From: Rozella allomycis CSF55
Taxonomy: Eukaryota > Rozellomycota
Assembly (NCBI GenBank): GCA_000442015.1
Contig: KE561047.1
Coordinates: 141,341 to 205,340, forward strand
Length of the DNA stretch: 64,000 bases
Direction of reading: 5' to 3'
Shown: positions 1-64,000 of the stretch, piece after piece
Layout of the letters: every line of letters starts with the position of its first letter
Position numbering within the stretch: the first letter of the stretch is position 1
Notes under the pieces: generated by a model
What the model was told of the DNA's origin: nothing
What the model saw: the letters and a program-made list of their open reading frames with translations, nothing else
Databases searched by the model: none
Position numbers and translations under genes: made by a program

Positions 1-1
1 A

Positions 2-541
2 AGAGAAATTCCTGACCTCATAGTTTCATTTACAGTACTAGCAATTCTTGGTTTAGGTGTTGTTGCCATTGTGTATATGCAGTTTAAGATATTTAAACTA
101 TTTCAAAGATCTGCAAATTTGGTGCAGCAAAAAAGCGGGAAACAATCTTCATCAACTGAGGCAAAGAGTTTGAGTAAGGTAATCAGCGTATTTCAAAAAT
201 CTGCTAATTCATTACAGCAAAAAAGCAGAAAAAGGATTTCATCAAGTGAGCCAAGGAGTTTGGACTCGAATTCACGAAGAAAGTCGACCTTGAATTTGGA
301 TCAAGAGAAGAAAGTGTTTATACGTGCCATGACTTTTGCCGGTGTTGCTTTTCTTTGTTGGACTCCCTATGTGATTATGATTATCCACAACATGATTACC
401 GGCACTTCGATTGCTGTCTTTGATATGGTTGGATGCTTTATGGCAAATTCGTTGGCACCTCTGAATTTGACTCTCATGATCTTAATTACTCCTAGATTTA
501 GAGATGCCGCAAAATCGTTTCTCTTTAAAAGTAGAAATTGA
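2..541 (+). CDS. Rhodopsin-like (class A) GPCR, 3' part
   Basis: The frame is open at the left edge, so the start lies outside the window. What remains is a hydrophobic helix (first ~25 residues, probably TM5), a long basic Ser/Gln-rich third intracellular loop, a helix with the CWTP motif (the class A TM6 toggle-switch motif CWxP), and a last helix running NSLAPLNL...PRFRDA, which resembles the TM7 NSxxNP...RFR end of class A receptors. The loop contains two adjacent ~27-residue segments that resemble each other (RSANLVQQKS and KSANSLQQKS). Ligand and G protein cannot be read from the sequence. No intron is needed in this part. Confidence 0.7.
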   Translation, partial: REIPDLIVSFTVLAILGLGVVAIVYMQFKIFKLFQRSANLVQQKSGKQSSSTEAKSLSKVISVFQKSANSLQQKSRKRISSSEPRSLDSNSRRKSTLNLDQEKKVFIRAMTFAGVAFLCWTPYVIMIIHNMITGTSIAVFDMVGCFMANSLAPLNLTLMILITPRFRDAAKSFLFKSRN

Positions 542-747
542 AAATAAATGAAGTTCCAAAGTTCAAAACATTACTATCATTACTCAATGTATGCGATACT
601 TGATTCTTAATGGGGAATATGAATTGGTTTTAAACTTCTATATTTCCTTGATTTTTGAACTTAGGCTTAAAAGTTAAAACAGAGATGGAAAAATAGAGGC
701 CTTGCAATGTAGATTGTCAAATAAATTATGTTGCTCTCAGCCACTCA

Positions 748-797
748 GACAGCGTGTCCGAGTGGTTAAGGAGCATGCCTAGAAAGCATGTGGGTTT
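748..797 (+). pseudogene. Truncated tRNA-Ser(AGA) copy at an assembly gap
   Basis: Fifty bases are identical to the first fifty bases of the intact tRNA-Ser at 1784. The match ends exactly at an N (798), after which the sequence is unrelated. The copy is therefore cut by an assembly gap rather than demonstrably by evolution. Confidence 0.8.
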
Positions 798-798
798 N
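798..798. other. Assembly gap (single N)
   Basis: A lone N. Similar lone Ns occur at 7926, 28030 and 29279; three of the four lie at repeated sequence. They look like contig joins of unknown true size. Confidence 0.8.
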
Positions 799-886
799 GT
801 ATTTTCTAATTGGCTAATTCAAGAACTCCATGATAATTGACAATGATATGATATTATATATTTAATACTTTAGTTTTTATTAAATT

Positions 887-1465
887 TTAATCGGCCTCTG
901 TCATGATTGATATGAACTCTTGTTCATTAACTATTCAAGAGCATTTAAAGTAATTACTTTCACCGTCATTATCCAAGTCAAATTCATCAATCATAGCTTG
1001 CAGTTCCTCATCATCGATATTTTCACCCAACTCCTTTGCAACTCTTCTAAGATTGCGCAAGCTAATTTTCCCTGTTCCATCATCATCAAACAACTGAAAT
1101 GCCTTTTTGATCTCCTCAATAGGATCTCTATCCAAAATTTTCTCAGTCACTATAACAATATGACCAACTTTTTACTGATTTTGTTGAAATCATCAAATTC
1201 CATTAAACCATTTCCACTCTTGTCATAATCCCTGAGTAGTTTCAAAACTTCTGGTTTCTTAATATCAAATCCAAGTGCTCTCATGGCTACCTGGATGAGG
1301 GAAGTTGTTTGTGTTTACCTTTAGTTCGTGATAGTCCAACGCACCGTCCTTGTCTGTGTCAAACAGTTCAAAGGCCTCCTTTATTTCTAATTTTTGTTCT
1401 TCGCTTAATTCTGGGCGGGGCTGGCGTTTCTTTTGCAGGCTTTTGGAGAATGCTAGGTTTGACAT
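887..1465 (-). CDS. Centrin (caltractin)
   Basis: EF-hand calcium-binding protein of centrioles and flagellar basal bodies. Four exons (1465-1319, 1290-1176, 1149-958, 930-887) separated by introns of 28, 26 and 27 nt give a 165-residue protein, the usual centrin length. Visible are EF1 [14 protein letters not shown]2 [14 protein letters not shown]3 [12 protein letters not shown] and a last hand DLDNDGE-INEQEF, with centrin signatures [10 protein letters not shown] and [10 protein letters not shown]. The start chosen is the Met 17 codons inside the longest frame, because centrins carry only a short basic tail before ELSEEQK. EF-hand acidic positions look intact. Confidence 0.92.
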
Positions 1466-1783
1466 TGGAATTGTAATTTTCGAAAATTTGTGTATACATA
1501 ACAAATATTTACTCAAAGTCTCACTTTTGCAAGCATTATTATCCCAAAGATATGCAAAACTGAATATGCTTAATCGTTGATTAAGTCATTGTAGTGTCAG
1601 TGATTTAAATTTTTTGATTGGTTATTTGCATGGTTATTTGAAGCTATCTCTCACATAGGAGAATCCCACTGGCACTTGAGCCTGAAGTAGACTAAAATAG
1701 TAACTAATGGACGCAATAAGGCATTTCTAAATTCAAAGCATCATATAAGCTTTATATATACATTACGATGAAAGGGAAGGCAT

Positions 1784-1864
1784 GACAGCGTGTCCGAGTG
1801 GTTAAGGAGCATGCCTAGAAAGCATGTGGGTTTACCCGCACAGGTTCGAGTCCTGTCGCTGTCG
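1784..1864 (+). tRNA. tRNA-Ser (anticodon AGA)
   Basis: Seven-base acceptor stem GACAGCG/CGCTGTC, D arm, anticodon arm CATGC-CTAGAAA-GCATG with AGA in the loop, a short extra arm (GGGTTTACCC) as expected for a serine tRNA, and T arm CAGGTTCGAGTCCTG. A T5 run follows at 1865, a normal RNA polymerase III terminator. No intron. Confidence 0.95.
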
Positions 1865-1869
1865 TTTTT

Positions 1870-2201
1870 CTATCTTTTTATAAATCGATAGAATAATCAT
1901 AACTAAAGTCTATTAATTTTTTTTCGGGTGCCACATTAGACACACTATCCTGCAGCTGGATATTCCAGCTTCCTATTTTTGTTTCAGAGAGCGTTTGGAA
2001 TAGTAATGTATTAAATAAGAAGTGATAACCTTGATCAGAGAGCGTTTTAGATTTTCAGGAATTGTCCACATGGGCTCCTATCGATGCAAAAACACCTTCT
2101 TAAAGGCTCTAATAAAGTGATATTTCAGTTTTCGTTTATGTAACTAATAAAACGAGCATAGTAAACTGCGTTGTTTAACAATTGAATATTTTGTAAAATT
2201 C
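1870..2201. other. Intergenic, no gene seen
   Basis: AT-rich spacer upstream of the coiled-coil gene. The only pattern noticed is the short repeat CAGAGAGCGTTT, present near 1985 and again near 2037. No coding potential is seen on either strand. Confidence 0.5.
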
Positions 2202-4236
2202 ATGAATGCAAGGGATAGAGTGAAGGAGTGGTTAACCTTTGAGCTTGGCTATTTGAAGAAACCAGTAGATAGTAATAGTAATTTAATATGTGATGGCACT
2301 GTTGGTTCATTTTGTGAAGAGGAAGATGTTGAAGTGTAAATGTGATTTTGGAATAGAATAGTTTTTGCAAACCACCTTTGGACGAGATGATGAATGAAGC
2401 GATGAGACGAGTAAAATCGAGACAAAATGTGGAGAGAATACGCCGGACGATGATAAATTATTATAAGAATGGTCGAAGAGATGAAAAATATCACGAGTTT
2501 TTAAGAAAATATGGAAGGGTGGTGGAGAGGTTGATTGAGAGAGAAAGAGAGAAGAATCAGAGTGTTCCTGTTTGTAGAAAGGAGATGAGGGGAGATGCTG
2601 AGATTGATAAGCTGGTTGAAAGGGCTGAAATATTGAGTAATGTGTGTGATGAGGGATGATAAAGAGCGTGAAATAAAGAAAGAGAAGAAGAGAATAGAGT
2701 TGGAGGAAGATAGAGAAAAGATGATTTTGTTATCTTTGAAGAAATCGGAAAAGCGAACAAGTTTGATAAAGGAAATGGTGAATGATTTGAGAAAGAATTT
2801 GAATGTTGAGTTGCAAAGAGATAGAGATTTGAGCCATTTGCCAGTAAGATGAAAGAATGTGATGAAGAAGATTATATTGAAGAATTTGTACAAGAAATGT
2901 TTAAAGATTTTGAGTTTGGATAAACACAGTAGATTGAGTGTTGAAGAATTTAAAGAATGGATTTCTGAATTAAAAGTAAGATGGAGATTTGAATGAGAAA
3001 AGGAATTTCGATTGGCGTGCCCAGTTGAAGAAATAATTCCAATAGTTTTGGATGTTTTGAAAATGATTAATGAAAATTTAGAAGAATTTATTTCAAATTT
3101 GAATCCAATTGAACAAATTGAACAAGCAAAGTAAAAAATAGATCTATTTGAATTTCAGATTGGAATATTTCAAGAATTTTTCTGAAAAAGAAACATTTTG
3201 GAGTTTAATTAAGAAATTTAGAAAAGAACATTTAGATCTATTTTTTGAAATAAACAAGAAAAAAGAAGAAATTTTAGAAAAAGATCTGAAAAATAAAATA
3301 GATCTAAAAAAAGAAAAAATAGATCTGAAAAATGAATTTTTAAAAATTGAAAATAGATTAAAAATGGAAATTGAAAAACAAATTGAATTAAAAGAATCTA
3401 AAATTGAATTAATTGAAAAAATTAATAAAAACAATAAATTAATTGTAAATTTCAAACAAATTTCTCAATTTTAGGATGAAAAACAAAATCAACTCAAATT
3501 GACAATTTTAGAAACAATTCAAATAGAAAAATTAATTCATGAAATTAGATTCAAAGTATTTTGTTTTTTTAGGTTTTATAGATTAAAAATTTTGTTGAAA
3601 AAGATTTAAAAGATCTCAAAGATGAAATTCAGTTTAAAATATCTTCAAGTAGAAATTCATTTCTTACAGAATTTGAATCTTTTTCTTCTTGTGATTTTTC
3701 CATCAATCAAAAGATTAAAAAGTAAATATTCTTCTTCTAATTGAATAGATTAAACAATTCTTTAGATTTGGCCTTTGAAGATTGTCCAGATTTGCATTTA
3801 GAAAATATTTCCCCTGAATCATTCATTTTCAATCTCTTTTCAGATATTATTTCAAGTAACGAATAAGCCATATCTTCAATTGATCATAGAAATGAATTCG
3901 TTCGAAATGAAATAGAATCTTCAAATAAAGCTTTGCTATCAAAGAGACGCAATCTTTGTAATCTCATTCATTAGATCTTCAATAGTAAATCATCTAGTCA
4001 AAACCTACTCTTTGGAAAACTCTGATTCATGGCACGATTTCACGCTAAACATGTCTAACAAATACATCTCTCAACAAAATGCTTTCGCTAAAACTCAAAA
4101 CGATATCTTAAATGATGCACTGAGCGTCTCCCCTCTAATCGAACAAACAATGTCTGAAATAAATGACATTGTCAAAGAAAGGTATCCATCCTCCCATTTC
4201 AAAATAATAGACGCGATCTATATCATGGTCAACTAG
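2202..4236 (+). CDS. Unidentified multi-exon coiled-coil protein
   Basis: Not recognised. The start ATG gives MNARDRVKEW; successive exons are joined by introns of about 26-30 nt (for example 2336-2361 and 2637-2662). The product is rich in Lys/Glu and Leu/Ile with long heptad-like stretches, strongest around 3150-3470, suggesting a structural coiled-coil protein such as a spindle, centrosome or flagellar component; that is inference only. A short stretch near 2930 (LSLDKHSRLSVEEF) looks EF-hand-like. From about 3850 to 4010 I could not find a splice solution that keeps frame, so the last two exons and the end (4236 or about 4300) are uncertain. Confidence 0.5.
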
Positions 4237-4401
4237 ATGACAATCTAATCAAAGTCAACAAGCTATCCTTCAATCAATGCATTGAACGGTTAATATAAAT
4301 AAAATATTTCACTTTTATTGTAATAATTTATAATGACAATCGATTTCACATTGTTCATGTTACATCAATGTCTTGACAAAATTCAATATGTTGGCCCGCG
4401 C

Positions 4402-4420
4402 GCCTGAAAATATTTCAGGC
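4402..4420. repeat. 19-nt palindrome between convergent genes
   Basis: Arms GCCTGAAA and TTTCAGGC are separated by three bases. It follows a GC-rich patch (GGCCCGCGCG) in otherwise AT-rich sequence, between the 3' ends of the coiled-coil gene and the small membrane protein gene. Confidence 0.6.
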
Positions 4421-4475
4421 ATTCTTTATCAGATACAATTTCGTCACTTGAAAACTTTTCATTTAAATCTACAAA

Positions 4476-4940
4476 TTAAACTTTAAAAGCATTATTACTA
4501 TTAGATTCTAGTGGGCTATTATCCGCTTTCAGAGAATCAGGGACATCTATGTACTCTACCGGTACACTTTTCGCCAACACATTCAACAACGCTTCCCAAC
4601 TCTCCCTCCTTTCAAAATCTATCTTAATTTCTTTTTTAACCGGCACAGAAGCAACTTTTCTATTTTTTACAGCCAATCTTTTCAACACACTTTCCCTCTT
4701 TCCAGATTCTATGTCTTTATATTCTCGCTGCACCACTGGCTCAGATAATCTTGATTCCTGCTTTTCATCCATCTCTGATGTCATCTTTGAAGATGCCATC
4801 TCACACTCCTTTTTCACATATGTCAGTTTCGGTTGCGCAATCTTAGATCCCAAAAGAGTTCTAGTGGCACTAAATATAAATGATCGCAGTATCGCACCAA
4901 GGATTATGACGAGAATCGCTAAAGCACCCTGGAAGTGCAT
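4476..4940 (-). CDS. Small membrane protein, unknown
   Basis: Intronless frame of 154 codons. Residues ~5-22 (LAILVIILGAILRSFIF) form one hydrophobic segment right at the N terminus, so it is a signal anchor or an N-terminal membrane helix. The rest is charged and Lys/Glu-rich with no recognised domain. It is convergent with the upstream coiled-coil gene. Function not assigned. Confidence 0.5.
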   Translation of the reverse strand: MHFQGALAILVIILGAILRSFIFSATRTLLGSKIAQPKLTYVKKECEMASSKMTSEMDEKQESRLSEPVVQREYKDIESGKRESVLKRLAVKNRKVASVPVKKEIKIDFERRESWEALLNVLAKSVPVEYIDVPDSLKADNSPLESNSNNAFKV

Positions 4941-5469
4941 CTTGCTTTTCTGTGGCTTTGCGGATTCGGGAGTTAGATTGAAGTTGGCGAGTTCATCAGA
5001 TATTTATCAGATAGCGACAATAACGACGTAAAAATTTACATCATGCGAAAAACACAAGTGTTCTATCAAACATAGACATAGTTATCGTATGATTGGACAG
5101 GTCAAACAATTCCTACAGAAAGTTATGTTCCTATACCCCAAATGTGAAAAGGAAAAGCCTTTCAATGGCAAAATGGTTCACGCAATGAACTGCGTAAAAT
5201 AGAAATAGATGTCTATTTGCCAGGCCACCAAAGATTCCATCATACGTGACCAGATTGAAAGCAAATCGTCTTCATCCTTGACTTCTAATTTACTTTCATT
5301 ATCGTACAAAAGCCCTTGACACCGATGGTTTTGAAGAATGATAGTAAGCGCGCGAGGAATATTTTACATTCTTGCATCTATGTGACCTCCTATTTCGGGT
5401 TTGAATTCGGCATGCTATACAGTATGTGATAGTAAAACATGTATTTATTGTTTTAAATGTGAAATCTCT
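4941..5469. other. Intergenic, no gene seen
   Basis: About 530 bases between the membrane-protein start and the next gene's stop. Short frames only, none with recognisable protein or tiny-intron structure. It probably contains the promoter of the membrane-protein gene on the minus strand. Confidence 0.4.
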
Positions 5470-6545
5470 TTACGAGTCTGTGGCATCGTTTACAATTTCC
5501 GGCGTTGTTCGTCGGTGTGCACGAGCTAACGTTCTTACAGCATCGTAAGACTTCTCGCCATGCTCAGACAAAAAGGCGTCATAATCCGGGAATGTTTTGA
5601 CAAAATCATAGACAACCTATCTAAAATACTTTTCAAAATTTACCTTGAGAGTCGAGTATGCCTTTTTGTTGGCAGATTTACTATTTATCCACTTAGGACA
5701 CCATAATTGTATTGGTGGTACTTGATGGGGCTTTATAGTCTGCCCGACATTTTCCCAATTGATGCCATTTTCAAAAATTTCGCATCGATAAATAGTACTA
5801 TTGAGACCACTTTGTCTACTTCCAAAGACAAAGTTTGGCATGCGAGGTGCATATGTTTTAAATTTCTTGCAAAGGCATGATTTATTGAAGCAACGCCGCT
5901 TTATAGGACCCCTATTAATATCTTCTTTGAAATGTGATTGTAAGTGCTGTTCAAGGTGTTCACGGACTTCTTCAACACGGCTAGCTATGGACGCTAATGA
6001 CTGAACCAATTTTTGGTGAACATCATTTCTGAAATTTTGGATTGTACCAATTTACTCGGATGTGTCTCTTGGCATTTCTGTTATTCCATTCGTAATATTA
6101 TTTCGTAATTGCCTTCTGCGCTCTAAATGTTTTTTAGCCTTCCTTTATAAACCTTTAAAAAAGTTACAAAGTTCAAATGCTCGATTGTCAAAGGTCGAAA
6201 GCCCTCAAAATCCTTCCCATTTAGTTCCACTGAATTATTAATGTTAAATTTTGTTGAGTTTGCGTAGACATCAGTTGATGTATCAGATTCGTCAGAGTCA
6301 GAGGAGGAAGAGTCTTGCAGATCTACAATAGCAGTTTTTCTATCTAAAATGTCATAGGATAATATTATATAACCTTTCAAATGGAACATCTCGCCTTTAA
6401 GAAATGAAAATCGTGTTGTCGCCGGATTGGAAAATTCAAGTTGCTGAAGTCTGAGAATCCTTTGATACAAAATAGATCTCTCGATATTTATCATTTGTGT
6501 AGGCGACAGACACTCGAAATTTCTAATAACCTTCTTGACTGGCAC
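5470..6545 (-). CDS. Unknown protein, 329 residues
   Basis: Three introns (about 32, 27 and 27 nt) join exons that otherwise end abruptly; with them removed the length divides exactly into codons. The N-terminal third is followed by an acidic Ser/Asp stretch ([13 protein letters not shown]), a helical segment, then a Cys cluster CFNKSCLCKKF followed by an aromatic region (IQLWCPKWIN). The first 3' splice site has two candidates two bases apart; only the later one keeps frame. The Cys cluster faintly recalls FAM221-type proteins, but the expected later Cys/His residues are missing, so no family is claimed. Confidence 0.55.
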
Positions 6546-6650
6546 TAGCCCGCACTACATGAGATTCAGTAAGTTACTGAATCACAGTAACTCGATTGCA
6601 CTGATTCTTCAAATTGTAATAAAAAAGATATGTAATCCAGTTAAATTGAT

Positions 6651-9571
6651 TTATTCAATGTCAGGGATACTTTTGCGATATTCGTTATAAAATCGAGTGA
6701 TTTTGGGACAATCAAACCTTGCCAAAAAATCTTTGAGCTTATATTGGCCTGTCGCTTCGACACTTTTACTATACCATTCTTCATAAATACTCATGTTGTA
6801 GTCATGATAATAGAGTTCATATTCAGCCATAGATAAATACCTTAATACTTTTTGATCGTAAATTCCAATGTATTGATCGTCTTGATCAAGTCCAAGGTAA
6901 TGTTCCTTTTGAAAGATCTTTACTGCATCAAAGATAAATATAAACACAAAATAATCATAACGATGCGCTGGCATTTTACTTTTGTAATAAGAGTAGAGAT
7001 TAACTAAATCCTTTTCTATGATTGTTTTAATCAATTTGTAAAACACATCACTGTTATTATGAACATATTGATCCACGTATTTAAAAACATCCGAATCTTG
7101 AGATGTTTCAGCTATTTCTAATATATTTCCTTCTTCTATTGCAGTTGAAATGCACCAATCAAAATTTATGTGATGGAGACAGATATTCATAACAGCGTTT
7201 TGGTCTAATTCATCGCTATTGAGTATTGAATGTCTTGTCTCGTGATTGGAAATTAAATTTTTAAACAATAAAACGTCTTGTTGACTTAATTCAGTTGGAT
7301 GCACTGCAGTTAGTTGTGATATTTGTTCTACAACATATTTCGCGTCAACTCTATCTTCTTTATTTGGTTCTTCATAGTTGAAAAGAGTAATCCCTGAATC
7401 ACTTCTATGCATCATGTTCATGATCCATTTATCAAAAGACACCATAAAGGTTGACCATATCTCTTCCACATTGTCGTCTGTTATTTCTTTGTAAAGAATG
7501 TCTGTTTCTTCCATAAGATACGCTGATTGAGGGTTGCCGATTGTTCTATCAAGTAAAAGATATAGAAAGCGTAAACGATCACTATAAACAATTTCAGTCT
7601 CGTGCCTTGTTTTAGATTTGAGGATATTTTGTTCATATGCAATTTCTCTTAATATCAATTCAATCATCCTAATCTCAGATTCTTCAAGAGACTCATCCAA
7701 CCTGCGAAGCGCTTGGTTGTATGTCCTCCCTGCCTCAATCAGAAAATTCACAGCATCATCATAAACGACCTTATTTTTAGATTTTGTTCCTCTTTTCTTT
7801 TCTTTTTTCAACTCTTGATTATTGCCTGTCTTTTCCTTTTTAGCATTTTTAGATTTTTTGACAATTTTAGCATTTTCTAATATCTCTCTTGTCGGCTCTA
7901 GAATATATTTCTTATTTTTTAACTTNATCCTCTTTTCTTTTCTTTTTTCAACTCTTGATCATTGCCTGTCTTTTCCTTTTTAGCATTTTTAGATTTCTTG
8001 ATAATTTTAGCATTGTCTAATATCTCTCTTGTCGGCTCTAGAATATATTTCTTATTTTTTAACTTTTTAAAGTGTTTCACGTCGGGTGTCATTTTTCTAA
8101 AATCGATGTCTGTTGAAGCGATTTCTTTATGATACAACTTCAACTCTTCAAGCTGAACAAACAAATCCACCCATTGATCATCATAAATGATTCTTTCTTT
8201 AGCTTTTGGGGCTTCTCTGTTAACTTTATTTACCAAACTGCTATTTTTAGTTTTATATTCTGCAACTTTCATGATTTCTTTACTATCACTAACTATCATC
8301 ATCTGTTTGGCATAACTGGCCTTCATAACCTTACGCTTGAGTAAATTCAATGGCTCTTCAATATGATGCAATGATTTTGAAACTGGATCGCTGTACTTGA
8401 TTCCATTCTCAATGATATCTCTTAAATCAATCACAATATTCTTCTTTTGAAGCTCCCCTAATCCTTCCAACTCGAAAAGCAAAAACTCAAAATCATTGGC
8501 AAGCTTATCACGCTTCTTTAAAAATTCCCAATGCTCATGATCTCTTAAAAAGTCCAAATAATCCATTATTCTTCTAGGATGTAATAAATGGAGTCCATTA
8601 CGCCCATTTAAAAAGTCTTCCAAATTTTTAATTGCTAAAAGACTGAAACACTTTAATTCAAAAATATCGTTCATGAGATTAACAAAGCGTCGATATTTAA
8701 AACGTCGCTCATGACTATTTTCTACAAGATCCCGTAAAGCTGTCAGAGTGCTCTTAATGATTTCTTCTTTTTGAGTATCTAATTCTTCAACTATATTCTT
8801 TGGTTTTGGTGGCTCCAACTGATCGCTCACTGTCGGCATTTCAACCATTTCATCAGACGTTTTCTTTTTCGTGTCCAAGAATTTAGAGCGCTTCCTGATT
8901 TCATGCAAATACACTTCCACTACAGATTCGCTCCTCGCGGTTTCCGAAAGAAGATCGAAAATTGATCTTTTAGGAACTCTTTGAAATTCTTTCATGCACT
9001 CCACGTCAGAAAAAACTGCAGTTCCGCTACATCTTTCCACCGGCTCACGGCGTTCAAGGTCTCTAAGTCTTTCATAAATTTCCTCATCGAAATTTCTAGT
9101 CGCGAATTCTTCGTGGGGCAATTCATCGGGCAAATCTGTTGTCTGAATTCCTAGAGCCTGTCGCAATTCTTCTTCATCATATTCAGAGTTATCGTTTTGG
9201 TCTTCAAAAAAACTAAACGCAGCATCATCGCCTTGGTTTATTTTAACAGCTTGACTCTTGTCTAAATCCCGTGTTGTTGAGCCTTCATTAAGAATATTCC
9301 GTGCCGTATCAGATTTGTCGCCCTCTGGTTCTGATAGATCGACAGACCTTGAACCTTGGGTGACTCTTTCATCTCCGTTTTCATAAAGTGCAGTTTCTTG
9401 TGCTAGTACATTTTTGGATACATGGTCTGAGGAAGTTATAGATATGATATCCTGGTCCTTGACACAGTTAGAATCAGAATTCTCACAAGTATGTTTAATA
9501 CTGGTAACAGAAGTACATCCAAAGATAACAATCAAAAAAGCAAGAAAAGACATCTTGGTGCCATGTTTCAT
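6651..9571 (-). CDS. Large secreted protein, unknown, interrupted by an assembly gap
   Basis: The start gives MKHGTKMSFLAFLIVIFGCT, a typical signal peptide. The frame runs down to the N at 7926 and then resumes in a second frame (to 6651) that has no ATG of its own and whose upstream residues repeat the end of the first part (KKSKNAKKEKTGN in both). The two parts are therefore almost certainly one gene of roughly 900 codons. The mature protein is acidic near the N terminus, helical, and Lys-rich around the gap. No domain is recognised. Secretion makes a role outside the cell, or at a host interface if the organism is parasitic, possible but unproven. Confidence 0.6.
7788..8065. repeat. Duplicated 138-bp block flanking an N
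   Basis: Bases 7788-7925 and 7928-8065 match except at four positions, separated by the N at 7926 plus one base. The block is coding (minus strand, Lys-rich segment). Because the copies differ, this may be a real intragenic repeat of unknown copy number, or two alleles joined end to end. Confidence 0.8.
7926..7926. other. Assembly gap (single N)
   Basis: Lone N inside the secreted-protein gene, between two near-identical 138-bp blocks. Confidence 0.8.
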
Positions 9572-9909
9572 CTTAGAATATTTTTCTGTGGCTAGGTCGG
9601 TTGCCAGTGTAATAGGATTAAATAATTGTTTATGTTTTTGGAAAAGATCAACAAATTAGAAACACATTAGAAGAATATGACCTATTTATCCATCCCTTAA
9701 GTAACTGGAATTCAAACCTAACGTACAAGCGCATGCGGCATGGGTATCGATGTCTAGTGCAATTGATTAATCACTTTGTTTTTGAGATAAGTTCGTGCAA
9801 CACATATCATTTTTGTGCATGATGACGTTGATTGTGTTTCCAATTCGTGTGGGAAATCAAAAAAGAAACTGAGTACAAAATAAAACATTGTAAAAGGCAA
9901 AGAGCTAAT
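9572..9909. other. Intergenic, no gene seen
   Basis: AT-rich spacer of about 340 bases between the secreted-protein start and the ARMH1-like stop. Probably the promoter of the secreted-protein gene; nothing else recognised. Confidence 0.4.
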
Positions 9910-12113
9910 TTATGCTTTTCTTTCTGGACTCTCAATTTCGTTTAATATGTTTTCCATGTCCACTCTAAACGCATTGTTATTTTCTTTAAGAGCGATGAAA
10001 TTGGGCATGTCTTCTTTGACACTCTTCATCGTTACTTTGAATTCTTTATCCAGCACGATCTTTTTAGACACATTGGACTTCTTTTCGCTAGATAATTTGC
10101 AAAATGCATTATATACCGCATGATTTCGTTCAACGCCAGTGCTTCCATTTCCAATTCCATGCGTTCCCCTTGATATTTACTACCCACTAGGGAAGATTGT
10201 ACTGGTGGAATCGAAAATGGCGTGTACATATTTTTTAGTTTACTTTCGGTTTGCTCGCTCGTTACTTGGCTATCCTTTGAATCATCCTCTGTAGTCATTC
10301 TATTCATGTCTTTATCGATATCATCCGGCATTTCTGATTCCAAGTCCCTCGTTTCTGATACTGCAAATGAATATTCAGTCATTTCAGGATCATTTACGAA
10401 ACTCTTATCTTCAGGAACATCCACTAATTTGTCACTAATATATTTTTAGTGTATTTTATTACAGTGCGTCCATGACAGATTCTGGATTATTGTTCATGTC
10501 ACCTACTTTGGATGATCCGCGCATTTTAATGGCATTTCTATTGAGAAACTTAATTTGCTCTTTAGTCAATTCTTTGAATATTGTATCAGGATTTTCCTAC
10601 TAATTTTGATTTGATAAATATACCTTTAATCCTTCATAAAACTCCTCCCCGACTTCTTCAATAATAACTTCGCCTATTCGAGGAAACAACTCAATAAGGT
10701 GCTTTTTTTAAATTGATATATTTTTTTACCAGCAAAGTGTCAACAGCATTCATCTGACTTTCTTGATTAGCAACATTTGAAATGCAACTAAGCAGACCGC
10801 TTACCGCTTGGTACTCGACCATTTTCTCTGCAAGATCCTGTGAATACACTGCCATTGCTCTTTCTTTTTACAATGCGTTCTATTTTACCCTAAAAGTTTA
10901 GCGCAGCATGCCTGCTGTGTATAGGACGCTAATAAATTATCATTCTTCATAAGTTCTGTTTCTATCCATTTCCCATCATTCATTGTTCTCGTTTTTACTT
11001 GATCACCTGTTGCCTCATGATTGACATCGGTCATTGTTTTCAGCCGGCTAATTAGTTGAGTTAATATTAGATCCTGAAGGTTTGGTCTCTTTACTAAATC
11101 TTTTAGAAGCTCACATCCTTTGTTGAAAATCAAAAGCGTCGGTACCTTCATACTGTACCTCGTAATAACTATTTCTGAGAAGTCCTAAAGTGGCATCGAC
11201 AATAGAACTATGGACTGTATTGATACTGAACTGATATCATCATCTATATAGTATATTACTATCAAATTCCTCAGGGCCTGACATGAAAGCTGCAATGCTT
11301 GAGGTGATGCAGCATTACTTGTTATAATTGAAATAAATGCCTTATATACTTGAGGAAGAAATTTGTTTGTGCCCTATTTGTTTTAGTATTGCCACTTACA
11401 CTTGACAGCAAAAGCAGCGTTTCTTTAGCGAAACGACATCCGGTTTCATTTTTGCATTTACTCAAATAGTCAGCAATTGCCTTGACGCCATAACATTCAC
11501 AAATGAATTCTCGATACTGAATGCCAATTTTGGCTATGTCTCTTAACAATCTCATTGCTTCGCTTTTATCCAACTTAAATAAAGTCAGAACAAGTTTATA
11601 CGTCTTTAGTTTGAGCTATCGCTATAATCTCCAACAAGGTAAATATCCCGCCAACTTCCAAAAACTCTTGTAAAAATTGATTCCCGCCAGGCGCGGCGAC
11701 AAATGTGCGAATAGCGGCTATTTGAATTGCAAGATTGTATCTCAGCAAGTACCTAAATAAATATTCTAATTGTGCTTCTTTTACGTCAATCTTAACCACG
11801 CAGTAATTCTTGTTAGGAAAAGACTTCCACCACCATATAACTCAGCATCAATTTCTAGCGCCGTTCTGTTGTCATTGAATTCGACAAAATCCTTTAAAAT
11901 CATTTCTCTAATGTTCTTCCCTCCCTTATATTTTATTTAAAGAAGAATTACTTTATCCCAAGTCTTCATTAGCCTCATAAAATCATTGGCATTCATGCAT
12001 CGTTGAAATTTTGGTTTTGCTCTCCTTTCTAAACTTTCGTTTACTATATATTTCAGATTCCAATCCCCTATAGGTCTTGCCTTTGTTTCTTTAAAATAGC
12101 TATTCTTTATCAT
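9910..12113 (-). CDS. ARMH1-like armadillo-type helical protein with C-terminal extension
   Basis: Many small exons on the minus strand join through introns of about 24-30 nt. The N-terminal half matches what I know of animal ARMH1 (C1orf228): TWDKGGKNIREMILKDF, LYGGGSLFLTRITAWLRLT, FLEVGGIFTLLEII and ICECYGVKAIADYL. The region EEVGEEFYEGL matches the ARMH1 C-terminal part. A 28-nt intron near 10445 then links to a further acidic segment (from DVPEDKSFVN) ending RKA at 9910, absent from animal ARMH1. ARMH1 is poorly characterised; its phylogenetic link to ciliated organisms is plausible but is inference here. The exact middle exon borders (10600-11600) are only approximate. Confidence 0.65.
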
Positions 12114-12531
12114 CGCCTGGAAACCATTATATTGTAAACAATCCCTTCATTTAAACTAACGTATATAACTGGGGCGCATGTGTTTTCCCTGGTAATATGT
12201 TAACAAAATCCGAAATCGATTGATGAAATTTAGGTTGGAAATAAAAACATCTACAATAGTTTAACCTAAAAGTGACTTCTGTCGATATGTTTTATATGAA
12301 TTCACTCTAATAAATGCAATTATGGATTAAATATGAAATTAAGTAAGCTTTTTAAAGATTGAAACAATGAAGTCTGCATTCTAGTAATTCTTGATGTAAA
12401 CGTCTGAAAATTACACCCAAAATGTATTATATTTCTGACATTCGAATAAAGCGCATATATGTTTACATCAATATCAAAATTTTCATGCTTCTAAATTGCC
12501 ACAGCCAAATTCACTCAGCCACATTTTTTTC
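12114..12531. other. Divergent promoter region, no gene seen
   Basis: About 420 AT-rich bases between the start codons of the ARMH1-like gene (minus) and the Nopp140-like gene (plus). No coding signal; presumably a shared bidirectional promoter. Confidence 0.45.
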
Positions 12532-14340
12532 ATGGATAGAAAACAAAAATTGTTTATTTTGTATTCTATTGAACAATATTTGAAAAGCAACGGATATGGT
12601 GAAGCAGCGTCCAAAATAAGAAAAAGTTGTGAAGATATATCAAAGCTTGAGAATAAGAATGAGATTCTTGAGCTTATCAAGTATACTTTGGAGCAACTTG
12701 GAATGAGTGAGGAGGCGAAAATGATAGAAATTGGGAAAGAAAAAATGGACGTTGATAGCAGTTCATCTGAGAGCGATAGTTCTAGTAGCTCAAGCTCCTC
12801 TAGCAGCTCGTCTTCAAGTGACTCTGATAGCGATAGTTCGTCTAGTTCTAGCAGCTCTAGTTCATCTGATTCTGATTCATCAAGCTCTAGCAGTTCTAGC
12901 TCTTCAAGCGATAGTGATTCTGATAGTAGTTCATCTAGCTCTAGCTCATCAAGCTCTAGCTCTAGCTCATCAAGCTCTAGTTCCAGTTCATCATCATCTA
13001 GCTCTAGTTCATCATCTAGTTCCAGCTCATCTTCTTCATCATCTAGTTCTAGCTCATCATCCAGCTCTTCTTCATCAAGTGACAGTGACTCTAGCAGTGA
13101 TTCTGACAGTGACTCTGATAGCGACTCTGAAGGTGAAAAGCCAAATGAAGTGAAGGATAAAACTGTCGACGGTGTTAAAGACGTTGAAATGAAGGTTGAC
13201 GAGGAAAGTAGCAGCGATAGTGATGCTGATGATGAATCTGAGCATTCAGATAAGAACAATAAGAAGGCTGACTCTGATTCTGATAGCAGTGATTCTGATA
13301 GCAGTGATTCTGATAGTAGTGATTCGGACAGTAGTGACTCTGAGGAGGAAAAGAAGGATGAAAAGATAGAGGAAAAGGATGAAAAGGAAGCGAAAAAAGA
13401 GGAAAGCAGCTCAAGTGAGAGTTCCAGCAGTGATAGCAGTTCAAGTGAGGAAGAAAAGAAAGATGATAAAAAGGAAGATAGTAGCTCTTCAAGCTCTTCA
13501 AGTGATAGTTCTAGTAGCGATGATAGTTCAAGTGAAGAAGAGAAAAAGGAAGAAAAGAAGGAAGACAAAGAAGAAAGCAAAAAGGAAGAAAGTAGCTCTT
13601 CTAGTGATAGCTCTTCAAGTGATAGCGATGATAGTTCAAGTCAAGGAGAGAAAAAGGAAGAAAAGAAGGAAGACAAGGAAGAAAGCAAAAAAGAAGAAAG
13701 TAGCTCTTCAAGTGATAGCTCCAGTAGTGATGATAGCTCTAGCGACGAAGAAAAGAAAGAAGAAAAGAAGGCAGAGAGCGACAGTTCAAGTGATGATAGT
13801 TCAAGTGAAAGTTCTTCTAGTGATGACAGTTCAAGTGAAGAAGAAAAGAAGAAAGAAAGCTCTAGCTCTAGTTCTAGTGACAGCTCAGAATCAGAAGAAG
13901 AAAAGAAGGCGGAAGAGAAAAAGGAATCATCTGGTTCTGAAAGTGAATCATCATCCGATAGTGAATCTTCTGAATCTGATAGCAAAGATGAAATGGAAAA
14001 ATCATTTATAAATGAGAATGGAAAAAGAGTGAAGAGCTTTGAGACCCCAATAAAGAAAGCTGAAGAGAATGAAAACAAAAAGAGAAAGACTAAATCACTG
14101 CCAGCGACTCCATTTAAAAGAGTTGACGCTACAAAGGTTGTTGTTCCAGAGAAACTAAAAGATAATTCATTTAATGCCAAGAAGGGAGCATTTGGATCTT
14201 ATGGAGAGAAAGCAAATGAGAAATTATCCAAAGTTAGAGGAAAAGATTTTAGACATGAAAAGAATAAAAAGAAAAGAGGATCTTACAAGGGTGGTGAAAT
14301 AGATCAAGGTGTTCATTCCATTGCTTTTGATTCAGATTAG
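12532..14340 (+). CDS. Nopp140/SRP40-type nucleolar phosphoprotein
   Basis: Intronless, about 602 codons from ATG ([10 protein letters not shown]). The N terminus is a LisH-like helix pair ([20 protein letters not shown]). Residues ~75-500 are an extreme low-complexity region of Ser runs alternating with Asp/Glu and later Lys/Glu blocks, ideal casein kinase 2 substrate sequence. The C terminus carries the SRP40 C-terminal domain: [50 protein letters not shown]. This family chaperones snoRNPs and links nucleolus and coiled bodies. Domain order matches yeast Srp40 and animal NOLC1. Slippage-prone repeats may make the assembled length unreliable. Confidence 0.9.
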
Positions 14341-14381
14341 TTTCTTTAAATAAAATGCATTCAATTTATTTAAGTTTAATT

Positions 14382-15980
14382 TTAATTTCTTCCAAATCCT
14401 GTAGTTTGAGCTCTTTCGTATGATCCCCTGTTAGATCCAAAGTACTTTGATGCACTTCCTTGATTGCTTCTTCCAAATCCACTTTGTGTGAATGTTGGTT
14501 TTCTGTTATATCTATCAATGTTAAACACTTTAAATAATCTATTAGATGATGATGACATTGAATTCAAAGCCTTTTCTCTTAATTCTTTTGGTACTTCAAT
14601 TCCACCTTCTTGTAAAACGTTAATCAAATCTTTAATCATCCCATAATCCTTCTGTGTTATAAATGTATGTGAATCCCCTGTTCTATCTGTACCTCTCGCT
14701 GTTCTTCCAATTCTATGAATGTAATTATCAACAAACAATGGCATATCATAATTAAACACAGCTTTAATAGATGGAATATCTAATCCACGGGCTGCAATAT
14801 CTGTAGCTACCAACACTTGCAATGAATTCTTTCTAAACCCTTCCAACGTTGTTTGTCTTTTAGCCTGACTCAAATCTCCATGAATCGCTTGACTCTTAAT
14901 CCCCTTAACGTTCAATTCATACGCAACTTCATCGCATTGTTTCTTTGCATTACAAAATATAATTGATTTCTCTTCTTTGTACAACTTCAATTTATCAATC
15001 AACAATTTCATCTTTTCTTCATTCGAAACAAAATGAAAATTTTGATTCACTCGTTTATTCGCCATCAATTCATCACTTCCAACTACAATCCTTGTCGTGT
15101 CTCTTCCTAAATACTCTTCTGCTAAATGTCTAACATCCTTGGGCCATGTTGCACTCCACATAATCGTCTGTTTACTTTCTGGCAACTTTTCATTAATCTC
15201 ATCTAATTGTGGTTTAAATCCCTTGTTCATCCCTACATCAAATCTTACCATATCCAACATTCTATCAGCTTCATCTACAATCAACATCTTCACCTTGCTC
15301 AAATCACAACTTCCCTCACTAATCAACTGTGCTATCCTCCCAGGGCACGCTACAACAATATCAACCCCCATCTCAAACTTCCTCTTATCCATCATCACAC
15401 TAGTCCCTCCATAAAACATATCTGTTATAAATCCACATGAAGCAGCCATCGGCCCAATCACGCTAGCAACCTGCTGACACAACTCTCGCGTCGGCGTCAG
15501 CACTATCGCCTGCGGTTTCGCTACCCTCTCCCTGCTCTTCTCCAATTTCAGCACAAGCGGCAGCCCAAAACTCAGTGTTTTGCCTATTCACCCACAAAAA
15601 CCAATTTACCTCCACCAGTCTCGGCAACTCCAACTACATTCTTGCCTTCCATCACCACAGGCCATCCAACCGCCTGGATTGGCGTCGGCTTGGTTATATT
15701 CTGTTTCGCCAAATACCCAACGAGCTTCTCTGGAATCCCCGCCTCTACAAAATCATTATACACCCTATATTCACTCCAATTGATACCTACTTTGGCTGCG
15801 CATTGTAAAACTTTATACTATGCTTTGCTAGAAACTCGGCACAATCGCTACTAGCCGCATACAAGAATCGACCTGTCATCAATCACAACATATCTTACTC
15901 GAATGGAAACACCGGCGAAATGATATCATCATGTTCATCTTGGCAAGGGTCTCCATTTCCTGAATAGGTAACAATTTCAT
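14382..15980 (-). CDS. DEAD-box RNA helicase, probably mitochondrial
   Basis: Three 26-nt introns (one at 15584-15609) give a 506-residue protein. Motifs in order: Q motif ITKPTPIQ, motif I AETGGGKT, Ia PTRELCQQ, Ib [51 protein letters not shown]. The helicase core is closest in style to the DDX5/Dbp2 group. The N-terminal exon reads [17 protein letters not shown], an Arg/Ser-rich amphipathic stretch typical of a mitochondrial presequence, so a role in organellar RNA folding or splicing is likely by inference. Three Met codons compete as start; the first gives MKLLPIQEM. The C-terminal tail is Gly/Arg/Ser-rich, as in RNA chaperone helicases. Confidence 0.9.
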
Positions 15981-16250
15981 TTCTGAAATTTACTCGTATA
16001 TTACACATAATTCAAATAACAATACCAAAATAATCTTACATTTTATTCTTTCTTTATCAGCAGCTTATTCTACATCTTGATTATGTAGATTAAATATTCG
16101 CCAGCCACAAATGGAATTTCCACTTTTCGCCCGAGTAATACATTTCCCTCATCCTTATAGTTTCCAGAATTGCACCAGTACATTTACACAACCACCACTA
16201 ACCTCCAAGTCTCACTGCAGTCCCCAGAACCCAACTTTCCATCATCGTCC

Positions 16251-16748
16251 ATGATAAAGCCAGATCTCCCAGCGTTACAAGGATACCTCTACAAAAAGAC
16301 CAAAAAAGTTAAAAACAAGTGGGAAAAACGCATATTCGCGCTAGAAAACGGGTGCCTTTCTTACCTGCGGAAAAACGAGAAACAAGTAAAGGCGCAACTG
16401 TCCGTGGAATCTATCGTCAATATTCAAGTGTACCAGAAACCTGCAAACAAACTATCTGCTGTCGTCAGGCGCAAGTCATTGTATTATTTCGATGTCGAAT
16501 ATCCTGGAAACGTTTATAGACTCGCGGCAAAGGTAACATTATTTAATTGTTGTTATCAGACGCCGGAAATGAGGAATAGTTGGGTCGCGGCACTCAATAA
16601 TTCTAGATTGCTTTTGACAGAAGGATTATGGCAGCAGAATTCTATTATAAAGATGGTTGTAGATAACGATACCTCTATTGATGACGATAACAGCGAGAAT
16701 CACCAAGAAGTAACGACTTGTGGATTAGAAGCACTTGTAATCACGTAA
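16251..16748 (+). CDS. PH-domain protein
   Basis: Two exons with a 27-nt intron (16533-16559) that is stop-free and a multiple of three, so a naive frame reads through it. Spliced length is 156 residues. A single pleckstrin homology domain fills most of it: LQGYLYKKTKKVKNKWEKRIFAL at the start, basic patch in the first loop, and the closing helix with the invariant Trp (MRNSWVAALNNS). The start is the ATG before IKPDLPALQG; upstream sequence has no Met. PH domains usually bind phosphoinositides at membranes; lipid specificity cannot be told. The acidic C-terminal tail is unassigned. Confidence 0.85.
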   Translation: MIKPDLPALQGYLYKKTKKVKNKWEKRIFALENGCLSYLRKNEKQVKAQLSVESIVNIQVYQKPANKLSAVVRRKSLYYFDVEYPGNVYRLAAKVTLFNCCYQTPEMRNSWVAALNNSRLLLTEGLWQQNSIIKMVVDNDTSIDDDNSENHQEVTTCGLEALVIT

Positions 16749-16874
16749 TAATAAAAACAAAAAATATTTCACAAAACCCTTGTGTAAATAAAGACTAAAA
16801 TTAAAAGTAAATACCGATTTCATTAAAAATAAGTTAAAAAGCATAAAACGAATAAAGTATTGAATCTAAAAAAA

Positions 16875-16946
16875 GGGCTCCGCCGAGGATTGAACTCGGG
16901 ACCTCTCACACCCAAAGCGAGAATCATACCACTAGACCACGAAGCC
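16875..16946 (-). tRNA. tRNA-Pro (anticodon TGG)
   Basis: On the minus strand the acceptor stem GGCTTCG pairs with CGGAGCC. The anticodon arm is CTCGC-TTTGGGT-GTGAG with TGG, the T arm CCGAGTTCAATCCTCGG. Overall it is very close to the standard eukaryotic tRNA-Pro. No intron. Confidence 0.95.
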
Positions 16947-17122
16947 AGTTGACAGTACATATCTGTTGTTATATTTGTAATAAACCTGTTTCTGACTCAT
17001 CCAAGATCCCTTCCTAATGTGAATAGCATGGATTAGAATCAGATTTTCGAGATCATGTGAATTTTGAAAGTCTGAACAATTGTCAATTAAATCAAATTAT
17101 ATCACAATTTTCAAAACTTCAA

Positions 17123-18506
17123 ATGATTGGATTTTTGTTTTTACTCATTAAAATAACTGGTCATCACGCTTTCTTCAGTATATTGGGATTATTAAGAATT
17201 TTCTACATTCAAATATTTGACGATTCGTATGAATTAACGGGAATAGATGTCTGGTTACTGATTGAAATTGTGTTTTCGATATACAGGTTTGTGAAATTAA
17301 AGGATTATATTTCTCGGGGATTAGAACATTTGCCAGAAGCAGAAATGTGTGTCATGGATAACGTCTGGAATGAAACTGAAATTCATGAAACTCCTGAATC
17401 TATTTTTCCGCCGTGGTTTTGTAATACTGAATTGAAGAGACTTAAAAGCGATGATTTCAGAAGGTTTTTTTCAAGAATGATGTGTCATAAGAACTACGAA
17501 AGGTTGGATGCAAAAAAGGCCGCGGTCGTGGATTTACTGGTTAATAAAACAGTCAATCACTTGAAGATAATAAATGAACAACCAATTAATGATGACAATG
17601 CAAAAATGCTTTCTTTCACATTCGACGATCCTGTAGTTTTTCACAAGCCATTGGTTTTTTACTTGGTAATTACTTGAAATCATATTTAAAGATTATTGCA
17701 TTTTTAAGGAGTTTGCAAATCTTTATTATGAAAACATTTATGGGTTTTAATGCCAAAAAAGGGCAAGGAATGCAAGTTTTTTATAAAATGGCAGCCCCGT
17801 CAAATATTAAACAAGCTGACACTTTTGTATTCTTTCATGGATTAGGAATTGGGTTAATATCATATATGCCTTTTATCCGTGGCCTAAAAGACAATTTTCC
17901 TCACGCGAACATAGTTTTTGTTGAGAATTTCTCTTACGCTATGAGATTGGTTCCAGTCTTTACATTGCCTAAAACCTTCACCTCAGATCTGATGAAAATT
18001 CTTAAACATATAAATGTTACAGAAGTGATCGCCATTGGTCATTCAATGGGTTCATCTGCCGTTTGTTGGCTAGACCTATTTTATCCAGAGTTTATAAAGA
18101 AGAGAGTTTTTATAGACCCGGTTTGTTTCGGCCTCTGGAGTCACGACGTGACATACAATGCAATCTATCGACACCCCTCGAATTTGAATCAATTGATCAT
18201 CAAATTTGCAGCGACTGAATTTGGAATTTCAATTTTTCTTCAAAGATATTTTGTGTGGTAAAAATGACAAGTTTCAAACAAAGGTTTCAATCTACATACT
18301 TCACAAGAACACTTCCAAAAAACTACATAACGTACATTTGCGAATTAGACCAAATAATTAATGTACCATACATATTACAGTATTTATATGCTCATAAATC
18401 TGAACTTGACCGCGTCGTTTTAATTGAAGAATATCATCATGGGGAGGTTTTTACTCGTGAAATGCAGCACAAACTAATTCAGGATCTAGTGAAGGAATTT
18501 AAATGA
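17123..18506 (+). CDS. Alpha/beta hydrolase, membrane-anchored
   Basis: Two 26-nt introns; 443 residues. The N terminus (MIGFLFLLIKI onward) is hydrophobic, a likely membrane anchor. The catalytic half shows the oxyanion segment FFHGLGIGL, the nucleophile elbow GHSMGSS with Ser as nucleophile, and a late His in YHHGEVF as the probable catalytic base; the acid is likely in the DPVCFG region. The substrate is unknown: lipase, esterase and acyltransferase are all possible. The longer upstream frame starts with GTG, so the ATG at 17123 was chosen. A broken copy of exons 2-3 lies at 27.5-28.6 kb. Confidence 0.82.
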
Positions 18507-18655
18507 ATTCATTAATAAATTTTGGCTTCAAAAATATTTGCCAAGCAAAACATTAAATTTTCTGTTGAAAGGTCAAAGACTCAAACGCAATATTTGTGTC
18601 TTGTGGAAATTTCGGAACAGAAATTGAAATAGGGCGGGTTTCCAAGCCACTTAAA

Positions 18656-19249
18656 ATGGTTATATCCCCTACACACAATAATCCCACATATTCCGACACT
18701 TGCCAAACGACATCCATCAGTGAAAACTCATTTTCAGATATCGAAAATGACACCAGTGAAATGAAAGTTGACACGGAGTCAAACAAACCCGCAATCCTGC
18801 TTTCTGTTGAAAAACTGGAGAAAGAAAGGCAGCAGAAGCTTCTGGAACTTGAACTACGCAAGGAAGAAGAGTCCAAGAAAATAGAAGAAGGACTTATGAC
18901 CAGATCAAGATCCATTCAGTGGAAGATTGCAATGATTGAAGAAATGAGAATAAAAAAAGAAGAGGAGGAAAAACAAAAACTTTTACGCTTGGAAGAACAA
19001 AGACAAATGGAATTTCTTGAAAAGCAGAGTGAAGCAATAGTCAAGTTCCAACAGAAAGTAAATGAAGAAAAAATGAAATCCTTGAACAAATATTTGCGAA
19101 AAAAAAATCCCGAAATCGTTGCCAATACTCCTTCCATGGCGTCTTTAATTGATGTTAAAGGCGATAATGGTGACATCGACAATGAGAATAAAGAATGCAA
19201 CGTGATATTGGAAACTAAATCATCTGAGTCATGTTGCATTATACTTTAA
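18656..19249 (+). CDS. Coiled-coil protein with C-terminal CaaX box
   Basis: No known family. After an acidic Ser/Thr-rich N terminus there is a long charged coiled coil (about residues 65-155: KLEKERQQKLLELELRKEEE and onward). The protein ends SSESCCIIL, a CaaX box (CIIL) with a further Cys just before it. By the usual rule, X = Leu predicts geranylgeranylation, and the adjacent Cys could be palmitoylated; a peripheral membrane coiled-coil protein is therefore inferred. The frame extends upstream to 18596 only with a GTG; the first ATG is used. An unseen 5' exon is possible. Confidence 0.6.
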   Translation: MVISPTHNNPTYSDTCQTTSISENSFSDIENDTSEMKVDTESNKPAILLSVEKLEKERQQKLLELELRKEEESKKIEEGLMTRSRSIQWKIAMIEEMRIKKEEEEKQKLLRLEEQRQMEFLEKQSEAIVKFQQKVNEEKMKSLNKYLRKKNPEIVANTPSMASLIDVKGDNGDIDNENKECNVILETKSSESCCIIL

Positions 19250-19290
19250 TTAATAAATAATTTTTTGAACTCCTTTAAAGGTGGCTTGTC

Positions 19291-20035
19291 ATGGAAGAAT
19301 TTTTAAAATCGTCTCCGTTCTACGGTTTCCACATATCATCACATGATGAATTAAGAAACACTGAAGATCGTCATAGATGCAACGTTTGCGGTCAACTTGG
19401 CAAGTATTATTGCAAAAATACAAAATGTGGGGTGTCGTATGTCGATATACCAAAAGTGAGACTACCAATATCTCTTGACATGTAAATTACAGCATTATAC
19501 TAATAAAAGAATTAAGCATTCAAGAGAAAAAGACTCCAAATCTACTGCGATACATGCGAAACTCGCTTCACCTTCTGAAACTAACATTTACCTCTTCCCG
19601 GAAGAAGATTTTTCTATAGATAATCCTGAAGAAACACTCTTATTATTCCCCTCAGTGGACGCAAAACCAATATCTCAACTCGACTGTGAAAAGTATAAAA
19701 AGTTGATTGTCATTGATGGCACTTGGAAACAGGCGAAAATGATGGTGAAATCTAATAAGGAAAAGTTTTCCAAAGTCCAAAAAGTTTGCATTCAACAGAA
19801 AGAAACCTTATTTTGGCGGCATCAAAGAGTTAGCAAATATTGTCTTGCCACGATAGAGGCAATATATCATTTCATGATAGAATTCCTCGCCGAGAAAGGT
19901 CAAGATTCTAAATCTGTTGATAATCTTCTCTTCTTTTTCTCTTTCTTCTACAATCGTATTCAAAATCATTATACTACAAATGACATTCCGTTTGTCCGTA
20001 TCCCTGATTATATTAAATATGAAACAAACGAATAA
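19291..20035 (+). CDS. DTWD-domain tRNA-uridine aminocarboxypropyltransferase (DTWD1-like)
   Basis: The family adds the acp3 group to uridines of tRNA (position 20 for DTWD1) using S-adenosylmethionine. Two exons; a 28-nt intron at 19482-19509 joins LPISLD to IIKHSREKDSKSTAIHAKL, the expected family sequence. The N-terminal zinc-type motif CNVCGQLGKYYCKNTKC and the signature DGTWKQA (D-x-TW) are both visible. Length is 238 residues, a little shorter than animal DTWD1. The start ATG lies 40 bases after the previous gene's stop. Confidence 0.88.
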
Positions 20036-20052
20036 ATATGGCTGTATTGTCG

Positions 20053-20442
20053 TTATTGGACAGAGAGTGTATTATAAATTCTGATTTTTAAGAAGAGTGT
20101 TATTGATTTGAAAGAAATCAAAATAAATCGATATTCTTTTTTGGAAAACGAAGTGATTTCACCACTTTCTTCTATCGCATGTAAACGTATCGTGGACGGT
20201 GGACTCCATTTACCGCTCTCTTCCTTTGCGTCATGCATGAATGCATCCAGATTCCTATAATCCTTAACACCTAAAATTAAATTGAAGAATTGAATTTGTG
20301 TTAAAGAGATATGTTGCACTAAGGATGGGTTTAGCGGGCTCCCAGGTTCGTTCACATTCTAGTGAATTCAGAAGTAGTACGACTGGTTGCTCCTTTTCTT
20401 GAAGTCTAAAATGTAAGAGTATTCAGCTTGAAGAACTTCCAT
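20053..20442 (-). CDS. Small unidentified protein, 5' splicing unresolved
   Basis: A 100-codon terminal exon (20355 down to 20053) has no ATG near its start; translation begins after an in-frame stop, just after a possible acceptor (ACTAG). A plausible first exon begins ATGGAAGTTCTTC at 20442, but the obvious intron (about 25 nt) leaves the exons out of frame. Either the start exon is different or there is a sequence error. The product contains KWSPPSTIRLH and a basic hydrophobic tail; no family recognised. It converges on DTWD with an 18-base gap. Confidence 0.4.
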
Positions 20443-20470
20443 TTTGTTTCCTTGACTACAAACTTGAATT

Positions 20471-23219
20471 ATGGAACTTCTAGCTCAATATATTAAAGAG
20501 AAAAACTATTCAGGCATACGAAAATGCATTCTCAGTTCTAATGGCACGATTAATGAAACACTGCCATCTCTGGAATACATGACGCCGTTATCCTACGCCT
20601 CATTTCTCGGTGACCCAGAAATTTTAAACATATTGCTATCATCTGTATGAGACGATTGTCTTTATAAAACTAAAGGAATCAATAGATGTGAATGCTCAAG
20701 ATGAGGAAGGTAATACTGCACTTCATATTGCCGTTGCTGCGGCAAAAATTGAATCAATTATCGCATTAATAAATGCTAAGGCCAATCCTTATCTTGTTAA
20801 TGCACTTGAAAAGAGTCCCATTGATTATGCTAGTGATAAGAAGATTCTTAAAATTTTGATGAATGCTACCATTGTAATTAGATCACTTTGAAAATTTTGA
20901 AACTAAAGGAGTATGTTGATTCACAAGTACCGCAAGATGTGGCATACCTTCGTGATTATATTGTTGAAGTTATCGTCAACTTTTATAAATTTCAAGAGCG
21001 GACAAAAGTAATGCCAAAGTCGTTAATTAGATTAGGATATTATTGTACAAGTAGTAGAAGAAAAGCAAATCGCGGTGCAAAAGTATAATTCAATTGAAGG
21101 TCTATTGGGATTAAAAGACAATGCCAATGACAAGAATCACATTAACAGATTTGCATACCTCCAAGATGAAAATGAACGACAAGCTGCTAAAATAAACTAT
21201 CTAAAGGTATTGAATACAAATATAATTTTGAAATCAGTTACAAAATCGCAATCTGGTCAAAAAGATTGAAGAACTTCGGATGGGCTATCGAGAAAACGTG
21301 AATGCCTTGTCTTCCAGCCATCTAGAAGAGATTGAACTGTTACAGAAAAAAGATGAAGAAATTTCTACAGTTATTACCAACTACCAAACGAAAATTTCAA
21401 CCATTTCAGATGAACTTTTAAAGAGCATCGGCGGTCGAAGTATTTTGTCCTTTTCCAAGGACTCGCAAAGCAAAGAGGACTATTTAGTAATATAAATGTA
21501 GATTAAAAAAGTAGATTAAATCTATTAATAGTGAAAAGATGGTGTTTGATCAGCAAATCTATAGAATGCTTGAAGAAAAGAGAAATTTGATTCATAACTT
21601 GAAAAGAAATGAGGATTCGATTGTTATACAAAGTAATTCGAAGAGAGAGCAGGTATTTTTTTTAATTTGTGCTAATAGATCGAACAAAAACTACAAGACC
21701 TCGTTGATAAACAGGAACAGCAAGATGAATTAAATAATCTCGTTGCCTTTATTCATGTTGAAGAAGGTGTAAGAAAAGTAAAAGGCGCCACGCTTGAAAA
21801 GCTGGCAGAATACTTACTTGACCCCCGCAGGTATTGTTGATATTCCAAAATCCATTAGGACTCAAGATGAAGAATTCGAGTCAACATTTCTTCTTTGTTA
21901 TCGATGTTTTACCACCAAGTTGGTGCTGCTTAAACAAATACGTAATGCGTAATGGAGTTGCTTGCTTTGAACTCAGTTTTGTAAAGTTTTCTGAGCGCCC
22001 TTTGCCAGAGTTTTCAGAAATAGTCCCTCAAATACAATTGAAGTATGTTAACATTTTAAAAAATTGGATGCAAAATCACTGGTTAGACTTTGAGGGTGAT
22101 GATCAGTTCATTACCGAAACAAACAAAGTTATTGAGGTGATTAAGCATTTCAACCCTCGATTATCAAATATTTTGGCAGTATTTTTAAAACAAAAGGTTC
22201 CTTATTTCGTTTTTCTTTACTTAGCAAAATAATGAAAGATTTGTAGTCGTTTCGAACATTGAGCCGCCTCCAAAGCCAATCATTCCAAAAACATTGATTA
22301 AAAAGTTCTCCGGTGATCCAACTGAAAGGCGTAAGTTTTTAATCTTTGGATAAAAGTTAAAACCTCACTTGAATCCATCAACTTAAAATTGATCGATATT
22401 GATCCCTTGGAAGTTGCAAGACAAATTACATTAATAGAACACAAACTCTTTTTATCCATAAAGCCATATGAATTCTTAAATCTTGCTTGGATGAAAGACG
22501 ATCGAGATGTAAAATCTCCAAACATTATGGCAATGACCCGATTCTCCAATCACATTGTAAACTGGGTTATCACTGAAATCGTTACAATAAAAGAAAATCT
22601 GAAGCTTAGAGCTGCAGCATTTGAGAAATTTATTCAAGTAGCTCAAGTACATGCTGATCCAATGATTAAATAATAGAATTTAGAAAAACTAAACAACTTC
22701 AATGGACTGAAAGAAATCATGGCGGGCCTTTCATCTGCCTCAGTTTACAGACTAAAAAAGACAAAAGAAGTATTGTGCAATGTTATAATTTAACAAAGAC
22801 TCTCAGTGCGAAACTTTTGAAAACTTATGATGATTTAAATAATGTCGCTAGCAGTGATCTTAATTTTAAAAACCTTCGATCCCGCGTTCAGAATGCTGAA
22901 CCACCTGTTATTCCATTTCCTGGTGAAATTTCGTTTCATAAAATAACGCAGGATTGTTCCAAGGAGATTTAGTTTATCTGGATACATGTAACAAGGATAA
23001 ACTTGAAAATGGGTTAATAAACTTTACTAAACAACAAAAAATATATCTTTGCATTCAAGAAATACAAGTAAATTATCTTTAGAGTATTAATAGTCCTACC
23101 AAAAGTCATTTTATAACCTTGAAGTTGTTGACGATATAGCGGACTACATAAAAAATATTAATGTTCTAGGCGAAGAAGATGCTTACAATTTTTCGTTAAT
23201 TTGCGAGCCTCGACAATAA
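20471..23219 (+). CDS. Ankyrin-repeat Ras guanine nucleotide exchange factor
   Basis: Fourteen introns of 26-35 nt; with all removed, 781 codons remain in one frame. N-terminal ankyrin repeats (MTPLSYASFLGDPEIL, EGNTALHIAVAAAK), then a coiled coil (about residues 150-320), then the RasGEF N-terminal module (GATLEKLAEYLLDP, FESTFLLCYRCFTT), then the Cdc25-type catalytic domain (IDIDPLEVARQITLIE, RFSNHIVNWVITEI, FQGDLVYLDT), ending CEPRQ. It should load GTP onto a Ras-family protein; the Ras at 31.6 kb is a candidate partner, by inference. The ankyrin plus coiled-coil front end is not the Sos or yeast Cdc25 architecture. Confidence 0.88.
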
Positions 23220-23369
23220 AATAATACAAGTCTCGCGGTGCTCGTTAAATCAAATTCGGACGGGGTGTTAATAATTACAAATAAATTTATTCACACAAAA
23301 CAACTAGTCTCCATCTTTATCATTTTTTGAAATTAGTTTCAAAGATTCCATGGAAATTATGTATAAATC

Positions 23370-23528
23370 ATGCCCAAAATCACACCAAAGGCAAATACAG
23401 AACTCCCTGAAGAAGACGATCTCGAAAGCCAATTCTGGGCAATAGCATTAATTAAGAATGAGCCAATTCACAATTGGCTCAATGGTGTAAGAACCCAAAA
23501 TCCGCAGCGTCCATATAAACATCTTTAG
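23370..23528 (+). CDS. Possible small ORF downstream of RasGEF
   Basis: A 52-codon frame MPKITPKANTELPEEDDLES ending YKHL. A possible 42-nt intron would instead join it to a tail ending CREPRQ, whose DNA (from 23548) repeats the last 19 bases around the RasGEF stop codon (from 23203). It could be a small gene or a displaced duplicate of gene ends. Weak evidence. Confidence 0.25.
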   Translation: MPKITPKANTELPEEDDLESQFWAIALIKNEPIHNWLNGVRTQNPQRPYKHL

Positions 23529-23591
23529 AATAATGCTAAACAATGTCGCGAGCCTCGACAATAAAACAATATAGATTTAATTAAAGATACT

Positions 23592-25616
23592 TTATTCAAG
23601 TTTTGGAATGTATATTTTGACATTGCAAGAAAGCGAGGTTTTCTCACCGAATTTGTTTCTTGCTTTGTTGACGATATACGGAGCGGACACAGAAACCATA
23701 TTTTGTTTGTTGTAATAACTCATAACATTTGCCAAAGATTGTTCGAGAACTCGTGTGGACGAAACATCAACATTCATATGTGTGAGCCAAGAAGAAGGAA
23801 CAGGCTTTGGTATTCTAACGCTTTGACCATAAGATCTATCCAGAGGTTCCGGATTCCATGTCTGCTTCACTATCTTTTCAAAATATGAGGTACTATTTTG
23901 GCAGTCACAAGATTTTCCTTCCAATTTTTCTTTTTGCAGGAGTACAATGAGCTCTTCAATGACAGGTGGATTACTAGTGCTACAATTATATTTGCGCGGG
24001 ATCCAATTTATTCTTCTCTTTCTTTTAAACTCGTGCGACTTCTCAAATAAGAATGAACCGATTGGTTCAATAGGAAAATCTGAATCAGATGAGGTGGGCA
24101 TAGGTAAATCGCTTGTTTTTGTTGTAGATGATTGAGTTTCTTTGCTAAGTGTAGTAGATGATGATGTAATTGGTAGGTTAATTGTTGTAGATGATAAAGT
24201 TGTCGGATTTGTTGTGGGAGTTGCACTCACTGTAGTTGTGGGCGTTGTCATGCTCATTGATGGTTTTGTAGTCGAGGCCGAAATAGAAGAATTAACTTTA
24301 TCAGATGTTGGAGGGACCTGAGTAACATTCAAACGCTTCTTCAATGTGGATGGTTCTGCGTATGAGTAACACAATTCGCTAATGTCTAAAACTTGTTCTG
24401 TTGACATGAAAATCCAAAGAATCAAAATTTACGAGCTTGAAATCTCAATGGAACACTACAGAAGCTTATGGAAGAAATCTTATCAAATTACCATGGAAAC
24501 CAACCTTATAAAAAGGACGCAAACATTGAATAAACCCCGGTTCATTACTGGTTCATTACTAGCTTATTGGTTTAACCTTACCGAAAGGCATTTTATTTTT
24601 AGCAAGTTAATACACCAATCTTTCATCACACTTCTTCCATAAGCCTCTGCAACTAATTCAAATCATCCAAAACAAATCGTTACTAATCTCAATCTTTCTT
24701 AACTTTTATTAAGTTTCTTCAAGGCATTAGATAATATTAATAAGAAATAATCAATCAATCCACCTAAAAGAAACCAATTTATTAAAATTAAGATGTTCCA
24801 CTGTGACATCAAAGGGTGGTAGATTTTCTTGAAGATTCGATTTAGCTGAATATAGTCTACGCTTCCCTTGTCTTGATTGAAAATCATGCCATAATTTATC
24901 AATAAATCCATGATGCAGCCAAAATATGGGATCGTTGCTGCTATGCATTGTTGCCATGAATCCTCCAATGTTATTGTGAGGAGTTCCATGAGGAGCCCCT
25001 TCCAAGGCTTGTCTAAAGGCATCATAAGTTCCAGATCCTTGCACAAGAAGATCCATCTGTTCTGTCGCATAGAATGCGGATAATTTTGATCCACCATCAA
25101 AATTCCTTTTGAGGCAAGAAGGATTAGGGTAAGCGACCTTCCAATCTTTAAATCTCCCGTTAGTTACACAACTGTCATTAGCTCTTCCATTTCCACCAAA
25201 CAAAGAGTCAAGAAAAATGATTGATACTTCTGGCGCTTGTGAATCAAGAGACCAGTCCCAATAAGGAATAACAACTCGTGAATCTATCTTTAAAAGTTCT
25301 TCCTCCAACTTCCATACATAATAGCGATGCCATGGTAAGAAGGCAGACACACTAAGTTTTAATAACATTTAATTCGGTACCCGTGCGCTCTTGTGGCAGC
25401 ATCAACATGAACTTTTACCCATTCATCATACTTTGAAATGCCATTGGATGATTTTGTATTGTATGTGTGCAATGCTTTCACGAATATATCAAACTCTTGA
25501 GCTGTAATATCACGAATTTCTTTTCTGACACGTGTTTTGGAGCATGTTAAGCCTAATACAGAATTAAATAAAGCTAGGACAAGGAATAAGGCGGCTTGTA
25601 GACATTGCATTCTCAT
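23592..25616 (-). CDS. Secreted tyrosinase, interrupted by a 400-bp insertion
   Basis: Type 3 copper oxidase of the melanin pathway. Signal peptide MRMQCLQAALFLVLALFNSV. Copper site A: VKVHVDAATRAHG and FLPWHRYYVW (joined across a 29-nt intron); copper site B: TPHNNIGG and DPIFWLHHGFIDKLW. After the catalytic domain comes the conserved C-terminal turn VLDISELCYSYAEPS, then a Thr/Ser/Pro-rich linker and a Cys-containing tail to 23592. Between DVTVE and QVLDIS lie 400 extra bases bounded by GAACA direct repeats. Removing exactly 400 bases restores frame and family sequence (531 codons). If the insertion is not spliced, the protein would be truncated after copper site B. Confidence 0.8.
24394..24793. 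mobile_element. 400-bp insertion in tyrosinase with 5-bp target duplication
   Basis: The 5-mer TGTTC (GAACA on the coding strand) occurs at 24394-24398 and 24794-24798, exactly 400 apart. The inserted sequence contains a 20-bp imperfect inverted repeat (core GCTTATGGAAGAA at 24464, TTCTTCCATAAGC at 24632) and a doubled GGTTCATTACT. No GT-AG window of 400 nt fits, so it is not an ordinary intron. No terminal inverted repeats or coding capacity were seen. Confidence 0.6.
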
Positions 25617-25743
25617 TTCTGTTTGTTTGTTTTCTAATCGTGGAGCACAATTTATAGACGACGAATATTCCCATAAACAGTAAATGTGGCTTCATTGTGT
25701 ATATTTACAAAGAAGGAAGTAAATAATACAATTGAAAATAAAT

Positions 25744-26771
25744 TTATTGTGAATTGGGCCTGTATGGTTCTATCAGCATCTTGGAAAAGTTCTTTATTTC
25801 TTCAACACCACGAACTTCTTTTGTTAGCAAAGGCATTTTAACAACATGAAAATCTTCGTACAATTTATCAATTTGCGTGAGATACTTTTGCTGCATTGCC
25901 CTTCTAGCTGAACAATGTGCACAAGAATCATCTTTCGGAAACAGCAATTGGTTAACGACGACATTGTGAACATCGATATCAAATGAAAACAGTTCCTGGA
26001 TCATTCTTTCATTTTCATACAATGACAAAAACTCTGCTATGCAGACACAAATAAAAGTAGTTTTTTCAGGGTCTTTAAATTGATTATTAACTTCGACGAC
26101 CGTGTCTCTCATTTCCTTCATTCTAGAAAATATGTCTTGTTGATTCAATGACGCTCCAAACATTCCGCTCATTTGAGACATCAAAGGAGCGAATCCAAGA
26201 AGTTTTTTCAGTCCTTTATCAAGGGCATCAGGAAACGACAGAAATCTTAGCGTGTGTCCAGTTGGTGCAGTATCAAAGACTATCACAGAGTAATCCATGC
26301 TTTTAACGAGCCTATAAAACAAATTGAATATTAATACTTCATCACCAGTGAGAAGTTCATTGCTTCGTCAATACCAGGAATATTTACAGACAGCTCTTTC
26401 ATTATGCTTCCCATGGGTCCATCTGAACCTTCTAGAAATTAATCAAAAGACATTATATTACGTTCCTGTACAAATTCTTCCACTCTAGCAGTAGGATCAA
26501 TTTCCATGGCGTAGAGGTTGGTGAACCCATTGACTAGTGTCGGATCTTTCCCGAATTTTTGATCAAAGGCGTCGGACAGATTATGGGCGGGATCGGTGGA
26601 CAATAGTAAGACCTTGTCTCTGACTCTGGCGAGTTGGACAGCTAGGGAGCAACTAGTTCCATGTAATCAGTGTGTGTACCTTGTAGTAGTCTTTCCAACT
26701 CCACCCTTTCCGCCAACGAATATCCATTTAAGCGATTTTTGTTCGAGCACATTTTCAAGAGAAGGTTCCAT
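25744..26771 (-). CDS. GET3: GET3/Asna1 tail-anchored protein targeting ATPase
   Basis: Cytosolic ATPase that delivers tail-anchored proteins to the ER. Three introns (27, 30 and 26 nt), 314 residues. P-loop [10 protein letters not shown], switch I region [12 protein letters not shown], switch [14 protein letters not shown], and the zinc-binding CAHC that holds the homodimer together are all intact. The start [18 protein letters not shown] matches the family; an in-frame Met 18 codons upstream (26825) is possible. EMC4 later in the window serves a related insertion route. Confidence 0.95.
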
Positions 26772-26825
26772 TTTTCCAGAAATTTCGAATAGATTCGTAA
26801 GAGATTGACGATAAATAGAATTCAT

Positions 26826-27075
26826 TAACAAAAAATGCAGTCAAAAAATAGATTTATTGAGACGTGGCCACAGACATTTTCCTATTTTAAAAATTACTTC
26901 AGCCCCTTACACAATTTTCCAGACGCGAATGTAGGTTTCGTTGAAAACTTGTAACCGGCTTTTAGCCGCTCTTACCCGAAGTGGCTAATAAGTTGATCAT
27001 GTAGTATGTTCATGTAGTATGTTTATTTTACAGCTATATCTAATATCTTAGTAATAAAAATAAATATTATTTTTT
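26826..27075. other. Intergenic, AT-rich with short direct repeat
   Basis: No gene seen. ATGTAG-TATGTT is repeated back to back near 27000. This is the start of a roughly 2.5-kb repeat-rich stretch. Confidence 0.5.
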
Positions 27076-27345
27076 GTGACAAAAATGAGTCTATGTTTCA
27101 TTTTCATATAGACAGATAATGAGGCTTGGTAAGAGGACACTCGGACTAGGATAGGATAAAATAAGTACTATTGTACTGGGAGATATTTTTAATTTTTTAT
27201 TTATTTATATAAAAAGTTTGTGACAAATGTGAGTGTATGTTTGATTTTGATATAGAAAGATTATGAGGCTTGGTAAGTGGACACTAGGATAGGGTAAAAT
27301 ATGTACTGGGAGATATTTTTTAATTTTTTTATTTAAGTAAAAATA
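27076..27345. repeat. Diverged tandem duplication, about 144 and 126 bp
   Basis: Unit 1 (27076-27219) and unit 2 (27220-27345) share, in order, GTGACAAA, GAGTCTATGTTT/GAGTGTATGTTT, GAGGCTTGGTAAG, GGACACT, GTACTGGGAGATATTTTT. GGCTTGGTAAG also recurs near 27430, so the family may extend further. Not coding. Confidence 0.75.
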
Positions 27346-27674
27346 CAATTTATAGAAAATAGATAAACCTATAAATAGTATATGTGGCTGTGCGGACGTA
27401 CGGACACTCTCCCACCCCCAAACCGATGGCTTGGTAAGGCCTCAGTGGCTAAGCCACTTCGGAATTTAGCTTTTGCTATGAAATTAGCTCCAGTCTTTAC
27501 ATTGCCTAAAAACTTCACCTCATATCTGATGAAAATTCTTAAACATATAAATGTTACAGAAGTGATCGCCATTGGTCATTCAATGGGTTCATCTGCCGTT
27601 TGTTGGCTAGACCTATTTTATCCAGAGTTTATAAAGAAGAGAGTTTTTATATATCCGGTCTGTTTCGGCCTCTG

Positions 27675-28385
27675 AAATCATCATGTGACATACAATGCAA
27701 TCTATCGATACCCCTCGAATATGAATCAATTAATCATAAAATTTGAAGCGACTGAATTTGGAATCTCGATTTTTATTCAGAGATATTTTGTGTGGTAAAA
27801 ATGACATGTTTGAAATAAAGGTTTCAATCTACATATTTCACAAGAACACTTCCAAAAAAACTACATAACGTACATTTGCGAATTAGACCAAATAATTAAT
27901 GTACCTTGCATATCACAGTATTTACATGCTCATAAATCAGAACTTGACCGCGTCGTTTTTGTTGACGGGGAGGTTTTTACTGTTAAGAAAAGATTTAGAT
28001 GGGGCGGGGTCAACAGACCCCCCAAACTANAAATCATCATGTGACATACAATGCAATCTATCGATACCCCTCGAATATGAATCAATTAATCATAAAATTT
28101 GAAGCGACTGAATTTGGAATCTCGATTTTTATTCAGAGATATTTTGTGTGGTAAAAATGACATGTTTGAAATAAAGGTTTCAATCTACATATTTCACAAG
28201 AACACTTCCAAAAAAACTACATAACGTACATTTGCGAATTAGACCAAATAATTAATGTACCTTGCATATCACAGTATTTACATGCTCATAAATCAGAACT
28301 TGACCGCGTCGTTTTTGTTGACGGGGAGGTTTTTACTGTTAAGAAAAGATTTAGATGGGGCGGGGTCAACAGACCCCCCAAACTA
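27675..28385. repeat. 355-bp exact duplication across an N (unmerged contig ends)
   Basis: Bases 27675-28029 and 28031-28385 appear identical and are separated by one N at 28030. This is what two overlapping contig ends look like when joined without merging. The true sequence most likely has one copy. Confidence 0.85.
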
Positions 28386-28509
28386 TTTATTTATTTAAGG
28401 AGATTCCTCTGATTGGTTTGCTTCATTCACGCTTGTTATTCTTAGATCCTTGTTGCTATTCTTGCTATTCTTAGAAGCTGTTTCTATTCTTAACGATTGA
28501 CCTGTAACA
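28338..28509. mobile_element. Small insertion (172 bp) with TTTACT direct repeats
   Basis: Compared with the parent hydrolase gene, extra DNA lies between two copies of TTTACT (28332-28337 and 28510-28515), a likely 6-bp target duplication. The insert starts GTTAAGAA and has TTCTTAAC near its other end (inverted), contains a strong hairpin (GGGGTC-AACA-GACCCC) and repeated TATTCTTA. It looks like a non-autonomous element. Its left part also appears before the N because of the unmerged contig ends. Confidence 0.55.
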
Positions 28510-28561
28510 TTTACTCGTGAAATGCAGCATAAACTGATTCAGGATCTAGCAAAGGAATTTA

Positions 28562-28813
28562 CTAAAAGCGGAGTTGCCATGGTAATTGGTTGTCAAGAAT
28601 ATAGATGTACCTTTCATGATGCCAACAATGAGTAGTATTTTTTATTTTGAATGCTAATACGTTGTCTTCTGAGCGCAAACTACTCTTTAAGCGTTTCTGA
28701 TGTATCATGTGGATAAAATAGTCAATACAATCGGTAAATAAACAATGCTTGGTTTTGTTAGTTGTTAGTCTCGCCTTAGCCTCAGTAAAATAGTCTAATG
28801 TCTGTAAAACCAT
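28562..28813 (-). pseudogene. Possible reverse transcriptase remnant
   Basis: An 83-codon frame whose order of residues (VLQTLDYFTEAKARLTTNK, then KHCLF, then IDYFIHMI) recalls the Ty3/Gypsy-type reverse transcriptase segment after the active site (VL..L...L..N..KC.F...V.YLGH.I). No active-site YxDD, integrase or LTR is visible nearby. It would be a fragment only; chance resemblance is possible. Confidence 0.3.
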
Positions 28814-29378
28814 TTCTTCAACGTGAAAGCGAGTGAAGCGAGTCGGTCTATGGACAATGGCATGCGAACCTGTTAATTAAACATATGCGATATACCTATG
28901 AGGACAACCCTAGAAACCAACGTTTTTTTTAAATTTTAGTTAAGCGCAAGTATGGAGTACAGATGCCTCTCAAGGCAATTGCAAAATCATATCATGCTTA
29001 CCATCTGGTATCTATATTATAGTATCGGTTTTATCTATGCGAGAAACATAACGAATTCGAACACAATCCAGTTTTTAATACGAGCGAAGCGAGTACAACC
29101 GCTAGTTCAATAATAAATGTTTTATGTTGCCTTCAAAAATATTTGCCAATTGTCGTACCAGGGATTCTCATCCCGCACCTCTTAGAATAATTATCAAACA
29201 GAGGAGTCATAATTATCAAAGGATCTCTCGGATCTCTATTCTGATACTAATTATAGAAAGGATACTATTTATAGAAAGNGTTTTGGTCCCTATACAGTTT
29301 TTGGGAAATAGCTATTTTGGAACATTGACTAGATAATACTTATACGTCGAAAAAGCGAATTAAATTGATTATTGTTTA
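28814..29378. other. Intergenic, repeat-like, with assembly gap at 29279
   Basis: No gene seen. GAGTGAAGCGAGT (near 28830) and GAGCGAAGCGAGT (near 29083) resemble each other; the latter is followed by ACAACCGCTAGT. A lone N sits at 29279. The stretch joins the repeat-rich region to the Rpn6 gene end. Confidence 0.4.
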
Positions 29379-30852
29379 TTAACCAAGTTTAGCAGCCTTT
29401 TGAAAAAGACTCTCGACTACATTCCCCATGTGTTTGATTGTATCAATTGACATTTCAAATGTTTTCTAAAATTATTACGGGAGGAAACATCTTACATCAA
29501 CTTGAGGTTCATCAAACACCTCAAGGCATCCATTGCCTTGGTCCAAAATACCATAAAATAATCTATCCAAAATCATTTGAGATAATCTAATTCAATCAAT
29601 AAACTATCGATTACTTTCTTTCAACTGTTTGAATAGGGAGTCCAATCATTTTGGCAATATGGGCAACTTCAACTCGTGAATAAGGTTCAATAATTCTAGT
29701 TAAATTTTGTTCTAAAAGAGTTTCATAAAGCTCGTTCAAATGGTGTTGGATAATCAAATCTTCTCTTATTTGTACATGATACTTCTTAGTGGCTTCATCG
29801 AATTCTTTTAAAGATCTATGTTGGTAAGCGGTTGCAATCTATTGCAAATTTTTAATAAGCCTTACAGCTTTCATCGCGTCAACTTCTATCCCTGCGTATT
29901 TGACTGCCAACTTTCCATGAACGATTGAATGAACGTCTTCAGCCTATACTAGAAAATAATAAAATGGCTACATTATTTAACATGATTTTACATAAAAGCA
30001 TGTATTTCAACGCTAAAAGTGCTCTTTTATCTTCAAGGTTGGAATATCCTTCTAGAGCTTCATAAAGGTAAGATAAAGCAGTTTTAAAATCTTTTTCTTC
30101 AGCGTAAAGAATACCTGATTGCAAATCTAATTGAGCTTGCATAACAGGTGGGCAATACACGGCATTGGCTGATGTCTTTGCAGACGTTAAGGCAGCCTAC
30201 TAAAGTCAATTACATTTCTTTACCCTTGCTTTTGGTATATTTTTCAATGCGAAAAATGACTTGCTTTCTAATAAATGAACTTCAACAAGCATCAATTTGT
30301 CATCCATTCTCTTCAATTCACGCAGCAACTCGTTTATCAAAGAAATTGCATCAGTATACATTCTGGCACTCAGATATCTAACAAAACCACAATTAAAACT
30401 TACAAAGAAACCAGGCGAGCTTCCATTGTTTGTTTAAGATAGGCGCGTTTTTCATCAACACACCATTGAATCAATTCTTTGCAAACACGAATTTTGATAT
30501 CGTGCTGCTCGGGGATTTCAGTAAATAAATCCATCAAGGATTTTAGAATTTTAGCAGTCTTTGCCTTGGGGAGGCTGTTGAAAACAACTTTTGCTTGATT
30601 GACCAAGTCTGCAAATTCAGCAGCCATCCTACATCTCTATTGAAACGCTGAGCTTACTTATTGTTAACAAACAATTGAGCCAGGTCTAGCATGGCAATTT
30701 CCTTTTCGCGAACGTCTTCTTCATTTCCAACGGCTTTATTGAATGTAGCAAATGGACTTACGAGATAAAATAATCCGTTTATAAATCTGGAGTGCAGAAG
30801 CAAAGTCAGCGACTGCTTGTTCCTTTAGAGCTTGAAAATCAACTTGGGTCAT
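29379..30852 (-). CDS. RPN6: 26S proteasome regulatory subunit Rpn6 (PSMD11)
   Basis: Lid subunit with a PCI domain that clamps the lid to the core particle. Many small exons. The start reads [20 protein letters not shown]; clear family blocks are [41 protein letters not shown], and the C-terminal winged-helix end ([17 protein letters not shown], then [20 protein letters not shown]). A 30-nt intron splits the last block. Introns contain in-frame stops, which is why the gene looks fragmented. The middle exon borders were not all fixed. Confidence 0.9.
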
Positions 30853-30915
30853 TCAATTTTTGAAATTTCAGAATTGAAAAGACATTGATTTGAAATGCAA
30901 TTTATTGTTGTTGTT

Positions 30916-31356
30916 TTAAAATATGAGTCTGATTTCGTGCTGTCTCTTACTAATGTATTTTGTAAACTCCCTGTCATTAAATAACAGCTCTACTTGTTTG
31001 GGAAGGTATGAGAACTTCAAACCAACAACGGGATGAATTGGTTCGTATTTATCTATATCAGACGTGTCATCTTTTAATTGACCGTTGTTTATAAATGCGA
31101 CAGCTCTTTCAAAAAATGAATCTGTGATTGTTGAATCATAACTATAAGGTGAATATTGGTTTGAATGATGTTCATATTCATCCTCTGTTTCTGTTTCGTC
31201 ATCTGAATAATCTTCTTCTATTTCATCAAAACCATAATGTTCTTGGGTGCCGAATCTTTCACGTAGTCGATCCAGGTATGATCTCCATTGTTGTAGGTTT
31301 CGATCATGAAGAGTTGGGTTCGATATCCCTAGACCAATCACGTTGGAATCGCTCAT
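30916..31356 (-). CDS. Acidic protein, unknown, 146 residues
   Basis: Single-exon frame MSDSNVIGLGISNPTLHDRN. Residues ~45-70 are strongly acidic (EEDYSDDETETEDEYE). No domain recognised. It is transcribed away from Ras and towards Rpn6, with about 60 bases between its stop and the Rpn6 start. Real-gene evidence is the intact frame in a tightly packed region. Confidence 0.5.
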   Translation of the reverse strand: MSDSNVIGLGISNPTLHDRNLQQWRSYLDRLRERFGTQEHYGFDEIEEDYSDDETETEDEYEHHSNQYSPYSYDSTITDSFFERAVAFINNGQLKDDTSDIDKYEPIHPVVGLKFSYLPKQVELLFNDREFTKYISKRQHEIRLIF

Positions 31357-31563
31357 GATATTGTCTATAGAATAAAGTTTATTATAAGTCTATGTCTATT
31401 TTTAGAAAGCGTGCCAGTCATTAGTGTCACACTTTATATCGTTTAAGGTTTCATCGTAAGAGTCACAATTTCACAATGAAAATCACTTAAAAAAGTCAGT
31501 ACTCGCTGTATTACTTAATATAATGAATTATATTTTATTGGTTAATTAAGTATAACAAATAAG

Positions 31564-32290
31564 CTACAATAGATTGCATCCTTTCTTCTTTTTTGCCTTC
31601 TTTGGATTGGTTTTGTTGTTATGGCGGCGAATTTCCCTTACAAGTGTGAAAAACGCACTTTCTACATTAATTTGTTTCTTCGCTGAAGTTTCCATAAATT
31701 TTATGCCAAAGGTATTGGCTAAGTCTTGCCCCTCTAAAGTCATAGTAGAATATTAATGGAACCTTGAGTGGACACAATACGTTCGTCCTCCAAGTCACAT
31801 TTATTTCCGAGAATGATAGCAGGGAAATAGTCTTTATCCTTGACACGTAATATTTGCTTATAAAAGGTAGTGACTTCGTCGAATGAAGCTCGAGACGTAA
31901 TTGAGTAAACGCATAAAAATCCTTCTCCGCTTCTCATGTACTGCTCTCTCATAGCGCTAAAAGTTTATGACAAAGCAATAATACCTATAATAATGCATGT
32001 AACATAATACTTACCTGTATTCCTCTTGTCCCGCAGTGTCTAGAACGTCTAGCAATGCAACTTCTTCATCAATGACACATTGTTTCCTGTATGAATCTAT
32101 TTAAAACACATATAATTATTATACCCTCAATAGTTGGATCATATTCGTCTACAAAATGCCCTTGGATGAACTTTATTGTCAGTGCAGACTTTCCAACACC
32201 TGCAATAAAGCTACATCAAAATTCATTACCACCTCCACCAACTACTACTAGTTTGTATTCCTTTGCCAATGAATTGTTTGACCTGCTCAT
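31564..32290 (-). CDS. Ras family small GTPase
   Basis: 193 residues after removing introns of 30, 28, 58 and 29 nt. P-loop GGGGVGKS (wild-type Gly at position 12), effector loop [24 protein letters not shown], and ETSAKK are all intact, so it should be a working switch. The C-terminal basic tail [12 protein letters not shown] ends in CaaX box CNLL, predicting geranylgeranylation plus a polybasic membrane anchor, similar to Rap or K-Ras-like proteins. The 58-nt intron (31957-32014) is two complete GT...AG units (30 and 28 nt) back to back. Confidence 0.95.
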
Positions 32291-32385
32291 TTAACGATGT
32301 GGCTTAGTGTGAGTTAATGAGATTGAACGTCGAATGGTGTCTAAAAGAAGTACCATGCTATAATTTTAAACACTTTATAAATTTA

Positions 32386-33627
<1,242 letters not shown>

Positions 33628-33933
33628 TGATGTGAGATGACCGGGGTCATTTAATCAATTTGAATCACCAAATTTCCTAATAATTTCATATTTCTGAATT
33701 GTTAATTCCCGATCTCTAACAATTCAACAGTTTACGAAATGTGTTTTCGATATTTGATTGAAACTACTATAATTATTCAGTGACAAATTTGATAATTTGA
33801 ATAAACGACTTAATGAATTGCGCTCTTTTAAATTCAATTTGACAATTTATGAAGAAAGCTATATAAAATGCTAAGTATAGTTTTAAATGGTTTCAATTCG
33901 TTTGATTAGTTTCTGAAAAATCCAAAAGTTTTC
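33628..33933. other. Divergent promoter region, no gene seen
   Basis: About 305 AT-rich bases between the GMD start (minus) and the CSB start (plus). No coding signal on either strand. Confidence 0.4.
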
Positions 33934-36906
33934 ATGGAAGAATTCGGCACGAAAGCAATAGATCAAAATGTCTTAGAAAAGACAATATTTGACAAGGTAT
34001 TAAAACCATATGCACAGAACAGGTTGGCGAGGCCATGGCAAAAAAAGAGCAGCAAAGATTTGATGGAAAGTTGGAGACTCTAAAATCTGAAATAGAGTAA
34101 CAATATACTTTGTAGAGGAAAGAAAGAACCCTAGAAAGAAAAATATCCAAAGAAAAGTATAGTTCAAATTCGCATTTAGAATTGGTATGAGTGTTTTCTT
34201 GAAAGGAGGTTAGAAGCAGCAATTAGAAGAGTTGAAAAGAGAACAAGCATTCTTGTTGGCTGAACAAGATGAGAATGATAAAATGGCTGATGATGAAGAT
34301 TTAGTTCAAAAGGGGATTTTGGCGCCACATGAGAAGAATGTAGACCAGGATCTTTTAAATGAAGATTATGAAGAAAGAGAAAGTTTTCATGGTGATAGTG
34401 ATGATATGGATTCTATGAATGAAGAGGATTCTGAGAATGAAGAGAAAGTCGTAAAGAAGATGAAATTGACAATACAAGATGATGGAGATGAACGGTTTTA
34501 TAGAGTATGGAGAGTTTGTATTTTATAATAGCAAAGAATTGAAGATTGGAAACAAACATATCAGGAATTGAAGGATAAAGATTCAAAGTTCGATGCTAGA
34601 TATAAAATACCAGGAGAGATTTATAGACATTTATTTTTATATCAAAAAACAGCCGCTAGATGGTTATGGGAATTATACAAACAAAGAGTTGGTGGAATTA
34701 TTGGAGATGAAATGGTAATTAAACTGTGTGAATTCTAATTAAGGGACTTGGAAAGACTGTTCAAATAATATCATTTTTGGCTGGCTTGCATTACAGTGGA
34801 ATGTATAAAGGATGTAGCTTAGTTGTTTGCCCCGCGACTGTAATGCATCAATGGGTAAAAGAATTCCATCGATGGTACCCGCCTTTCAGAGTTGCAGTTT
34901 TGCACAAGACAGGATCTCATGATGGATCTTATGCTGATCTATTGTATAAAATGAATTCTACTGGAGACATTGTAATAACAACTTATTCTCAATTACAGCT
35001 GCACCAAACGTTGTTTCTGGATAAGAAGTGGTTTTATGTTGTTTTGGATGAAGGGCATAAAATAAGAAATCCAGATTCAAACATAACCCTTGTTTGCAAG
35101 CAGCTTAAAACTGAATTTCGAATAATTCTAAGTGGCACTCCAATCCAAAACAATTTGAGTGAACTTTGGTCACTTTTTGATTTTATTTATCCAGGAAAAT
35201 TGGGAGTATTAAATTCTATTTATTATTTTATAGACATTACCAGTATTCCAAGATCAATTCGCAGCACCTATTCAAGCTGGTGGATATGCTCATGCAACAA
35301 CATTACAAATTCAAACTTCATATAAATGTGCAGTAATTTTAAGAGATTTAATAAATCCTTATCTTTTACGGAGAATGAAGGCTGATGTTGTAACGCATTT
35401 GCCAAAGAAAACTGAACAGGTAAGAAATATCGAAATGTTTAAAATTGGTTTTATTTTGTAATATAACGGAATATCAAAGAAAATATTATGAAGATTTTAT
35501 TCAATCAAGAGAAATGTCGGCAATTTTTGATGGAAAACGACATGTGCTTGTTGGGATTGATTATTTAAGAAAATTATGTAATCATCCAGATTTAGTGATT
35601 CCCGCTGAAAAGAATACTACAAGTGAAGAAAGAAGTGGCAAAATGAAAGTTCTTTTATCTGCATTGGAAAAATGGAAAGAAAATGGAAACAAAGTTTTAA
35701 TCTTTTCCCAAACGAGAATGATGCTTGATATCATTGAACATGCAGTGAAAGAAAAGAATTATTATTATTTAAGAATGGATGGATCTACTAATGTCAATCA
35801 ACGAATGCCCCTAGTGGAAAAATTCAATCAAGATTCTCAAGTTTTCTGTTTTCTTTTAACTACCAAAGTTGGAGGTTTAGGAATAAATTTAACTGGCGCT
35901 GATAGAGTTCTCATCTATGATCCAGACTGGAACCCTTCTAATGACGCTCAAGCAAGGGAAAGGGCTTGGAGGCTTGGTCAGAAGAAACAAGTTGCCATTT
36001 ATAGATTAATCATTGCCGGCACAATTGAAGAAAAAATTTATCACAGACAAATCTTTAAACAATTTTTAACAAATAAAATTCTCAAAGATCCAAAACAATC
36101 TAGATTTTTCAAAGTAATTGGTATTAAGACGTTATACTAAAGACTACTGAATTATATGATCTATTTACTCTTGATGTTAATAGAAGCGATGGAAACGAAA
36201 CTACTGCATTGCTTGGTCATCTTGGTGAAGAATTGGAAATGATCATCGATGGTAAAAAGAAAAAGAAGAAAAAGAATTTAAGCATTGATGGCGTTTGTCG
36301 AACTGATGATCAGTAAACATATTTCTCGACATTCTTTCTAGCGTTGAAAAAGATGAAACATTGAAAAACAATGACGATTCTATTCTAGATGACGTAACAA
36401 AAATGGCGGGCATCCAGGGTTCGCTAAGGCACGATATTTTCGTTGAAAAGAAACGACCAGATTTAAAACTAATAGAAAAAGAAGCAGAAAAAATATCAAA
36501 AAATGCAATAGAAGCTTTGTTACAATCAAGAAAAGAAAGGAAAAAGTCCAGCGTGGCAGTTCCAACTTGGACAGGGAAATCTGGAAGTGCTGGAATCCCA
36601 GTCTTTGGTTCATTGCGAAATAATTCAATTTCAAAAGCACCTTCTTCCAATGATTTAATTCAACAAATAAAAAATAAGGATCTGTCGGTGCCCCAAGATA
36701 AAGTATCAAAGTTGATGCACGATCTGTATAACTATTTTGTTGCTCACAATCATTCATGCTCCTCGTCGCAAGTTGTTAATGCATTCAGATCCAAAGTTAA
36801 ACCCGATCATGTCATTTTGTTCAAAAAGATGCTTAAAGAATTGGCGAATTTTGATAAGAGATCAGGAACTTGGACTCTTAAAGAAAACATTAAAAATATT
36901 GAATAA
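33934..36906 (+). CDS. CSB/Rad26 (ERCC6) SNF2-type ATPase
   Basis: Transcription-coupled DNA repair translocase. Nine introns of 26-30 nt; 905 codons in frame. N-terminal charged coiled coil and acidic region, then [17 protein letters not shown], Walker A DEMGLGKT (split by an intron), motif [26 protein letters not shown], and helicase [45 protein letters not shown]. The C-terminal winged-helix-like end ([13 protein letters not shown]) matches CSB. Shorter than human CSB. One 28-nt intron (35420-35447) must end in TTG instead of AG for the family sequence [12 protein letters not shown] to be joined. Confidence 0.93.
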
Positions 36907-36925
36907 ACAGATATTACCAGACTAT

Positions 36926-37372
36926 TTATGTTTTATTTGAACTATTGGGAACCGTAATGGTACTTGTGTACGTGGGCAATCGTGTCGCATTGACGGGTAC
37001 GTAACTCCTTGTATCGACACACATTGTGTATGCACAATTCAAGCCATTTGCGGGGAATTCTCGGCATTCATATCCCTCTTCCGCCGACTTGCAAGCATCG
37101 TTCTTTTCAGCGGTACACTTAGGCGGGGTTTGCTTACAACTAGGCTGCGCTCCATTTTGATTGTAAACATCGTCAGGCTTCACGCAAATCGCTACTGCAC
37201 ATTCGTTCCAGTTATGCTTCCTAATCATACACACTTCATCGGGCCCGCAAATCTTACTTTCTGAACTGCAAGTTGACAACTCAACTGGTAGATCGCACAT
37301 TATACTAACTGCGTTCACGGAAGCTGAAAAAGCAAGCAGTGTTGTGCCAAGAAGGTATAATTTTATCTTCAT
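36926..37372 (-). CDS. Small secreted cysteine-rich protein
   Basis: 148 codons from MKIKLYLLGTTLLAFSASVN, a clear signal peptide. The mature part has two similar Cys modules (about residues 34-70 and 84-122), each C-x(5-8)-C-x(5-7)-C-x(8)-C-x(4)-CV, separated by a Pro/Gln-rich linker, and ends in a Thr/Ser-rich tail. No family recognised. Such proteins are common among secreted effectors, wall proteins and protease inhibitors; none can be chosen. Its stop is 19 bases from the CSB stop (convergent). The upstream in-frame Met-like codon is not ATG. Confidence 0.65.
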   Translation of the reverse strand: MKIKLYLLGTTLLAFSASVNAVSIMCDLPVELSTCSSESKICGPDEVCMIRKHNWNECAVAICVKPDDVYNQNGAQPSCKQTPPKCTAEKNDACKSAEEGYECREFPANGLNCAYTMCVDTRSYVPVNATRLPTYTSTITVPNSSNKT

Positions 37373-37498
37373 GCTTTTGTATGTAACAGGAGTTTCAAAA
37401 TAATTTATAGAAATCAAGGCATAAAATTAGAACCAAGGTAATTTTATCCATTCGCAATGCAAAGAAATTTAAGAAAATTCTAAAGTCCAAATTTAGTC

Positions 37499-38090
37499 AT
37501 GCCTGCTTACAATAGCTCTGTTATAAATGCACCAGTAATGAATTTCTTCTCTTATAATATGGCAACATTAGCATATAACCGCGTATGGCATCTCATTGAT
37601 GCAAAACATCAGATATTAGGTAAACTTGCTACGCAAATCGCAGTATGTTTAATGGGGAAAACAAAACCAATATTTCATAGAGGAGGTATTAATTCTTCGC
37701 TCATATAATTCAAGCGGATACCGGAGACTATGTCGTCGTGATAAACTCCAATTCATTTCGTCTCACAGGAAACAAGATGAAATACAAAACTTACGTTCGC
37801 CATAGTGGATATCCAGGTGGTTTCAAACAATACAACATTAAATATAAAATGGAAAAGGATCCCGCCTTTGTAATTAAACATGCGGTAAAGGGTATGCTTC
37901 CAAGAAATGATCTTCGAAGTAATTGATTTTCAAAGTTTAAACAGGTTACAGGTTAGATCGTTTGTTTTGTTTTGAAGGAGAAGACCATCCATATGCGGAC
38001 CGTATTGTTAGGGATTACCGAAAATACTATCTGGAAAAACTAATCGAAGAACAAAAAAACAAGGCCGCAGAAATTACAAACTCTAATTGA
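37499..38090 (+). CDS. Mitochondrial ribosomal protein uL13m
   Basis: Bacterial-type L13. Introns of 29 and 26 nt; 178 residues. Family blocks: WHLIDAKHQILGKLATQIA, MGKTKPIFHRG, GDYVVVINS, YVRHSGYPGG, AVKGMLPRNDLR, FEGEDHPY. The N terminus has a short extension (MPAYNSSVINAPV) that could help mitochondrial import although it is not strongly basic. The long C-terminal Lys/Glu tail is typical of mitochondrial L13 from fungi. Confidence 0.9.
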
Positions 38091-38136
38091 ATAAATAAAC
38101 AATGCCATTATTCCGATTTTTCAATTTTCCTAAAAC

Positions 38137-38963
38137 ATGGACAGCGAACTGGACCCAGTCAAAGTAGTTCAGGGCTTAAATCAAGCTGGAATAGCAAGGA
38201 CCAAATCCAAGTTGATGAAATTTTTCGTTAGTGCCTTAATGTCTGGTTTGTTTCTTTCAATTGGTACCATATTTGCGTATACTTGCGCGGGCGGACTCAA
38301 TGCTGACTTTAGAAGAAAGTATCCTTCAGTGCCAAAAGTATATTACACAATGATTTTATGAATTAGATTATATCAGGAGCAACATATCACCTGGGACTGC
38401 AAATGATCATTTCAACCGGTTCTGAACTATTTACTGGAAGCACCATGTTTCTGACATCTTCATTGCTACAAAAGAATACAAAAGTAACCGATTACATAAA
38501 ATTATTGCTCCTTTCATTGCTTGGCAACATTATCGGATGTGTAGTGGCGGATTTTCTGTTTGGTTGGGTCACTGATGCATTCGTTGACGAGCCATTTAAG
38601 AGTTTTCTGTTAGGAATCACCAAAAACAAAGTCAATCAGAGCTTTCATTCTATTATATTCAAATCTATTGCGGCAAATATTTTGGTTTGCGTAGCCATAT
38701 TTCAAGCAACTGGAGCAAATAGTGCGGCGGGGAAATGGTTCGGAATAAGCTTACCAATAATGGCTTTTGTAACTATTGGATTTGAGCATAGCATCGCTAA
38801 CTTTTGCGTAATTCCACTTGGCTTAATGTACGGAGCTGATGTCGAGGGATGGAGAGTCTTTGTCGTGCTATTGTTGAATGTTCTGGGGAACTGGCTGTCC
38901 GGGGCTTTCCTTGCTATGGTCTTTGATTACTTGCACTCTGATAGCGATACAAATAAACTATAA
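38137..38963 (+). CDS. Formate/nitrite transporter (FNT) family channel
   Basis: Pentameric channel for small monovalent anions such as formate, nitrite or lactate. One 29-nt intron; 265 residues. About six hydrophobic helices are visible. FNT signatures are present: STGSELFTGSTM (with FTG loop) and GFEHSIANFCVIPLGLM (with the central His). Substrate cannot be fixed from this; in many eukaryotic parasites FNT proteins export lactate or formate. The stop is three bases before the convergent PSMA4 stop. Confidence 0.92.
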
Positions 38964-38966
38964 AAT

Positions 38967-39832
38967 TTATTTATCTTTTGTTTCTGCTTTTATAATGGCA
39001 TTGATTTCCTTTAATAATGGTTCAATTTCAGTAGGTTTCAGCATGTGGATTCTTGTAATGTCTTCGTTTCTCTTAAGAATACAGATTTCCACTAGTATAG
39101 TCATTTTTTATATATTACATTTGTCATGTGTCACAGATGCAGTGTCCATAGTCTTAAGGAAGATTTTCAAGGCAAGCATAGTTGCCTGCTTTACACTAAG
39201 ATCTCCTTTATATTCTTGTTTAAGCATGCTCTGGGCAGCGGAATGATTAGATCCCATACAGGTTGCTTTCCAACCACCGTAATTTCCTGATGGGTCAGAT
39301 TGATACAATTGGAATCCATGGATTTTATCCCAACCAGCATATATAAATGAGACACCAAATGGTCTTAAACCTTAAATTTTTACAAATGGTGAACATTACC
39401 TCCTCTTTGAGTGTATCCTTGCTTTAAATCACAAACATGAGTCACTAATTGTTCGATTGGTTTAGGTTCTTGATAAACAGAATAGTAATTTTGTGCTTGG
39501 TTTCTTGCATAGTTTATTAAGATATTTGCATCAGCTGTTATACCTGCAACGCAAGCTACCACATCCCTACTTGTACGTAAATGAAACTAAATACGATGAT
39601 ATTTTATAAATTTTTTCAAATGACATAGACTGATCAAGAAGTTTGGAAGTTACTTTCTTCTCTGCTACAAGAACAATCCCGTCGTTTGCAAGAATTCCAA
39701 TAGAGGCACCAGCGTGGGAAATGGCTTCCATCGCATACTCGACCTGATAGAGACGGCCTAAATTTTTTCGTACTTTATGCACTTACCTTCAGGCGAAAAT
39801 GTGGTAGTTCTTGAATCGTAGCGTCTTGACAT
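38967..39832 (-). CDS. 20S proteasome alpha subunit (PSMA4/Pre9 type)
   Basis: Four introns (29, 28, 29 and 27 nt); 250 residues. The N terminus [16 protein letters not shown] and [16 protein letters not shown] form the alpha-subunit signature. KPFGVS-like block [35 protein letters not shown] and the short Lys/Glu tail fit PSMA4 best. Alpha subunits form the gated outer ring and have no catalytic Thr. The first intron splits the signature right after SPEG. Confidence 0.93.
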
Positions 39833-39988
39833 TTACAAGGGTATGCAATTGAAAACACAGACTAATTCCAGTCAGCGCAGTACGTTATTATATTGTATAA
39901 AATAGTCGACGAGTTGTACGATTTTTTTATTGCAAGTGGATTAATAATAGAAAAGAGTGTATTTAAGACAGTAAACTTGTTTTTAATT

Positions 39989-40227
39989 TTAGAATACAGA
40001 TTGTTGAACTTTTACAAGTCCCTGTGTCACCATTTCAATTGTTGCTGATATTGAATCAATACGCTAAAGATTTAAAATAACTATTCGAGTCTTTAGAAAT
40101 ACAACTACCCCGATGAAGTAACTCTTTGACAATAAACACGTTTTGGAAATGTTTATAATGTATCTCATCTATTTGATTATTGACGTTCTACTGAATCGAT
40201 AGCCCTTGAAATTTCGTTCAGAGACAT
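39989..40227 (-). CDS. Possible small gene, structure uncertain
   Basis: ATG at 40227 opens MSLNEISRAIDSV; a later segment reads IDSISATIEMVTQGLVKVQQ and ends in a stop at 39989. The parts must be joined by one or two tiny introns, but no combination tried keeps frame throughout. Helical, small-complex-subunit-like composition. It lies between PSMA4 and uL2, all on the minus strand. Confidence 0.3.
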
Positions 40228-40300
40228 TTTTGTATTATAAACATTGGTCTAATTTCTAATAAAAGTAAAAACATAAAATTTTTTATGATGTGCGACATAT

Positions 40301-41126
40301 TTATTTTTCGGCGGTAGCCTTTGAACCACGGATAAGACCGGTACGGCGAGCAGCAATAAGACCAACTTTTTGACCGGCTGGAGCATATCTTGAAACGGTT
40401 GAAGCATGACCAATGTGTTGATGGTTACCACCACCATGAGGATGGTCAACTGGATTCATAGCAACACCACGAGTCTTTGGCCAGCAGTTTCTCTTAGCCT
40501 TGTATTTATGGTAAGCACGACCGGCTTTGAGCATTGGCTTGTCAATACGACCTCCACCAGCAATAACTCCGACCATAGCTCTGCATGCACTTTCTAAACT
40601 TGAATCAAAATTATATATTCTTTTTACACTTTCTTAGCACCAGATGGCAATTTAACACGAGTCTTTCCTTCATCAGGATTGTGTCCGATGATAGTTGCGT
40701 AATTACCGGAAGCACGAGCAAGAGCACCGCGATCTCCAGCTTTTTCTTCGACGTTGCAAATGACAGTACCTTCAGGCATGGAAGCAAGTGGCAAAACGTT
40801 TCCAACAGTTAAAGAAGCTTTAATAATAAGTTATTTGTAATTTTACCCTTCTTTCCGCAGTAAACAAATTGTCCAGTGTACATTCCTTCAGAAGCAATGA
40901 AAAGAGCTTCTCTTTGTTTATAGCGGTATGGATCACGGAAAATAACTCTTGCCAATGGAGCACCACGACCTGGATCATGGATAATTTCTTTAACAAGACC
41001 ACGGATGTATCCACGACGTTCGGCAAAATCAACTGCACGAAGTTTGGCTGCTCCCTTGCGATGCTTATTGTGGGATTTAAAAATACCTCCAGCACCTTTA
41101 CGTTGTGAACGAATAACGCGACCCAT
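40301..41126 (-). CDS. RPL8: Cytosolic ribosomal protein uL2 (RPL8)
   Basis: Two 29-nt introns; 255 residues. [56 protein letters not shown], and the peptidyl-transferase-proximal loop [19 protein letters not shown] with the conserved His are all present. Core component of the 60S peptidyl transferase centre. Codons are more G+C-rich than in neighbours, as expected for a highly expressed gene. Confidence 0.97.
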
Positions 41127-41263
41127 TTGAAAAAAAGGCTTAGACCGGGGTTCCGTATTTTGCAGTAAATTTCAGGAATAAACAGAAATTTCGTAATAGC
41201 AAGTATAACGATTTTATTTGGTTAACAATGAAATTAGTAGCATCTAATATAATATTTGTATAA

Positions 41264-42127
41264 TTAGCGAAGGTGTTCATCATCTTGTGGTACTCTTTTT
41301 AGCAATAGGTTCCACCACGAAAGCCTTCGAGGCTTGTTTTCTTTTTCAGTGCAGTTCATATATTTTTCCTTGTAAATCCAAGTGTTTCCAACTAAACCTC
41401 TACCTTGATCAGCCGCTTTTCGAAATAAGGCAGCGGCGCGATATTTGTCTCTTTTGACTCCTTGACCTTTTAAGTATAGTCCGGCAAGTTCATTTTGTGC
41501 GTCAGGATCACCTAGTTCCGCAGCTAGTTTAAAATAGTATGCTGCATTAACATATGACCTTTCAGTTCCCCAGCCTTTTTGAAATGACACTCCTAATTCG
41601 AATAAGATTAGTCCAATTTGATATGAATGTTCTTTTAAAGCCAGTTCATCAAAGGAGTCTCTATCTCTTTGGTCATAAACGGCCATGAGGATCGAAACAT
41701 GTGCAGCTTGATAAAGTAGCAACAAAGACTTGTGGCCATCGTCCTCCACTCCCCATCCATGACGATAGCACATCGCGTGAAAAAATAATCCCAAGGGATT
41801 GCCAAGATCTCCCGACAATTTAAATTTCTTGACAGATTCTTCCAACTGGTTTCTTTCATGTAAATCTATTCCTTCTGCTAAAAGATCATTTGATTTATTA
41901 ACAACGGCAGGATCAAGTGAAAATTTTCTTTCTAATCCTTTTATTTCTTGAGAAAGCTGGGAGGAAAGTGGTATTAAGGCTAAACGGGTTCCATTTAGGA
42001 TTACTCCATCTTTTATATCAATGGGATTCTGGGTAGCGTTGGTAAGTTTTGTTGAAACACGTTGCGGTGTTTTTCCTAGTCTTTTTGAGTAGACCCGAAA
42101 GACCTTTGAGATGTTTGTTTGAGTCAT
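41264..42127 (-). CDS. Sel1-repeat protein
   Basis: Intronless, 287 codons from MTQTNISKVFRVYSK; the frame extends upstream but only to a GTG. Several Sel1 (TPR-like) repeats are visible from residue ~95: FFHAMCYRHGWGVEDDGHKS, VSFQKGWGTERSYVNAAYYFKLAAELGDPDA, LAGLYLKGQGVKRDKYRAAALFRKAADQG. These scaffold repeats occur in fungal chitin synthase activators and ERAD adaptors. The repeat order resembles uncharacterised fungal cytosolic proteins. Partner unknown. Confidence 0.8.
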   Translation of the reverse strand: MTQTNISKVFRVYSKRLGKTPQRVSTKLTNATQNPIDIKDGVILNGTRLALIPLSSQLSQEIKGLERKFSLDPAVVNKSNDLLAEGIDLHERNQLEESVKKFKLSGDLGNPLGLFFHAMCYRHGWGVEDDGHKSLLLLYQAAHVSILMAVYDQRDRDSFDELALKEHSYQIGLILFELGVSFQKGWGTERSYVNAAYYFKLAAELGDPDAQNELAGLYLKGQGVKRDKYRAAALFRKAADQGRGLVGNTWIYKEKYMNCTEKENKPRRLSWWNLLLKRVPQDDEHLR

Positions 42128-42299
42128 GAAATTTCTAGAATTCCATTGGCTGATTTTGCCACATCTATTTTTGGACACGTGAATAGTGAATTGGGAGATG
42201 ACATTATCAATCAGAATTTATGGCAATTGCCAATTTAATTACTTTAAAGCTGCCTAGAAATCTCTGATTATTTTCACATTTGGAATTTCGTAAACATTA

Positions 42300-45238
42300 A
42301 TGGCCAATGAAGAAATGGAAATAACTCCATTAATGGAAAGCCATTCAAGATTTTCATCATATAGCTTATTGGGTTTACCAATAGATAATGCAAGGAATAG
42401 GAAAGGGTCTACTGAAAGCCCAGGAAATGATCATTTTACCTCTTCATTAAGACCATCAATGATGCAGCATTTCGCAATATATTTAAAATCATCAAGAACT
42501 GGAAGGGTATGGGAAATAGTAGATTTTGTATTGACCCTCCTTTTATGCGTTACATATATAATTAACAGTGAATATCGACATACAGGGCTACCGTTTAATT
42601 ATCTTCTACTTGATTTTATGATAATTACTTTACTCTGGATTGTATGGATTCCAAAGATGTATTTGAATAACAAGAGAGAGAGATTTTATGTGTCTTGGCC
42701 GACGATTGTAAGTTTGATGACATTGCTGTCGCCAACATTGGCCTTTGTGGATGTTAGTTTGAGAGATTCGTTCATGTCTGGAGGATATTATGTTTATACA
42801 TATCCTTTTCGATTTATCCGACTGTATCAGAGTACGATGGTTTTGCTGCGGCCATCCCAGAATCCGATTTTTGTTATATCAGATGTAGGAAGAAAATCTT
42901 TAAAGTTATATCTTAATATATTGTTTATTCTATTGATAGCTAGTGGATTATTGCATATTGTTGAAACAAAGCAGCAGCATATTGACAAATCATTTTTTGA
43001 TGTATTTTGGTATGTGACAGGTATAAATTAGGATTTGATTTGATAGTATCATCTACGACTGGTTTAGCAACATCGATCATTCCTGATAATCCCTTTTCCA
43101 GGGTTGTGATACTTTATATTATAGTGATGGGTAATTAGACTAATGATGGAGGATAGGATTGATATTGATACCAGTGACAGTTTCTGATTTATTAGATTTG
43201 ATTAGAAAAAAGTCAAAATATGTTCATAGATACAAGGGTCAAAAGGGAGATGAGCATGTGATTGTGATTGGGGAATTCGATACAAATAGCATTACGGGAT
43301 TATTGAAAGAATTTTTCTGTCTAGATCATGGTGATTCAACGATAAATACAAAGTTGGTTTTGATTAATCAAGATGAGCCCAGTGAGGCTGTAGCTCAATT
43401 GATACAGGATCCACTTTATATGAACAGAGTGCAATATATTAAGGGAAGTCCATTATCATTTAGAGTATTGAAAAAAGCTCAAGCGGATAAAGCAAAGGCG
43501 TGTTTTGTGTTTACTGGTAAATTTCAAGTGAACAAGGATGGGTTTGAAGATTCGTCTTCAGTGATGAGAACTTTGGTAATTAAATAATTTAAATATTTAG
43601 AAAAGGCTGTCAAAAAATATAATCCAAATATTTCAGTGATAGCTCAAGTTATTTCACCAACGAACAAGGACCATGTTTCATTATTGGCACAACAAGTGAT
43701 TTGTATAAATGAAATAAGATTTGGATTGTTATCTAATAATGTTTTATCTCCTGGAGTTTCTTCATTAATACAATTATTGACGACTTCTATTACAGATCAA
43801 GCGATGCAAATTGCAACAACTAAAATAGAATCAAAGCCAGGGATGAATTGGATGAAAGAATTTTTAAAAGGAGCAACTCAAGAATTTTATCAAACTTATT
43901 TATCAATTTATTTTATTGGAAAATCTTTTCTCCAAGCAGCTGAGATAATAAAAGTTAAATTTAACGTTGTTTTGATTGGAGTTAGCATTAAAAGTGATTC
44001 TAATATTCGTTCTTTATATTTAAATCCTCAAAATTATTTAATTCAAGGAAACGAAATAGCGATAATTATTGGATGCAATCAACACGTTGTTTCAAAGCTA
44101 AGTGAATATTCACCAGATGGAACTGAAAATTCAATTCTAGAAGAAAGCTTTGATCACATTTTAAGTGAATCGAATCCAATAAAAATATTTGACACTCCAA
44201 ATCTAAACAAGAATTATCATAAAAGATCCAAATCTGCTTTTGTTAGAAGAAATTCAACAATCAAAAATGATCTTTATTATAAATTTACTCCAGATTCAAA
44301 TATTTTTAAAAAGTTATTTTCTGATTCTGAATCTTTGATTGAAATCCCAGCTTCAATAAACAATCACGTCTTGCTTTGTGACTCTAGCGATGAATTCCCT
44401 TCAAACTTGGATTGCTTCATTGGTCCTTTAAGAGGCCATCATTTAGAATTTATGACTCCAATCGTCATTCTTTCTAAAACTGAACCTTCAAATAAAGTTA
44501 AAAAATATCTCTCAAATTTTAAAAATGTAATAAATTACTTGATTAGTTCTCTTAGATTTGGTTTGTTAACGGAAGTCCTTTGGAAAAAGCTGATTTAATC
44601 AGAGCAGGTATTGAAAGAGCTTCCCGCGTGGTAATACTAGCCAATCCAAAAGATTACGAAAAGTAACTTATTATTCAATGCTACATTATAGCTTGCATCT
44701 AAGAGTTGCTGATTCAAGGACTCTGTTTGCTATTTTAAATGCTGAAGCAATGTCCCCTCAAACAACATTCATCATGGCTGAAATTCTCCATGCTGAAAAT
44801 GCTAAATTTCTCGGCGATAACGATGATTTATCAATCAAAGAACATTTCATTGGTCAAGACATGCTTTCATCCGCTTTCATGGGAGGTCATGTTTCAAGCC
44901 CTTGGATAATGGATACACTTTTATGTCAAGCTTACTACAATCCATATCTTATCTCTATCCTACATAATTTGCTGTTCAGTGGAACCAAAGAATATAACCC
45001 ATCAGATCCAATCCTTCCCTCTCATCTCTATCAAGTCTTAATCCCAAAAGAATTATACATGTTGAATTATACAACTATTTTCAGATATTTTCTAAAGAGA
45101 AAATCAGCTATTTGCATTGGAGTCTATAAATTAATACACGATAAGATGATTGTTATTCCAAACCCAAAGCAAAATACCCTTTTAAATCAAGGAGACTCCG
45201 TTTTTGTCATTTCTCACAGAAAACCATCCTTTGAATGA
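42300..45238 (+). CDS. BK/Slo-like ion channel with a non-canonical selectivity filter
   Basis: Five introns of 26-30 nt; 932 residues. Transmembrane part (residues ~70-260), then two RCK gating domains: GDEHVIVIGEFDTNSI, VQYIKGSPLSF, MRTLAVKKYNPNISVIAQV, LSIYFIGKSFLQAAEI, FVNGSPLEKADLIRAGI. Colinear with Slo1. Three departures: the pore reads VSSTTGLATSIIPDNPF where Slo1 has a TVGYGD filter; S4 (PFRFIRLYQSTMVLLR) has few positive charges; the Asp-rich calcium bowl is replaced by FLGDNDDLS. Membership is clear; potassium selectivity, voltage and calcium sensing are all doubtful. Confidence 0.88.
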
Positions 45239-45286
45239 TACAGTGAAATAAAGAATAAATTTGTGATAATCTTAATGTCCATTTTA

Positions 45287-46615
45287 TTAGTTTGCGGCGA
45301 TGATTTTTTGCATTTCTTCTTCAACAAATCCTTGAGGTTTAATTTGCGTCGCCATATTCTTCCAAGATTCAAGGTTCTCAAAAAACTCAGATAAATCCTC
45401 TTTTATATTCTGCCATCTCAATTCTAAATGCTGAAGTGAATGAATAACGACAGTTTCTTCAATCTGATTAATAGAAACATCAACAATGTTCTCCTTGGCA
45501 GCTAATATCAAAAAATACATTATAAATACCCTTCAATAAAAAATCTTCTACACATTCCACACTCAAAAGGGTTTTCAAATCATTCAATTTAAAGGTGTCT
45601 CCATTTCCGAGCTTCAATAGCTTAAACCACTTTGCCTTGTTCGCGGCTTCTTGGTTCCCATCCTTTAACAGCTTCTCCACATCACCTTCAAGCACACAGG
45701 TCAGCTCTTGATTGTCTTTAATCAATTCTTTCTTTTCAAAGAGAAAAGATGGATCAATCCATTTGTTACTCTTCTTAAACGACTCTACCGCCTCCTCAAG
45801 ATATTTGGATTCTTGGGTGGATTGAAACAAAGTAACGGAAACCAAATAAGCAGAAGAATAATATCCTGATGTCTTGAACATGTTCAATAAAGTTATCAAA
45901 ACGTCTATATTATTTTCAGCTTCTAAATTCCAGTCTCTAATGTCTTCTAAAACATCTTCCAAGTGTTCAACGAATTGAAATACATTGCCACAAGCCTCAA
46001 CGCTTTTAATATAATCAATGAAAACCTTCAACTTAGATCCTTCAGGTACTACATAGAGTAATGCTTGCATTCTTTCATAACAAACTTAGAAATGATTTAC
46101 GTCTTATTTAATCTTTCACAATTGTCTTTAAAGAAAGTTTTGCATTTCTCATAAATCTTTAAACTAGTTTCGCCAAACTTTTCTTCATCAATACTTGAAC
46201 AAACAAGAATAAAAAGTTCAAAAGTGCTCTCAAAATCTTTATCATCCATATCAGAGAAATATTGTATTTGCTCCAATAACAAGTCCAATAAAACTTGGTT
46301 ATTTGATTTTATGCAGTTTTCTTTAGCTACACTTATGAAAGAATGTGGCTCAGGATGAACCTTGGCTATCTTCATACAAAGCTCTTGCACCTATAAAACT
46401 TTTAACGCTTTTTTACTAATTCTTTTTGTTCTTTTAAAGCAAACATTTGAAAAATAGTTTGGTGTGGCTGAGCGAAGCAGGCAAGAGCAGAAAGTACAAA
46501 TTTTGCATTCTTTGGCTCATTTAAAGTTTAAACAAGCCAAGATTCAAGACTTTTAAAGACGACTCTTGTTGATATCGTTTTGAAGTATTTCTATGTCTGC
46601 GATTGGATACTTCAT
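45287..46615 (-). CDS. Translation initiation factor eIF3 subunit m (PCI domain)
   Basis: Helical repeat plus PCI protein. Blocks: PKNAKFVLSALACFAQPHQ, VQELCMKIAKVHPEP, MQALLYVVPEGSKLKVFIDY, then the winged-helix end ending with VVIHSLQHLELRWQNIKEDL and a helix with WKNMA, which mirrors the eIF3m C terminus (V.SHS.HR.F....W..L...L..W..NL). Another PCI-family member (CSN7-like) is the main alternative. First exon (ATG 46615, MKYPIADIEI) and its intron are uncertain; candidates are 18 or 35 nt. Confidence 0.65.
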
Positions 46616-46730
46616 AACGGAGAACCATATTGTTTCTAGAAATAGTTTTATAAAAGAAGATTGAATATAATTATTTGAATATTTCGATACACTGTTTTTG
46701 GTCTGCTTTATTTGTTTTGGTTAAGCCATA

Positions 46731-47191
46731 ATGTTGGCAGCAGATTCCAATAGCAATTTAGCAGCAGAAAAGCCAGCGGTAACAAACGCCGCACCAGAAA
46801 AAACTGAAGATAAAGATTCAAGAAAAACATTCACATACGCCCTGGTCAAAGTACTAACTCTTCACAAAATATATTTAGGTACTCCATATTTGTTGATGAA
46901 AAATAGTACTCTGATATGATGGATGAAGTCCGTACAGAAACAGTAGATACTGTTGTAACCGCCATTGAAAAACATCAAGGAAATTATGAAGTACTAAATG
47001 TGTCACTATTTAGAATGTAGATGGCCAGCAAAATGGTAAAAGAAGCAATGGACAAGAAATTTGGATCACCTTGGCACGTGGTAATAGGTGAAGGATTCTC
47101 GTTTGAAATTGTTCACGAGATGAGAAACTTGTTGTTTATGTACTTTGGCGGGCAGATTGGTGCTTTAGTTTGGAAAGCCTCGACGTCATAA
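46731..47191 (+). CDS. DNAL4: Axonemal dynein light chain, DNAL4 type
   Basis: LC8-fold light chain of outer-arm axonemal dynein. 124 residues after removing introns of 56 and 30 nt. Family blocks: KTFTYALVK-YSDMMDEVRTETVD, ASKMVKEAMDKKFGSPWHVV, IGEGFSFEIVHEMRNLLFMYFGG. Closest to human DNAL4 rather than to DYNLL. Implies a motile flagellum at some stage. The first intron (46851-46906) consists of two 28-nt GT...AG units end to end. Confidence 0.9.
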
Positions 47192-47281
47192 AAGTAATAA
47201 TAAAAATAAAAATAACAAAATTTGCTTATTGTAATTTTGGAATATCAACGATGATTATTTAGATGGTAATCAAAACGTAAT

Positions 47282-50200
47282 ATGTCCGACGGGCTGGTGC
47301 GGCTAAGCCCCAGAAAGATGATGTTCAATTTTTCATTGACTGTTCTATTGCTTTTAGGTGTAGTATATGGTGACCCATGCACTAACGCGCAAAAGTATTC
47401 CTGGTTTCCCAATGACCGTGCAGTTTTGGGTCTTGAGACTGGAGAATATTACGTCGGACAAACAATCACCTTCACATCAAACCATTTACGCTTCAAAACA
47501 AAAGGAGAATTATTATCGGAATCATTCCAAATCACAAAGAACACCCACAAAGTTACAATTAGTAATCAGATACATAAAGAACTATGTGATTTAACTGTAA
47601 ATGCAAGGTATATTGAACTCCGATTACAAAGCGACATTGGGCATTCTTTTGACTCTGAAGTTAACACCGTTAAGGCCTGTCCAAAAGATGAAATAACTTT
47701 GAGACCATCAGATAGTTTTCTGCGATATTGTGAACGCATCAAAGGAAATAGTCTTGAATTGACTATTCTTCACAACAATAATGTGAAGATGGTCAATATT
47801 TGTGACAAGAATGAAAAATACTCTTTCGAATTTGATTATTTTAAGAGCAGGTCGAGCCAATATATTGTATTCAAACCCACGGAGGAATATTTCGAAGAAG
47901 TGGCCATCAGTGCATATTCGCAAGACGCCGAATTTACTACCTTTGATGTATTCGACTCTCAAAGCTCCTCAAATGTTATGCCTGTTACAAAATTAATCCC
48001 AGGCCGTCCATTCGAGATTCGCTATAAACTGAATTGTCTGTCCCAAGTTAAAGCCAGCTTATCTTACAAAACAACTCTTGGCCCTTCCAATCTATCAGTT
48101 AGTCACAAATCAACATCCGAAGGTGTCACAATATTTGGCCGACTTCCCCAAGACGCAGTTTCTCTTGAAGCCGAATTTTTGGAATTTCCGAGCTTCCGGA
48201 AACAAATTCCAATTGCTCGGTTTAATTTACAAGTTAGAAACCAAGATAATTTATTTGAAGGACAAGATGTGATCATTGAAAATGTACCTTTTGAAATGAT
48301 GGAAGAGGTTGGTGCAAAGATGCGAGTGACAATTGAAAACAGGGAAGTGTATTGTCAGAGACAAGGAACTGGCTGTTTAATAAAGCAAGTAGCTGGTGGG
48401 TTGTACCATGTTGAGATTGGGGAAGGCTTTCCAAAGATTGATTTTAGTGTGAAATCAGGAAACGAAATTATTGTGGAAAAAATACAGCTTGTGACAAGTA
48501 ATGGAGGAAAAAGCGATACGCGTGTTTATATTCCGGGAGACATGATTTATGTTTCGTGGAAGTTAAAGTATGAAACTGCGGGATCAAAGAGGCTGGAATT
48601 GAATTATGAGAATAACAAGGGGAAAGATGTCACTGTGATAATGAATGACACCAACAATGTCAAGGTGCCGACTGATGCAATTGGATACTTTTATTTCTCG
48701 CTGGTCGGGTTTAATAGGGTAAGGTCAGCAAAGTTTGAAACCACTATTCCTAGTAAGATATTAAACATAAATGAATTCAGCGTTAAAATTTAATAGTGAA
48801 AGAGTGTTTGCTGGCAATCACATAGTGGTGCAGATAATAGGATTAGAAGATGCAGATATCAAGTTGAGAAATTTCGACATAGAATCAAAGAATCGTTCTG
48901 GCCATGGCTCTAAAAAGATGGCGATAAAAACCAAAAGTTTCTATTTTACAATGGCGCCAGACAGTTGGGAAATATTACTGAAACGCGATCAAACTGTTTT
49001 TGATAAGAAAACGGTTGTTGTAGAGAATTTAAAGTATAATAGATTTGATATTGAAGTATTAAATGTTGGAAAGGATGCTAGCAAAGTTGGGATATTTTCG
49101 AATGACAAGATCCAGGTGAAAATGGAATTGAATGTTGCCCTGCCGATTTCTTTTGAGATTACGGCAAGGATTGGAAAGCATGTTGAAAAGTTGACAGTTA
49201 AAAATGGGTTTGTGATGGATGTTCCCAAAGTTGAAGAAAAGATAAAGATGAGTTTTGAATCACCTGGGTTAGAAGTGCAGGAATTTGTAGTGTATCCGTT
49301 CAGTAAATTTAAATGATTTGTTTAAAAAGGACTTGAGTATTCTGGACCTATTTTTGAATATGGAACTGTGTATTTCCGTTTTCCATATGAAGAAGAGATC
49401 AATCAGTTTGTCCATGAGCGAAGAATGAGAATTAATGGGTATGAAGCAAGAGCATTTGATATGACAACTATTGGCAAGCATGTATTTGGAGTTGACTTTG
49501 GGTTCAATGGGGTGGCGCCTGTGGCTGTTAATGTTGAACCGATAAAGTTTGTGGATGAGAGATTTAAAGTTGTTGTGAATAATGTTGATAGGAACGCCAA
49601 GGATGTTTTCATATTTTCTGGAGATGTTATTAAATTTGATTATAGATTGCCTGTTGGAAATTTGGGTACGTTTTCAATTTATGGAACGAATGAAATTGTT
49701 TGTGAGAATTTAACGATTGGAACTCCTTGTAGATTGCCGATGGTTTATAATTTTGAGAAATTTTTAATTCGACATGATGTTTATAAGAATGCGATGATTG
49801 AGTTTTATGTGTATCCATTAGGTAAGAATTAGTTGAAGATTTAAGTAGAAATTGGAATAAATTCAAGAAACTTGATTGAAGGTGATCGGTTGGATGTTCA
49901 AATCATAACAAATTATGAGAGATCTTTAAAGGGAAAGATTTTGGATGCGTTAAAGAAGAGGGGGTTTGGATTGTATGTTGGGCCAAGAAAAATGATGCAA
50001 CATGAATTTATATTTTATTTGGAAGATGTTAGAAAAAAGCATGAATCTATTCAAGTTACAGGAATTGAACATGAGCCCATTCCATTTAATGTTGGAGATT
50101 TACTGATTACTGAATTGAAATTGAGTTTGGATTATTACAGGAAAATTAAAGTGAATGAATTATTTTCTGAAGAAACAATTTTTATTGACTACAAAGTGAA

Positions 50201-52629
50201 TTCATATGGAAGAACACCGAAACTTTGGTATTCAATTAACGGCCAAGTTGGTCAAGTGGAGAAAGATTTCAAAGTGCCTTTTGTTTCGTATAAATCAAAC
50301 ATTGAATTTTACATTAATGGATTTTCTTCAAAGATTATTTTCCCTGTTTATCCAATAGGTAAGCAATTATGAGTTATTTTAATTAGAATCCTTCCAGGCC
50401 AAAGATTTGAAGGGAGAATATTTCACAAATTCATTTTCTAAAATTCAATTATCTGAAAATGAATTTCTTAGAAAACGAAACGTTGAATTGTTTCTAGTCA
50501 ACAGGAAGACTAGAAACAAATTAACAAAGTCTACTTTTAATACATTTGAAATAAAAGAATGTCCAGAAGGAGAGTTTGCCTTATGGCTGGAATTTAATAA
50601 ACTAAAAGTTGAATTGGGTAAAATAAACATGGTTGCTCAAAGTAATACCCTTGTCTTGGATCTAATCTAGAAATTTCATGTTCTTTACAAAACAGACTGA
50701 AAATGAATGAAAATTTTATTCAAGGAGAACACTTAAAGATATCTTGCACAAACAAATTTAAAGATTTCAACAAACTAAAATTATTTATAAATTCAAAGCA
50801 AATCAATTTAAACAATTTCGGGAATAATGAATTTGGCTCAGAATTCAAAGCTTTTAAAAACTTTAACCAGCAAATTCAATTGTTTTATAACGATTTAATT
50901 GTTTATGAAAGAGAATTCAATGTCATTCCTTTAACATCGTTAATTTTAAGTTCTCCAAAACCAGAATCGAATGTATTTATTGATGAAGATGAATTGTCAT
51001 TTATTCTTCCAAACGAAATTTGTAATTTTAGAAATGATCTGGTGGCTGAAGTGTTCATAAATAAAAGGCCATTCGATCTAAAGAAAGTTGATCTATGCAA
51101 AGAAATCAAACTGAAAATAGATTCATCATTCAACCAAGTCAATTTCATCTCTTTTAATCTTTTTGATAATTTATTTGAAACAGAATTTAAAGTTTTGCAT
51201 CCATCATTCCAGATTCCTGGATTTTACCTTAAAGGGGAGGATGGCACTCCAAGAAAAATGTTTTATGAAAACGAAGAAATTTCTTTTAAAATAATTTCTA
51301 ATATTTGCAATATTAGAAGATCTTTTGAAGTTTTCATGGACTTTGATTTTCATAAAATGACAATTGATGTTTGTAAGTCTAGTGAAGTCAATCTTAAACT
51401 TTTGCAAGTAGAAGGCACTTCAATCAAAAAGATCGAACCAGCGCTTTATGTTGGATCTAATAAAATATTTCAAGCAAAAACAATCTCTATTAAAAAGATT
51501 GGTAATTTAGATTATTATCTATAACCTAGACATCAAGTTGATTAAACCAAATATTGAATATTCAAATGAATCAAAGAAATTTCAAATATTTAAAGATGAA
51601 CCCTTTTATTTCAATGTTGATTTAAACATTTGTAAAGATAGAAGCGATTTATCCTCAATCTCAATCAAACAGGGCGAGTCAGTCATTTTTAATGGTGATC
51701 CATGTGAAGCACAATTTATTCACGTAAACTCCAAGAAGACAGGTTCTTCTTTCCTCTACGCTCTCTATGACAATGTTGAATACTTTCTATCTGAAGTTCA
51801 AGTCATAGAACTTTCCACTTCCATTCAATTCTCAAGTTCATCATCAAACAATTTCATGAATTTCGATAAAGTTGATTTATCTGTAAACTCCAACGCTTGT
51901 AAATACCGCAAATCATTTCCTCTCTCAATTTTCATTTCAAATGAAATTCAATTCACTAATGTCGACATTTGTTCAAAAACAAAATTTTTAATCGATTTCT
52001 CTTCTTTAAATCCAGGTGAACATTCTGTCATTGTAAAATCAAATGTCAAGAAGGATTCTTTACAATTTAGTATCACTGAATTCACATTGACTGACATTAC
52101 TTGCACAGCATCCACAAATGATCCTTTCCAGCATACAATCACGTGGAAATCTAATTGCCGAAAAGATCAATCCATTCAAGGCACTCTTGAAGTAGGCAGC
52201 GCTGTATCATCCATTGATATTTGTAAAAACATATTCACAGTCACGAGCAACGTTTCACAACAAGCTAAAATAGTCCTGCCAAATTCAAAAGCATATTCTT
52301 TCCAAATAAATGTTCAAAACTCGCAACCCCAGACAACACCGCCAACGGAAATTCCTGTCCAAGAAGTAAAACCAAAAACTGTCGTCAAAGAAAAAGAGGA
52401 AATTGTTCAAGGAAAGAGTTTTAACGATATACTCTTGGGAACTGCTATCGGGTCTTTCACTTTACTTTCAGTAGCTCTTGTTGTCGTATTGAGAAGGAAC
52501 AAGTCAAAGCGCGATAATGGTTTCTATCTGGATGAAAAGCATGGCAATGCATTGGATTTGGACTGTAAAATATTCGATGAACACACACCGTCGTCTAGTA
52601 AACTAAAAATGAAAAACTCTGAATGTTAA
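47282..52629 (+). CDS. Large type I membrane protein built of repeated extracellular modules
   Basis: Six introns of 27-29 nt, all in phase 1, leave 1726 codons in one frame. N-terminal signal sequence MMFNFSLTVLLLLGVVYG; near the C terminus a Pro/Thr/Lys linker, one transmembrane helix (LLGTAIGSFTLLSVALVVVL), RR stop-transfer and a ~55-residue cytoplasmic tail. The extracellular part is beta-rich with repeating units; three successive exons end in YPF, YPL, YPI just before the intron, and later units share a pattern C-x-(F/I/Y)-R ... (I/V)D(V/I/L)CK. No known domain was recognised. Probably a cell-surface adhesion or receptor-like protein; function not assigned. Confidence 0.75.
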
Positions 52630-52742
52630 TAAATCACTTTTTTATACGATGCATTTTACAGATTCACTATTTTAAAATTATATTCAGCGAAATTTTAAGC
52701 AAACGTAACGTAAATTTTACTCTATATATTGATTCGAAATTT

Positions 52743-54142
52743 ATGGACGCAATAGAATATCGGAAACTACAAATAGCTTCAGTGACGGGCTTGAAAGGCA
52801 CTACCATTAATGAAATCCAAACCATAATGCTAATTGGCACTGTAATTAATTAATAATTAGCCTAACGAGTTGTGCTACGGGCTATTCAACATCCTTACCA
52901 AATTAGTACCACAAACATCAAAATTCAATTTTCTAATCGGATACTCTATATTCTGCTGTATTCCATTTGTGTCATTCACATTCTGCGACTACAACATTTA
53001 CATATTGTCAGTGATACTCGGACTAGTACTTACATCAAAGTAATGCTCACAACGTATTGACAAAGATTATTTATTAATTCCGATGAAATTTCATTCAAGA
53101 ATAAGAGAAAGCCGTTTATTACAGCATATAGAGCAATGATGATGTTGCTGACTTGCATCTGTATTTTAGCGGTAGATTTCAAGATATTTCCAAGGCGGCT
53201 AGCCAAAACAGAGTTGTATGGGACATCATTGGTAGATATTCTTTATCTGATAAAGCAGATGGATCTTGGAGTAGGCTCCGTAGTGTTTTCAGGTGGTGTG
53301 GTGTCAGCAAAATCTATAGTTCAAGACAAAATACTGGGATGGAGAATTATCAAAAGGGGAGCCACTAAAAGCATACCAGTTCTTGTCCTAGGGCTGATTC
53401 GAATGCTATCCGTTAAAGGTCTTGACTACCAAGAACATGTATCAGAGTATGGCGTCCATTGGAACTTTTTCTTTACGCTTGGATTTCTTCAAATATTTGT
53501 TGCAATTGTGCAAGCATTCGTGAGTCCAAAGTATTTTGTAAAGTTTTCCATTGTTTTGATGGGTGTTTTGGAAGTGTGCTTGAGGCGGCGGGGAAATGTA
53601 TTGCTGTCGGATGACCGTAGTGATATATTTTTGATGAATAAAGAAGGCATTACAAGCCTTTTTGGTAAGATCTATTTGGATTTGTGAAAGGATATCTGTG
53701 TATATATTTGACGGCATGTAAACTGGGATCTGTTTTAAACGATACAGCTAGCGGGTATAAAAAGACTAGCAAGACACTTATTTTATATTCATGTGTATTT
53801 GGGATATGTCTATTTTTGTATATTAATGTTTTAAACCTGGAAGTTTGTAGGAGACTTGCCAATGCAGGATTTTATTTTTGGATTTCCGCAACAAATTGTT
53901 TTATTTTATTGTGCTTGAGTTCTTTTGACTATTTTTTACCTTCAAGTTATGAATGCTCAATTTTAGGGGCTGTTAATAGACATCAACTTTTGACGTTCTT
54001 GTTGGCCAATGTTCTTACAGGATTAATTAATATGAATATGCAGACTTTGTTGGCATCGGACAATGTAGCCATTGCGGTGGTTTCTGTTTACATGATTATA
54101 GTTTGTTGGATTGCAAAGAAAGTAGATGAAAAGTTAAAGTAA
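52743..54142 (+). CDS. GWT1: GPI-anchor inositol acyltransferase GWT1/PIG-W
   Basis: ER multispanning enzyme that acylates inositol in GlcN-PI during GPI synthesis. Introns of 28, 26 and 26 nt; 439 residues, near the family length. Family blocks: YRKLQIASVTGLKGTTINE at the start, RAMMMLLTCICILAVDFKIFPRRLAKTE, YGTSLVD, SVKGLDYQEHVSEYGVHWNFFFTL, NKEGITSLFG, and NRHQLLTFLLANVLTGLINM. About a dozen hydrophobic helices. This is the target of fungal GWT1 inhibitors, so the organism should make acylated GPI anchors. Confidence 0.93.
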
Positions 54143-54228
54143 CAAATAATTTAACGTACACAAATTAGATGAAACAAAAACCTTTATTTAAATGAATGAA
54201 ATAACCTAATAAATATGAAATACCTACC

Positions 54229-56288
54229 TTAATCATCTTCTGTCAACATTCTAATTTCTTCTTCTAGAGCTTTGAGCTGTTCTTCGCTGGTTATTAGATT
54301 TGAACCTTCCATATTTTCAAAGTCCGCGTCATTTTCATCATCTAATGCACCCATGAACCCTTTTGTTGAAAATAACAATTCATCATTTTCCAGCTCATCT
54401 TCAGCGATTTTCATTTCTTGACCATCTAAATTAAATGTATTTTCAATTTCTTCATTTGTATTGTTTTCATTTGCATTATTTGATTCATTTGTATTGTTCA
54501 ATTCATTTATATTGTTTAATTCATTTGAATTGTTTATTTCTACATCTATTTCTGCATTTTCTGAATTTGTATTTTCATTTTCCATTTCTTGATCTTCTAA
54601 ACCCTGGTTAAGATCTGAATCCGAATTTTCGGAATCTACAGTATCTTGAGTGCCAGTTTCACAAGTAGAATCAATTGACGATTCATTATCTGATGCTGCT
54701 TGAAAATCTTCATCCTCTGAAGAATCATATTCCAACAAGGCTTGAGAATGATTGGCAGTGTTAGATTCAAGGGCGTTTTCTAGCCAAATATCTCTAATCT
54801 TAATGGGGACTCTAGCGGATGCAAAGAGATAACGATGAGGACGAAAAAATTCAATGGTGTTTGAAATGTAGCTGCAAGAGAATTCAGATATCTTTTCCAA
54901 GTAAGAATCCCAGCCAGCCATTTGACACAAGTTTACAATAATTTCATCACAATTGCCAAGTAGTTCAACATCAAATTCATGATGTCTACATGTTTCTCGA
55001 TTAATGTAAACTTGAGGTACATTTGGTGGAATATATTCTATTGTCAAATATTGTAATCAATTACCTAGAATGCTTGCTACCGGTTGGACTTTCAAAGAAG
55101 ATCCAATAACAATAACAAGATCCACTTGAATTTTATCAGAGTTTAATGCATCATCAAAAGTAGAAGGAAGTTTCTCACCAAAAAATACAATGTCTGGCTT
55201 TATTACTCCTTGTTCACAAGTAGAACACTTTGGAACAACTCCATTGAACACTTCTGCTCTAATATCTTCAGAAGAAAACTTTTGTGAACAATTCAAACAC
55301 GTTGCAGAAGCAAATGATCCATGGCATTGGATTACTCGCTCTATCCCTGCAACTTGTTCTAATGTGTCGATATTTTGTGTATAATTTCTCAAAAGCTTAG
55401 ATTGCAGCTCAAGAAGTCTAATAAAATAATGTGTTATAGATGGTGTATAATTTCCAGGGTATAATTCTTTAGCGAAAGAATAAAATGGACGAGGGTCATA
55501 TTTAAAGTAATCAATATCAAACATCACCTCTGGCTCAGGTAGATCATACTCATCTTTCAGTCTCTTATAAATCCCATTCTCAGATCTAAAATCTGGTATC
55601 CCACATGAAACAGAAATCTTCTCATCCACATTAAAACCTTTTACCCCTGCGCCTGTAAGAACCAGAATGTTCTTCTTATCAGACAAAAGTCTAACTACAT
55701 CGCTTATTGAATTTACATGAGACAACTTTTTTCTCTTTTGATGCTTAGGCAACATGTATTGCTGAAACACAATCCATAAAAATTCATCATCCTCATTCAT
55801 TATCTCACCCTAGTTAATTTAAAATTATCATCTTACCAATTCTAGCCCAAAAAGTGATATCAGCATTCGAATATCAGTCTTTTCCTTTTTATGATATTCT
55901 AAAAATGAATGCACACCTTTCAAAACCTCACATAATTAATACCTTTTGATTTGATTTCTTCAACTAATACTTTATACATCTCTTCCCGCACCTCTTCTTC
56001 ATTTTCCATATCCTCAACCATTTCTTGTTGTGAAATTTCATTCATATCAACAAAAACACTCTCCTCTTCAACCTGATCATTATTTATCGTTTCTAAAATA
56101 TCCTCTTCCCTACCTGCTGCGTCGGCTTCAACATCAACATCATCAACAGAAAGAAGCGGATCGACCTCACTCTCAATTACATCCTCCGGGTCATACAGAA
56201 ATGGTATTGCCATTTCTATATCCTCTTGTTTTGCCTTTTTTGATGAACCGTCAGAATCGTGCTCTGGTGACCGTTTGTTTGAATTCAT
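54229..56288 (-). CDS. SIRT1/Sir2-class NAD-dependent deacetylase
   Basis: Introns of 26, 27, 27 and 27 nt; 650 residues. Acidic N terminus (with RSPEHDSDGSSKKAK), then SIRT1-type lead-in, VLTGAGISVSCGIPDFRS, TQNIDTLE, catalytic His in CHGSFAS, zinc Cys pairs CLNC and CSTC, VIGSSLKV. The intron inside GAG|ISVS is 27 nt and stop-free, so an unspliced reading would insert nine residues into the NAD-binding loop. The C-terminal tail is Asn/Glu-rich with ELNN-type minisatellite repeats. Nuclear histone deacetylase and silencing role is inferred from family. Confidence 0.93.
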
Positions 56289-56399
56289 AACCCTGGTTTT
56301 TTGAATGGAAAATTCGGAAACCAAATTTTGGCGCCAATATACAATAAATAAGGCGCTGTTACACAAATAATAAACAATGTAATGCAGAAATAAATTTTA

Positions 56400-58535
56400 T
56401 TAGAGTGAACACAGAGACAATTTCGCAAACCTTCCAAATGACCAGTTCGGATGCTTTATCATTACAATAGGTTCTTCAAAGTCAATCCTACGACAATACT
56501 CTACAAATTTTAAGCTTGAAACATATCCTATTGCAAAAGATTTGCCTTTAGAAAAGGAATAACTTCCTGTTGTCGTGAAACCTATCATTTGATCGTTGCA
56601 AGGAACTGGCAATGTAGCATCTTTTTTCATTTGCTCTTTATCAAAGTCTTCGAGAATTTTATCGTCGTCACCTTCAAAATCCGGTAGCTCTGCGGGCTTG
56701 GTAGAGGTGCAAAGTTCAAACAGTTCAATATCTTGTTCGTTCAAACTGAAGATTTGCATGTAATCAACAGCACTGCCACCATAATCAAATGAAACAGATA
56801 CAGCTACAATAGAAGACGAAAAATTAAACGATCCCTTGAGAAACTGTTCAGCTACACTTTGGCAACTTGAAGTGTCCGTGTTAACAACTTGATTGAATAG
56901 TTCAGGAATGAATGCCCCTTGTAAAATCCATGGCTCCGACAAACCAATGACATCCCAGTCTGGACCAAATGGAGCCAAAGTATTCAACTTTTTAAAGTTT
57001 GGCCGCTTGGCTGGAGGTTTTTTGTTATATTCCATTTCAGTTTCTGTGATTATAGTATCCCACCATTTTTCACCAGAATCAGTCGTTAAATAGTCATCAG
57101 GAAAGAAAGGTTTTTCTGATTCATAAAATAAAAAATGTCTCTCCCGTAACCCAGCTATACGCACTCCTGCAAAATGAAACAATCGAAGAAATTCTGTAGA
57201 ATAACACTTTGGCAAAACCAAAAGAGTAGAATTATTACTATCTAACATTGGGTTGTATGATAACATGATTGGAATGGACGGATCAATGGCGGGATCATTT
57301 TCAAGTTTGGACCCTGGAATTTCTAACTTTGACTTTCTGGCATTAATTTCACATTCCTTCAACTTTCCATTTTCTAATGCTTTTAAATAATCTTGATTAA
57401 ATAATTTTCCTGAATCTTCTGTCTTAAAATCCCCTTCGTCATCTAGCATATTTTCATTATCATCTTCAACTTCTTGGAAATGTACGGGATATTTCAGTCT
57501 TGGGTCTTCTACTTCTAAGTGTATTGTTTCAGGCGATTGTCTTAAATGAGTCCATTCTAATTGAATAGCAGCATCATGCGATCGAATGGTTTGTTTCAAA
57601 ATTGGGAGGGTTAGAGGCCCATGAAATTCAAATAATGAAAGTTTATCATTCAAATTATAATCAATTTCTTTTAATTCAAATAAATATTTTTACGATTGGC
57701 AACAAAAATTTCACATAAAGCGTCATGACTTGAAGGATGAACCCAAAGGGAAAGAAGGTCATCATTAATCCATTGAAACATCAAGGGGCAAATCATAGAA
57801 GTTGGATAACGTTCATACAAGAAAGTTCTTTGTAAATGTTTTCGTGATCTGGACTCTTCTGCCAAAGGAGTAGGACAATTCAAATCAAAAAACGAATTTA
57901 ATTTCTCTGCATTCTGTAAATTCAACGTGAAGCATTTAAAATAGCTCAAATCAATCATTACACTTCTATGCAAACTGTCACGATAAATCGCTCTTCTTCC
58001 TTTGTCATTTGGATGCAACGGAACGCGATAACCCCATAAATTCGCCATGTGAAACCTTTTTGCATGCCAAATATGTGTTTCAAGCCATTTTTTGTCATCT
58101 AAAATATAATATGCCATTAATTCTACTTTGTCTGTTAGCGAAAAATTCTCTAAGATTATGTTTATTCTTTCTTCTCTGTCTACGATTTAATGGTTTTGTG
58201 TTCTTTGAATTCTATTATCGTCAGCGATTTAAATTACCTTTGGGCGGAAATTCTTTGGAATTCGCTTTGGATTATGACTCGCGGCGCGACGTCTCATGTG
58301 TTTGGGCAAGGTTTGAAATATCATCTTGGTCGAGTTTCTGCTTATTTACTATAACCACTTTTTACTTTTCACTCAATGCATTATTCAAGTTGTGAATTTC
58401 CCAAGCTCTGGCTTTAACAAATTCCTCAGAGTTTAGCATAATTAAAGACGCAAGAGAATTAACTGGTGGAGAAGGTTTCTCTTGTTTTTCATTTCCTTTC
58501 TTTTTTTGAGCTTTCGCAGGAAAAGAAATATTCAT
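56400..58535 (-). CDS. POP1: RNase P/MRP protein subunit POP1
   Basis: Large protein subunit of RNase P and RNase MRP, needed for tRNA and rRNA processing. Introns of 28, 26, 28 and 26 nt; 675 residues. N-terminal POP1 region: EEFVKARAWEIHNLNNAL, KHMRRRAASHNPKR, WHAKRFHMANLWGYRVPL, DLSYFKC; POPLD-type middle block SYNPMLDSNNSTLLVLPKC and HFAGVRIAGLRE; C terminus TTGSYSFSKGKSFAIGYV. Shorter than yeast POP1 (~875). The start codon lies 12 bases from the divergent METTL25 start codon. Confidence 0.92.
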
Positions 58536-58547
58536 GAAATTTACGAA

Positions 58548-59878
58548 ATGAAAAATGACTTGAAAAATGTTGCAGAAGTAATTAGCAAATGTGTGGCCTT
58601 TATTAATTCATACAGAGAGTTTCTTGGATGCCATATTGTTGAATTTTATGAAAAGAATTTGTGGAATACAGTTTTTCCACATGAATGGAGATCATATTTT
58701 GAAGAGACTTGTTTCAATGAAGAAATGGCAAATGATTTAGTTTTAAAGTTTTTGGAAGAAAAAGACTTTAAAGATTTCCCTGAGACTTTAAGAATATATT
58801 TGAAAACCTGTCTTGATCTCTCCATTTTCCATAATCCCGAGTATCAAAAGGATCTATTTGAAACTTCGATACCTTATCCACAAAAATATGAAAAGAAAAT
58901 ACCAGAGTTACTTAAGGTCGGCATGAACGACAAAAAGATACACGAAGTAAGCAAATTATGTAGTTTCTTGGATTTTATCTCGAAAGACCTTGATTTAGAT
59001 TTCGTCATTGACGTGGGTTGTGGAAAGGGATATCTTACTTCGGCTCTGGCACTATTAATGAGAGAATCGCGGATTGTGGGCTTTGACTATAGCTCTACTC
59101 AAATATCTGGTGCAATCGGAAGGTGTGATTTAATAACAAAGAAATCGAGAGGAAAGCTTCAGTTTGATAATTTATGTTTCAAAGAATCATTTGTAGACAA
59201 GGTACTTTTGAATAAAGAGCAACAACCTTTTGTGCTTACTTCATTGCACTCCTGTGGTAATCTGTCTTCCACAATGATCGCTACATTTTGTGAAAACTCC
59301 AACTGCAAAATGCTTTTGAATGTTGGATGCTGTTATAATATGCTTACAGAAAAGCATGATAATGAGAATTTTGGATTCCCTTTGTCTAGTGTGCTTATTA
59401 ATGCTGGGTTTTCACTGGGAAGTAGGATGAAGAATTTAGCTTGTCATTTTCCAGAGAGCATTTTAGATTCAAAGGAAGAAATTACAAAGCACCATTATAG
59501 AGCCATGCTACAAGTAAAGGTGCATTTGAGATTGTTATCAAGATTTTATTAAAGCGCAAGGGCATTGAAGATGTAAAAGTAGAAAGAAATAGAACCCATA
59601 AAACCTGGGGTGATTATTTAAAATCAATTAGTAAAAGTACAAATGTATCTGGCATTACCGACGATCACGATGTGGAAGCCGATTTCGGTAAGGACAAGTG
59701 TAGGCTACTGATATTTTTTGCCCTCAAAGTGGTTTCTAGTTCAGTTTTGGAATCACTCATTATATTAGATAGGTTATTGTATCTATTAGAAAACGGTCAT
59801 GACGCTAAATTAGTCAATATTTTTGACAGAGCGGTCAGTCCTAGGTGTATTGCCATTTTAGCGCATAAAACTAAATAA
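58548..59878 (+). CDS. METTL25/RRNAD1-family methyltransferase
   Basis: One 29-nt intron; 433 residues. SAM-binding motif VIDVGCGKGYLTSALAL followed by VVGFD-like RIVGFDYSS, then LTSLHSCGNLSSTMIATF and the Cys motif LLNVGCCYNML with FPLSS, all diagnostic of the METTL25 family. C-terminal block LDRLLYLLENG and SPRCIAILAHKTK also fits. Some members methylate an arginine of ribosomal protein uS13-type targets in yeast work I recall only vaguely, so no substrate is claimed. The first ATG was used; upstream frame has only TTG. Confidence 0.85.
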
Positions 59879-60073
59879 AATATTTGCATTTCCGTTTTTG
59901 TTCAATATAATCTTTAACTAATAACTTCTCAAAATACAAATATCTCGCCCAAAATAGATGAAGTCGATATGAATAGCTGTCTTTACAGATTAATTAAACA
60001 TCTTTGGCTTCAACCAGGCGAGTGCGTTCATTTTTTGAAAAATAAAAAGTAATTGCTTTGGAATAAACCAATT

Positions 60074-60394
60074 TTATATCATAAAATCAGCAACTGCTTT
60101 AATAAATGAATTCCACAGCTTGGGGAATCCCCCATCATCATACGTTTCTATCATATAATCATCCCTCTTCCACTGTATTTCTCGGTGGTCATTGATCGAC
60201 AAACATTCATCAAGAACACCCTTAACATTATCTAATCGATACGACAGCGAATTGATCTTTAGAACTCTGTACATGGACAAAAATGTCACTGCGCTAGAAG
60301 CAAATAAAACGCCCGTTCCAAATCCAGTGATAGCTTGCATAGGTTGGATTTTGAGTTTTGGATACCGGAATTTCAAATTACAAATTTCCCTCAT
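60074..60394 (-). CDS. Small protein with one membrane helix, unknown
   Basis: 106 codons from MREICNLKFRYPKLKIQPMQ. A single hydrophobic segment (GFGTGVLFASSAVTFLSMY, residues ~22-42) follows a basic N terminus, and the C terminus contains PKLWNSFIKAVADF. Small single-span mitochondrial inner membrane proteins such as MICOS subunits Mic12/Mic13 look like this, but similarity is too weak to assign. Its start codon overlaps the EMC4 start codon on the other strand; an inner Met (QAITGF) could be the real start. Confidence 0.5.
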   Translation of the reverse strand: MREICNLKFRYPKLKIQPMQAITGFGTGVLFASSAVTFLSMYRVLKINSLSYRLDNVKGVLDECLSINDHREIQWKRDDYMIETYDDGGFPKLWNSFIKAVADFMI

Positions 60395-60945
60395 GATCAA
60401 GATTAAATTTCCACCAAAAAGTAGCTTGAGCTTTGAAAATCCTCCTGGTTTTGATTTTAAATCAAAACCAACCAGAAAACCTGAAAAACAAGGATCAATA
60501 GCGAATTTAAAAGCGAAAGTAAGTGATTAAAGATATTTAGGAAGTAGAAAGCATGGGATGCTGCATTAGCGCCAGGAAAAAGTATTTTTATGACGCTGTT
60601 CATGTTGTGGATGTCAGGTTCATCAGTGCAAATATTCAGTTTGATGATAACTGGAATGTCGTTGTACAATCCAATAAAGGCACTTTGCCAATTGAATAAC
60701 AGTAAAGCAATTTTCCCGTTGAAATAGTATTCTCGGCATTTGAATCAAAAGGAGAATCCTTCTTTATGCAAAAAGTTACATTTGCCTTTTTTCAACTCCT
60801 CACATTGCTTATAGGACTATATAAATGTTCAAATCTTGGTCTTTTGCCAACTTCAACTTCTGATTGGCTTTCGTTTTACGATGAAAAGGTAAAAATGCTT
60901 CCAAAGTTCAACAAGACGAATGAAATCGTCGGTTACGTTATATGA
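60393..60945 (+). CDS. EMC4: ER membrane protein complex subunit 4 (EMC4)
   Basis: Part of the EMC insertase for tail-anchored and multipass membrane proteins. Introns of 29 and 26 nt; 165 residues. KAWDAALAPGKSIFMTLFML, WMSGSSVQIFS, NPIKALCQLN, GLYKCSNLGLLPTSTSDWLSF are the family blocks, with two to three hydrophobic helices. A further 27-nt GT...AG stretch near the end is stop-free and may or may not be spliced. The start ATG shares two bases with the CAT of the divergent neighbour. Confidence 0.92.
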
Positions 60946-61057
60946 ATTGCTCACCGTGATTAAATGCAAAGCTCTCATACGTTTTTAATATAAATTCAAC
61001 ATTTTTATAAATCCTTGGTAATAATAATGGTTAATGAACTACAATAATTACAAACTT

Positions 61058-62473
61058 TTATTCCTTTCTGGATTGGCATTCCGATGCTTGACAGTAAAAG
61101 GATAAAACTAATTTCATGGTTTCAATTTCTTGAAGTTCCTCCATCAGTAGCGGTGTCTTCCACCCCCAAGATTGATTGTTTTTAAAAGTTTTCCCCTCCA
61201 TTTTAAGAATGGGTTCATTTATGGAAATTGGTGCGTAGTAAAGGTTCATTTTAGCATTAAATATATACTTTGACGTATTTTTCGCCTTCAAATATATGTT
61301 TAAGGTATCATCAGATTCAATGTTAAGAAACCAGCACCATTCTACACCTTGGTACTTAAAATTCACTAATTCTATTCTTTCTTCGTGCGGAAATTTCCAC
61401 CACTTATATTTAATAGAGACACAGCACCTATAAGGTGTTGCAAAGCCTAATTCGTTTGCCTGTAGGAACATTGACTCTACCAAGCGGTCTTCTTTTACTC
61501 TATGTAGTTCAAGTGGCCCCAATTGATGAAAATTTACATTTTCTTGCAGAATGTCCAAATGATGGCATGCTTTATTGTCTTTTTCAAGAATCCCACATTC
61601 AGATTCAAACAAAAGTGCCCGCCACTGGGTTACTGCATCATCCAACGACACAAATCCATTTGATAGCCGTTTCGCACATACATCTCTAATTACGCAATAT
61701 CTTCGAAATTCGCTTTTTGCCCAAAGGGCAGAGGATGAACAAAAAGCTTCGAAAAATGGATCAGGTGAAATTAGAAGGGCAATCTCAAACGCTTTAATAT
61801 TTTCTGCATCACTATGGCCAACAAGCATCTGAGACAATAATTGGTCGTATAAATCATGAAATAAATATTTCTCTGGTAATACTTCTGTAATTTTCTTTAA
61901 ATTCTTCATGAGTATGGTCCAATTTGAGGGGTTGTTGCATTCTCGTTTATAATGTACTAAAGCTTCCGACAGCCATTGAGACATTTGTAAAATCAATGAT
62001 CCTATGATAACAAAAGTACAAGTTGTTGATGTCCATCTGACTGTGTGTCCATACAGCATCCTTGTGACTAGTTTGATCCCGTTTTCCATTATATCACTAT
62101 GGGTCGGTAGAACCTTTATCATATTAGAGCTAGGCTCATATTCAAAAAATGAAGTCATAACTGTTGATTTTTGATTAAATAGTGCATGAAAGGTCGGGGA
62201 TTGACACAAGACAATCTTATGGAGTGCTATAGATCTCTGTTGTATATATAAAATGCAATCTGTAAAAGCACCTTTTATAAAGCCATTTGAATACAGTGAA
62301 AATTTAGAGTCTGAAGAAAGAGGAGTCGAAAAATCTGTTTCGAAATGATTTTCAAGAAGTGAAACAAACGAAGCCGACGAATTTGTTTCCGTTTGTTCAG
62401 AAATCGGCTCGAATGAATAAGAGGTAGATTTCTTCATTTGCTTTTTACTGCTATTAAATGTCATGAATCGCAT
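61058..62473 (-). CDS. BTB/POZ-domain protein
   Basis: Intronless, 471 codons. After a Ser/Thr-rich N terminus the BTB fold begins at FTDCILYIQQRSIALHKIVLCQSPTFHALF (residues ~68-98). A BACK-like helical region follows, then a beta-rich C-terminal half (YRCCVSIKYKWWKFPHEERI, WCWFLNIESDDTLNIYLKA) that resembles a MATH- or PHR-like beta sandwich. Fungal BTB proteins of this layout exist but are uncharacterised; adaptor for Cul3 ubiquitin ligase is a possibility. Start MRFMTFN; the second Met is equally possible. Confidence 0.75.
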   Translation of the reverse strand: MRFMTFNSSKKQMKKSTSYSFEPISEQTETNSSASFVSLLENHFETDFSTPLSSDSKFSLYSNGFIKGAFTDCILYIQQRSIALHKIVLCQSPTFHALFNQKSTVMTSFFEYEPSSNMIKVLPTHSDIMENGIKLVTRMLYGHTVRWTSTTCTFVIIGSLILQMSQWLSEALVHYKRECNNPSNWTILMKNLKKITEVLPEKYLFHDLYDQLLSQMLVGHSDAENIKAFEIALLISPDPFFEAFCSSSALWAKSEFRRYCVIRDVCAKRLSNGFVSLDDAVTQWRALLFESECGILEKDNKACHHLDILQENVNFHQLGPLELHRVKEDRLVESMFLQANELGFATPYRCCVSIKYKWWKFPHEERIELVNFKYQGVEWCWFLNIESDDTLNIYLKAKNTSKYIFNAKMNLYYAPISINEPILKMEGKTFKNNQSWGWKTPLLMEELQEIETMKLVLSFYCQASECQSRKE

Positions 62474-62606
62474 TCAGCAGAACGTGTCGGACAATCGGAC
62501 TTGGAATTTTCGGTCGAGACTTTAAATGATTTTGGCAGATCATATTGACTTAAAAATGGAGAGTAAAATATATAGTCCTTCAATCATCAAACTATAAGAA
62601 TTTCAT

Positions 62607-63137
62607 TTATTCTTTAAGAAATTTGGACAAATCAGAAAAACCTTCCTTCTTCTTGAAAGTTGAATCCTGTAAAACAGATTGAGTAGCATCGTTTGAATAG
62701 TCGGATACCCATTCTGCAAAAGTAGAATTATCCTAAATACAATATGTGCAAAAAACTTACATGAGTAACTCTCTTAAGACGAATTGTATGGATGGCACTC
62801 ATGCAATGAGTTGGTGGATTGCTTTCAATGAGTTCATAAGTTATGAAATGTTGCAAATCTATTGGAATTGTTGGGTAAAATTTACCTGAAAGTTCAACAA
62901 TTCTAATCTTTTGAATGGTACCATCTTTGTAAGTAACCTTTTTCAATGCTCCGACTATGTTAAACTATATTAAATATCATACCACCAGTTCCTTCGGAGT
63001 CCACGGTAGCGACGGTTGTAAGCCATTTAAAATCAAGGGGGCGAATAATATCCCAAATCTATGAAATGTAAAATCTGAATCTATACCTTGTTTTCAGGAG
63101 TTTTGAAAACTCTAGTTTCAGAAATATGTGTTGCCAT
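62607..63137 (-). CDS. SRPBCC (START/Bet v 1-like) family protein
   Basis: Three 28-nt introns; 148 residues. The pattern IWDIIRPLDFKWLTTVATVDSEGTG, VGALKKVTYKDGTIQKIRIVELS, ITYELIESNPP, IRLKRVTHDNSTFAEWVSDYS fits the polyketide cyclase/dehydrase-like SRPBCC fold, a small hydrophobic-ligand-binding cavity protein. Ligand unknown. Without splicing the gene breaks into short frames, because each intron carries stops. Confidence 0.75.
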
Positions 63138-63297
63138 TTTCTTCGGTTGTTATTGCAAGGGTAGTAGGCAAGCAATTGAGAACTTCTTGGAAACACGATC
63201 GATGAAACAAAATAGACGAATAAATTTAAACTATTTTTTTCCATTTATTAGAAAACCTAATATTTGAACCTAACATTTATGAAAATTCGCATTTCAA

Positions 63298-64000
63298 ATG
63301 CAGGTGCAAGACGAGGCCTATGCTGAACCAAATGTAGTTGATGCCATAATGTCATCCTGGAAAACCCGCCTTACAGAAGACGAAAGAGTGAAGCTTTCAT
63401 TGATGCTACTAGAAGGATTGCCGACTCAATATTTGTCATTTGTGATTTCAGATCTTACTTCGCATATTCATACAGATATTATTAGAAATCTGCCTTATGA
63501 GATTAGTTTGAAGGTACTTTCCTACTTGGAACCTAGATCAATTGTGAATTGTAGCTTAGTGAGCAAATATTGGTATAAAATATGCCACGACAATAATTTA
63601 TGGAAAAAAGTGTATTCAAGGAAAAGTAATTGTTATAATGTTGAAAGATTTAGACTTTAACAAAGAGATTCCATGTTGGAATAGCGCTAATTCCGAGAGA
63701 ATTCATGATAGCATTGTTCGTGGAAATAAATCAGAGTCAGAAAGTGAATGGCTTCAAATGTATATTAACCACACTAGAGTATCTAATAATTGGAAATCTT
63801 CAAAGTATCAGCCAAGTCGAGTAAAAACGTTTGCTGGGCATGATGATGCTGTTTATAGTTTACAATTTGATGATAAAAAGATGATTACAGGCTCACGAGA
63901 CCGAAGTATAAAAATCATAAATCTTGAAACTTTTGAGCAAACTAAACATTTGGAAGGACACGAAGGTTCTGTTCTTTGCCTTCACTTTATGGATGATATG
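63298..64000 (+). CDS. F-box/WD40 protein, 5' part
   Basis: Runs off the right edge. One 28-nt intron in the visible part. F-box at residues ~65-110 (LPYEISLKVLSYLEPRSIVNCSLVSKYWYKIC), then the first WD repeats: HDDAVYSLQFDDKKMITGSRDRSIKI and HEGSVLCLHF. Domain order is that of Cdc4/Met30/Pop1-type SCF ubiquitin ligase receptors. Which one cannot be told without the rest of the propeller. Start ATG immediately follows AAATGCAG, so an upstream exon ending there is a possible alternative. Confidence 0.85.

What the first reader, a model, noticed from the sequence alone, without database searches (positions are those of the whole stretch)
43047..43072. Slo/BK-like channel with TTGLAT in place of the TVGYGD filter
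After splicing the 26-nt intron, the pore reads FFDVFWYV-TVSSTTGLATSIIPDNPFSR, colinear with the Slo1 pore where the potassium filter TVGYGD stands. The rest (two RCK domains) is well conserved, frame is intact, and S4 charges and calcium bowl are also reduced. This may be a non-selective or differently selective, ligand-gated channel derived from Slo.
Basis: partly seen in the sequence, partly recalled or inferred. Interest (0 to 1): 0.75.

Follow-up and report, generated by a model that had tools for sequence, protein, structure and literature searches.

The report
Fungal Slo channel lacking potassium filter
A gene in the fungal parasite Rozella encodes a channel built like the animal BK (Slo) potassium channel but without the amino-acid signature that makes such channels select potassium, and the relatives found in many early-branching fungi lack it too, so it is probably an old and overlooked channel with a different ion preference.

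Summary
The protein matches O9G_000436 of Rozella allomycis CSF55 (767 of 768 aligned residues). A six-exon gene (42300-45238, +) with 26-30 nt introns encodes 932 aa with Slo architecture: six membrane segments, pore, two RCK domains. The public model skips the pore exon, so its filter is missing. None of 93 splice pairs tried yields GYG or GFG.

The 'decaying copy' refutation fails. Orthologues occur in chytrids, an aphelid, Entomophthorales, Mucoromycota, Glomeromycotina, Dimargaritales and Kickxellomycotina. None of 35 with a readable pore has GYG/GFG; 24 of 35 read [STN]G[LM]ST[DQN] or TGLSSD. All 22 hits outside the fungal family have TVGYGD, TVGFGD or TVSFGD. The fungal clade has 100/100 support with filter columns left out, and the filter is among its best conserved parts.

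I infer an RCK-gated, poorly K+-selective cation channel dating to early fungi; selectivity is untested. Ten searches of an open-licence library listed no description. New variant of a known kind.

The parts
42300..43020 (+). Exon 1: N-terminus, S1-S5, pore helix up to the first base of V241
   Evidence: Gene model; family alignment
42780..42848 (+). Approximate S4 region, with YPFRFIRLYQ
   Evidence: the public model P0001 lacks 17 residues just after it
43021..43046 (+). Intron 1, 26 nt, GTATAA...GATAG
   Evidence: removal restores the frame and the family match
43047..43130 (+). Exon 2, 84 nt: end of pore helix, filter, start of S6; skipped in the public protein model
   Evidence: E=2.7e-11 to a family profile built without Rozella; its 28 residues are absent from P0001
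43058..43075 (+).
   Evidence: Profile alignment to Slo2, KvAP and BK; family columns; one search supports the other register
43131..43156 (+). Intron 2, 26 nt
43157..43575 (+). Exon 3: S6 (LILIPVTVSDLLDL) and first part of RCK1
   Evidence: PF22614 hit on the own genome
43576..43605 (+). Intron 3, 30 nt
43606..44526 (+). Exon 4: rest of RCK1, BK_channel_a segment, linker, start of RCK2
   Evidence: PF03493 at 70.1 bits, cut-off 26.8; own-genome hit
44527..44555 (+). Intron 4, 29 nt
44556..44662 (+). Exon 5: RCK2
44663..44691 (+). Intron 5, 29 nt
44692..45238 (+). Exon 6: rest of RCK2, C-terminus and stop codon
44801..44827 (+). Position of the BK calcium bowl, here AKFLGDNDD

Best explanation
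The gene encodes a Slo-family subunit: six membrane segments, a re-entrant pore loop and two tandem RCK domains expected to form a tetrameric gating ring. It belongs to a clade inherited through early-branching fungi in which the K+ filter TVGYGD was replaced, before the sampled lineages split, by a hydroxyl-rich loop of the type [STN]-G-[LM]-S-T-[DQN]. Most likely it conducts cations with weak K+ over Na+ selectivity. The G-x-G that shapes the canonical filter is gone, while the pore helix, a hydroxyl or amide at the T75 position and a polar or acidic residue at the D80 position remain. A cytosolic ligand acting on the gating ring would open it. Shown here: architecture, intact frame, absence of GYG/GFG, conservation across fungi. 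Inferred: tetramer, conduction, selectivity, ligand gating and direction of current.
Against: No current, cDNA or localisation is available. The filter letters vary between lineages; Umbelopsis (P0042) has SSIRTD with no glycine and Amoeboaphelidium (P0045) SGNTSQ, so one mechanism may not hold for all. One of the 35 rows (P0037) has unrelated letters at the filter, probably a wrong gene model. In Rozella the D80 position is S, so its pore may differ from those with D. The register is not settled. The predicted model is under pLDDT 50 at residues 301-304, in the filter, so it says nothing on filter geometry. Loss of selectivity is argued from lost glycines, not shown.
Confidence: 0.55

Rival explanations
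1. The pore stays K+-selective by another route, for example one glycine per loop as in Trk/Ktr/HKT transporters, where the fungal T-S-G-L-S-T resembles loops such as TTAGFTTD.
For: E. coli TrkH holds the stretches TTTGATT, AIGGFSTHD and TTAGFTTD. PMC9898762 (passages) states that each Trk pore loop has one glycine, equivalent to the first glycine of GYG. The register would put the fungal glycine at that place.
Against: The fungal pore profile does not pick out E. coli TrkH from its own shuffles: 171st of 177 scored. The gapless register puts the glycine at the V76 position, not G77. P0042 has no glycine there.
Confidence: 0.15
2. It is a Ca2+-permeable or Ca2+-selective RCK channel, a fungal counterpart of plant CASTOR/POLLUX/DMI1.
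Against: CASTOR's filter AD(S/A)GNHA is not present. The acid is not conserved: 9 Q, 4 N and 1 S (Rozella) among the same 25. The sequence relation to DMI1 is weak (E 4.3e-4).
Confidence: 0.13
3. The pore does not conduct; the protein works as an RCK sensor, scaffold or silencing subunit.
For: The filter letters vary between lineages, and loss of a canonical filter can accompany loss of conduction (general knowledge).
Against: The pore loop is among the most conserved stretches, which a dead pore would not need. No second Slo subunit with a standard filter was found in this genome for it to modify.
Confidence: 0.13
4. Artefact: wrong splice sites or a decaying copy of an ordinary BK channel.
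For: The public model P0001 skips the pore exon, and skipping its 84 nt keeps the frame, so exon skipping is possible in principle.
Against: The pore exon matches the family at E=2.7e-11 with Rozella left out of the profile; the frame is open over 932 codons; orthologues share the filter type; no splice pair tried gives GYG/GFG.
Confidence: 0.02

Closest known systems
Slo1/BK channel (KCNMA1, PF03493 BK_channel_a)
   Different: No TVGYG/TVGFG filter and no aspartate-rich calcium bowl; another S4 arginine pattern, with a similar count of basic residues
Slo2 (KCNT1, Na+-activated K+ channel)
   Same: Best profile match of the pore region alone (5a6e, E 7.3e-6), with the S6 proline shared; that Slo2 too lacks a calcium bowl is recalled
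   Different: Slo2 has TVGYGD in that same alignment; the fungal family does not
CASTOR/POLLUX/DMI1 plant nuclear channels
   Different: Filter AD(S/A)GNHA there, mostly [STN]GLST[DQN] or TGLSSD here; only weak sequence relation
Trk/Ktr/HKT transporters
   Same: Short motif likeness of single-glycine loops; RCK-type regulation (recalled)
   Different: Four pore loops per protein there (PMC9898762 passages), one per subunit here; no sequence signal above shuffles
CNG and HCN channels (recalled, not tested here)
   Same: Precedent for K+-channel-type pores that lost strict selectivity by filter changes
   Different: Cyclic-nucleotide gating and other filter sequences

Membership tests
Slo family by descent (PF22614, PF03493) | Slo-type tandem RCK domains and BK_channel_a segment | tested here: met
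   PF22614 172.5 bits (cut-off 24) with 2 stretches; PF03493 70.1 bits (cut-off 26.8); 5 of 5 further family proteins scanned also over both cut-offs
Slo family by descent (PF22614, PF03493) | S1-S4, pore domain S5-P-S6 and gating ring in one chain | tested here: met
K+ channel (including BK/Slo1 as a K+ channel) | K+ signature T-x-G-[YF]-G | tested here: not met
   0 of 35 family rows with a readable pore, Rozella included
BK/Slo1 channel | Aspartate-rich calcium bowl in RCK2 | tested here: not met
   AKFLGDNDD in Rozella against LDQDDDDDPD in 3 animal BKs; no run of five aspartates in the 22 family rows with letters there, of 23 looked at
BK/Slo1 channel | Extra N-terminal S0 helix | tested here: inconclusive
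   Residues 1-86 of the P0023 model are under pLDDT 50; not looked at further
BK/Slo1 channel | Opening by Ca2+ and voltage, large K+ conductance | not testable with these tools
   Needs recording
CASTOR/POLLUX/DMI1 | Filter AD(S/A)GNHA | tested here: not met
   Filter letters; CASTOR filter from PMC6697748 (passages)
Trk/Ktr/HKT | Four pore loops in one chain | tested here: not met
   One pore loop per chain in the gene model and family alignment

The most novel reading that the evidence does not exclude
Early fungi turned their Slo channel into a new selectivity class: a homotetrameric, RCK-gated pore with a hydroxyl-lined [STN]GLST[DQN] filter unlike K+, Na+, Ca2+, CNG or CASTOR filters. 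It was already present before Rozella, aphelids, chytrids and terrestrial early-branching fungi split and has been kept since, perhaps as a ligand-opened depolarising pathway opposite in effect to animal BK.
Probability: 0.45. Interest if true: 0.85.

Novelty: new variant of a known kind. Interest (0 to 1): 0.74.

Why it matters
The TVGYG filter is commonly treated as the defining feature of K+ channels (general knowledge). A clade that kept the whole Slo machine but replaced the filter, and then held the replacement under constraint across a wide range of early-branching fungi, is a natural experiment on what a Slo scaffold can conduct and on how gating-ring channels change selectivity. It would also give these fungi, including arbuscular mycorrhizal fungi and amphibian chytrids, an uncharacterised ligand-gated channel. 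It may have been overlooked for two reasons. In the five relatives scanned, Pfam's ion-channel pore profiles were unlisted (P0023, P0043), under cut-off (P0002, P0042) or barely over it (P0045). And a 2012 survey of cation channels in human pathogenic fungi accepted K+ channel hits only if their similarity covered the bait's selectivity filter (PMC3410928, passages), a rule under which such pores would be easily missed.

Tried and rejected
Alternative splicing to a canonical filter: 93 donor/acceptor pairs, none gives GYG/GFG. The 37-nt intron from the GTATGT at 43010 reads out of the family frame (by eye). Trk/Ktr/HKT relation of the filter: the short motif looks alike, but the pore profile ranks E. 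coli TrkH 171st of 177 scored among its own 200 shuffles, so it stays an analogy. TrkH (PF02386) gave no match in this genome, which is searched exon by exon. A second Slo gene in this genome: PF03493 gives one place, PF22614 three places, all inside this gene. A composite pore query against PDB sequences gave one weak hit (5v4s, E 0.34); the profile search replaced it (60 of 129 matches were shown). A scan of prokaryote genomes for the pore was not possible with that alignment and was not pursued. Absence from Dikarya: no ascomycete or basidiomycete name was seen among the listed hits, but some names are cut or missing and each protein search scored only about 8000 candidates, so absence is not shown. 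Literature: ten searches listed no paper whose title or shown abstract concerns this family; lists were cut at 20 rows and only open-licence full text is held, so prior description is not excluded. Papers looked into by passages only: PMC12818911, PMC3410928, PMC7935092, PMC6697748, PMC9898762; the passages shown of PMC12818911 and PMC7935092 held nothing on this family. In one search a naming slip put the Rozella row among the control rows (the single TGLATS there); it is left out of the 22.

Full report
The gene. One search shows the region. Joining exons 42300-43020, 43047-43130, 43157-43575, 43606-44526, 44556-44662 and 44692-45238 gives an open frame of 932 residues; the five introns are 26, 26, 30, 29 and 29 nt and run GT...AG. 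The window lies in a 9,970,177-base assembly. The best protein hit is O9G_000436 of Rozella allomycis CSF55, P0001. Of its 768 residues 767 are identical to the spliced protein in the alignment; what differs is the gene model. P0001 lacks the first 119 residues, 17 residues after S4 and the 28 residues of the pore exon, running FFDVFWYVT straight into GLILIPV. So the public protein has no filter at all.

Is the pore exon real? A profile made from 26 other family members scores the frame holding the pore exon at E=2.7e-11, the best of 1818 frames of at least 20 residues in the window. The frames with S5 and S6 come next at 1.8e-5 and 2.7e-5, and everything else is at 0.49 or worse. The spliced protein scores 101.5 bits. 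No splice pair of 93 tried gives GYG or GFG.

The family. Three protein searches gave 69 proteins, P0001-P0069. Forty-seven (P0001-P0010, P0021-P0057) form the fungal family; the names returned include Coemansia, Kickxella, Smittium, Dispira, Dimargaris, Tieghemiomyces, Spiromyces, Massospora, Entomophthora, Calcarisporiella, Umbelopsis, Rhizophagus, Funneliformis, Entrophospora, Spizellomyces, Gaertneriomyces, Batrachochytrium, Gorgonomyces, Globomyces, Lobulomyces, Clydaea, Entophlyctis and Amoeboaphelidium. Three (P0029, P0030, P0034) come without a name. The higher groups to which I assign these genera are recalled. The other 22 proteins are animal and oomycete Slo proteins and one without an organism name (P0069).

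The filter. One search examined 47 rows: the spliced window protein and the family without P0001. Thirty-five have at least 30 of 31 pore columns filled; 12 are partial. None of the 35 has G[YFLM]G in the pore window. In the gapless register the six residues on TVGYGD are TGLSSD 9, SGLSTQ 7, SGLSTN 3, TGLTSD 2, SGLSTD 2, NGMSTD 2, and one each of TGLATS (Rozella), TGMSTN, SGLNTQ, SGTTRQ, NGLDTD, NGMDVD, SSIRTD, SGNTSQ, SGFNSN and LAFRGP. The last (P0037) stands between matching flanks and is probably a wrong gene model. The partial rows P0047, P0048 and P0052 read STSGLSTQ. The 22 rows outside the family read TVGYGD 12, TVGFGD 9, TVSFGD 1.

Register. A profile of 20 family pores searched against PDB sequences aligns without gaps through the filter to Slo2.2, KvAP and BK. 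The fungal P253 lies on the proline of GDVVP in KvAP, and column 250 lies on D80. The MAFFT alignment agrees. I think the gapless one likelier. Counted so over 25 representatives, T75 becomes S 15, T 6 or N 4; V76 becomes G (24); G77 becomes L or M (21); Y78 mostly S (15); G79 mostly T or S (23); D80 becomes D 11, Q 9, N 4, S 1. In the other register one glycine stays at G77 and the second is replaced, mostly by S. KcsA numbering is recalled.

Constraint and history. Mean column entropy over the 25 representatives is 1.10 bits in the filter, 1.12 in the pore helix and 1.17 after the filter, against 1.43 in S6, 1.48-1.82 in RCK1, 1.78 in RCK2 and 1.95 overall. A tree of 39 rows (31 of the fungal family, 8 others), with the filter columns taken out, gives the fungal rows 100/100. 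Inside, the chytrids (11 rows, 100/99), Massospora with Entomophthora (100/100), three Glomeromycotina (100/100), three Dimargaritales (100/99) and six Kickxellomycotina (100/100) are separate groups. treekit warns that Rozella, P0009 and P0069 sit on long branches and that long branches meet at the base, so Rozella's exact place is unsure. The simplest reading is one filter change before these lineages split, then descent; this is inference.

Sensors. The aspartate-rich bowl of animal BK is absent from the 22 family rows with letters there, and also from the oomycete P0012. So Ca2+ sensing through the bowl is unlikely; the ligand is unknown. In S4 the fungal pattern is mostly RFxR; the count of basic residues in that stretch (3-5 in 23 family rows) is close to that of animal BK (4), so loss of voltage sensing cannot be argued from the count. 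RCK1 sites were not analysed residue by residue.

Context in the genome. PF03493 has one place and PF22614 three, all inside this gene. Channels with ordinary filters exist elsewhere: TTIGYGN and TTTGFGN in one frame (L002/L004), STVGYGD (L003/L013) and ATVGYGD (L005/L007). So Rozella has not lost K+-type channels in general.

How it may work. Shown: the architecture, the filter change and its conservation. Inferred: four subunits surround a pore whose narrow part is lined by serine and threonine rather than by carbonyls held in place by two glycines, so dehydrated K+ is no longer specially favoured and Na+ and K+ both pass; the gating ring opens S6 when it binds a ligand. If so, opening depolarises the cell, the opposite of BK. 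I give 0.55 to this, 0.15 to a K+-selective pore by another route, 0.13 to a Ca2+ channel like CASTOR, 0.13 to a silent pore and 0.02 to an artefact.

Novelty. Ten literature searches listed no paper on the family, within an open-licence library only. The closest precedent seen is CASTOR, an RCK channel without TVGYG that selects Ca2+ (PMC6697748, passages), with a different filter. I call this a new variant of a known kind: a Slo channel by descent, not a K+ channel by its defining motif.

Noticed in passing
window 42300-45238; P0001: The public protein O9G_000436 appears mis-modelled: it starts at residue 120, drops 17 residues after S4 and skips the 84-nt pore exon.
   Followed up: yes
P0042 (Umbelopsis), P0045 (Amoeboaphelidium), P0029 (unnamed): Filters SSIRTD, SGNTSQ and SGTTRQ depart from the family type; P0042 has no glycine there, which may mark further changes of selectivity inside the family.
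   Followed up: partly
P0037 (Borealophlyctis): Between matching flanks the filter position reads unrelated letters, probably a splice error in the public model.
   Followed up: no
L002/L004 (G000 contig C141), L003/L013 (C85), L005/L007 (C80): Other channels of the same genome with ordinary filters; the first has two pore loops in one frame, like a fungal TOK channel (TOK label recalled).
   Followed up: partly
window 41264-42217, minus strand: Sel1-repeat protein directly upstream, divergently oriented to the channel gene (PF08238).
   Followed up: partly
window 40809-41171, minus strand: Open frame with a weak Ribosomal_L2_N match (20.1 bits, under the cut-off of 23), looking like a cytosolic ribosomal protein L8/uL2 exon (label recalled).
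   Followed up: partly
window 47021-47191, plus strand: Dynein light chain type 1 fragment (PF01221).
   Followed up: partly
window 47270-48793, plus strand: A 507-residue open frame without a Pfam hit at E 0.001; its start looks signal-like by eye.
   Followed up: no
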